From assembly GCA_020354625.1 (NCBI GenBank), contig CP070651.1:1912278-1948716 (forward strand): a stretch of DNA of 36,439 nt. The letters run 5' to 3'. Both the position numbers and the translations under genes were made by a program. This stretch comes from Trueperaceae bacterium (lineage in GTDB: Bacteria; Deinococcota; Deinococci; Deinococcales; Trueperaceae). This document shows, one piece after another, positions 1 to 36,439 of the stretch (position 1 is the stretch's first letter; each line of letters starts with the position of its first letter). Below the pieces are notes generated by a model. The model was not told the DNA's origin. It was given only the letters and a program-made list of their open reading frames with translations, and ran no database searches.

Positions 1-351
1 ACCCATTACTCATCACCCATCACCCATCACCTGTTTTCCAGGCGCAACCGTTGCTGTAGACGGGTCCAACCGCGAAGTTCGCAACACCCATTACTCATCA
101 CCCATCACCCATCACCTGTCTTCCAGGTACAACCGTTGCTGTAGACGGGTCCAACCGCGAAGTTCGCAACACCCATTACTCATCACCCATCACCCATCAC
201 CTGTTTTCCAGGCGCAACCGTTGCTGTAGACGGGTCCAACCGCGAAGTTCGCAACACCCATTACTCATCACCCATCACCCATCACCTGTTTTCCAGGCGC
301 AACCGTTGCTGTAGACGGGTCCAACCGCAAAGTTCGCAACACCCATCACCT
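1..351. repeat. Tandem array of four 85-bp units
   Basis: Units begin at 1, 86, 171 and 256, and a fifth starts at 341 but breaks off after about 11 bases. Each unit has a block of degenerate heptamers (acccattactcatcaccc and similar, about 31 bp) followed by a 54-bp core that ends in gttcgcaac. The units are nearly identical: unit 2 has gtac for gcgc in the core and unit 4 has one A for G. The same heptamers and the gttcgcaac end recur in many other gaps of this window, so this is a local amplification of a dispersed element. The array may continue to the left of the window. Confidence 0.95.
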
Positions 352-386
352 TCAGACGATACCGTCAGCGTTGATGGGCTCAAGAA

Positions 387-1283
387 CTACCGGTGCTGCC
401 GATAGATATGCGCCGTAACGCCCTCTCTGAGCCGCTCGAGTTCGGCTTCGCTCAGCGCCGGGGCGTTCGCCGCCGCGGCGTTCTCCTCGAGTTGGGCCAG
501 GCTGCTGGCGCCGGGGACCAGTGTCGCCACCGCCGGCTGGGCCAACGCAAAAAGGAGCGCGCTCTGAGCCGAGCTGCGGTTCGGCTTGTCACATGCTTTC
601 AGCAGCGACTGGGCGTGGGCCACCTCGTCCTGGTCGTGCTCGAGGTAGGCCTTGGGCGGCTTGCCGGCCAAGAGCCCTTTGGCTACGGGTCCGCGCACAA
701 TGACGCCGACACCGTGACGGTGGAGCAGTTCGAAGGCGCTCTCTTCGGGGCGGCGGTCTAAGAGGGAGTACTGCATCATTACGCTCACGATGTTCGAGCG
801 CTTGAGATACTCCCGGATTACGTTGGGCCGGATCGAGGAGATGCCGTAGTAACGGATCCAGCCCTCTTGAACGAGCTCTTCAAAGGCCTCGATGGTCTCG
901 TCGATCGGGTCGTCGATGGTGCCGCCGTGGAGCTGGTAGAGGTCCAAGTGGTCTGTGCCCAGGCGCTTTAAGCTCTGGTGCACCGAGGCCTCGATGTAGG
1001 CCTTGCTCGGGTCCCAATCCCAACCGCTGCCGTCCTCGCGCCAGCGGTTGCCTACCTTGCTGGCGATCACCACCTTGTCGCGGAGCCCCTTGAGGGCCTT
1101 GCCGAGGGTGACTTCGTTCTGCCCGTGGTCATAGAGGTCGGCGGTGTCGAAGAAGTTGACGCCGAGCTCTACGGCCCGGTGCAAGGTGTCGGCGTTCTCG
1201 CGGTCGCTTCCGCGTAGCGACATGCAGCCGAGGCCGATCTCGCTGACGTGCAGGTCTGAGGGTCCGAGCTGGTTGGTTCGCAT
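387..1283 (-). CDS. Aldo/keto reductase
   Basis: A 298-residue NADPH-dependent aldo/keto reductase of the AKR superfamily (TIM barrel, cytoplasmic). The family tetrad is visible: Asp in [11 protein letters not shown], Tyr in DLYDHG, Lys in IASKVGNRW and His in YQLHGG. The N-terminal GLGCMSLRG and the [14 protein letters not shown] segment are also typical. I start at the ATG at 1281-1283 because homologues begin close to the RTNQLG region and because a GATAAT box lies 6 nt upstream (1295-1290), which would give a leaderless message. An upstream in-frame ATG at 1340 would overlap glyA and adds a low-complexity extension. It is divergent from glyA with only 55 bp between them. The physiological substrate cannot be read from sequence. 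Confidence 0.9.
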
Positions 1284-1289
1284 GGGCCC

Positions 1290-1295
1290 ATTATC
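1290..1295 (-). promoter_or_regulatory. -10 box for the aldo/keto reductase gene
   Basis: On the minus strand GATAAT is followed by six bases and then the ATG of the reductase. No convincing -35 box is visible. The spacing implies transcription starting at or next to the start codon. Confidence 0.4.
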
Positions 1296-1322
1296 ACCCG
1301 AAGCCTCGCTCGAGCGCACACT

Positions 1323-1331
1323 TGCTATACT
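1323..1331 (+). promoter_or_regulatory. Extended -10 promoter of glyA
   Basis: TGCTATACT is an extended -10 element (TGn plus TATACT). Exactly seven bases separate it from the ATG at 1339, so the message would be leaderless. No Shine-Dalgarno sequence is present. Confidence 0.6.
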
Positions 1332-1338
1332 TCGAGGC

Positions 1339-2580
1339 ATGTTGCAAAGTGCCTCTAAGACCGGCAGCAGACCGCGCGACGAAGCGATCTTTTCGCTGAT
1401 CGACCAGGAAGTCGAGCGTCAACGCGACGGCTTTGAACTCATCGCCTCGGAGAACTTTACCTCGAGGGCCGTGCGCGAGGCGGTGGGGAGCGTCCTCACC
1501 GACAAGTACGCCGAAGGGTACCCCGGCCGCCGCTGGTACGGCGGCTGCGAGGTGATCGACCAGATCGAGCAATTGGCCATCGACCGCGCCAAGGAACTCT
1601 TCGGGGCGGCCTGGGTCAACGTGCAACCGCACTCGGGTTCCTCGGCCAACTTGGCGAGCTACTTCGCGCTGCTCGAGCCGGGCGACACCGTGCTCGGCAT
1701 GGACCTCGCCCACGGTGGCCACCTCACCCACGGGTCTCCGGTGAACTTTTCCGGCATCACCTACCGGGTGGTCGGCTACCAGGTACGCGAGGAAGACGAG
1801 CGCATCGATTATGAGCAGGTGCGGGAGCTGGCGCTGGCCCACAAACCGAAGCTGATCCTGGCTGGTGCCTCGGCCTATAGCCGAACTCTAGACTTCGAGG
1901 CCTTCCGCGCCGTCGCCGATGAGGTCGGCGCCTACCTGCTGGCCGACATCGCCCACATCGCCGGCTTGGTGGCGGCGGGGCTCCACCCCGACCCCCTGCC
2001 GCATGCGCACGTGGTGACCAGCACAACTCACAAGACGCTGCGCGGGCCGCGCAGCGGGTTGATCCTCTCGAACGACCTCGAGCTCGGCAAAAAGATCGAC
2101 AAGATGATTTTCCCAGGAACCCAAGGAGGGCCGCTCGAGCACGTGATCGCGGGTAAGGCGGTGGCGTTTTTCGAGGCGCTCCAGCCCGAGTTCAAAGACT
2201 ATGCCGCCCGGGTCATCGAAAACGCCCAGGCTTTGGCGGCTGCGCTCGCCGGGCGCGGCTACCGCATCGTGTCGGGCGGGACCGACAACCACCTGTTCTT
2301 AGTCGACCTCCGTCCGGTGGAGCTGAGCGGCAAGAAGGCCCAGGCCCGGCTCGATAGGGCCCACATTACCGTCAACAAGAACATGATCCCCTTCGATCCG
2401 GCCTCGCCCTTTGTCACCTCCGGCATCCGCATCGGTACCTCGGCCATCACCACCCGCGAGTTTACGGTTGAGGAGATGCCCAAGGTGGCCGAGCTGATCG
2501 ACCGCGCGCTCAGAGGGGAGCCGAGCGAGGAGATCAAGGACGAGGTGATTGAACTAGCGCGTGCGCACCCCTTGCCCTAG
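1339..2580 (+). CDS. glyA: Serine hydroxymethyltransferase
   Basis: A 413-residue PLP enzyme that interconverts serine plus tetrahydrofolate with glycine plus methylene-tetrahydrofolate, the main source of one-carbon units. Clear family signatures are FELIASENF near the N terminus, the [14 protein letters not shown] segment, the HSGSSAN motif, and the PLP-binding Lys at residue 232 in [14 protein letters not shown]. Length matches bacterial GlyA (about 410-430). I use the ATG at 1339 because family homology begins there and a -10 box lies 7 nt before it. A longer open frame from 1144 would run antisense through the reductase gene and is not needed. The gene stands alone and is followed by repeats. 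Confidence 0.97.
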
Positions 2581-2582
2581 AG

Positions 2583-2852
2583 GGTAATGGGTGATGAGTC
2601 CTAGCAGGTGATGAGTCCTAGCAGGTGATGAGTCCTAGCAGGTGATGAATCCTAGCAGGTGATGAGTAATGAGTAATGGGTAATGAGTGCTGCGAAACTT
2701 CGTGTCTGAGCTAGTCTGCTCTGACGTTTTTGCTCTTTGGAGAAAAACATCTTGGTCAGTGATGTACGTTCGAAGTAGGCCCACGCATTCCCCATTCCCC
2801 ATTACCCGCTTGACGTTGCCCTACTCATCACTCATAACTCATCCCTCATCAC
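2583..2852. repeat. Heptamer-repeat element between glyA and the epimerase gene
   Basis: Part of the 314-bp gap after glyA. 2591-2658 holds four tandem copies of the 17-mer gtgatgagtcctagcag (starts 2591, 2608, 2625, 2642; the last has one change). It runs into forward heptamers ggtgatg, agtaatg, agtaatg, ggtaatg (2658-2690). A core of about 90 bp follows, and then inverted heptamers from about 2783 to 2852 (cattccccattacccg and similar). The two blocks of opposite orientation make the whole element a large imperfect inverted repeat. No gene is seen in the gap. Confidence 0.85.
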
Positions 2853-2894
2853 CCTTTTAAGCCGAGAGTTGTGCAGTACCCGGTATCAACGGTC

Positions 2895-3824
2895 TCAGCC
2901 AAGCAACTTATCCAGCTCGCTATCGATATCAGCGTGCTCGAACGCGAAGCCGTCGGCTTCGAGCCGGAGCGGCAGGGCCTTGATGCTGCCCAGCAGCGCC
3001 GCGTCGGCCAGGCCGCCCAAGGCGAGTCGCAGGGCGAAGGCCGGGGCTGGCAGCAGAGCGGGCCGGTGTAAGCGGGTGGCGGCCTTGCGGCTTAGCTCGA
3101 GCTGCCGCACGGGCCCGGGCGTCGTGAGGTTGTAGACGCCTTGGCAGGTTTCGTTTTCGAGTAGGTAGAGGATGGCGCGGGTGAGATCACCGGCGTCGAT
3201 CCAGGCGTACCACTGGCGTCCGCTGCCGAGCCGTCCGCCGAGCCCGAGGCGGATGGGGGCGAGGTACATCCGCCAAGCGGGGGCGTTTTTGGCTAAGACC
3301 AGCCCGATGCGGCCGATGATGAGCCGGGTGTGCTCGGCCAGCGGGGCGGCGGCCCCTTCCCAGGCCAGGCAGGAGCGGGCCAGAGCGTCTGTGCCCGGGG
3401 CCGACTCTTCGGAGAGATCGCTGTCGCCGCTGTCGCCGTAGTAGCCGACAGCGGAGGCCTGAAACCACGCCTTGGGCGGTCTCTCGGCTCGGCGGTAGGC
3501 CTCGAGCAGGGTGGTCGTGCTGTCGACACGGCTCTCGGTGACCCTCCGCTGGTGGGCTTCGCCGAGCCGCCCTTTGGCGATCGAGGCGCCGGCCAGGTTG
3601 ATCACGGCATGGGCGCCATCGAGTGCTTGGGCGAGCTGCTCGAGGGCGGCTTCGTCCTTCTCTCTGGCTGCGCGCGGCTGCCAGGTGAGCGGGCGGACGC
3701 CCGTGGGCTCGCCGCCGTCGATGCGGCGAGTAAGCAGTATGACGTGGTAGTGGGGGAGCGCTGCAGCGATCAGGTGGCGGCCGATGAAGCCGCTGCCACC
3801 TGCTAGGATCATGGTGGGTTTCAT
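2895..3824 (-). CDS. TIGR01777-family (SDR39U1/YfcH-like) NAD(P)-binding epimerase
   Basis: A 309-residue atypical short-chain dehydrogenase. The N terminus has the Rossmann nucleotide-binding motif ILAGGSGFIGRHL, followed by VINLAGASI and the family motif SAVGYYGDSGD. The C-terminal 50 residues (from about LLPAPAFALRLALGG) match the DUF1731 tail that distinguishes this family from other SDRs. Length is normal for the family (about 300). Members are cytoplasmic; their substrate is not established, and nothing in the context adds to this. The start ATG at 3822-3824 has a TATACC box about 8 nt upstream and no ribosome-binding site, so it may also be leaderless. It is a single-gene unit. Confidence 0.9.
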   Translation of the reverse strand: MKPTMILAGGSGFIGRHLIAAALPHYHVILLTRRIDGGEPTGVRPLTWQPRAAREKDEAALEQLAQALDGAHAVINLAGASIAKGRLGEAHQRRVTESRVDSTTTLLEAYRRAERPPKAWFQASAVGYYGDSGDSDLSEESAPGTDALARSCLAWEGAAAPLAEHTRLIIGRIGLVLAKNAPAWRMYLAPIRLGLGGRLGSGRQWYAWIDAGDLTRAILYLLENETCQGVYNLTTPGPVRQLELSRKAATRLHRPALLPAPAFALRLALGGLADAALLGSIKALPLRLEADGFAFEHADIDSELDKLLG

Positions 3825-4090
3825 AACTCTTAGGTATAGATCGTGCCTTCGTGGCAGACAAGCCCCTGGACTGCAATCGTAGGAAGGAGCGTTCGGGCAG
3901 CCCTGTCTGTCGGACTTTTTCCCACGGCTTGTGGGATGCGCACCGACAAGGGCGCTAGGTGCTGCGCAGGTAGGCTTGGGCTTGTGTTTTTTCTTGCTGC
4001 CTTGAGGTGGAAGGTGGGTAGCGTGTAGGCTGAAACCACATAGGTTGAAACGGCTCTATGCAGCGATTGGATGCTCTAGGAGGTTGGAGC
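3825..4090. other. Intergenic region upstream of the oxidase operon
   Basis: I see no convincing gene. A short hairpin cccac-ggctt-gtggg lies at 3921-3935 and is preceded, not followed, by a T run, so it is not a terminator on either strand. A possible sigma-70-like promoter for the oxidase operon is TTGAGG (4002-4007), 18-bp spacer, TAGGCT (4026-4031). It is weak evidence only. Confidence 0.4.
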
Positions 4091-4243
4091 GTGAGTGACA
4101 AGCGACCGTCGGACGCCCCCGAAGTGCCCGAACCCGCTACGGACAAGGCCCCATCTGGTGCCATCTTGATCACCGCCCTTTTGGCTGTGACCATCCTAGC
4201 GGTCTGGTTGGGGACTTTCGTCCTCTACCTGATCCGGAGCTAG
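4091..4243 (+). CDS. cbaD: ba3-type oxidase small subunit (subunit IIa-like)
   Basis: A 50-residue protein with a hydrophilic, proline-rich N-terminal half and one transmembrane helix (about residues 24-47, GAILITALL onward). This matches the single-helix subunit IIa of Thermus ba3 oxidase in size, layout and position just before the CuA subunit gene. Helix sequence is poorly conserved in this family, so the call rests mostly on context. I chose the GTG at 4091 because AGGAGG lies at 4078-4083, seven bases upstream. An ATG at 4058 in the same frame has no ribosome-binding site. Only 3 bp separate it from cbaB. Confidence 0.7.
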   Translation: MSDKRPSDAPEVPEPATDKAPSGAILITALLAVTILAVWLGTFVLYLIRS

Positions 4244-4246
4244 GGT

Positions 4247-5194
4247 ATGGATCAGAACCGGCATGAGGCCATCGCCAAGTGGGAGCGCCGCTGGCTCGCG
4301 CTCTCTGGCCTGTTGGCTCTCCTCTTTGTCTTGTTGATCGCCTACTCGCTGGCGATCGAAGGGGGCCATATCGCCCAGCGCAGCGGTCGCGCCAGCCCTG
4401 AAGAGCTGACCAGCCACGAGCTGTTTCAAGACCCGGGGGTGAGGGCCATGGGCCCGAACCGGTTCCAGGTGACGATGGTAGCCCAAGCGTTTAGCTTCGA
4501 CCCGGCAGAGATCGTCCTGCCTCAGGGGGCAGAGGTCACCTTTTTCGTGGCCAGCAAGGACGTGTTGCACGGCTATCAGCTTCAGAATACCGGCGTCAAC
4601 GTCGAGTTGATCCCGGGTGAGATCGCCTCGTTTCGCGCTACTTTCGACAAGCTTGGCGAGTTCCGTGTGACGTGCAACGAGTACTGTGGGATCGGCCACC
4701 ACAATATGCTCGGCAAGGTCACAGTGTTGCCGGCCTCTCAGTATGCGCAGTACCAACGGGCAGAGGTGAGCACCCAGGCGGCAGGGGCAGAAGAGGCGCT
4801 TGGGGAGAGCGTCTACACGGCCAATTGCAGCGCCTGCCACCAGGCCACGGGGCAGGGGTTGGTGGGAGCGTTTCCGCCGCTCCAGGGACACGCGGTGGAC
4901 CTCTATGGCGCCGAGGGTGGCCGCGAGTACCTGATCGATGTGCTCCTCTACGGGTTGCAGGGGCCGATCACCGTGGCGGGCACCTCTTATAGCGGTGTCA
5001 TGCCCGCCTGGCAACAGCTCGGCGACGAGGAGATCGCGGCCGTGCTGAACTACGCGCTGACGGCTTGGGGCAACGACGCTGTGCTGCCGGGGGGCATAGA
5101 ACTCTACCGGGCTGAGGAGATCACAGCGCGGCGCGGTACGGGCTTGAGCCCGCAGGATGTGTATGAACGCAGGCAGACACTCGCTCTGGAGTGA
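4247..5194 (+). CDS. cbaB: Cytochrome c oxidase subunit II (CuA) fused to a cytochrome c domain
   Basis: A 315-residue membrane-anchored electron-entry subunit of a haem-copper oxidase. One transmembrane helix (about residues 13-36) is followed by an extracytoplasmic cupredoxin domain whose CuA ligands are visible: His108, Cys143, Glu145, Cys147, His151 and Met154 in CNEYCGIGHHNM. After a short linker a class I cytochrome c domain follows, with haem motif CSACH (194-198) and a probable axial Met in GVMPAW. Thermus ba3 subunit II is only about 168 residues and lacks the haem domain; fused haem c is better known from A-type caa3 enzymes. The start is coupled to the preceding gene. Electrons would pass haem c, CuA, then subunit I. 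Confidence 0.93.
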   Translation: MDQNRHEAIAKWERRWLALSGLLALLFVLLIAYSLAIEGGHIAQRSGRASPEELTSHELFQDPGVRAMGPNRFQVTMVAQAFSFDPAEIVLPQGAEVTFFVASKDVLHGYQLQNTGVNVELIPGEIASFRATFDKLGEFRVTCNEYCGIGHHNMLGKVTVLPASQYAQYQRAEVSTQAAGAEEALGESVYTANCSACHQATGQGLVGAFPPLQGHAVDLYGAEGGREYLIDVLLYGLQGPITVAGTSYSGVMPAWQQLGDEEIAAVLNYALTAWGNDAVLPGGIELYRAEEITARRGTGLSPQDVYERRQTLALE

Positions 5195-5196
5195 GA

Positions 5197-5223
5197 CCAC
5201 GGTCCGGCTCAGCCGGACCGTGG
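5197..5223 (+). promoter_or_regulatory. Perfect 12-bp hairpin between cbaB and cbaA
   Basis: The arms ccacggtccggc (5197-5208) and gccggaccgtgg (5212-5223) are perfect complements around a TCA loop. It begins two bases after the cbaB stop codon. No T tract follows, so it does not look like an intrinsic terminator. It could set an mRNA processing or stability boundary that makes subunit levels unequal. Confidence 0.75.
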
Positions 5224-5286
5224 GTACCGGTCGATCGAAGGGTCGTAACGAGGTGACGATGGAAAGCGTTTGGCGGAGGAAACCAC

Positions 5287-6960
5287 ATGGCGGTTAGCAG
5301 CATCTCTTCTGTTGTCGAGGACGTATATGCGATCCACCCGGAGAAGCGCCTGACGCTCTTTTTTCTGGTAACGGGGCTCGTAGCGCTCCTGGTAGGTGCG
5401 CTGCTCGGTCCACTGCAAGCGCTGAATTACGCGGGGGTCGATCTCTATAAGAACTTCCCCTTCCTGAAGTCTTACTACCAGGGCCTGACCATCCATGGGG
5501 TATTGAACGCCCTGGTGTTCACCACCTTTTTCATCAGCGGCCTGCTCCTCTACCTGCCGGCCCGGGAGCTGAACCTGCGCCCCAACATGGCCTGGTCCTG
5601 GTCGGCCTACTTCATCATGACGGCTGGGCTGCTGATGGCAGCGCTGGCGGTGCTCGCCAACACCTCGAACGTGCTCTACACCTTCTACCCGCCGCTGTCG
5701 GGGCACTGGGCCTTTTACCTGGGGCTGGCGCTGGTGGTGGTGGCGAGCCTGATGGTCGGTTATGAAGTGCTGCGGCTCCGCAACCGCTGGAAGCGCGAGC
5801 ACCCTGACGAAGTGACGCCGATCGTGACCTACATGAGCCTGGTGACCTGGCTGATGTGGGGGCTCGCTTCGATCGGCATCGTCATCGAGGTGGTGGTCTT
5901 CTTGTTGCCCTGGTCCTTGGGGCTCATCGACGGGGTCGACCCGCTGCTGGCGCGGACCCTATTCTGGTACACCGGCCACCCGATCGTCTACTTCTGGCTG
6001 CTGCCGGCCTATGTCTCTTGGTACGGGCTTGTACCCAAGCAGGCGGGCGGCAAGCTGGTGTCGGACTCGCTGACGCGCCTCGCCTTTCTGATGTTTCTGC
6101 TCTTCTCGATCCCGGTCGGTTTCCACCACCAGTTCACCGATCCTGGGATTCCCGCGGCCTGGAAGATGATCCACTCGCTCCTCACCATGTTCGTGGGAAT
6201 CCCCAGCATGCTCACCGCCTTCACGGTGGCGGCTTCGCTCGAGACCGGTGGGCGGGCTAGAGGTGGCAAGGGCCTCTTGGGCTGGATCGGGGTGCTCCCT
6301 TGGGGCAAGGCCTCCTTTACCGCCCAGGTGCTGGCGATGATCTCGTTTATCTTCGGCGGCGCCGGGGGGTTCGTCAATGCCTCCTTCAACCTCGATCAAC
6401 TGGTCAACAATACCGCTTGGATACCCGGGCACTTTCACCTCACCGTCGGCACCGCCGTGACTCTGACCTTCATGGGTTTGACCTTTTGGCTGGTGCCTCA
6501 CCTCACTCGAAAGCCGCTCTATTCGAATCGGCTGGCGCTCTACGCCAGTTGGATATGGTTTGTGGGGATGATGGTCTTTGCGACCGGGATGCACTGGCAG
6601 GGGCTGCTCGGGTTTCCGAGGCGGGCGTATATCTCGAGCTTAGAGGGGGTTTACACCGAAGGTGCGCTGGCCAAGGTCCTCACCGGCGTCAGTGGGGTCA
6701 TCTTACTCGTGGCCGTGGTTCTTTACTTCACCGTGCTCTTCGGCACCCTTTTTGCCAAGGCCCGGCTCAGCGAGAGCGAGGCGCCTGCGATCCCCTTTGT
6801 CGACGCGGTGCGGATTCGTAGCGAAGGGGTGCTCAAGTTCATGGACAACCTGCTCGTTTGGGTGGTGTTGGCTGCGCTCTTGGTGCTGGTGGCCTATTTG
6901 CCGACCCTGATCGACCAGTTCCTGAATCAGGTGCCGATCCAGGGGGCGAAGCTATGGTGA
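5287..6960 (+). CDS. cbaA: Haem-copper oxidase subunit I, B-type (ba3-like)
   Basis: A 557-residue catalytic oxidase subunit with about 13 transmembrane helices, close in length to Thermus CbaA (562). It reduces O2 to water at a haem-CuB centre and pumps protons. Visible ligands are a low-spin haem His at 70 (TIHGVLNALVFT), CuB His231 with the presumptive cross-linked Tyr235 in GHPIVYFW, CuB His280 and His281 in GFHHQFTDPG, and haem ligands His382 and His384 in PGHFHLTVG. There is no A-type XGHPEVY/D-channel pattern, so the B family fits best. GGAGG at 5275-5279, seven bases before the ATG, supports the start. The 3' end overlaps the next gene by 7 bp. Confidence 0.96.
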   Translation: MAVSSISSVVEDVYAIHPEKRLTLFFLVTGLVALLVGALLGPLQALNYAGVDLYKNFPFLKSYYQGLTIHGVLNALVFTTFFISGLLLYLPARELNLRPNMAWSWSAYFIMTAGLLMAALAVLANTSNVLYTFYPPLSGHWAFYLGLALVVVASLMVGYEVLRLRNRWKREHPDEVTPIVTYMSLVTWLMWGLASIGIVIEVVVFLLPWSLGLIDGVDPLLARTLFWYTGHPIVYFWLLPAYVSWYGLVPKQAGGKLVSDSLTRLAFLMFLLFSIPVGFHHQFTDPGIPAAWKMIHSLLTMFVGIPSMLTAFTVAASLETGGRARGGKGLLGWIGVLPWGKASFTAQVLAMISFIFGGAGGFVNASFNLDQLVNNTAWIPGHFHLTVGTAVTLTFMGLTFWLVPHLTRKPLYSNRLALYASWIWFVGMMVFATGMHWQGLLGFPRRAYISSLEGVYTEGALAKVLTGVSGVILLVAVVLYFTVLFGTLFAKARLSESEAPAIPFVDAVRIRSEGVLKFMDNLLVWVVLAALLVLVAYLPTLIDQFLNQVPIQGAKLW

Positions 6961-7463
6961 CGGCGCTGGTGTTGTCGTCGGTGCTCTCGGGCCTGATCGC
7001 TACCGCGGTGATGCTGGTGTTTCTCTATTTGCCGCTCTTGTGGCGCGGGGCCTACTACGATACCCTCGGCTCGATCGGTGCCATCTACCTGCGCCGCGTC
7101 GACGACCGTTCGCGCTTGCTCGGTGGCATCACGCTCTTCGCCGGAGGGATCTTCTTCGCCTTTTTCTATGGGGCTTTCGTGCTGATGTTCATGCTCGGCT
7201 CGTTCCCCGCGCCGAGCTACCTGATCTGGCCCGGCTTCCCGCTCGAGCTGAACCTCTTTTACCTGCTGGTCGGTCTGGTCGGTGGCTTTAGCCAGGGCAT
7301 GTTCATGGCGTTGATGACGACCTTTATCATCACTGACTTCCACCCGCTGGAGGCGTTTCGAAACCCCTTCACCTTGATCCTGTCGTTTCTGATCGGCCAC
7401 ATCGTCTACGGGGCGGTGGCGATGTTTTTTCAGCATCAGCTGTTGCAGCTGTTGCTGCCGTGA
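6954..7463 (+). CDS. Oxidase-linked four-helix membrane protein of unknown function
   Basis: A 169-residue hydrophobic protein that I do not recognise. Four membrane segments are predicted by eye at about residues 5-29, 54-78, 97-122 and 138-162. A charged loop, RRVDDRSR, lies between the first two, and the C terminus is short. There are no cysteines and no haem or copper motif. Its ATG overlaps the last codons of cbaA (ATGGTGA), so translation is coupled to the catalytic subunit. That makes an accessory, assembly or extra subunit role likely, by inference only. Nothing downstream belongs to the operon; a repeat element follows within 70 bp and no intrinsic terminator is visible. Confidence 0.8.
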   Translation: MVTALVLSSVLSGLIATAVMLVFLYLPLLWRGAYYDTLGSIGAIYLRRVDDRSRLLGGITLFAGGIFFAFFYGAFVLMFMLGSFPAPSYLIWPGFPLELNLFYLLVGLVGGFSQGMFMALMTTFIITDFHPLEAFRNPFTLILSFLIGHIVYGAVAMFFQHQLLQLLLP

Positions 7464-7526
7464 GGTCTCGCGATCCAGAGAGATGAAAGTGGCGTCCAAA
7501 GAAGTTGTCTCACATAGACCAAAAAA

Positions 7527-7633
7527 GTGATGAGTGAGCAGTAATGCGTGATGAGAATTGCGAAGTGTATGGGTTCGGCCAAGCCGTTTGCCCGTCACCC
7601 ACGCATTACCCATCACTCATTACTCATCACCCA
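7527..7633. repeat. Dispersed heptamer-repeat element, copy with inverted ends
   Basis: Forward heptamers (gtgatgagtgagcagtaatgc, 7527 onward) and inverted heptamers (acgcattacccatcactcat, from 7600) flank a core of about 45 bp. The core end gccgtttgcccgtcacccacgc closely resembles the repeats at 13540 and 13620. The gap lies between two convergent genes, 7464-7680. Confidence 0.8.
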
Positions 7634-7680
7634 ACGAGTCTTTGGAGACAACGATACTGAAACTCGTTTTGGAGATCGGC

Positions 7681-8187
7681 CTATAAAAGACGCTTGAGCA
7701 TGCGGGCGGTGAGCATGCCGTGGAGTTCCATGGCGCCCGCTGCGATCGGTCCCTGCAAGATCACCGTTGCCGCCTTGCGGAAGCGCGTGTCGAGCCGGTA
7801 GGGGTCGCCGGTGAGCAGCAGCGAGGTGAGCTCGCTCAGGTAGGGCTCGTGGCCGACGCAGGCGACTGCGTTATCGCCGGGTCCGATCTGCCGTGAGAGC
7901 GCCGATAGGAGCTCGCCGTAGTCGCTGCTTGCGAGTGGTTGTAGGGTGTCGAGCCGCCTCTGATTTTGCACGGCACCCTCTAGCGGCCTGGCGGTCTCCA
8001 AGGCCCGTAGGTACGGGCTCGAGAAGAGCCGGTCGAGCGGTAGCTCGAGCGTCTCGAAGGCAGCGGCCAAGACCTCGGCTTGGCGATGCCCCTTTTTGAT
8101 GAGAGGGCGCAGGCTGTCGTCGGGGTAGCGCGGTCCACGCTCATCTGCTTGGGCGTGGCGGATCAGGTAGAGGGTGCGCTCAGTCAT
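7681..8187 (-). CDS. SixA-like histidine phosphatase
   Basis: A 168-residue phosphatase of the histidine phosphatase (phosphoglycerate mutase-like) superfamily. The catalytic RH motif is at the N terminus in LYLIRHAQADERG, followed by the FSSPYLRALETA motif and the second catalytic His in CVGHEPYLSEL. The compact size and the ARMLKRLL end resemble SixA, a phosphohistidine phosphatase acting on His-phosphorylated proteins; other small phosphoesterase activities are possible. The start ATG overlaps the end of the upstream CYTH gene by 8 bp, so the two are almost certainly co-transcribed and translationally coupled. The pairing of these two families suggests a shared phosphate or polyphosphate-related substrate, but that is inference. 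Confidence 0.88.
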   Translation of the reverse strand: MTERTLYLIRHAQADERGPRYPDDSLRPLIKKGHRQAEVLAAAFETLELPLDRLFSSPYLRALETARPLEGAVQNQRRLDTLQPLASSDYGELLSALSRQIGPGDNAVACVGHEPYLSELTSLLLTGDPYRLDTRFRKAATVILQGPIAAGAMELHGMLTARMLKRLL

Positions 8188-8818
8188 CGAGCGATTCTCC
8201 TAGGCTGAGGAGCGCTAAGGCTCGTTCCAACTTGCTCGAGGAGTTCGGGGAGAGCGGCGTGACCTGGTCTAAGAGCGCGGCGATCTCTTCGAGTGTTGCT
8301 TCGTCGGTTTCGCCGACCGCTTCGATCTCGACCTCGTTGAACACCACGCGCTGGTCGCCGTGGCTCGGTTCTACCGTGACCATGTCGAAGCTGAGCGTGG
8401 CCAACACGCGGCCCCGCCGGGTCACCGCGTAGCGGAGGCGTTCGGTGTCGAGGTCGATTTGAGCTCTGAGGGAGGCCGGTGCGGTGACCACCGAAACTCG
8501 ATCCATAATCGGCGCCGGCCAGAACTGGTCGATCTCTGTGATGGGCAATTCGATCTCTTCGCGCACGTGGTAGGCACTCTTGACGCTGCCACGTGTCTTG
8601 AGGGTGGCGAGCAGCTGGCCGTCGGCCATACGCCGCCTTAGGGCCAAGCCGGCACGCGAGAGGCTGGAGCGGGCGTCATCGAAGTAGCGGTCGTGCTGTT
8701 TGCTGGTGCTCGGTTGGCCGATGTCGAAGTCACCTGGGCCGAACACCACCCGAAGTTCGGCTGCGCTCGGGAAGTAGTCTTCGGTGAGCGAGTACTTGAG
8801 TTCGCGCTCCACGGTCAC
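8180..8818 (-). CDS. CYTH domain protein (triphosphate tunnel family)
   Basis: A 212-residue CYTH-domain protein (CyaB/thiamine triphosphatase superfamily), which binds triphosphate-type substrates in a beta-barrel tunnel with metal ions. The defining ExExK-type start is seen as VERELKYSL. Further tunnel residues occur in HDRYFDD, the LRRR run, LATLKTRG, VREEIELP and the FNEVEIEAVG strand near the end. No CHAD domain is attached. Activities known in the family include adenylate cyclase, thiamine triphosphatase and inorganic triphosphatase; sequence alone does not choose. The GTG start at 8818 has TACACT seven bases upstream (8831-8826), the leaderless pattern seen at glyA. It overlaps the SixA-like gene. 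Confidence 0.85.
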   Translation of the reverse strand: MTVERELKYSLTEDYFPSAAELRVVFGPGDFDIGQPSTSKQHDRYFDDARSSLSRAGLALRRRMADGQLLATLKTRGSVKSAYHVREEIELPITEIDQFWPAPIMDRVSVVTAPASLRAQIDLDTERLRYAVTRRGRVLATLSFDMVTVEPSHGDQRVVFNEVEIEAVGETDEATLEEIAALLDQVTPLSPNSSSKLERALALLSLGESLDD

Positions 8819-8890
8819 ACTGTTAAGTGTAGCAGCATATTGACGTTGTGCTGTGCTGTTCTGGCGCGGCCGGTAGGGGTCCCAGCCTCA

Positions 8891-10048
8891 CTACACCTCT
8901 TCGTCGAAAAAGAGCTCGGCCTTGATGGCCTCTTCCTCTTCGAGATTCCCGCCGAGAGCTGCGGCCAGGATGCCGAGCGAGGCCAAGAAGGCGGCATAGC
9001 GGAACCTGGGGAGACTTTCAGGTGCGAAGCCGGCCCAGCCTGCAGTGACCTCGGCGGGCAGGAAGAACGAGAAGCCGAAGAGCAGCACGAACATGATCAA
9101 CCAGAGCGAGATCATGCCGGCGAGCAAGGTCCCGAAGAGGACGATGCGGCTGCGGGCGAGCTGTTCGCTCCAGCCGCGCCCGCGGCCGACCTGGTCGAGA
9201 CGCTGGCCGAAGAAGATGAAGATACAGGCCGTGAGAATCGAGGCTACCGAGCCACCGGTCAGCCAGTGAGTTTTGACGTGGGTGCCGGCCTCCCACGACT
9301 CGGCCGTGAGCAAAAGCAACAGAAGCGACACCGCTACTGCTGCGGTCAGGCGTCCCAGGTAGAGCGGGATCCGCCAGGGCCGGTAGCCGATGATGCTCTT
9401 CATGATCGACCACCAGTCGCTCGAGAAGCTGCGGAGGTAGAAGTTGACCAGGTTCCAGCTGCGCCGCTTCTCTTCGAGGCGCGCATCGGTGACGTCGTGC
9501 AGCACGTCGACGATTTCATCGGCTTGGTCGGGTGGGAACGATTCGAGCTCGAGTTCCTCGATCTCCGGTGGGCGCATCGGCCCCTCATCGCGGGTCTCGA
9601 GCGTGAATAGGTGGCCGAGCAGGTGTTGGGCCAGCCCTGCGATCCGCTCCGGCAACTGTTCTTTGGTGCCGAGGCGGGCGCTCGATAACACGCCGACTTC
9701 CAAGGCCGAGGAGGGGACGCCCAAAGTCGAGATGCGCCGGCGGGACTCGATCTCGTTGGGCACGATCACCAGGGCGTAATCCCAGCGGCGGTAGAGCTTC
9801 TCCTCAGCGCCTATCTCGAGCAGCTTCAGCGGTTGGAGCGAACCTCGGGGGACGAAGCTGCGGCGCTCGAGGTAAGGCATCCGCCAATCGAACATGGGGA
9901 ACTGCTCGGAGAGCTGGCTTTGGAGACGGTGTCGTGCCTCGTCGTAGGCGCTCAGAAGCTCAGGATCGCGCAGGTCGGCGGCCACGACCCAACCGATGAT
10001 AAGTTGGGGACGGGGGGCAGTTTCGACGCCGGGAAGGGTGGAGGCCAC
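8891..10048 (-). CDS. Conserved membrane protein with soluble N-terminal domain, function unknown
   Basis: A 385-residue protein (GTG at 10048). The first 210 or so residues look soluble and alpha/beta, with segments such as LIIGWVVAADLRD and YALVIVPNEI. A linker carrying WNLVNFYLRSFSSDWW follows, then four membrane helices and an acidic C-terminal tail. The overall layout resembles a predicted membrane-protein family I recall from actinobacteria, but I know no function. I prefer the GTG at 10048 because TAGAAT lies exactly seven bases upstream (10061-10056). An ATG at 10099 would add 17 residues and lacks a ribosome-binding site. It is followed after 72 bp by the CYTH gene on the same strand, which has its own -10 box. 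Confidence 0.75.
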   Translation of the reverse strand: MASTLPGVETAPRPQLIIGWVVAADLRDPELLSAYDEARHRLQSQLSEQFPMFDWRMPYLERRSFVPRGSLQPLKLLEIGAEEKLYRRWDYALVIVPNEIESRRRISTLGVPSSALEVGVLSSARLGTKEQLPERIAGLAQHLLGHLFTLETRDEGPMRPPEIEELELESFPPDQADEIVDVLHDVTDARLEEKRRSWNLVNFYLRSFSSDWWSIMKSIIGYRPWRIPLYLGRLTAAVAVSLLLLLLTAESWEAGTHVKTHWLTGGSVASILTACIFIFFGQRLDQVGRGRGWSEQLARSRIVLFGTLLAGMISLWLIMFVLLFGFSFFLPAEVTAGWAGFAPESLPRFRYAAFLASLGILAAALGGNLEEEEAIKAELFFDEEV

Positions 10049-10103
10049 GGGGAGGATTCTATCGCAAAAGGGCGTATTATCGAGACGGTTGCGTTTCATG
10101 GAA

Positions 10104-10399
10104 ATGGTTATGAGTCATGAGTGATGAGGAATGAGAGCTGCGAACATCACGGCACAGCCCATACAAACCGGAATGGGAAATGGGGAATGGGTAAGGCGTG
10201 AGGCCACTTCAAAAGAAAGGCTTATTCGGAGTCCGGTTTCCTCAACAGTATATCTATCGACGTAAACGGGATCTGACACGAACGTTCGCAGCACCCATTA
10301 CCCATCACTCATCACCCATCACCTTTTCTCTCAGGCACATTTGATGACGTAGGCGGGCCCCTACACAAACGTTCGCAGCACCCATCACCCATCACCCTT
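10104..10399. repeat. Cluster of heptamer-repeat elements
   Basis: The gap upstream of the EF-G-like gene contains forward heptamers at 10105-10135 (tatgagtcatgagtgatgag) and ggaatgggaaatggggaatg near 10171. Two inverted blocks follow, acccattacccatcactc at 10291 and acccatcacccatcaccc at 10380, each directly preceded by aacgttcgcagc. The two gttcgcagc copies are about 90 bp apart, close to the 85-bp period at the left end of the window. No gene is seen. Confidence 0.8.
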
Positions 10400-10456
10400 T
10401 CGGGTCTGGTGTGGATCCGGTGTTCTTTCGGTTCGCTGGTGGCCACCAGAGGGGAG

Positions 10457-10465
10457 TGCTATACT
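10457..10465 (+). promoter_or_regulatory. Extended -10 promoter upstream of the EF-G-like gene
   Basis: TGCTATACT is identical to the glyA element. No clear -35 box is seen. Transcription from about 10472 would give a leader of roughly 60 bases before the ATG at 10535. Confidence 0.5.
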
Positions 10466-10534
10466 CGTAGAACTAAATCGATCGCTGCCTCGGTGGGATT
10501 CGCCGTGGCCCCCGTTAAGGTGAAAGGGTGGGAG

Positions 10535-12577
10535 ATGTCGAACGTTCGTAATGTAGCCGTGTTGTCGCATAGTGGTGCTGGCAAGACCTCGCTTGTCGAG
10601 GCGATCCTCCACCGCTCGGGTGCCATCAGCGCCCTCGGTAAGGTTGAGGACGGGTCGACCGCTTCGGATTACACACCCGAAGAGAAGCGGCGGAAGATCT
10701 CGATCTACACGACCTCACACCCCTTTAGCTGGCGGGGACACGATTTCAACGTGCTCGATACCCCGGGCTATGCCGACTTCGTCGGTGAGATCCGCGGGGC
10801 GCAGGTCGCTGCCGACGCTGCTCTGATCGTGGTATCGGCCGTGTCGGGGGTGGCGGTCGGGACCGAGCGCGTCTGGACCAGCAGTTCCGAGCGGGAACTT
10901 TCGACGCTCATCGTCATCAACAAGATGGACCGTGAGAACGCCGATTTCTTCCGGACTATGACCGACATCGAGTCGAGCCTGGCCGGCAATATCGCGGCCA
11001 TCCAGATCCCGATCGGCCAGGCGGAAGAGTTTAAGGGCATCGTCGACCTGCTCTCGATGAAGGCCTATCTGTGGCCTGACGGCGAACCGAAGGAGGTTGC
11101 CATCCCCGAGGAGGTCGAAGGGGTTGCCCAAGAGTACCGCGACCGCTTGGTGGAGGCGATCGTCGAGACCGACGATGAGTTGATGATGCAGTACTTGGAA
11201 GACGCTACGCTCGATGAGGACGAGTTGCTCAAGGCCTTTTACGCGGCCGTCAAGGGGAATGAGCTGACTCCGGTCTTGCTCACCTCGGCGACCGAAGTGA
11301 TGGGCGTGAGTTTGCTGATGGACTTTATGACGCAAGGGATACGGCATGTAGCAGATCACGACCCCTTGCCGACCGAAAGCGGCGATTCGCCCGTTCTCGG
11401 GGTCGACGAGCCCTTCGGCGCCCGGGTCTTCAAGACCCTGATCGATCCCTACATGGGCAAGGTCTCACTGATGCGGGTACTCTCGGGTCGCTTCACGGCC
11501 GGAGACACGGTGCTCGACAGCACCCAGGATACGGATCTGCGAGCGGCCCACCTCTACGTTCCGAGCGGTAAGGACCTCAAGGAGGTCAAGGTGCTCGAGG
11601 CTGGGATGATCGGTGCCATTACCAAGGCGGATGCGGTCAAGACCGGTGACACGCTCTGTGGCAAAGAGAAGCCGTTCACGCTCACGCCCATCCGCTTCCC
11701 ATCGCCGGTGATGGCCCTGGCGCTGGTTCCCAAATCGCGCGCCGACGAGGATAAGATGAGTGACGCCCTTCAGAAGGTGCTTGAGGGAGATCCGACCCTG
11801 CAGTTGGAGCGTAACCGCGAGACCAAAGAGACGGTTCTCTGGGGGATGGGACATGTTCACCTCGAGACGGCGATCAATGCCCTGAAGGAGCGCTACAACG
11901 TCGAGGTCGAGACGCACTCGCCTACCATCGCCTACCGCGAGACCATCACTGCAGGTGGTGATGCCCGCTACCGCCACAAAAAGCAGACCGGTGGCGCCGG
12001 ACAGTTCGCTGAGGTGGCGCTGCGGGTCGAGCCGCTGCCGCGTGGCGGGGGCTTCGAGTTCGCCAGCCAGGTGGTCGGTGGCTCGATCCCCTCGCAGTTC
12101 ATCCCGAGTTGCGAAAAGGGTGTCCGCAACGCCCTCGACGAGGGGTCTTTGGGTGGCTTCCAGGTGGTCGATGTCAAGGCGGTTGTTTACGATGGGAAGG
12201 ATCACCCGGTCGACTCGAAGGACATCGCCTTCCAGATCGCTGCCGGCCACGCCTTCTCAGATGCCATGAAGAAGGCGAAGCCGATGCTCCTGGAGCCGAT
12301 TGCGCTGATCAAGGTACGGATCCCCGACCGCTATACCGGCGACGTGATCAGCGACCTCAACACCCGCCGCGGCCGCATCCTCGGTATGGATGCCGAGGGC
12401 TCGGTGAGCGTGGTGAGCGCCTATGTACCTATGGCTGAACTGCAGACCTATTCTCCCGACCTGCGCTCGATGACTGGTGGCCGGGGTGCCTTCTCGCTCA
12501 AGTTCGAGCACTACGACACGGTGCCGAGCAGCTTGGCGGATCGGATCTTGGCCGCACAGGCGGTGGAGGCTTCGTAA
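10535..12577 (+). CDS. Elongation factor G-like GTPase (EF-G-2 type)
   Basis: A 680-residue translational GTPase with full EF-G domain order. G1 is SHSGAGKTSLVEA, G3 is DTPGYADF, and G4 is INKMDRE. Domain IV begins near KKQTGGAGQFAEV and domain V carries GRILGMDAEGSVSVVSAYVP. Instead of the canonical ERGITI switch motif it has EKRRKISIYT, which places it in the EF-G-like group with Thermus thermophilus EF-G-2 rather than the housekeeping FusA. Its precise ribosomal role is not settled. I start at the ATG at 10535, where family similarity begins (SNVRNVAVLSH). GTG codons further upstream in frame are possible. The gene appears monocistronic. Confidence 0.93.
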   Translation: MSNVRNVAVLSHSGAGKTSLVEAILHRSGAISALGKVEDGSTASDYTPEEKRRKISIYTTSHPFSWRGHDFNVLDTPGYADFVGEIRGAQVAADAALIVVSAVSGVAVGTERVWTSSSERELSTLIVINKMDRENADFFRTMTDIESSLAGNIAAIQIPIGQAEEFKGIVDLLSMKAYLWPDGEPKEVAIPEEVEGVAQEYRDRLVEAIVETDDELMMQYLEDATLDEDELLKAFYAAVKGNELTPVLLTSATEVMGVSLLMDFMTQGIRHVADHDPLPTESGDSPVLGVDEPFGARVFKTLIDPYMGKVSLMRVLSGRFTAGDTVLDSTQDTDLRAAHLYVPSGKDLKEVKVLEAGMIGAITKADAVKTGDTLCGKEKPFTLTPIRFPSPVMALALVPKSRADEDKMSDALQKVLEGDPTLQLERNRETKETVLWGMGHVHLETAINALKERYNVEVETHSPTIAYRETITAGGDARYRHKKQTGGAGQFAEVALRVEPLPRGGGFEFASQVVGGSIPSQFIPSCEKGVRNALDEGSLGGFQVVDVKAVVYDGKDHPVDSKDIAFQIAAGHAFSDAMKKAKPMLLEPIALIKVRIPDRYTGDVISDLNTRRGRILGMDAEGSVSVVSAYVPMAELQTYSPDLRSMTGGRGAFSLKFEHYDTVPSSLADRILAAQAVEAS

Positions 12578-12747
12578 GACAATCGGGTTGCTAGGGCTGT
12601 AAACCGAATCGGTAGATCGAGTTCGCCTCTTTCGGGGGTGGCCACTAGATACTCTACGCTTCGAGTACGTCTTGCCGGAAAATGTACAGCATCCCGGGCT
12701 AGAGTGAGTAGCGAACAAATAGCGTCTTAGACGCGGTATTTCGCTAC

Positions 12748-12777
12748 TTGACAGGGCCCGGGCCACATTCGTATACT
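12748..12777 (+). promoter_or_regulatory. Strong sigma-70-type promoter
   Basis: TTGACA (12748-12753) and TATACT (12772-12777) are separated by 18 bp. This is the closest match to the full bacterial consensus that I find in the window. Transcription would begin near 12784, inside the palindrome that follows. Confidence 0.75.
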
Positions 12778-12780
12778 TAG

Positions 12781-12805
12781 GTATACCTTAATTATTAAGG
12801 TATAC
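12781..12805 (+). promoter_or_regulatory. 25-bp perfect palindromic operator overlapping the transcription start
   Basis: Arms gtatacccttaat-like: precisely GTATACCTTAAT (12781-12792), a central T, and ATTAAGGTATAC (12794-12805). The hexamer GTATAC also occurs at 12771-12776, so it lies at 12771, 12781 and 12800, which is about one and two further helical turns apart. The position over the expected start point fits a repressor site. Confidence 0.7.
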
Positions 12806-12815
12806 TACTCACTCT

Positions 12816-12835
12816 GGTGCTGGCCTTAAAGCACC
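12816..12835 (+). promoter_or_regulatory. Small hairpin in the leader before the ribosome-binding site
   Basis: GGTGCT and AGCACC pair across an 8-base loop, and GGAGGAG (12840-12846) follows directly. A tiny frame ATGACGAGCCGATGA (12849-12863) starts five bases after GGAGG and its stop overlaps the ATG at 12860. Confidence 0.45.
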
Positions 12836-12859
12836 CTTTGGAGGAGCGATGACGAGCCG

Positions 12860-12919
12860 ATGATCGAGACCGTAACGACGTTTGAACCGAACCTCGAGAC
12901 CGAGACCAGCAGGAGGTGA
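12860..12919 (+). CDS. 19-codon leader frame
   Basis: A short frame encoding 19 residues (MIETVTTFEP then NLETETSRR). Its ATG overlaps the stop of the preceding four-codon frame (ATGA). Its last codons, AGG AGG, form with the TGA stop the sequence AGGAGGTGA, which is a full-length Shine-Dalgarno match. The next frame opens with GTGA on the same stop. This looks like a translational-coupling leader rather than a functional peptide. It could also be the start of a decayed small gene, because the same frame stays open for 29 codons after the TGA. Confidence 0.4.
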   Translation: MIETVTTFEPNLETETSRR

Positions 12920-13320
12920 CGCCCATCAGCTTTTCCAGATATGGATCCCAGACGACACGCCGGCGCTTGGCACGCCGTAGACCCCAAAGCGAACCCAGGG
13001 CGCTCGTAAACGAGCCCAGCTATCTCTTCAGACAACTCTTCAACACCTGGCATGTAGATGCGGCCGGTCCTTACGTAGACGAGTTGGTGGCCGAGCTTGC
13101 TGATTACGTGGCAAGGGCTTACGGGCCGCTCTGCCTAGGGTTGGTTCGCAAGGCGGCCGTGCCCCGGTACTACGGGCTGGTCTACCTGTTAGATGCCTTC
13201 GGCATGGTCCTTCGCAAGCGCTACCGGAAAGATGGGGAGAGCGTCTTGATCTTCGTCGAGGCCAAAAAGCGGGAAGCGGCTGCAATTTGGAGAGAAGGCG
13301 GGCTGGCTCGAGCAGCGTAG
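12916..13320 (+). CDS. Unrecognised 134-codon protein behind a regulated promoter
   Basis: I do not recognise this protein. Residues 1-35 are basic and of uncertain reality. From about residue 36 the sequence looks like a folded helical domain, with SYLFRQLFNTWHV, VDELVAELADYVARAYG, a GLVYLLDAFG stretch and an ESVLIFVEAKKREAAAIW end. There is no signal peptide or membrane helix. The GTG at 12916 shares its bases with AGGAGGTGA, so that sequence cannot serve it as a normal ribosome-binding site. Reinitiation after the 19-codon leader is possible, or a non-standard ATC start at 12925. The promoter and operator upstream imply that expression is tightly controlled, perhaps by its own product. Confidence 0.55.
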   Translation: MTPISFSRYGSQTTRRRLARRRPQSEPRALVNEPSYLFRQLFNTWHVDAAGPYVDELVAELADYVARAYGPLCLGLVRKAAVPRYYGLVYLLDAFGMVLRKRYRKDGESVLIFVEAKKREAAAIWREGGLARAA

Positions 13321-13322
13321 CC

Positions 13323-13664
13323 CTCGCAGGTAATGGGTAATGCGTAATGGGTAATGCGTGGGTCACTTGCGAACGGAATAGAGACACCAGATCGTACTGC
13401 CTTTGAAGCCGCAATAGTCAGAGCAGACGGGGGTAGATACGAACGTTCGCAACACCCATCACCCATCACGTAACACCCATCACCCATCACCTTGTGGGGG
13501 TAGAAGCTTCGAAGGATAGAGGGATAACCGAAGCGTTTGCTCGTGACCCACGCATCACCCATCACTCATTACCTTGTGGCGGTAGAACCTTCGAAGGATA
13601 GAGGGACAACCGAAGCGTTTGCTCGTGACCCACGCATCACCCATCACTCATTACTCATCACCTT
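13323..13664. repeat. Heptamer-repeat cluster with an 82-bp direct duplication
   Basis: Forward heptamers at 13326-13361 (ggtaatgggtaatgcgtaat) end in gcgtgggtc. A core of about 80 bp leads to aacgttcgcaac and inverted heptamers at 13450-13490. Two direct copies of an 82-bp unit follow, starting at 13491 and 13573, which differ at only three or four positions. Each has a core with cttcgaaggatagaggga and an end tcgtgacccacgcatcaccc. The gap upstream of ddrA (13321-13681) consists almost entirely of this material. Confidence 0.85.
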
Positions 13665-13681
13665 AATAGATAAGGGGAATC

Positions 13682-14383
13682 ATGAACACCAACAAATCAC
13701 CGTTTGAATCAGATCTGCAACCAGATTGGCCCGAACTTCACGAGGAACTCGCCCAACCCTTTCCGGCTCGCTCCGTCTCTTGGCGTGCAGGGGTGGTGTC
13801 GCGTGATAAGCGGCGCGCCCAAGCACTCCCCTTTGTCGATCCGCGCCTCTACGAGGACCGGTTGAACCGGGCGTGTCCGGGTGGTTGGAGTGTACATTTC
13901 AAGCCGTGGGGGGACACGCGCATCGTCTGTGAGTTGACCATTTACGGCGTTACTCGGGCCTCGACGGGTGAGTTCGATGCCGGCGACCGGATCGCCCAGG
14001 GCACCGCCGCCGAGGCGCAGGCCTTCAAGCGTGCCTGTAGCAAGTTCGGTCTCGGGCGTTACCTCTACGACATCCCCATCGTCTGGGTCGATTTTGATGA
14101 GGGCCGGGGCCGGTTACGTGAAACTCCGGAGTTGAGTGGGCGCTTCGCTCCGAGCGATATGGAGGCAGGTGCGGTGCCCGATGCGGCGATGACCCTCACG
14201 ACCGACCGGGCGGAGGCGATGCGCCGCGAGCTCGAGAAGCTCGGCCTCGCTCGCAGAGAACAAGCTGAGTTCGCCTCGGCGGTGCTGGGGCGGAGGGTTG
14301 GTAATTTTACCAACCTCACCGAAACCGAAGCGCTCGAGGTTTGGAACGTTGCTCGTAGCAGCAGCCACGATATTGCGGTGTGA
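13682..14383 (+). CDS. ddrA: DdrA, Rad52-like DNA end-protection protein
   Basis: A 233-residue member of the Rad52/DdrA family. The conserved core spans about residues 20-140: SVSWRAGVVSRDKRRA, a PFVDPRLYEDRLNRACPGGWSV-type segment read in parts, ELTIYGVTR, GTAAEAQAFKRACSKFG and LGRYLYDIP. This matches D. radiodurans DdrA (about 208 residues), which binds 3' ends of single-stranded DNA and protects them after damage. A variable acidic linker and a C-terminal region (about 165-233) follow. AAGGGG, four bases before the ATG, is a modest ribosome-binding site. I see no radiation/desiccation response palindrome upstream; the upstream DNA is repeat material. The stop codon overlaps the start of the next small gene. 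Confidence 0.9.
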   Translation: MNTNKSPFESDLQPDWPELHEELAQPFPARSVSWRAGVVSRDKRRAQALPFVDPRLYEDRLNRACPGGWSVHFKPWGDTRIVCELTIYGVTRASTGEFDAGDRIAQGTAAEAQAFKRACSKFGLGRYLYDIPIVWVDFDEGRGRLRETPELSGRFAPSDMEAGAVPDAAMTLTTDRAEAMRRELEKLGLARREQAEFASAVLGRRVGNFTNLTETEALEVWNVARSSSHDIAV

Positions 14384-14538
14384 GGTCTCGGCAAGCGATG
14401 CCGGTTGAGCAGGAGGTTTGTTACCGGTGTAGCGGTTGCAAGCAGTGTGTGGTCCTCTACGTTGTGGCGACGGTGGTCTGTAGCCGCTGCGGACGCCAGA
14501 TGCGGGTGGTTCGTGAGAACGAACGAACGGTCGCCTAA
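14380..14538 (+). CDS. Small cysteine-rich zinc-ribbon-like protein coupled to ddrA
   Basis: A 52-residue protein if it starts at the GTG that overlaps the ddrA stop (GTGA), or 46 residues from the ATG at 14398. From the ATG, cysteines fall at 8, 11, 14, 17, 28 and 31, as CYRCSGCKQC followed by CSRCG. The paired CxxC knuckles are typical of a zinc ribbon, with extra cysteines in the first knuckle. The C terminus is basic and then polar. The overlap predicts co-translation with ddrA, and a strong hairpin lies over its stop codon, so the two form a closed unit. A DNA-binding or DdrA-accessory role is inferred from context. I do not know a named homologue. Confidence 0.72.
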   Translation: MRSRQAMPVEQEVCYRCSGCKQCVVLYVVATVVCSRCGRQMRVVRENERTVA

Positions 14539-14555
14539 ACAGCGACCGTTCGTTC
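14521..14555 (+). terminator. Hairpin at the end of the ddrA unit
   Basis: Arms gaacgaacggtcgc (14521-14534) and gcgaccgttcgttc (14542-14555) are perfect 14-bp complements with a seven-base loop holding the zinc-ribbon stop codon. A T run (tttttt) comes about ten bases later, so termination is likely but the T run is not immediate. Confidence 0.65.
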
Positions 14556-14593
14556 ACTGGCGTTGAGATTTTTTGCGAACAGAAGAAGGGAAG

Positions 14594-14740
14594 GTGATGG
14601 GTGATGAGGAATGGGTGATGGGTGTTTCGAAGCGAAGGGGTGCAACTAAGAACCTCCAACCGCGAACATTACATATTTAGGTGCCTAAACCCTTTGCTGG
14701 CAACCTACTCATTACTCATTACGCATGACCCATTACCCGT
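14594..14740. repeat. Heptamer-repeat element between convergent genes
   Basis: Forward heptamers at 14594-14622 (ggtgatgggtgatgaggaat) and inverted ones at 14706-14738 (tactcattactcattacg) flank a core of about 85 bp. The core contains a 14-bp palindrome, TTTAGGTGCCTAAA (14676-14689), which loosely resembles DtxR/MntR-type sites but lies downstream of both neighbouring genes. Confidence 0.75.
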
Positions 14741-14752
14741 TGAAGCTCGGGC

Positions 14753-15556
14753 TTAGGCGGCCGCCTTCTCCATGAGCTGGTTGACGTTCATGCCGGTGAG
14801 GTAGGCCAAAAACGATGGCAGGATGGGGAGTACGCAAGGGGAGAGGAACGAGAGCGCGCCGGCGGCGAAGGCGATGCCGAGAGTCGGGGTGCTGGCGCCG
14901 TCCAAGACAGCGCCCTCGACGCTGCCGAGACTCGCCAGGTAGGGGGCGAAGGCGTTGACAGCGCCGGTGGCGAGCAGGAGCCCGACGGCGATCAAGAGGA
15001 CCGCACCGACCTTCTCGATGACGCCGGCGTAGCGCCGGAGCGCTTTCCAGGCGGGGAGGAGCTGCGCAAAGACCAGGAAGGGGACGGCGAAGCCGAGCGC
15101 GTAGACGCCTAAGAGCAGACCGCCCTGCGAAGCGCCCCCGGTGGTGGCTGCGATTCCGAGGATGCCGGCCAGGATCGGGCCGATGCAGGGTGTCCAACCG
15201 GCCGCGAAGGCGACGCCGACCAGCGCCGAGCCGGCGTAGCCGGTCGGCTTGTATTGCATGTGTACCCGCATGTCGCGCTGCAAAAACGGGAGCGGAATGA
15301 CCTTCAACATGAGGAGCCCCATGAGGACCAGGAACACGCCGGCGACGACCCGGATGATAGTGCCGTACTCGAAGAGCACGTTGCTGACCAGCCCGGCGCT
15401 GAAGCCGAGGGCGATAAAAACGGCGCTCAGGCCCAACACGAAGGCGAAGGTGTGCAGGGTGAGGTTCAAGCGTACGGACACGGCAGGTGCGTTGCTCCCG
15501 CCTTCTGTGTGGTTGACGGCTTCAGCGTGGTCTTCGGTGCGGGTGACGTCGCTCAT
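14753..15556 (-). CDS. ccdA: CcdA-type thiol electron transporter with circularly permuted helix order
   Basis: A 267-residue, six-helix membrane protein of the CcdA/DsbD family, which carries reducing equivalents across the membrane to extracytoplasmic thioredoxin-like proteins. Both redox-active cysteines are present: Cys124 in GWTPCIGP and Cys241 in LSFLSPCVLP. In ordinary CcdA the SPCVLP helix is the first helix. Here the N terminus is hydrophilic (about 30 residues) and goes straight into the usual second helix (LHTFAFVLGL), and the SPCVLP helix comes last (about 228-255). All helix orientations can be kept if the termini move to the other side. The ATG at 15556 overlaps the stop of the thioredoxin-like gene (ATGA), so the two are coupled. 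Confidence 0.9.
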   Translation of the reverse strand: MSDVTRTEDHAEAVNHTEGGSNAPAVSVRLNLTLHTFAFVLGLSAVFIALGFSAGLVSNVLFEYGTIIRVVAGVFLVLMGLLMLKVIPLPFLQRDMRVHMQYKPTGYAGSALVGVAFAAGWTPCIGPILAGILGIAATTGGASQGGLLLGVYALGFAVPFLVFAQLLPAWKALRRYAGVIEKVGAVLLIAVGLLLATGAVNAFAPYLASLGSVEGAVLDGASTPTLGIAFAAGALSFLSPCVLPILPSFLAYLTGMNVNQLMEKAAA

Positions 15557-16110
15557 CGGCTCCACTCTACCCCGATGCCGGCCAGGTGATCGGTGAGCTC
15601 GCCTGCGGTGAGGGGGCCGATCTTGACCGAGGCCACCACGCCTTCGGCGTCGATGAAGAAGGTCGTCGGCATGCCCCGCACACGGTAGACCTTGTTTAGG
15701 ACGTTGCGTGTGGTATCGAAGTCGATGTCGGCGAACTGTTGTTTCTGTTCGGTAGAAGCGTCGTAGACAGAGGTCAGGGTGGTGCCGACTTCCTGCTCGA
15801 GAAAGTCTCTCGCCATCTCGAAGGGCTCGGCGAGGTTGACCAGCAAGAAGGCGACCTCACCGCCCGCACTGCTGACCGCGTCGTGGGCTTGTTGGAACAG
15901 GGGGATCTCTTCGATGCAAAAGGGGCACCAGGTAGCCCAGGCGTTGAGGACCACCGGGCTGCCCTGAAAATCGGAAAGCTTGATGACCTGGCCGTTCTCG
16001 TCGACCAGGGTAAAGTCGGGCGCGGGCTTGCCGGGGCTTACAGCCGACGCCAGGGTGGTCATCAGCAAAATGAGTAAAAGTAGTACTGTTGGAAACACAC
16101 GTCGCTTCAT
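15553..16110 (-). CDS. TlpA/ResA-like secreted thioredoxin
   Basis: A 185-residue extracytoplasmic thiol-disulfide oxidoreductase. A signal peptide or membrane anchor covers about residues 1-24 (KRRVFPTVLLLLILLMTT). The mature part has the TlpA/AhpC-TSA-like entry PAPDFTLVDENG and the redox motif WCPFC (Cys62 and Cys65). A cis-Pro segment, VRGMPTTFFIDAEG, follows. The CcdA gene is directly downstream and overlapping, so this protein is the probable electron acceptor. The pair probably reduces apocytochrome c or CuA-site thiols, which suits the oxidase operon in this window. I chose the ATG at 16110, with AGGAG five bases upstream; a second ATG and a GTG lie just before it. Confidence 0.9.
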   Translation of the reverse strand: MKRRVFPTVLLLLILLMTTLASAVSPGKPAPDFTLVDENGQVIKLSDFQGSPVVLNAWATWCPFCIEEIPLFQQAHDAVSSAGGEVAFLLVNLAEPFEMARDFLEQEVGTTLTSVYDASTEQKQQFADIDFDTTRNVLNKVYRVRGMPTTFFIDAEGVVASVKIGPLTAGELTDHLAGIGVEWSR

Positions 16111-16201
16111 CATCACTCCTACCGAAAAAGGGCTTGGACGGTACTAGGGTTGGGGTGTACCTCCTGATAGGTGTGATGATAGCCAGACGAGAGGAACGTG
16201 A

Positions 16202-16237
16202 CCGTATAAGAGTTGACCTGGGTCAACTCTTATACGG
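16202..16237. promoter_or_regulatory. 36-bp perfect palindrome
   Basis: Seventeen-base arms, CCGTATAAGAGTTGACC and GGTCAACTCTTATACGG, surround a TG centre. No T tract follows on either strand. It lies about 90 bp upstream of the thioredoxin-like gene and directly borders the permease scrap at 16240. It may be an operator, or the remnant end of a mobile element. Confidence 0.8.
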
Positions 16238-16239
16238 GG

Positions 16240-16309
16240 TCTCCCGAGGGCTTGCCGGGAATCTGGGTTTTCTTTCAGGAGAGCCACCTCTGGGCTACCT
16301 TAGACCGGG
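16240..16309 (+). pseudogene. Fragment of an ABC permease gene
   Basis: About 70 bp are some 83% identical to 34234-34303 inside the intact TauC/SsuC-like permease gene. The translation SPEGLPGIWVFFQ, then ESHLWATL, matches SSEGLPGVWALFQ and ESHLWATL of that protein in register. Similarity stops just before the TGA at 16315-16317. It is a relic of a second permease gene, not a whole gene. Confidence 0.85.
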
Positions 16310-16317
16310 AGGGCTGA

Positions 16318-17235
16318 ACCAAGGCCATCGTGGTGGTGCACTACTGCGGCCACCCGGCCGAGATGGACGCCATCATGGAGATCGCCCGGCGCCGCAACGT
16401 CAAGGTGATCGAGGACGTCTCGCACGCCCACGGCGGCCTGTACAAGGGCAGAAAGGTCGGTACGTTCGGCGACGTGGCCGGCGCCTCGCTGATGAGCGGC
16501 AAGTCGCTGGTGGCCGGCGAGGCCGGCATGCTAACCACCGACGACCTGGAGATTTTTGAGCGGGCCGTCGCCTGGGGTTTCTACCGCCGTTTCGACGACT
16601 CCATCAAGACCGAATACCTGAAGCCCTACGCGGGTCTGCCGCTCGGCGGCTACAAGTACCGTATGCACCAGATGAGTGCTGCCGTCGGCCGGGTGCAGCT
16701 CGAGTCCTACGATGCCCGCATGGCGGAGATCCAGAAGGCCATGAACGCCTTTTGCGATCTGCTCGAGGACATACCCGGGATCCGCCCCCACCGCCCCACC
16801 AAGGATTCTGGCAGCACCAACGCGGGCTGGTACGCGGCTAGGGCGCACTACCTCCCAGAAGAGCTCGGCGGTCTCAGCGTCACCGCCTTCACGGCTGCGG
16901 TTCGAGCTGAGGGGGTCACCGATTGCCATTCGGGTGCCAACCCACCTCTGCACCTGCACCCGCTTTTCAACACCTGCGATGTCTACGGTCACGGTAAGCC
17001 TACCCGACTCGCCCACAGCGACCGGGACGTGCGCCAGCCCGAAGGGAGCCTCCCCAACAGCGAGCAGGTCGCCAACAGGACCTTCGCCATCCCCTGGTTC
17101 AAACACTACCGGCCCGAGGTGATCGAGCAGTATGCCGAGGTATTCAGGAAGGTGGCGGAAAACTACCGGGACTTGCTCGAGCACGACCGGGGCGACCCAC
17201 CCGCGGGTGGTGCCTGGGGCTTGACGCCGGTCTGA
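16318..17235 (+). pseudogene. 5'-truncated DegT/DnrJ/EryC1/StrS-family aminotransferase
   Basis: About 305 codons of a PLP-dependent sugar aminotransferase-type protein. The frame opens after a TGA with TKAIVVVHYCGHPAEMDAI, which in full-length members lies about 110 residues in. VIEDVSHAHGG and the PLP Lys in LMSGKSLVAGEAG follow, and the substrate-domain end PWFKHYRPEVIEQ is intact. The N-terminal part holding the cofactor-phosphate contacts is missing and is replaced by the permease fragment. A GTG at 16330 could start a 301-residue product, but no ribosome-binding site is seen. The rest of the frame is undamaged, so the truncation is probably recent. Intact homologues act on keto-sugars. 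Confidence 0.85.
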
Positions 17236-17247
17236 GAGCGGCCGCGC

Positions 17248-18459
17248 CTAGCCCGGCGTTTGGTGGCTAAAACTCGAGCGGTAGCGGCTGAGCACCAGGT
17301 AGACCAGCACGGTCGCGGGTAATAGCAGCAGGTAGCCGAGCCCCATGGCGGTGCTGATCCCCAACGTCTCTTGGAGCCGGCCGATACCGATGTAGAGGAG
17401 GCCGGCTATACCCCAGGAGAGACCCATCATCATCCCCGAGGCAGTGGCCAGGGCGTGGGGGGCTAGGTCCTGGCCGCTGAGGATCAGAAGCGGCAGTGAG
17501 GCATTGGTGGTCAGGCCGGCTAGTGCGATGAGCACGAAATAGGCGAGCGAGCCCGGCGGGAAGAGGAAGACGGCGAACAGAGCAGGGAGCGCCACGAGCA
17601 GCGAGCCGACCGTGAGCGTGCGCCGGTCGAAGCGGTCGGCCAAGCCACCGGCCAGGAAGCCGCCGGCTGCCGCTGCGAAGGTAAACGTTGCCAGCGTCCA
17701 GCCGATCAGTGCGTCGTCGGGCGCGAAGTTCCTGCTTTTGACCAGCCACAAGGGCATGGCGCTGTTGAAGGTCACGAACGAAGTGGCCCGAAAGATACCG
17801 GCCAGACAGAGCAGACCGACGGGACCGGTGAGGAGTTGTAGGTCGAAGAGTTTGACCTCTCGGCCCGACGCGCGCGCTTGTGGGGGCAAGAAGACGAAGA
17901 GGGCGACGCCTGCCAGCACCCCGGGCACCATCAACCAGGGGGAAAAACCGACACCGAAGTGTGTGATGACATAAAGGATCACTACCGGGCCGATCGCCAT
18001 GCCCAAGGCGCCTCCGGCGCCGAAAAACCCTACGGCAAGCCCTTTGCGGGCGCCGCCCGACATTCGGGCCAGGCTCATCCCCGATGGGTGGAAGGCGGCC
18101 GAACCGAGCCCGCCGGCGAAGAGGACGAAGACGAGCAGGGAGAGGTTGGGGGCGACGGCGACCAGGCTGAGCAGGCTCGAGCAGAGGACGGTTCCCGCGG
18201 CGCTGACCAGCCGCCGGCCGAGCCGGTCGGCGAGCGCCCCGAAGAGCGGCTGCACCACCGAGGTGCTCACCGAAAGGGTGGCTACCAAGAGGGCCAGTGT
18301 GGTCTCGCTCAGCTCGAAGCGCTGTTGAAGGCTCGGCAGAAGCGCCGAGAACATCCCGAAGAAGCCGTCGTTGCTGGCGTGTGCCAGCGTCAACAGCAGG
18401 TAGAGTCCGCCCCCACCTAAGAGGATGGGCCGGTGCTTGGTGAGGGGGGTGACGGCCAC
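17248..18459 (-). CDS. MFS transporter, fosmidomycin-resistance-like
   Basis: A 403-residue major facilitator with about 12 transmembrane helices. The first cytoplasmic loop has the MFS signature GALADRLGRR and the second half repeats it as GGLADRFDRR. The HASNDGFFGMFSALLP start and the AAFHPSGMSLA helix resemble Fsr-type exporters and related MFS permeases; the substrate is not predictable. I use the GTG at 18459, since family similarity begins a few residues later and the epimerase gene ends only 10 bp upstream. A longer frame would run back into that gene. It is the last gene of a minus-strand set with epimerase and FAH enzymes, so it may move a sugar acid or related metabolite. Confidence 0.87.
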   Translation of the reverse strand: MAVTPLTKHRPILLGGGGLYLLLTLAHASNDGFFGMFSALLPSLQQRFELSETTLALLVATLSVSTSVVQPLFGALADRLGRRLVSAAGTVLCSSLLSLVAVAPNLSLLVFVLFAGGLGSAAFHPSGMSLARMSGGARKGLAVGFFGAGGALGMAIGPVVILYVITHFGVGFSPWLMVPGVLAGVALFVFLPPQARASGREVKLFDLQLLTGPVGLLCLAGIFRATSFVTFNSAMPLWLVKSRNFAPDDALIGWTLATFTFAAAAGGFLAGGLADRFDRRTLTVGSLLVALPALFAVFLFPPGSLAYFVLIALAGLTTNASLPLLILSGQDLAPHALATASGMMMGLSWGIAGLLYIGIGRLQETLGISTAMGLGYLLLLPATVLVYLVLSRYRSSFSHQTPG

Positions 18460-18469
18460 AGCTGAGTTG

Positions 18470-19441
18470 CTACCCGATCGCGTCGGCGGTGAGCCGCCCA
18501 TCCGCCAGGCACGCTTCGAAGTGCTCGATAGTCTGACGGATACCCTCAACCAAAGGTGTAGGCTTGACCCCTGGTAACAGCTCTTCGTATGCGCCGCTGG
18601 CGAGACCTTCGGGGAACGGCAAACTGCTGTCGGCACAGGTAATCTCGGTTGCCGGCCGCAAGGCGTTGATCAGCGTTGCCACCTCCGCCACTCCCACCGG
18701 TTCGGAGCCCAGGTTGAACCCGAAGGCGCCTGCCAGCGGGGTCTCCGCCGCCTCGATGAACTGCCGGGCCACATCCGAGGCGAAGTGAAACTGCATCCTG
18801 CCTCCGAAGCTGATATGAAAGGGCTCTCCGGCCGCCGCTGCCAGCATGGCGTTGGTCGGTTCGCTGGTGAGCCCCTGATCCCGCCCGACCCCGTAGACCG
18901 TGTAGGGACGCAAGGCGGTGCTGCTCAGCTGGTGGTCTTGCCAGTAGATGCGGGCGGTCCCCTCGTTGGCCTGTTTGTAAACGCCATACAGGGTACGTGG
19001 ATCGAAGGGGGCGTCGGCGGTGACCAGGCCGGGTGGGTAGTCTTCGGGTGGGCCGTAGACCGCCAGCGAGGAGGCGTAGGCGAGGTGGTGAAGACCAACC
19101 TGCCGCGCCGCCTCGAAGATGTTCACGGTCCCGACCACGTTGACGGTTGCCCCCAACGCCGGATCCGCCTTGCAGAAGGGGATTTGCAGGGCGGCGAGGT
19201 GGATCAGGTGCGTGACTCGACCCATGACCTCGAGCACTTGGGAAACGTCGGTCAGGTCTCCTTTGACGAAGGTGATGGCTTTCTGTTCCTCGGGGCTCAG
19301 CAACAGATTCAGACGGCTCCTGTTGTCGCTCAGGTCGAAACTGACCGCCTGCTTTCCGGCCTTGACCAGGTGATAGAGCGTCCAAGCCCCGATGCAGCCC
19401 ATCGAGCCGGTGACGAGATAGCTGGCCCCGGATGTCGCCAC
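18470..19441 (-). CDS. NAD-dependent epimerase/dehydratase
   Basis: A 323-residue extended short-chain dehydrogenase. The nucleotide-binding motif is VTGSMGCIGAWTL, with Asp in SFDLSDNRS favouring NAD. HLAALQIPF is the next conserved strand, SSLAVYGPPE carries the catalytic Ser, and YGVYK is the YxxxK catalytic pair. The C-terminal substrate domain is complete. Homologous enzymes act on nucleotide sugars or oxidise free sugars and aldonates; the neighbours (FAH hydrolase, SDRs, sugar-acid kinase) favour the latter. The GTG start at 19441 lies 6 bp after the stop of the FAH gene, so the two are co-transcribed. Confidence 0.88.
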   Translation of the reverse strand: MATSGASYLVTGSMGCIGAWTLYHLVKAGKQAVSFDLSDNRSRLNLLLSPEEQKAITFVKGDLTDVSQVLEVMGRVTHLIHLAALQIPFCKADPALGATVNVVGTVNIFEAARQVGLHHLAYASSLAVYGPPEDYPPGLVTADAPFDPRTLYGVYKQANEGTARIYWQDHQLSSTALRPYTVYGVGRDQGLTSEPTNAMLAAAAGEPFHISFGGRMQFHFASDVARQFIEAAETPLAGAFGFNLGSEPVGVAEVATLINALRPATEITCADSSLPFPEGLASGAYEELLPGVKPTPLVEGIRQTIEHFEACLADGRLTADAIG

Positions 19442-19447
19442 GGCTGC

Positions 19448-20299
19448 TTAGTCTCCGGCCACCATGGTGTTGGTGAGGCGTCCGAGCGCTCCGACCTCGA
19501 TGGTGACTTCGTCACCCTGCTTCATCCACACCTTCTCCGCCATCCCCAAGATGACCCCTTCGGGCGTGCCGGTGGAGATGATATCGCCGGGCATGAGCGT
19601 CATGTAACGGCTGGCGTAGCTCACGCACTCGGCCACCGAAAAGATCATGTCTTCGGTGTTGGAATCCTGGCGCAGCTCGCCGTTGAGCCAGCAGCGGACC
19701 CGCATGCCCTGTGGGTCTCCCGCCTCGTCGGCAGTGATGAGGTAGGGACCGAGCGGCAAGAACTTGTCGAGCGTCTTGCCCAAGAGCCACTGGCCGGTCA
19801 ACATTTGAAGATCCCGGGCGCTGACGTCGTTGCCGTTGCAGTAGCCGAGCACGTAGTCGAGCGCTTCGGCTTCGGAGACGCCTTTGGCGCGCTTGCCGAT
19901 CACCACCACCAGCTCGGCTTCGTAGTCGTACTCGACGGCGACCGTAGGAAGCGGCACCCCTTCTGCTGGGGCCGCCACGGTGTTGCCGAACTTGGAAAAC
20001 AGCACCGGCGTCTTCGGTGGCTCGGCACCCGTTTCTGCAGCGTGCCGGCGGTAGTTGAGGCCGACGCAGAGGATCTTGCCGGGGGTCGGCACGGCGGGGC
20101 CGAGCTGTAGCTGCGCCTCATCGAGATAGCCGGTGCCGGGATCTGCAAGCGCTTTGGAAACGCGTTCTTGCAGCTCGGGCAGGGCTGCCGAACCCTGGAC
20201 CAAGAATGCTTGGGGAGACTGGCCCGTATCCAAAATCCCCCGGTTCGTCTTCACCCCGAGATGAAGACCGTCAGCTGTATCGAATGTCAACAAGATCAT
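19448..20299 (-). CDS. Fumarylacetoacetate hydrolase family protein
   Basis: A 283-residue FAH-family enzyme. Typical features are ILCVGLNYRRHAAE, then the metal-binding region with VEYDYEAELVVVIGKRA, GYCNGNDVSARDLQ, and the catalytic-domain segments KTLDKFLPLGP and GDIISTGTPEGV. This family cleaves C-C bonds or decarboxylates and hydrates diketo acids. In sugar-acid operons related proteins are 2-keto-3-deoxy-sugar-acid hydrolases or dehydratases, which fits here. AGGAGGGG lies ten bases before the ATG. A 31-bp palindrome lies 139 bp upstream and may control it. The epimerase gene follows immediately. Confidence 0.9.
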   Translation of the reverse strand: MILLTFDTADGLHLGVKTNRGILDTGQSPQAFLVQGSAALPELQERVSKALADPGTGYLDEAQLQLGPAVPTPGKILCVGLNYRRHAAETGAEPPKTPVLFSKFGNTVAAPAEGVPLPTVAVEYDYEAELVVVIGKRAKGVSEAEALDYVLGYCNGNDVSARDLQMLTGQWLLGKTLDKFLPLGPYLITADEAGDPQGMRVRCWLNGELRQDSNTEDMIFSVAECVSYASRYMTLMPGDIISTGTPEGVILGMAEKVWMKQGDEVTIEVGALGRLTNTMVAGD

Positions 20300-20437
20300 G
20301 TTCTGATTTCCCCTCCTAGAAGGAAGTTTGGCTCGAAAAACCCCTTAAGCAGATCCAAGTTTGTTTGCAGAATTGGACCGCAGACGGCCGCGGGACGCAA
20401 GCTCGGCGCTTCGCTGACCCGTACTCGCTCTGCTCGC

Positions 20438-20468
20438 ATTAAGTTTGAGGTGGTACCTCAAACTTAAT
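20438..20468. promoter_or_regulatory. 31-bp perfect palindrome between SDR and FAH genes
   Basis: Arms ATTAAGTTTGAGGT (20438-20451) and ACCTCAAACTTAAT (20455-20468) flank GGT. It sits in the only sizeable gap (224 bp) of the minus-strand catabolic set. It could be an operator for the FAH-epimerase-MFS part, or a stem at the end of the SDR message. Confidence 0.75.
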
Positions 20469-20523
20469 TTGGAGGTTCTTAACTCTACAACGCCTGGCTG
20501 AGTCGGAGGTAGCACGGTTAACC

Positions 20524-21267
20524 CTACCGGGTCGGTTTGATCAAGACCTTCTCGATGTGGGCTCTCGACGGTAGGGAGGCGATGAGCAACACGGTGGCGG
20601 CGAGGTCTTCGGACTGAAGCATCACCTGGCGCTTCTCAGGGGGTGGCGGGGAGGGGCGCAGGTCGAGGATGGCGGTGTTGACCTCTCCTGGGCAGATGGA
20701 GCAGGCGCGCACGTTGTGGGGGTTGGCCTCCTCGTTCGTCACTTCGGTCAGCGCCTCCATACCGAGCTTCGAGGCGCTGTAGGCCACGCCGGCCAGAAGG
20801 CTCGGGTGGACCGCCGCCATCGAGGAGATATTGATGATGGTGCCGCTTTCGCGTGCCATCATTTCGGGCAGCAGCGCTTTGGTGAACAGAAAGGCGCTGG
20901 TCAGGTTGACGTCGAGGAGCTTGCGCCACTCGTCGCTCGAGGTCTCGCTGACGCTGCGCGCCTTGACGTTGGTCCCGGCGTTGTTGACCAGCACGTCGAT
21001 GGATCCGAGCGCTTCGCGCGCCCGGGTCACCGCAGCCAACACCGCGGCCTCGTTCCCGACATCGGCTGGACAGATGACGGCGCGGCGTCCCGCCGCTTCG
21101 ATTTGAGAAGCGACCTCTCTTAGGCGCTCCTCGCGCCGGGCGACGAGCGCTACGTTTGCACCCGCTGCTGCACACGCTATGGCGATGCCCTGCCCCAAGC
21201 CGCTGCTGGCACCCGTCACCAAGACGCTTTTGCCATCGAGGCTACGCTCTCCACTCGTTCGATCCAT
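20524..21267 (-). CDS. Short-chain dehydrogenase/reductase
   Basis: A 247-residue classical SDR. It shows VTGASSGLGQG for cofactor binding, VNNAG, the catalytic Ser in INISSMA, and YSASK for the Tyr-Lys pair. Arg residues after the second strand (ARREER) suggest NADP. The start ATG at 21267 is supported by AGGAGG about seven bases upstream, and the frame upstream of it is low-complexity. Many such enzymes oxidise or reduce sugar acids and polyols; the neighbouring alcohol dehydrogenase 58 bp upstream, on the same strand, points the same way. The exact substrate cannot be read. Confidence 0.9.
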   Translation of the reverse strand: MDRTSGERSLDGKSVLVTGASSGLGQGIAIACAAAGANVALVARREERLREVASQIEAAGRRAVICPADVGNEAAVLAAVTRAREALGSIDVLVNNAGTNVKARSVSETSSDEWRKLLDVNLTSAFLFTKALLPEMMARESGTIINISSMAAVHPSLLAGVAYSASKLGMEALTEVTNEEANPHNVRACSICPGEVNTAILDLRPSPPPPEKRQVMLQSEDLAATVLLIASLPSRAHIEKVLIKPTR

Positions 21268-21325
21268 TCTCGTCCTCCTTGGATGGTCACCGGGTCGATG
21301 CAACGATAACCGGCCTACAAAGAGC

Positions 21326-22306
21326 TCATGCGAACTCGATGATGCACTTGATGATCTCGGGCGAGGCGAGCAGCTCGTCGAAGAGCGCCGGGCCTTCGGC
21401 CAGGGTGACCTGGTGGTTGATGAGCTGGTCTGCCGGCACGTGGCCGGTAGCGAGCAGCTCGAGCGCCCGCCTGAACTCATCATCGGTCATGCCGTAGGTT
21501 CCCAGCACGGTGAGCTCGCGGGTCACCACGGCCTGCATGTCGACCTCGACGATCTTCTCGTTGTTGCCGATCCAGACGACCCTGCCACCGTCTTTGACCG
21601 CTGCCACCGACTGCTGCACCGTGGCGCTGATGCCGACCGCCTCGAACGAGACATCGACGCCGCGACCGTCTGTGAAGCCGGCTACCGCCTCGGTGAGGTC
21701 TCCGTTTTTGGGGTGGACCGTTTGGGCGCCCATGCGCCTTGCGATCTCCAACCGATCATCGCTCAGGTCGCTCACCAGGACGCGCTCGACCCCGCGCTCT
21801 TTGAGAACGGCGAGCGTCAACAGTCCGATGGGGCCAGCTCCTGCCACGAAGGCGCTCTCATGGGGTGTGATCTGGGCTCGGTTGACGGCGTGCACGGTAA
21901 CGGCGAGCGGTTCCGTCAAGGCTCCCGCTTCGAACGAGAGGGTGTCGGGCAAGGGGAAGAGCCGCCCTGCCGGCCATACCACGTAGTCGGCGAAGGCTCC
22001 CTGAACGTCCATCCCCATCAGCCTCCGGCCCGTGTCCAGGACTTCGAGGGGGTGGATGGCCACCCGGGTTCCGGGGGTCAGGTCGGCCACGGCCCGACCG
22101 GTGGTGACCACCTCGGCCGTGGCTTCATGCCCCATGACCAGCGGGGGGGTGCGGCGGCCGCTCGCCCCGATATAGCCGTGTAAGTCCGAGCCGCAAACCC
22201 CGGCGGCTCGCACGCGGAGTAAAACGTCGTCGTCGCGCTCGATCGCTGGAACGGGGACCTCGACGAGTCGTTGCCTGCCGATCTCCGTCATCATCAGGGC
22301 CTGCAT
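21326..22306 (-). CDS. Zinc-type medium-chain alcohol/polyol dehydrogenase
   Basis: A 326-residue medium-chain dehydrogenase. Catalytic-zinc residues are visible as Cys in AAGVCGSDLHG and His-Glu in VMGHEATAEVV, with Glu in LTEPLAVTVH. The nucleotide fold has GAGPIGLLTLAVL and the acidic end SDLSDD, which favours NAD. The structural-zinc lobe with its four closely spaced cysteines is absent: the chain goes directly from HPLEVLDTG to MGMDVQGAFADYV. Related proteins are sorbitol, galactitol or idonate dehydrogenases. I use the ATG at 22306; GTG starts at 22342 or 22402 are possible, and TGGTATTAC (22388-22380) could be their -10 element. Confidence 0.85.
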   Translation of the reverse strand: MQALMMTEIGRQRLVEVPVPAIERDDDVLLRVRAAGVCGSDLHGYIGASGRRTPPLVMGHEATAEVVTTGRAVADLTPGTRVAIHPLEVLDTGRRLMGMDVQGAFADYVVWPAGRLFPLPDTLSFEAGALTEPLAVTVHAVNRAQITPHESAFVAGAGPIGLLTLAVLKERGVERVLVSDLSDDRLEIARRMGAQTVHPKNGDLTEAVAGFTDGRGVDVSFEAVGISATVQQSVAAVKDGGRVVWIGNNEKIVEVDMQAVVTRELTVLGTYGMTDDEFRRALELLATGHVPADQLINHQVTLAEGPALFDELLASPEIIKCIIEFA

Positions 22307-22411
22307 CGAGGTCTCGGAAGGTACTGCGGATGATTTTGTCACGGGTCGTTTACCCCCTATGTGCGGTTTCGTCTCTCTCGTAATACCATTAAATGCTGCC
22401 ACCGAAACTCA

Positions 22412-22640
22412 GTTGGTGATGAGTAACGAGAACTGCAAAGGGTTTTGCTCGAGCCAGTGTGCTCTTGCGGTTGCGTTGGAAGGTAATGGGTGATGAGTGA
22501 TGGGTAATGAGTGCTTCGAAATTCGTGCTTTTGGCCCGTCTCCTTACAACTGTTGCGTCTTCGGAGCCGGCGAGCTCCCATTGAGTTTCCCTTTTGTAGT
22601 GGTCCCACGCATTACCCATTCCCCATTACCCATGACCCCC
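22412..22640. repeat. Heptamer-repeat element in a divergent promoter region
   Basis: The 437-bp gap between the divergent dehydrogenase and SDR genes holds forward heptamers at 22413-22430 and 22482-22511 (ggtaatgggtgatgagtgat). A core of about 90 bp starts with gtgcttcgaaattcgtg. Inverted heptamers follow at 22606-22636 (cgcattacccattccccatt), preceded by gtggtccca. TACAAT at 22680-22685 is a possible -10 box for the rightward SDR gene. Nothing else is recognised. Confidence 0.75.
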
Positions 22641-22743
22641 TCATCACCGTTCTTGCTGACTACCGGAGTTGCAAGTAGGTACAATGACAAAGCGCATTGA
22701 ACCGAGATGCATTTTTGGGTCATGACGCAGGGTGGGGGAGACC

Positions 22744-23565
22744 ATGACACAGGCTACGCTGTTCTCGTTACAAGATAAGGTCGCCGTCGTCACCGGCGGC
22801 ACCGGGGTGCTCGGCAGTGCCATGGCTCGGGGGCTCGCCGCGGCGGGAGCCCGGGTGGGCATCTTGGGTCGCCGTGCCGAAAAAGCGGCGGATGTGGCCA
22901 GAGCTATCGAGGAGGCCGGAGGGGAGGCCATGGTCCTCAGGGCAGATGTGCTCGACAGGGCCCAGCTCGAGGCCGCTCGCGAGGCCGTGGTGTCCGCTTG
23001 GGGTGGGGTAGACGTGCTCATCAACGCCGCCGGTGGCAACGTGGCCGCGGCGACCGTGGTCGGAGACCTGACCTTTTTCAAGGTGGGCCAAGAGGCGCTC
23101 GAGCAGGTGCTGGAGCTCAACCTGATGGGTTCCATCCTCCCTTCGCAGGTGTTTGGGGAGGTGATGGCGGAGCGGGCGAGCGGCTCGATCATCAACATCT
23201 CCTCGATGGCGGCCCAGAAATCGCTCACCCGGGTGGTGGGTTATAGCGCGGCCAAGGCGGCGATCGACAACTTCACCAAGTGGCTGGCGGTGGAACTGGC
23301 CCAGAAGTACGGTCCGTCTTTGCGGGTCAACGCCATCGCGCCCGGGTTCTTTATCGGCGAGCAGAACCGCGCGCTTCTCCTCAACGAAGACGACAGCCTG
23401 ACCGAGCGCGGCCGGCTGATCGTCGACCACACGCCGATGGGTCGCTTTGGGGAGCCGGAAGAGCTGGTCGGCACTGCGGTGTGGCTTTCGAGCGACGCCG
23501 CTCGCTTCGTGACCGGCGTAGTGGTGCCGGTCGACGGGGGCTTTTCGGCGTTCAGCGGGATCTAA
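22744..23565 (+). CDS. SDR resembling fructuronate/mannonate oxidoreductase (UxuB-like SDR)
   Basis: A 273-residue short-chain dehydrogenase. Motifs are VVTGGTGVLGSAMARG, LGRRAEKA after the second strand, LINAAGGN, the Ser in INISSMAA, YSAAK, and the C-terminal VPVDGGFSAFSGI end. The NAAGGN variant with the long VGDLTFF insertion is what I know from SDR-type D-mannonate oxidoreductases, which interconvert fructuronate and mannonate. That assignment is probable, not proven. GGGGGAG lies four to five bases before the ATG at 22744. The FGGY kinase gene follows after 2 bp, so the two work together. Confidence 0.87.
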   Translation: MTQATLFSLQDKVAVVTGGTGVLGSAMARGLAAAGARVGILGRRAEKAADVARAIEEAGGEAMVLRADVLDRAQLEAAREAVVSAWGGVDVLINAAGGNVAAATVVGDLTFFKVGQEALEQVLELNLMGSILPSQVFGEVMAERASGSIINISSMAAQKSLTRVVGYSAAKAAIDNFTKWLAVELAQKYGPSLRVNAIAPGFFIGEQNRALLLNEDDSLTERGRLIVDHTPMGRFGEPEELVGTAVWLSSDAARFVTGVVVPVDGGFSAFSGI

Positions 23566-23567
23566 CG

Positions 23568-25061
23568 ATGCCCTTACCTTCGGGCAAGCCGGCCGATCCC
23601 TTGGTTATCGGCCTCGATCTCGGCACGAGCGCCTGCAAGGCGGTGGCCCTCGACAGCCGTGGCCGGGTCCGGATCACGGCCCAAGCGTCCTACTCCCTCA
23701 AATCAGATAGTGAAGGTCGGGCCGAGCAGGACGCCCATGAAGTCTGGCAGGCCGTCGTGAGCACCCTATCTGATTTGACAGTGCAAGCGGGTGATCTCCC
23801 CCTCAGCGGGCTCTCGTTGAGTGGGGCCATGCACAATTTCCTACCCGTGGACGCCGGTGGGGAACCGCTCGGTCCGGCGATGACCTGGGCGGATACCCGC
23901 CCCGATGCGCGCCCACTGCGCGCGAAGGCCGATCCCCATACCCTCTACCAGCGTACCGGGTGCCCGCTTCAGTCGATCTACCATCCGGCGAAGCTCGCCT
24001 GGTTGGCCAGAGCCCAGCCGCAAACGTTCGCTGCGGCCAAGCGGTTCGTCGCCATCAAAGATTGGGTGCTTTACCGGTTGACGGGCAGCCTGGTTACCGA
24101 CAGCGGTCTGGCGTCCACCACCGGCCTCCTGGATATCCACCGGCTCGTGTGGGACGAAGAGGCGATGACTCTGGCCGGGATCCGCCCCGAACAGCTCCCG
24201 GAGCTGGTCTCGGCCGATACCGTGGTGGGAGGGATAACAGACGAGGCCGCGGCGCTGACCGGCCTTCCACCCGGCTTGCCGGTGGTGGCGGGGAGTAGCG
24301 ACGGCGGGCTTGCCAATTTGGGCGCGGGTGTGGTCGTCCCCGGCATGACAGTGGTCACCGTCGGCACCAGCGCGGCGATTCGTCACCTTTCGGAGCGTCC
24401 GCGTTTCGACCCGCAGGCACGCACCTGGAGTTACCTCCTCACTCCCGGCAGGCACTTCTCTGGAGGGGCGATCAATAGCGGTGGCTTGGTGCTCGAGTGG
24501 GTGCGGAGGATCTTCTATTCCGACCTACCTCGCGCAGCCGGTTTCGAGGCGCTCCTCGAAGACGCAACCAGTTCGGAACCCCAGCGAGGTGATCTGGTAT
24601 GGCTCCCCTATCTGGCCGGTGAACGGAGCCCACACTGGGACCCGCACCTCAGCGCGACCCTGTACGGTCTCTCGCTCCACCACGGCCGGGAGCATCTGGC
24701 CCGCGCGGCGCTCGAGGGGGTCGCTTTCTGCTTGGCCGACGTCTGGCAGGTGTTACAACCCGAGTCACGCTTGGGAGTGAGGTTGACCGGAAACATTACC
24801 CGCACGCCGGCCTGGGCACAGCTCCTCGCCGACGTGCTCGGGGTTCCACTCGAACTGGTCAGTGCAGCCGATGCCTCTGCGGTCGGTGCTGCCATGTTGG
24901 GACACGAGGCCCTAGGACACGTCGACGGACTCGATTCCCTGGCCGAGACCGTGCCGGGCGGCCACGTTCTCGAGCCTGATCAAGACCGTCACGATGCCTA
25001 TCTCGGTAAGCACCGGAACTTCCAGGCTCTGTTCCACTCGCTCCATCCGGGTGATCGCTAA
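23568..25061 (+). CDS. FGGY-family carbohydrate kinase (gluconokinase-like)
   Basis: A 497-residue sugar kinase of the FGGY family. The N-terminal ATPase motif is VIGLDLGTSACKAVALD. The substrate-domain segments SLSGAMHNFLPVD and MTWADTRPDA, and the later VTVGTSAAIR and AGERSPHWDP, match bacterial gluconokinases more closely than xylulo- or glycerol kinases. The ATP-binding region LTGNITRTPAWAQLLADVLG is present, with the usual GG replaced by GN. It would phosphorylate gluconate or a related aldonate. A 13-bp perfect inverted repeat occurs inside the gene (23698-23710 and 23766-23778). The start is 2 bp after the SDR stop codon; the C terminus is complete. Confidence 0.9.
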   Translation: MPLPSGKPADPLVIGLDLGTSACKAVALDSRGRVRITAQASYSLKSDSEGRAEQDAHEVWQAVVSTLSDLTVQAGDLPLSGLSLSGAMHNFLPVDAGGEPLGPAMTWADTRPDARPLRAKADPHTLYQRTGCPLQSIYHPAKLAWLARAQPQTFAAAKRFVAIKDWVLYRLTGSLVTDSGLASTTGLLDIHRLVWDEEAMTLAGIRPEQLPELVSADTVVGGITDEAAALTGLPPGLPVVAGSSDGGLANLGAGVVVPGMTVVTVGTSAAIRHLSERPRFDPQARTWSYLLTPGRHFSGGAINSGGLVLEWVRRIFYSDLPRAAGFEALLEDATSSEPQRGDLVWLPYLAGERSPHWDPHLSATLYGLSLHHGREHLARAALEGVAFCLADVWQVLQPESRLGVRLTGNITRTPAWAQLLADVLGVPLELVSAADASAVGAAMLGHEALGHVDGLDSLAETVPGGHVLEPDQDRHDAYLGKHRNFQALFHSLHPGDR

Positions 25062-25182
25062 GCCCGGCTCTGGGGCGTAGACACGATCCTCGAGCAAGCG
25101 ATACGATAGCGCCAAATCGTCGTACCGGTTCATCCGGTGAGGGTGGCTCGATAACCCGGCCGGAGATCAAGGAGGGAAGATC

Positions 25183-26199
25183 ATGATTCGATTCTTCGTC
25201 ATTTTCATCGCTACGGTTGCGCTCTTGTTACATCAGGGGTTTGCGCAGGAGGTGGCACCGCTCGATCCGGCCGAGAAGGTGATGGTGGCGTACGTTCCCA
25301 TCATGAAGTTCGCCACCATGTACGTGGCGGCCGAGCGCGGCCTCTTCGACAAGTACGGCCTGGAGGTGGAGATCAACCGCGTCAGCTCGGGCACCGAGGC
25401 GATCGCGTTTCTCACCCAGGGTCAGATCGATGTGGGCGGCATCGCCATCGTGACCAGCTTGTGGAACGGTTGGAACCAGGGCCTCGACATCCGCGTGATC
25501 GCCCCGGGCGGTTTGGAGCCGTTCGAGAATAGCCCCACCAAATTCATGGTGCGTAAAGATCTCTTCGATGACGGGACGGTTACCACGGTGAGCGATCTCG
25601 CCGGGCGTAACGTCGCGCTGGCCGGTGGCCCCGGCAGCGGTGGGGAGTACCTCGCCTCGAAAGCGCTCGAGCTCGGTGAGCTGACCATCCGGGACGTCAA
25701 CATCATCCAGATTTCGAACCCCGACATGCCGGCCGCGCTCGAGAACCGCTCGATCGACGCGGCGCTCTTGGGCGCCCCCTTTGCCGATCAGGTCGAGGCG
25801 GAAGGCACGGCGGTGCCGCTGGCCACCGATCTGGTGCCCGGCTTGATGACGGTGGCCTTTGTCGGCTCCGGCAAGTTCGTGAACGAGCGCCCTGAGGTGG
25901 CCAGACGCTTCGCGCTCGCCCTGATGGAAGCGTCCCGGCTCATGCAGGGGGATGCGTATCTCAGCCCTGAAAACCTCGCTTCCTATCTCAAGTACACCAA
26001 CTCCACCGAGGAGGCCCTGAGGGCAGGTACCCCGATCACCTACGATCCCGAGCAGGTCATCCCGGTCAGCGGCTTGGCCGACGTCGAGCGCGTTCACCGC
26101 GAGAACGGCCGTACGCAGTACGAGACCCCCATCGACCTCGGCAACGTGGTCGACACCTCGTTTGTCGATTGGGCGCGGGAGCAACTCGGCGGAAACTGA
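25183..26199 (+). CDS. ABC transporter substrate-binding protein, NMT1/TauA type
   Basis: A 338-residue secreted binding protein. A signal peptide covers about residues 1-21 (RFFVIFIATVALLLHQG, cut near FAQ-EV). The mature part has the family entry VAYVPIMKFATMYVAAERGLFDKYGL, followed by FLTQGQIDVGG and the central VSDLAGRNVALAGGPGSGG. Such proteins bind nitrate, alkanesulfonates, taurine or thiamine-pyrimidine-like ligands; the ligand here is unknown. AAGGAGG, seven bases before the ATG, is a strong ribosome-binding site. The matching ATPase and permease are probably those at 32841 and 33817, separated from it by a hydantoinase and dipeptide-transport block. Confidence 0.9.
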   Translation: MIRFFVIFIATVALLLHQGFAQEVAPLDPAEKVMVAYVPIMKFATMYVAAERGLFDKYGLEVEINRVSSGTEAIAFLTQGQIDVGGIAIVTSLWNGWNQGLDIRVIAPGGLEPFENSPTKFMVRKDLFDDGTVTTVSDLAGRNVALAGGPGSGGEYLASKALELGELTIRDVNIIQISNPDMPAALENRSIDAALLGAPFADQVEAEGTAVPLATDLVPGLMTVAFVGSGKFVNERPEVARRFALALMEASRLMQGDAYLSPENLASYLKYTNSTEEALRAGTPITYDPEQVIPVSGLADVERVHRENGRTQYETPIDLGNVVDTSFVDWAREQLGGN

Positions 26200-26238
26200 G
26201 CGTTACAGCGCTTTCCACCGACGACCGAGGAGACGCAT

Positions 26239-27975
26239 GTGACTCCAAAGCTCCACCGTTTGGGCACCGATCCCATCGAACTCGAAATCCAGTGGCAGCG
26301 ACTCATCAGCATTATGGATGAGGTCGACAACGCCACGGTGAAGACGTCTTTTTCTACGATCGTGAGCGAGAGCCGGGACTTCGCTTGCATCCTGCTCAAC
26401 CACGAGGGCGCTTCGCTGTGCCAGTCGAGCTTCAGCCCGCCGGATTTTTGCGTGTCCATCACCCGAACCTCGAGATCGCTCCTTCGACACTTCTCGATCG
26501 AATCGCTCCAAGAAGGCGATGTGCTGATCACCAACGACCCCTGGTTGGGAGATGGCCACCTACCCGACTACTTCGTGATCACACCCGTGTTCTGGTTGGG
26601 CAAGGTGGTTGCCTTCATGGGTACGGTAGCGCACCTTGCCGATGTAGGTGGCCACAGTGGCGATATCGAGGCGCCCGACGTGTTTACCGAAGGCGTCCGC
26701 ATTCCGCCCGCCAAGCTCTACATTGCGGGTCGGGAAAATGAGCTGCTCTTCGAGATCATCGGCCAGAACTGCCGCGTCCCCGATCTGGTTTTAGGTGATT
26801 TGCGGGCCATGGTCGGGACGCATCAGGTGGGGGCACGTCGCCTCGAGGAGTTCCTGGCCGACTACGATCTCCGGGATCTCGTCGCACTGTCGTGGGAGAT
26901 TCACGAGCGATCCGAGGCGCTCATTCGCCGCAGAATCGCAGCTTTGCCCGACGGTGCCTTCGAGTTCGGACTCGACATCGACGGGTATATCGACATCGTC
27001 CACTTGCACGCAACGGTCGAGATTCGCGGTTCTGACATCTACGTCGATTACGCCGGTACCTCGCCACAAACCGAAGGAGCTGCCATCAATTGCACCTTTA
27101 ACACCACGCGCTCCTCGACCATGTACCCATTCAAGTGTGCGCTGGCACCGGCTATTCCCAACAACGAGGGATTATTCCGCCCCATCCACGTCTCCGCACC
27201 CGAAGGTTCTATCCTCAATTGCACCTTTCCCCACCCGGTGCAAGCTCGAGCGAAGACCACCAACAACATCAACCAGGTGCTTTTCGGTGCCGTGTGGCCG
27301 GTCTTGGGGGAACACGCGCAGGCCGGAAGCGGTTCGATCTGGCCCTTTAGTGTCAGTGGAGAGGTCGAAGGGTACGGTACCTTCTCGGTTCATGTGCTGC
27401 CCCACGGTGGCCGTGGCGCGATGCGTGACTTAGATGGGCTGGTGCCGATCGCGTTTCCCCATAACAGCTCGGTGACCCCGGTTGAGGTGATGGAGACTCA
27501 AGCCCCCGTTCTCGTGCTCCACAAGGCTTTGCTCCCCGACTCGGCCGGGGCGGGTAGGCACCGAGGTGGCGTGGGCCAGGTCATGGCCTTCAAGAATATC
27601 GCCGACGTCTCGTTCAGCGCTCGAGTCCGTCCCGACAAGATCTTTTGCCCGCCTCCGGGTATCGATGGCGGGCAGCCTGGTCGTACGGGCGAGGTGCGCT
27701 TCAACGGCGAAGTGCTCACCCGCTTTCCGATCCTGACGTTTGAGCCCGGTGATGAGATCGAGATGCGTATGCCCGGGGGGGCGGGCTTCGGTCCGGTTGG
27801 GGACAGGCGGCCGAGGCAGGTACTCGAGGATCTAAGGCTCGGGTATATCACGCGTTTGGGTGCCGAGCACGATTATGGACTGCTTGTGGATGCCGTCGAC
27901 GACGATTGGCTGAGTCGTCCTTTCGATCGGCAGTTGGAGGGAGGAGGTGAGGGGCAGGATCGGTCGAAGGAGTAG
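26239..27975 (+). CDS. hyuB: Hydantoinase B/oxoprolinase family protein
   Basis: A 578-residue HyuB-type subunit. Signatures are TNDPWLGDGHLPDYFVI, the GTVAHLADVGGHSGD segment with conserved His and Asp, the C-terminal glycine-rich GAGRHRGGVGQ, and MPGGAGFGPVGDR. HyuB normally works with HyuA in ATP-dependent opening of N-methylhydantoin, hydantoin or 5-oxoproline rings. No HyuA gene is adjacent, so this is an orphan or its partner is elsewhere. The GTG at 26239 is supported by GAGGAG six bases upstream; an ATG two bases earlier reads into an immediate stop. The gene lies 39 bp after the binding-protein gene and 49 bp before the dipeptide binding protein. Confidence 0.9.
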   Translation: MTPKLHRLGTDPIELEIQWQRLISIMDEVDNATVKTSFSTIVSESRDFACILLNHEGASLCQSSFSPPDFCVSITRTSRSLLRHFSIESLQEGDVLITNDPWLGDGHLPDYFVITPVFWLGKVVAFMGTVAHLADVGGHSGDIEAPDVFTEGVRIPPAKLYIAGRENELLFEIIGQNCRVPDLVLGDLRAMVGTHQVGARRLEEFLADYDLRDLVALSWEIHERSEALIRRRIAALPDGAFEFGLDIDGYIDIVHLHATVEIRGSDIYVDYAGTSPQTEGAAINCTFNTTRSSTMYPFKCALAPAIPNNEGLFRPIHVSAPEGSILNCTFPHPVQARAKTTNNINQVLFGAVWPVLGEHAQAGSGSIWPFSVSGEVEGYGTFSVHVLPHGGRGAMRDLDGLVPIAFPHNSSVTPVEVMETQAPVLVLHKALLPDSAGAGRHRGGVGQVMAFKNIADVSFSARVRPDKIFCPPPGIDGGQPGRTGEVRFNGEVLTRFPILTFEPGDEIEMRMPGGAGFGPVGDRRPRQVLEDLRLGYITRLGAEHDYGLLVDAVDDDWLSRPFDRQLEGGGEGQDRSKE

Positions 27976-28024
27976 ACTCTTCCGAGTACGAAGTGCTCAA
28001 CATGCGGAGTGGAGGAACGGAACG

Positions 28025-29584
28025 ATGCAAAGAAACAAGCTGTTGGTGCCAGTTGTCCTGTTAGCGACCTTGCTGATGGGTTTTGTCCTGGGACAAGAAG
28101 CGCGGCGAATCGTGGTCGCGCAAGGGGAAGGGGTCGAGAACTGGGATCCCCCCGCAGGCTGGGATACCGCATCCGAGTGGATTGAGATGAACGTCTACGA
28201 CTGCCTGGTTTACCCGGACAGGGAGACCGGCGAGATGATCGGCTGGCTTGCCGAATCTTGGGAGAACCTTAGCGATACCCTATGGCGGATCAACCTTCGT
28301 CAGGGCGTGAACTTTCATAACGGCGACCCCTTCACTGCCGAGGACGCCAAGTTCTCCATCGACCGCATCATCAGCGCCGACCGAGAGAAGTTCATCGTTT
28401 TCAACCAGTGGCAATTCGTCAAAGAGGTACGCATCGTAGATGATTACACCATCGAGATCGAAACTACCGGACCCGATCCCTCCTTCCTGAGCGAGCTCTC
28501 GGGGACCGGTTGTGGGGTCGTTTCCAAGAAGTACGTCGAAGAAGTCGGTGACGACGGTTTGGCGAACTTTGGCGTCGGTACCGGACCCTTCAAACTGGTG
28601 GAATACGATCGTGAATCGTTCGTCGTGCTCGAGGCCAACGAGGCGTACTGGGGCGGTAAGCCGGATATCGATGAACTTGTGTTTCGGGTCATCCCCGAGG
28701 TGTCGACCCGTCTCGCCGAACTCTTGACGGGTGGGGTCGATAATGCGCCCGGCATCTTGCCTCAAGATTGGGACCGGATCGAGTCCGATGAGCGCCTGAA
28801 ACTCGTCCAGTACCTTACCGACCGTGTTTACGGCCTTTCTCTCGCCCAGACGCCGCCCCCAGGTGTCGAGGCCGTTGCGACGTCGATCCCGGAGATACGC
28901 GAAGCGATCGACTACGCCATCGACCGTGATGAGCTGATCGAACTGGCTGGTGGTGGCACCTCGACCCTCACGCGCTTGACTCCCCCCATCCCCTGTTGGG
29001 ACCGAGTCGAGCCGGCGCTCTACGGCGTCAACCCCTACAACCCAGAGATGGCTCGCCAGATCCTCGCCGACATCGGTTACCCCGATGTGGCGGGCGGACC
29101 GACGATTACGCTACACGGCACCTTTGGGCAGTACATCGCCCAGAAGGAGATCGCCGAGACCATCGCCGCGATGCTCGAGGAGGTCGGTTTCGAGGTTGAA
29201 CTCGACATCCGTGAGTTCTCCAACTTCCGCGAGACCGTCTACCGCGGCAACAACGAGGAATTGATGTTGCAAAGCCTCGGGAATTTCACGACCGATCCGT
29301 GGCTCTTTATCCTCAACTACGACTCGAGGTTTGGCGAGCGCCTGCCTACCCGGACGCGCTTCTCGAACGAGGAAGTCGACACCCTTGCGAAGCAGGCGAA
29401 CGTCGAGATGGATCCGAACCGGCGCTGCGAGATCATCAACGAGTTTGCACACAAAGTAGCGGATCTCCGCCCCACCATCGAGCTGTTCCAGATGGCTGAT
29501 ACGGTGGCGATGCCTAGCAATGTCGAATGGACGCCGCCAAGTGACGGCATGTTGCTCTTTGTGAACCTCCGCTTTACGAACTGA
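28025..29584 (+). CDS. ABC dipeptide/oligopeptide-type substrate-binding protein (family 5)
   Basis: A 519-residue extracytoplasmic solute-binding protein of family 5 (DppA/OppA type). A signal sequence covers about residues 1-23 (LLVPVVLLATLLMGFVLG). The family stretch WLAESWENLSDTLWRINLRQGVNFHNG is easily recognised in parts, as is FTAEDAKFSIDR. Later come AIDYAIDRDELI and the usual C-terminal NFTTDPWLF region. Ligands of this family include peptides, glutathione, opines and sugars. GGAGG lies about nine bases before the ATG. Two permease genes follow, but no ATPase gene of this system is in the window. Confidence 0.93.
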   Translation: MQRNKLLVPVVLLATLLMGFVLGQEARRIVVAQGEGVENWDPPAGWDTASEWIEMNVYDCLVYPDRETGEMIGWLAESWENLSDTLWRINLRQGVNFHNGDPFTAEDAKFSIDRIISADREKFIVFNQWQFVKEVRIVDDYTIEIETTGPDPSFLSELSGTGCGVVSKKYVEEVGDDGLANFGVGTGPFKLVEYDRESFVVLEANEAYWGGKPDIDELVFRVIPEVSTRLAELLTGGVDNAPGILPQDWDRIESDERLKLVQYLTDRVYGLSLAQTPPPGVEAVATSIPEIREAIDYAIDRDELIELAGGGTSTLTRLTPPIPCWDRVEPALYGVNPYNPEMARQILADIGYPDVAGGPTITLHGTFGQYIAQKEIAETIAAMLEEVGFEVELDIREFSNFRETVYRGNNEELMLQSLGNFTTDPWLFILNYDSRFGERLPTRTRFSNEEVDTLAKQANVEMDPNRRCEIINEFAHKVADLRPTIELFQMADTVAMPSNVEWTPPSDGMLLFVNLRFTN

Positions 29585-29661
29585 GGGTCGATCCGTCGGC
29601 GATTCTTTGCCGCGCGGCCCCTGGTGGGAGATCGTGACTCTGACTAGCCTCGCTTGCCTAG

Positions 29662-29700
29662 ACCCCATATGGGTAGGGTGGAAGCCTGCCCATATGGGGT
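29662..29700 (+). promoter_or_regulatory. Inverted repeat upstream of the dipeptide permease genes
   Basis: ACCCCATATGGG (29662-29673) and CCCATATGGGGT (29689-29700) are perfect 12-bp complements with a 15-base spacer. Each arm is itself nearly palindromic around CATATG. It lies 35 bp before the permease ATG and could tune expression between the binding protein and the permeases. Confidence 0.65.
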
Positions 29701-29734
29701 GGATCGAGTCATGCGTGGGGGAGCGCTTCGCCCG

Positions 29735-30670
29735 ATGAGCGGTTATATCGCCAGGCGCGTTTTGCAGATCATCCCGGTGCTTTTCGGGGTTACCCTGATC
29801 GTCTTTCTGATGATCCGTCTCAAGGGTGACCCCGTTCAACAGTTGGTGCCCGACTGGTATAGCGAGGAGCAGATTCAGGAGGTGCGGGTCGCTTACGGTT
29901 TCGATCGCCCGATCCACGTTCAGTACGTAAGCTTTCTTAGCCGCGCTGTACGCGGTGATTTCGGGCGTTCGTTCCACAACCGTCAACCAGCCTGGGATAT
30001 GATCAAAAAAGCCATTCCCCGAACGGCTCAACTCGCGTTGGCCGCCTTTGTATTGGGTGTCGTCATCGCCTTTCCCTTGGGCATCATCTCCGCGCTCCGG
30101 CGCAACACGATCTTGGACCTGGCGGTGACCGGTTTCGCGGTGTGGGGACGTTCGCTGCCCAACTTCTGGCTCGGCATCATGCTCATCCTCGTCTTCGCCG
30201 TCACGCTGCGCTGGTTCCCCGTATCGGGGACCGGCGCCATCTCCGGCCAACCCTTCCTCAAGCACCTGTTCCTCCCGGCCTTCACCCTGTCGATGGGACT
30301 TATCACCACCCTCACCCGGCTGATCCGTTCGGCAGTCCTTGAGGTAATTCGTGAGGATTACGTCACCACCGCACGAGCCAAGGGTCTACGGGAACGCGTG
30401 ACCATCGTGCGCCATGTGCTTCGCAACGCGCTCATCCCGGTCGTTACTGTTATGGGTCTGCAGATCGCCTGGTTGATGGGGGGGTCGGTCATCATCGAGC
30501 AGGTCTTCGCCTGGCCGGGGATGGGACGCCTTATGCTGCAAGCCATCTACGCGCGCGACAACTCGGTGGTTCAGGCCGGTCTGCTGGTCACGTCACTCAT
30601 CATCATGGTCTCGAACTTGGTGGTCGATCTGCTCTACACCGTTCTCGACCCGCGCATTCGCTACTCCTGA
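29735..30670 (+). CDS. ABC dipeptide-type permease, DppB family
   Basis: A 311-residue inner-membrane permease. It starts with the typical GYIARRVLQIIPVLFGVT helix, followed by a large outer loop with YGFDRPIHVQYVSFL, and then the permease domain with six helices in total. The EAA-type coupling loop is TARAKGLRERVTIVRHVLRNALIPV. The end LYTVLDPRIRYS is also standard for DppB. I use the ATG at 29735, matching family starts; an in-frame ATG at 29711 would add eight residues, and neither has a good ribosome-binding site. It pairs with the DppC-type gene 30 bp downstream. Confidence 0.92.
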   Translation: MSGYIARRVLQIIPVLFGVTLIVFLMIRLKGDPVQQLVPDWYSEEQIQEVRVAYGFDRPIHVQYVSFLSRAVRGDFGRSFHNRQPAWDMIKKAIPRTAQLALAAFVLGVVIAFPLGIISALRRNTILDLAVTGFAVWGRSLPNFWLGIMLILVFAVTLRWFPVSGTGAISGQPFLKHLFLPAFTLSMGLITTLTRLIRSAVLEVIREDYVTTARAKGLRERVTIVRHVLRNALIPVVTVMGLQIAWLMGGSVIIEQVFAWPGMGRLMLQAIYARDNSVVQAGLLVTSLIIMVSNLVVDLLYTVLDPRIRYS

Positions 30671-30700
30671 CGGACCCGGACCGAAAGGGCCGGTCAGAAT

Positions 30701-31603
30701 ATGCTCGATAAGGCTACAGGTTCGGCACCCAACACACCCGAGTTCCGCACCAACGTCGTAAAGTTGGTGCGGCGTTGGCGCTCGAGCCCGGTCGGCATCG
30801 TGGGATCTCTGATGGTTCTGTTGGTCGTGATGGTGGCGCTGTTGACACCGTTGCTGGCCCCTCACGATCCAGCCAAACACAACCGCAAACAGCGTTTCTT
30901 GCCTCCTATCTGGATGGAGGGGGGTGACCGCGCGCACCCGTTGGGCACCGATCAGTTGGGGCGCGACGTTTTGAGCCGCATCCTTTACGGCAGCCGTATC
31001 TCGGTCATGATCGGTGTCTCGGCCGCCGTGATCGGCGGTACTCTCGGGGCGGTGATCGGTCTGATCGCCGGTCTTTACGGGGGTTTGGTCGACACGCTCA
31101 TCAGCCGTGCGGTCGATACCTTCCTCTCCATCCCCTTCATCATTTTGGTGCTGGCTGTAGTCGGCATCCTCGGACCGAGTTTGCTTACCCTCATCGTGGT
31201 TTTGGGCGTTACGGGTTGGGCAAGCTACGCTCGAGTCATCCGCGGTGAGACGCTGTCGGTGAAAGAGCGCGAGTACGTCAGCGCGGCGCAGAGTCTGGGT
31301 GCATCGAACGCACGGCTCGCCTTCCGCCACGTCTTGCCGAATACGTTTGCGTCGCTGATCGTCTTGGCTACGCTCGATGTCGCCAGCACCATCTTGGCCG
31401 AGACGAGCCTGAGTTACCTCGGGCTCGGGGTGCAGCCTCCCACCGTTACCTGGGGCCTGATGATCGCCGATGGGCGGGAGTATCTATCGTCGTCTTGGTG
31501 GCTGGCCGTCTTTCCGGGCTTTGCCATCTCCTTTACCGTGCTGGGCGTCATCTTCCTCGGAGATTTTCTACGTGACATCCTCGATCCGAAACTGGGGGAA
31601 TGA
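30701..31603 (+). CDS. ABC dipeptide-type permease, DppC family
   Basis: A 300-residue inner-membrane permease. An N-terminal helix (GIVGSLMVLLVVMVALLTP) is followed by the DppC motif HPLGTDQLGRDVLSRILYGSR, read here in two parts. A five-helix permease domain follows, with the coupling loop SAAQSLGASNARLAFRHVLPN. The end SFTVLGVIFLGDFLRDILDP is characteristic. It forms the second half of the channel with the preceding gene. The ATPases that should drive it (DppD and DppF types) are not in this window; a shared or distant ATPase is needed. Confidence 0.93.
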   Translation: MLDKATGSAPNTPEFRTNVVKLVRRWRSSPVGIVGSLMVLLVVMVALLTPLLAPHDPAKHNRKQRFLPPIWMEGGDRAHPLGTDQLGRDVLSRILYGSRISVMIGVSAAVIGGTLGAVIGLIAGLYGGLVDTLISRAVDTFLSIPFIILVLAVVGILGPSLLTLIVVLGVTGWASYARVIRGETLSVKEREYVSAAQSLGASNARLAFRHVLPNTFASLIVLATLDVASTILAETSLSYLGLGVQPPTVTWGLMIADGREYLSSSWWLAVFPGFAISFTVLGVIFLGDFLRDILDPKLGE

Positions 31604-31707
31604 GGCTTCGCTCGGCAGCCGCCACCCCGTTTACGTGGAGCTAAGTCACTGCTGGAGCAGCTCTAGGCCGGTTTTCACCGTCGGGTAGAAAGGTTGGAAG
31701 AACGCTG

Positions 31708-32544
31708 ATGAAAGTATTTATCGTAGCCGATATGGAGGGTGTGAGCGGCGTGGTTCATCCCGAGCATACCGGCTGGAGTGGAAAGCGCCACCACGAGGCG
31801 CGCACGTGGATGACGCAAGATATCAACGCCGCCGTGGACGGTGCGGTTGCCGCGGGAGCGACCGAGGTGCTGGTTTGCGATGGGCACAGTAACGGCCGCA
31901 ACGTGATCCTGGATATACTCCATCCAGAAGCCAACTTGATGTGGGGCCGGCAGAACCGGCAGCTGGGTCAGATGGAAGGCTTGGATGAGAGCTTCCAAGC
32001 CGTGATGATGGTAGGGTTCCACGCTCGAGCCGGGACATTGGGTGTCTTGAACCACACCATCAATAGCGGTGTGATCACGGAGATCCGTATGAACGGCGAC
32101 CCCGTCGGTGAGATCGATCTCAACGCTGCGTTGGCCGGCGAGTTCGGCGTCCCGACCGTCATGGTCTCTGGTGACGCCACCGCGGTCGGTCAAGCGAAGG
32201 CCCGCCTACCCCACATCGAAACGGTCACGACCATGGAAGCCGTCGGTACCTATTCGGCAAAGATTCTCGCCCCCGCCAAAGCTCACGCCTTGATACGCGA
32301 AGCCGCGGTGAGAGCGCTTGGGCGCCTCCAAGAGATGAAGCTCTGGCAGGTCACGGCACCAGTCACGCTCGAGCTGACCTTCAAAGAGAGCGCCATGGCG
32401 GATGCGGCGGCGATGATCCCGTGTGTGGAGCGCATCGACGCCATGACGTGCGCCTATAAAGACGCGAGTTTGAAAGCGGCGCTCCGCTGTTGTCTGGCCA
32501 TGATCACGCTCGCCACCACCGAACGCTGGGAATCGACTGTGTAG
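31708..32544 (+). CDS. dppA: D-aminopeptidase DppA-like, M55 family
   Basis: A 278-residue zinc peptidase of the M55 family. The metal-binding start KVFIVADMEGVSGV, the VCDGHSNGRNV loop and the VGFHARAG and NHTINSG motifs match Bacillus subtilis DppA, a decameric enzyme that removes D-amino acids from short peptides. Length is normal (about 275). GGAAG precedes the ATG by eight bases. Its position directly after peptide-type permeases suggests that imported D-amino-acid peptides, for example from cell walls, are cut here. The gap after the permease is 104 bp without visible features. Confidence 0.92.
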   Translation: MKVFIVADMEGVSGVVHPEHTGWSGKRHHEARTWMTQDINAAVDGAVAAGATEVLVCDGHSNGRNVILDILHPEANLMWGRQNRQLGQMEGLDESFQAVMMVGFHARAGTLGVLNHTINSGVITEIRMNGDPVGEIDLNAALAGEFGVPTVMVSGDATAVGQAKARLPHIETVTTMEAVGTYSAKILAPAKAHALIREAAVRALGRLQEMKLWQVTAPVTLELTFKESAMADAAAMIPCVERIDAMTCAYKDASLKAALRCCLAMITLATTERWESTV

Positions 32545-32555
32545 CGTGTTGTCCT

Positions 32556-32569
32556 TTGATTGTGATCAA
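32556..32569. promoter_or_regulatory. FNR/CRP-family-like box
   Basis: TTGAT-TGTG-ATCAA is an exact match to the core FNR site TTGAT-N4-ATCAA. It is 12 bp after dppA and about 270 bp before the ATPase gene. A chance match is possible, and no regulator gene is nearby. Confidence 0.35.
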
Positions 32570-32642
32570 TATGAACCGCGTGTGTAGGGATCGAGCGAGT
32601 GCAGACCGAGAGTAGATAGGTCGAATCCCAACCTTTCGCAAC

Positions 32643-32674
32643 ACGCATCACTCATCACCCATGACCCATCACCT
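32643..32674. repeat. Short heptamer-repeat element
   Basis: Inverted heptamers (cgcatcactcatcaccca and on) follow the core end cctttcgcaac. The left core gtagataggtcgaatccc is similar to the gtagacgggtccaaccgc core of the 85-bp units. The rest of the gap 32545-32840 has the FNR-like box and the palindrome listed separately. Confidence 0.75.
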
Positions 32675-32706
32675 TTTTGGTAAGTGGACCCCCTAAACCG
32701 TCTTTC

Positions 32707-32733
32707 GGTGATCTTGGCACTGCCAAGATCACC
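32707..32733. promoter_or_regulatory. 27-bp perfect palindrome upstream of the ATPase gene
   Basis: GGTGATCTTGGCA (32707-32719) and TGCCAAGATCACC (32721-32733) flank a single C. It has the size and symmetry of a dimeric regulator site and lies about 110 bp before the ATPase start. No T tract follows. Confidence 0.75.
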
Positions 32734-32840
32734 CGAGCAGAGCGAGGTTAAGCAAATGCGTTCAGTTTACGTGACAAGTGCACTGAAAGCCGGTTTAAAG
32801 GTAGGGGTTGGCAGCTAAGGTAGGGTCAGGATTTGAGGGT

Positions 32841-33638
32841 ATGATCGGCCCTGAGATGACCACCAAGATCGTCGCCAGGAGGGCCAACAAGATTTTTCCC
32901 TCGGTGGCCGGTCCGGTCACGGCCATCCGTGACTTCGACCTCGAGGTCGCCGAGGGGGAGTTCGTCTGCATCGTGGGTCCTTCGGGGTGTGGTAAATCCA
33001 CGTTTTTGCGCATCCTTGCCGAGCTCGAGACGCTGACTTCGGGCGAGGTTCGCATCCTGCCGGGTGCCGACCCGAGCAAACCGCTCAACAACGTGGTGTT
33101 CCAGGAGTACGCCATCTTCCCGTGGAAGACCGTGATCGACAACGTAGCCTTCGGCTTGCAGATGCGCGGGGCGTCGAAAAAGGAACGCTACGCTACGGCT
33201 GACGAGTGGCTGGGCCGGGTCGGGCTCCGGAAGTTCGCTCACTACTACCCCTCACAGCTTTCGGGGGGGATGAAACAGCGCGTCTCGATCGCCCGGGCGC
33301 TCGCCAACGACCCCGAGGTGTTGCTGATGGATGAGCCGCTCGGGGCGCTCGATGCTCAGACGCGCGCGGTGCTGCAAGAGGAGCTCTTGCGGATTTGGGA
33401 GGCGAGCCGCAAGACGGTGGTGTATATCACCCACAGCATCGAAGAGGCGGTGCTTCTCGGTGACCGGGTGGTGATCATGACGGCGCACCCGGGAACCAAC
33501 AAGGCGGCCTTCGAGGTAGACCTCCCCCGGCCGCGGACGATCAAGACCAGCAGCACGGCAGCGTTTGCGGAGCTCTCAGGTGCCATCTGGGAGGCGTTGC
33601 AAGACGAAGTTCGGCGGGCGATGGCTTCGCAGCTATGA
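32841..33638 (+). CDS. ABC transporter ATPase, TauB/SsuB/NrtD type
   Basis: A 265-residue ATPase that powers import. Walker A is GPSGCGKST, the Q loop is FQEYAIFPWKT, the signature is LSGGMKQRVSIARA, Walker B is VLLMDEPLGALD and the switch His is in YITHSIEEA. The EYAIFPWKTV sequence after the Q is typical of nitrate/sulfonate/taurine importers. It is therefore the likely partner of the binding protein at 25183 and of the permease at 33817. Start choice is uncertain: ATG at 32841 or 32856, neither with a strong ribosome-binding site. A repeat element of about 70 bp separates it from the permease gene. Confidence 0.92.
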   Translation: MIGPEMTTKIVARRANKIFPSVAGPVTAIRDFDLEVAEGEFVCIVGPSGCGKSTFLRILAELETLTSGEVRILPGADPSKPLNNVVFQEYAIFPWKTVIDNVAFGLQMRGASKKERYATADEWLGRVGLRKFAHYYPSQLSGGMKQRVSIARALANDPEVLLMDEPLGALDAQTRAVLQEELLRIWEASRKTVVYITHSIEEAVLLGDRVVIMTAHPGTNKAAFEVDLPRPRTIKTSSTAAFAELSGAIWEALQDEVRRAMASQL

Positions 33639-33689
33639 AGCGGCGGTTCAAAAACCAGGGTGCAAAATATCTATTCCGATAAGATCGAC

Positions 33690-33765
33690 AGGGTGATGAG
33701 TAAACAGTCATGAGAGATGAGCATCGTTACGGCAGGAAGGTAATGCGAGATGGGGAATGGGTGTG
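33690..33765. repeat. Heptamer-repeat element inside the ABC operon
   Basis: Degenerate forward heptamers (gggtgatgagtaaacagtca at 33691, then ggtaatgcgagatggggaat near 33740) lie between the ATPase and permease genes. No inverted block is seen here, so this copy appears partial. Confidence 0.6.
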
Positions 33766-33816
33766 TGCACGACCGGCGAGTCGGCTTAAGGAGGTCACCT
33801 TGAAAGACGCCCCGTC

Positions 33817-34869
33817 ATGAAACGATCCGTGAGGGTGGAGGCATCAGGCCAGAGTGGAAGCGTGCAGGAGCTCTGGCTCCTCGTATTGGCGCTAATTGTG
33901 ATCGATGTGGCCGCGACGATCCTCGGTCTCTGGAAGGGTTTTTGGTGGGCGATCCTCTTTGTCGACTTCGTGTTGATCGTGATGCTGGCCGAAAGGCTCG
34001 AAGGGCGCATCGCCTTAAGGCACCAGGAGAGCTATAAGCGAGTACTGGCCTTGGGGTTCCCGTTGCTGCTCCTCGTCAGTTGGGAGCTGATCGTCGGGGC
34101 AGAGATCCTGAGCCCGCGCTGGTTTCCGCCGCCGAGCCGCATCGCTACGGCGTTGTGGGACCTGACGGTCACCTTCGATCGCTTCAACGAGACCAGCTTG
34201 CTCGGGCGGCCCTGGCTCATTCCCTCGCGCTTGTCTTCTGAAGGCTTGCCGGGCGTCTGGGCGCTCTTTCAGGAGAGCCACCTCTGGGCCACCTTGAGCC
34301 GGGTGCTCATGGGGTTCTTCTTGGGTGCGCTACCAGGAGTTTTGCTGGGAATGGTGATGGGCTTGAACCGGACGGTCAGGATGATGCTCGATGCCACCAT
34401 GTCCGCGGTCTACGTGCTGCCGAAGATCGCCATCTTTCCCATCCTCATGCTCATCTTCCCCAACCCTTTCGGTGAAGGTCCCAAGGTGACGGTGGTAGCC
34501 ATCTCCGCGTTCTTCCTGGTCGCTATCAGCACCATGGCGGGCGTGCGCGGGATCGATCCCGTCTATCTGCAAGCGGGTAGGAACTACGGGGCCAATCGCC
34601 TGCAAATGTTTCGTCACGTCATCCTTCCCGGGGCCTTGCCGATCATCTTTTCCGGCCTGAGGCTCGCTCTCGGTACCGCGCTGATCGTCATTGTAGCCGT
34701 CGAGTTCGTACGGGCTCAGACCGGGGTCGGCTTTCTCGTGTTCTACCACTGGCAGATCCTGGTCACCGAGAAGATGTACGCCGGTCTCTTTGTGGTGATG
34801 CTCTTGGGGGTGCTCTTGACCTACGCCTTGCAGTTGATCGAGCGGCGTGTGATGCCGTGGAGCGAGTAA
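33817..34869 (+). CDS. ABC transporter permease, TauC/SsuC/NrtB type
   Basis: A 350-residue membrane permease. Two N-terminal helices not usual in SsuC (about residues 20-62) precede the family part, which begins with LLLVSWELIVGAEILSPRWFPPPS read in parts. The coupling loop is the EAA-type AGRNYGANRLQMFRHVILPG. It probably forms the channel for the binding protein at 25183 with the ATPase upstream. AAGGAGGT (33788-33795) is too far (21 bases) to serve the ATG directly. It suits a seven-codon TTG frame (33800-33820) whose TGA overlaps the ATG, suggesting coupled initiation. A segment of this gene (34234-34303) has a degenerate copy at 16240. Confidence 0.91.
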   Translation: MKRSVRVEASGQSGSVQELWLLVLALIVIDVAATILGLWKGFWWAILFVDFVLIVMLAERLEGRIALRHQESYKRVLALGFPLLLLVSWELIVGAEILSPRWFPPPSRIATALWDLTVTFDRFNETSLLGRPWLIPSRLSSEGLPGVWALFQESHLWATLSRVLMGFFLGALPGVLLGMVMGLNRTVRMMLDATMSAVYVLPKIAIFPILMLIFPNPFGEGPKVTVVAISAFFLVAISTMAGVRGIDPVYLQAGRNYGANRLQMFRHVILPGALPIIFSGLRLALGTALIVIVAVEFVRAQTGVGFLVFYHWQILVTEKMYAGLFVVMLLGVLLTYALQLIERRVMPWSE

Positions 34870-34923
34870 GGCTACGCCGTCAACGCTACAGATATTGATC
34901 TATCTGGGGTTTAGAGTGGATGT

Positions 34924-35484
34924 ATGCAACAGCTATCGCAAGCATCGAGTCTCGAGACCGCTACCCTCGGTGGAGGGTGTTTCTGGTGTCTCGAGGCGGT
35001 CTACGACGAACTCGATGGGGTTGTGGAGGTGGTCTCGGGCTACGCCGGTGGAACCGTGGCCAATCCCAGCTACCAGCAGGTCTGCAGCGGGCAGACGGGC
35101 CACGCCGAAGTTGTCAAGATCTCCTTCGACCCCGACAAGATCTCATACCGGGACGTCTTGGGGGTGTTTTTCAGCATCCACGACCCCACCACGCTCAACC
35201 GCCAGGGGGCAGACGTGGGAACTCAGTACCGCTCGGTGATCTTCTATCATAGCGACGAACAGCAAGAGGTTGCCGGGCGAGTGATCGAAGAGGTGACGGC
35301 CGCTGCCATCTGGCCCGATCCCCTGGTGACCGAGCTGACCCCCTTCGAGATCTTCTACCCGGCTGAGGACTATCATCAAAACTACTTTGCCGAAAACCCC
35401 GAGCAAGGGTACTGCCGCGTGGTCGTCGCGCCCAAGGTAGCGAAGTTTCGCAAGCAGTTCACCGACCGGCTCAAACGTGCTTGA
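34924..35484 (+). CDS. msrA: Peptide-methionine (S)-S-oxide reductase
   Basis: A 186-residue MsrA, which repairs the S-form of methionine sulfoxide in proteins. The catalytic cysteine lies in TLGGGCFWCLEAVY, followed by SGYAGGTVANPSYQQVCSG, GHAEVVKISFDP and the GTQYRSVIFYH strand, all in standard order. The resolving-cysteine region near the C terminus has GYCRVVV. Length is normal. The ATG at 34924 has TAGAGT six bases before it (34912-34917) and no ribosome-binding site, so the message is probably leaderless, as at glyA. This oxidative-stress gene stands alone, 54 bp after the ABC permease gene. Confidence 0.95.
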   Translation: MQQLSQASSLETATLGGGCFWCLEAVYDELDGVVEVVSGYAGGTVANPSYQQVCSGQTGHAEVVKISFDPDKISYRDVLGVFFSIHDPTTLNRQGADVGTQYRSVIFYHSDEQQEVAGRVIEEVTAAAIWPDPLVTELTPFEIFYPAEDYHQNYFAENPEQGYCRVVVAPKVAKFRKQFTDRLKRA

Positions 35485-35522
35485 ACGCGATCCCGGTCGG
35501 TCTTATCGACCCGAACCTAGTA

Positions 35523-35551
35523 AAGAGGCCGGGTGACATTCCCGGTCTCTT
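35523..35551. terminator. Hairpin between convergent msrA and secreted-protein genes
   Basis: AAGAGGCCGGG (35523-35533) and CCCGGTCTCTT (35541-35551) pair over 11 bp with one G-U and a seven-base loop. Short T and A stretches flank it. It may terminate from both sides. Nothing else is seen in 35485-35630. Confidence 0.6.
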
Positions 35552-35630
35552 CTTAGAGAAACTCGATTGTACCGATTTGCCTTGTTTGCGTCACCGCGCG
35601 ATGCTGATGGCACAACACACTATCGATGCC

Positions 35631-36164
35631 TCAGCTCGTGTGCAGGTAGGCGACGATATCTTCACCATGGCGTGTGAATACGGTCCTGAGCTGATAGACG
35701 CCATCGCCGAATACGCAGGCGATGAGGTTAGCGCCTGTGGTCTCTTCTACGAGTTCAAAGCCGTACATCTCGAAGGCGGCGAAGTAGGCTGCTGAGACGT
35801 CTCTGAGCCTCATATCGGGGTGGGTCACTTTGAAGCCCAGAACTTCGCTGCCCGAGTCGTACCACTCGATACCCCGCAGGTCTCTGAGGTCCGTTATGAC
35901 CGTTTCGTTGCCGTAGTCGTCTGTCTCGACGCGTTTGGGAACCACGATAGAGATGACGGGTAGAGCAGCTTCCATCTCCGCGTCACTGAATAGGACTTCA
36001 AAGGTTCCTTCTTTGAAAGCGAGTTGGAGGTAGGCTTCTTCGATCTCGGTATCGGTATAGTCGAAACCGGTATCATCGAAGGTGAAAAAGACCATGTTGT
36101 CGGCAAAGGCCAAGCCCATAACCGCGACCGCCAAGGCGAGGATCACGATGAGAAACCTTCTCAC
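35631..36164 (-). CDS. Secreted protein of unknown function
   Basis: A 177-residue protein with a clear signal peptide (RRFLIVILALAVAVMGLAFA, cut near AFA-DN). The mature domain is acidic, with DDTGFDYTDTEIEEAYLQLAF near its start, and predicted alpha/beta. I recognise no family. Two cysteines are absent and only one Cys is seen (near LIACVFGDG), so a disulfide is unlikely. The GTG start at 36164 is supported by AGGAG seven bases upstream. An open frame on the plus strand (35481-35795) overlaps its 3' part and is less convincing. The gene is convergent with msrA. Confidence 0.8.
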   Translation of the reverse strand: MRRFLIVILALAVAVMGLAFADNMVFFTFDDTGFDYTDTEIEEAYLQLAFKEGTFEVLFSDAEMEAALPVISIVVPKRVETDDYGNETVITDLRDLRGIEWYDSGSEVLGFKVTHPDMRLRDVSAAYFAAFEMYGFELVEETTGANLIACVFGDGVYQLRTVFTRHGEDIVAYLHTS

Positions 36165-36398
36165 GATCTGCTCCTTTCTTTACGATCTGCTGTCAGCGAG
36201 CCTCCTTGTGAGCAAGCAGGGTAGACAGCGCCGCTTCTTCCATGACTCCAGGAAGAATCCTTGTGTTACGGAAGACTCACCTCCTTTAAGAGATAAATAA
36301 GGTAAAGTATCAAAGGGTGTTGCGATCGAATCAGTTTCCTGGCTTCTGCAGACAGATTGGGTAGGGTAAAAGCGCCTTGGTTCCTTGTGGAGGGGTTT
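36165..36398. other. Divergent intergenic region at the right end
   Basis: I see no firm gene. It includes an AT-rich stretch (36290-36320, agataaataaggtaaagtat) that may hold promoters for either side. AAAGGAGGTGAG on the minus strand (about 36287-36276) is a perfect ribosome-binding-site match, but only very short frames follow it. Confidence 0.35.
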
Positions 36399-36439
36399 AT
36401 GGTGGTAAGTAACAGCCCAACTAGGGAGATGTTGTCATA
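36399..36439 (+). CDS. Start of a gene cut by the window end
   Basis: An ATG at 36399 opens a frame of 13 full codons (MVVSNSPTREMLS) that runs off the window. GGAGGGG at 36389-36395 is a good ribosome-binding site with short spacing. Too little is present to name a product. Confidence 0.5.
   Translation, partial: MVVSNSPTREMLS

What the first reader, a model, noticed from the sequence alone, without database searches (positions are those of the whole stretch)
12748..13320. Consensus promoter, 25-bp operator and layered leader before an unknown gene
Seen: TTGACA-18-TATACT, a perfect palindrome over the expected start point with GTATAC repeated at 12771, 12781 and 12800, a small hairpin, GGAGG, a 4-codon frame, a 19-codon frame ending in AGGAGGTGA, and then a 134-codon frame opening with GTGA. 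No other gene in the window has such an elaborate 5' region. Inference: a switchable, possibly self-regulated gene with translational coupling.
Basis: partly seen in the sequence, partly recalled or inferred. Interest (0 to 1): 0.65.

Follow-up and report, generated by a model that had tools for sequence, protein, structure and literature searches.

The report
SOS-controlled DNA-repair operon with LexA operator
The striking palindrome is almost certainly the docking site of the SOS repressor LexA, in a form not found described, and it switches on an operon for a DNA-annealing repair protein and an unknown partner after DNA damage; this matters because the radiation-resistant cousins (Deinococcus) run such genes with a different, SOS-independent switch.

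Summary
The anatomy is real: TTGACA-18-TATACT (12748-12777), then a perfect 25-bp palindrome (12781-12805). The window lies in a Trueperaceae genome (Deinococcota). The palindrome's core, ACCTTAATNATTAAGGT, also stands before lexA, recA, uvrA, an ImuB-like polymerase gene and a glyoxalase-family gene in the same genome, and before lexA in at least 23 of 28 Trueperaceae genomes checked (1% of shuffles do as well). Operator and LexA recognition helix change together across the phylum. A matrix trained only on lexA promoters ranks this palindrome first in the window. So this is a LexA (SOS) operator of a kind I found no description of, not an autoregulator's site: only 4 of 111 Deinococcota genomes encode the 134-aa protein. 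That protein (X) is a new small family, always next to a Rad52/Erf-type annealing protein gene; in Truepera radiovictrix the order is lexA-X-rad52-like. Promoter and operator are conserved in all four; the 'layered leader' frames are not. Binding and induction are inferred, not shown. The wider point: Trueperaceae appear to run recA and an annealase by SOS, whereas Deinococcus uses DdrO/IrrE; this genome shows no IrrE-type protease and no credible RDR motif.

The parts
12748..12777 (+). Sigma-70-type promoter TTGACA-18-TATACT
   Evidence: -35 and -10 conserved in G013, G017 and G001
12781..12805 (.). 25-bp perfect palindrome; 17-bp core ACCTTAATTATTAAGGT at 12785-12801 = inferred LexA operator (SOS box) over the expected start point
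12816..12835 (+). Small leader hairpin; a hairpin lies at the same place in G017 and G001
12849..12863 (+). 4-codon frame after GGAGG; not conserved as a frame
12860..12919 (+). 19-codon frame whose stop overlaps the GTG start of the next; not conserved as a frame
12916..13320 (+). Gene X, 134 aa as read from GTG. Relatives start at a codon next to the one aligned with Val31 (GTA here), so the 30 N-terminal residues are an unconserved extension or a misplaced start
   Evidence: no Pfam, PHROG, PADLOC, NCBIfam or PDB match; model core pLDDT about 90 with no fold match
13660..13676 (.). Second, degenerate operator ACCTTAATAGATAAGGG, 5 bp before the start of the Rad52-like gene
   Evidence: scores 21.7 bits, within the range of lexA sites (18.5-30.9), second in the window
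13682..14383 (+). Rad52/Erf-family single-strand annealing protein, 233 aa (DdrA-like by family only)
   Evidence: PF04098, 7.4e-6, above cut-off; phrog_1097 Erf-like annealing protein, 2.4e-20
14398..14538 (+). Possible 46-aa CxxC zinc-ribbon-like protein, third frame of the apparent operon
   Evidence: a CxxC protein also lies just downstream in G017 and upstream in G007; no family match

Best explanation
The palindrome is the LexA operator (SOS box) of the Trueperaceae. Under normal growth a LexA dimer sits over the start point of a near-consensus promoter and blocks it. When DNA damage makes RecA-ssDNA filaments, LexA cleaves itself and the promoter fires, producing protein X, a Rad52/Erf-type annealing protein and perhaps a small zinc-ribbon protein; a second weaker operator at 13660 may tune the annealase separately. 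Shown by computation: the operator's presence, conservation and regulon membership, and the gene order. Inferred: LexA binding, repression and induction. Guess: that X assists or restrains the annealase.
For: (1) Same 17-mer core before lexA (1 mismatch), recA (2), uvrA (2), an ImuB-like Y-family gene (0) and a glyoxalase-family gene with TTGACA-17-TATGAT (0) in the own genome; 16 sites against 4 for the reversed control at up to 3 mismatches. (2) Across 39 Trueperaceae, 87 sites against 13 for the control at up to 2 mismatches; neighbours include lexA, recA, ImuB-like and DnaE-type polymerase genes. (3) Before lexA with 4 or fewer mismatches in 23 of 28 genomes, against 1% of shuffles, close behind a TTGAC element. 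(4) Operator and LexA recognition helix change together: HYVSL[KR]QHL with ACCTTA..TAAGGT; TYVTLKQHL with GCCGYA..TTTACGGT; a second LexA with xYPTLREHL and CCCT..AGGG; another lineage with RPQTLRQHL and CCTGTTATATAACAGG. (5) A matrix from lexA promoters alone ranks 12785 first (30.9 bits) and 13660 second (21.7) in the 36-kb window. (6) In T. radiovictrix (G013) one operator-bearing promoter precedes lexA-X-rad52-like. (7) The own LexA has S24 peptidase and LexA DNA-binding domains.
Against: No binding, cleavage or induction data exist here. The own LexA scores below NCBIfam's cut-off for the lexA equivalog (90.7 against 110.95). Some operator hits have no obvious SOS gene (L069, L071, L072, L075). 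The own recA is masked in the held genome beyond its first residues, so its identity rests on 30 residues (7.6e-5) plus the full RecA with operator in G001. X's role has no direct evidence.
Confidence: 0.92

Rival explanations
1. The 134-aa protein binds the palindrome and represses its own gene.
For: Operator directly before the gene; small protein of unknown function.
Against: X occurs in 4 of 111 Deinococcota genomes while the operator stands before lexA, recA and polymerase genes in many genomes without X. The model of X showed no match to a DNA-binding fold. Site changes track LexA's recognition helix.
Confidence: 0.02
2. The site belongs to a DdrO/IrrE-type radiation-desiccation response, as in Deinococcus.
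For: Same phylum; ddrA, recA and uvrA are DdrO targets in Deinococcus (PMC8533742).
Against: The motif differs from the RDRM (e.g. TTTTATGTCATTGACATAAT, PMC8533742); the RDRM gives one 3-mismatch match in the own genome; no Peptidase_M78/IrrE-type protease in the own genome, though the search finds one in the control Deinobacterium; the motif precedes lexA itself.
Confidence: 0.02
3. The palindrome and leader act as RNA (5' stabilising hairpin, or leader-peptide/translational coupling control).
For: The transcript could fold the palindrome; leader folding z = -2.1; hairpin plus purine stretch at the same place in G017 and G001.
Against: At lexA promoters the same sequence lies within the promoter close to TTGACA, so is largely or wholly untranscribed; sequence, not just pairing, is conserved; tiny frames are not conserved. 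A minor additional leader role is not excluded.
Confidence: 0.04

Closest known systems
LexA operators / SOS regulon of other bacteria (e.g. CTGT-N8-ACAG in E. coli; 17 motifs counted in PMC8565304)
   Same: Palindrome over or near the core promoter of lexA, recA, uvrA and translesion polymerase genes; LexA with S24 peptidase domain in the genome
   Different: Sequence ACCTTAATNATTAAGGT is not among the motifs named in the passages read (PMC8565304, PMC7739468), and no paper found treats LexA sites in Trueperaceae; regulon includes an annealase operon and a glyoxalase-family gene
DdrO/IrrE radiation-desiccation regulon of Deinococcus (RDRM)
   Same: 17-bp palindrome controlling recA, uvrA and a Rad52-family annealing protein (ddrA) in the same phylum
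   Different: Other motif, other repressor family, other protease; no IrrE-type protease found in this genome
[quoted passage not shown]
   Same: lexA as first gene of a SOS-controlled operon
   Different: In T. radiovictrix lexA heads X and a Rad52-like gene, not a mutagenesis cassette
Phage Erf/Sak/Rad52-type recombination genes
   Same: The 233-aa protein matches phrog_1097 and PF04098; in G007 a similar gene sits in an ArdC-bearing element with a small protein faintly like X
   Different: In these four genomes the gene lies behind an SOS operator; X has no phage relative found

Membership tests
LexA operator (SOS box) | Same site before lexA itself | tested here: met
   Own genome and at least 23 of 28 family genomes
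LexA operator (SOS box) | Same site before recA and translesion polymerase genes | tested here: met
   Own recA and ImuB-like gene, G001 recA, G005 and G028 DnaE-type genes, G006 ImuB-like gene
LexA operator (SOS box) | Overlaps or abuts the core promoter | tested here: met
LexA operator (SOS box) | Genome encodes LexA (winged helix plus S24 peptidase) | tested here: met
   NCBIfam lexA hit 8.9e-26 but below its cut-off
LexA operator (SOS box) | Site and LexA recognition helix vary together | tested here: met
   (few independent changes)
LexA operator (SOS box) | LexA binds it and damage relieves repression | not testable with these tools
   Needs gel shift and expression data
DdrO/IrrE RDR regulon | RDRM sequence | tested here: not met
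DdrO/IrrE RDR regulon | IrrE-type protease in the genome | tested here: not met
   PF06114 absent from the own genome; control positive
Rad52/Erf annealing protein (13682-14383) | Family profile above curated cut-off | tested here: met
   PF04098 26.4 bits against 20.3; phrog_1097 2.4e-20
DdrA orthologue (13682-14383) | Closest to Deinococcus DdrA rather than to phage Erf/Sak | not tested
   Not compared with DdrA; own genome has a further Rad52-like paralogue
Any described protein family (gene X) | Profile or fold match | tested here: not met

The most novel reading that the evidence does not exclude
Trueperaceae retain the LexA-run DNA-damage response that preceded the DdrO/IrrE takeover in Deinococcus, with an annealase gene as a shared target of both, and protein X is a new, SOS-induced cofactor or regulator of a Rad52-type annealing protein.
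Probability: 0.3. Interest if true: 0.75.

Novelty: new variant of a known kind. Interest (0 to 1): 0.55.

Why it matters
Truepera radiovictrix is extremely radiation-resistant like Deinococcus (60% survival at 5 kGy, PMC3072082), yet its family seems to control recA and a Rad52-type annealing gene by classical SOS. That gives a ready comparison for asking whether the SOS-independent DdrO/IrrE switch is needed for extreme resistance, and how one damage response replaced another within a phylum. It also adds a LexA motif, with related motifs and matching recognition helices across the phylum, and a new damage-inducible protein family beside an annealase.

Tried and rejected
Single-sequence search of genome contigs for X found nothing; the alignment found two Trueperaceae MAGs, the same loci as G017 and G001. 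The G005 match to X is spurious: it lies in an oxidoreductase-like frame. Viral contigs and plasmids gave no relative of X. Rfam gave nothing in the window. Fold searches gave no match below E 0.02. The faint likeness of a 112-aa G007 protein to X (hhalign 32% probability) is kept only as a lead. Translational coupling was considered and left as unproven. A first scan of lexA upstream regions ignored strand and was redone.

Full report
A perfect 25-bp palindrome is beyond what shuffles of the window give (longest 23 bp in 100 shuffles), and the promoter is the only sigma-70-like site nearby.

The window sits at 1.91-1.95 Mb of a 4.29-Mb genome whose family is Trueperaceae: two of its family genomes are Trueperaceae MAGs by title, and G013 is taken to be Truepera radiovictrix RQ-24 from its exact length of 3,260,398 bp (PMC3072082).

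Gene X (12916-13320) has relatives in three other genomes of two further genera (G013 49%, G017 and G001 about 40% identity) and nowhere else in 111 Deinococcota genomes (the G005 match is spurious). In all four it stands next before a Rad52/Erf-type gene; in T. radiovictrix the order is lexA-X-rad52-like. Relatives begin at a methionine that aligns at Val31, so the extra 30 N-terminal residues here are not conserved.

The operator. Upstream of X in G017 and G001, and upstream of lexA-X in G013, the same promoter and operator recur: TTGACA-17-TATACT, then TACCTTAA with its inverted half. G001 has a second copy further up. In the own genome the core recurs before lexA, recA, uvrA, an ImuB-like gene and a glyoxalase-family gene. 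The glyoxalase case recurs in another genus, G002. The reversed control pattern gives 4 against 16, and across 39 family genomes 13 against 87.

Independent test. I took 28 lexA upstream regions from the family: 23 hold the core with 4 or fewer mismatches, against 58 of 5600 shuffles. A matrix from lexA promoters alone, without this operon, puts 12785 first in the window at 30.9 bits and 13660 second at 21.7; the training sites score 18.5-30.9; the third, at 14666, scores 17.5 and the fourth 9.9. The degenerate site at 13660 is 5 bp before the Rad52-like start.

Who binds. Genomes with ACCTTA..TAAGGT sites have LexA with HYVSL[KR]QHL in the recognition helix. Genus g17 has TYVTLKQHL and GCCGYA..TTTACGGT; G021 has HYTTLKQHL and ACCCTAATATTTAGGGT; second LexA copies with xYPTLREHL have CCCT..AGGG sites; genus g20 of another family has RPQTLRQHL and CCTGTTATATAACAGG. 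G010 is an exception in part: it has a TYMTLQQHL helix with an ACCTTA..TAAGGC site. X is absent from nearly all these genomes, so X is not the binder.

Against a Deinococcus-type switch: the RDRM gives one 3-mismatch match and no Peptidase_M78 protein is found in the own genome. Other Trueperaceae do have M78 proteins (9 of 39), at least one of them an ArdC-type element protein, so absence of IrrE is claimed for the own genome only. In Deinococcus, recA and ddrA are under DdrO (PMC8533742) and D. [quoted passage not shown]

The leader. Hairpin and purine stretch keep their place in G017 and G001, but lengths and frames of the tiny ORFs do not, and a comparable chain arises in 3% of shuffles. 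The near-perfect AGGAGGTGA is too close to the GTG to serve it in the usual way; start-site choice is open (inference).

The Rad52-like gene exists twice at 100% protein identity: window 13277-16317 is repeated at 3.26 Mb at 99.7%. The held part of the second copy has the 3' end of X and the 13660 site but not the main promoter (a masked stretch adjoins the junction).

Verdict: a LexA-controlled annealase operon with a previously undescribed partner protein and, as far as the papers searched show, an undescribed LexA motif. Mechanism class known; variant and protein new. Binding and induction remain to be shown.

Noticed in passing
window 13277-16317 and G000:C1 about 3.2625-3.2656 Mb (L055): 3-kb segmental duplication, 99.7% identical, carrying the Rad52-like gene, a thioredoxin-like gene and a DsbD-like gene; the second copy lacks the main SOS promoter.
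   Followed up: partly
window 13330-13680, also near 7600, 14600 and 22500: Dispersed short repeats of the GTAATGGGTAATGCG / CATCACCCATCAC kind fill the gap between X and the Rad52-like gene; in relatives the two genes nearly abut.
   Followed up: no
L134-L138 (G005, G004, G015, G019, G023): A second LexA paralogue with recognition helix xYPTLREHL and its own operator CCCT..AGGG directly behind a TTGAC-17-TATCCT-like promoter.
   Followed up: partly
L010/L056 (own genome) and L077 (G002): A glyoxalase-family gene carries a perfect LexA operator; in the own genome it lies behind TTGACA-17-TATGAT. An unexpected SOS target in two genera.
   Followed up: partly
L055 5690-5760, minus strand: TTGACA, palindrome AACTGTTAACAATTAACAGTT and TATACT close together beside the duplication junction and an oxidoreductase gene: another operator-like promoter of different sequence.
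   Followed up: no
L058 (G007): ArdC-bearing element with a 112-aa protein faintly like X, a CxxC protein and a Rad52-like gene in a row: a possible mobile origin of the module.
   Followed up: partly
window 5210 and 32720: Two perfect 27-bp G+C-rich palindromes; role not examined.
   Followed up: no
window 14666: Third-best match to the LexA matrix (17.5 bits), not before an obvious gene.
   Followed up: no
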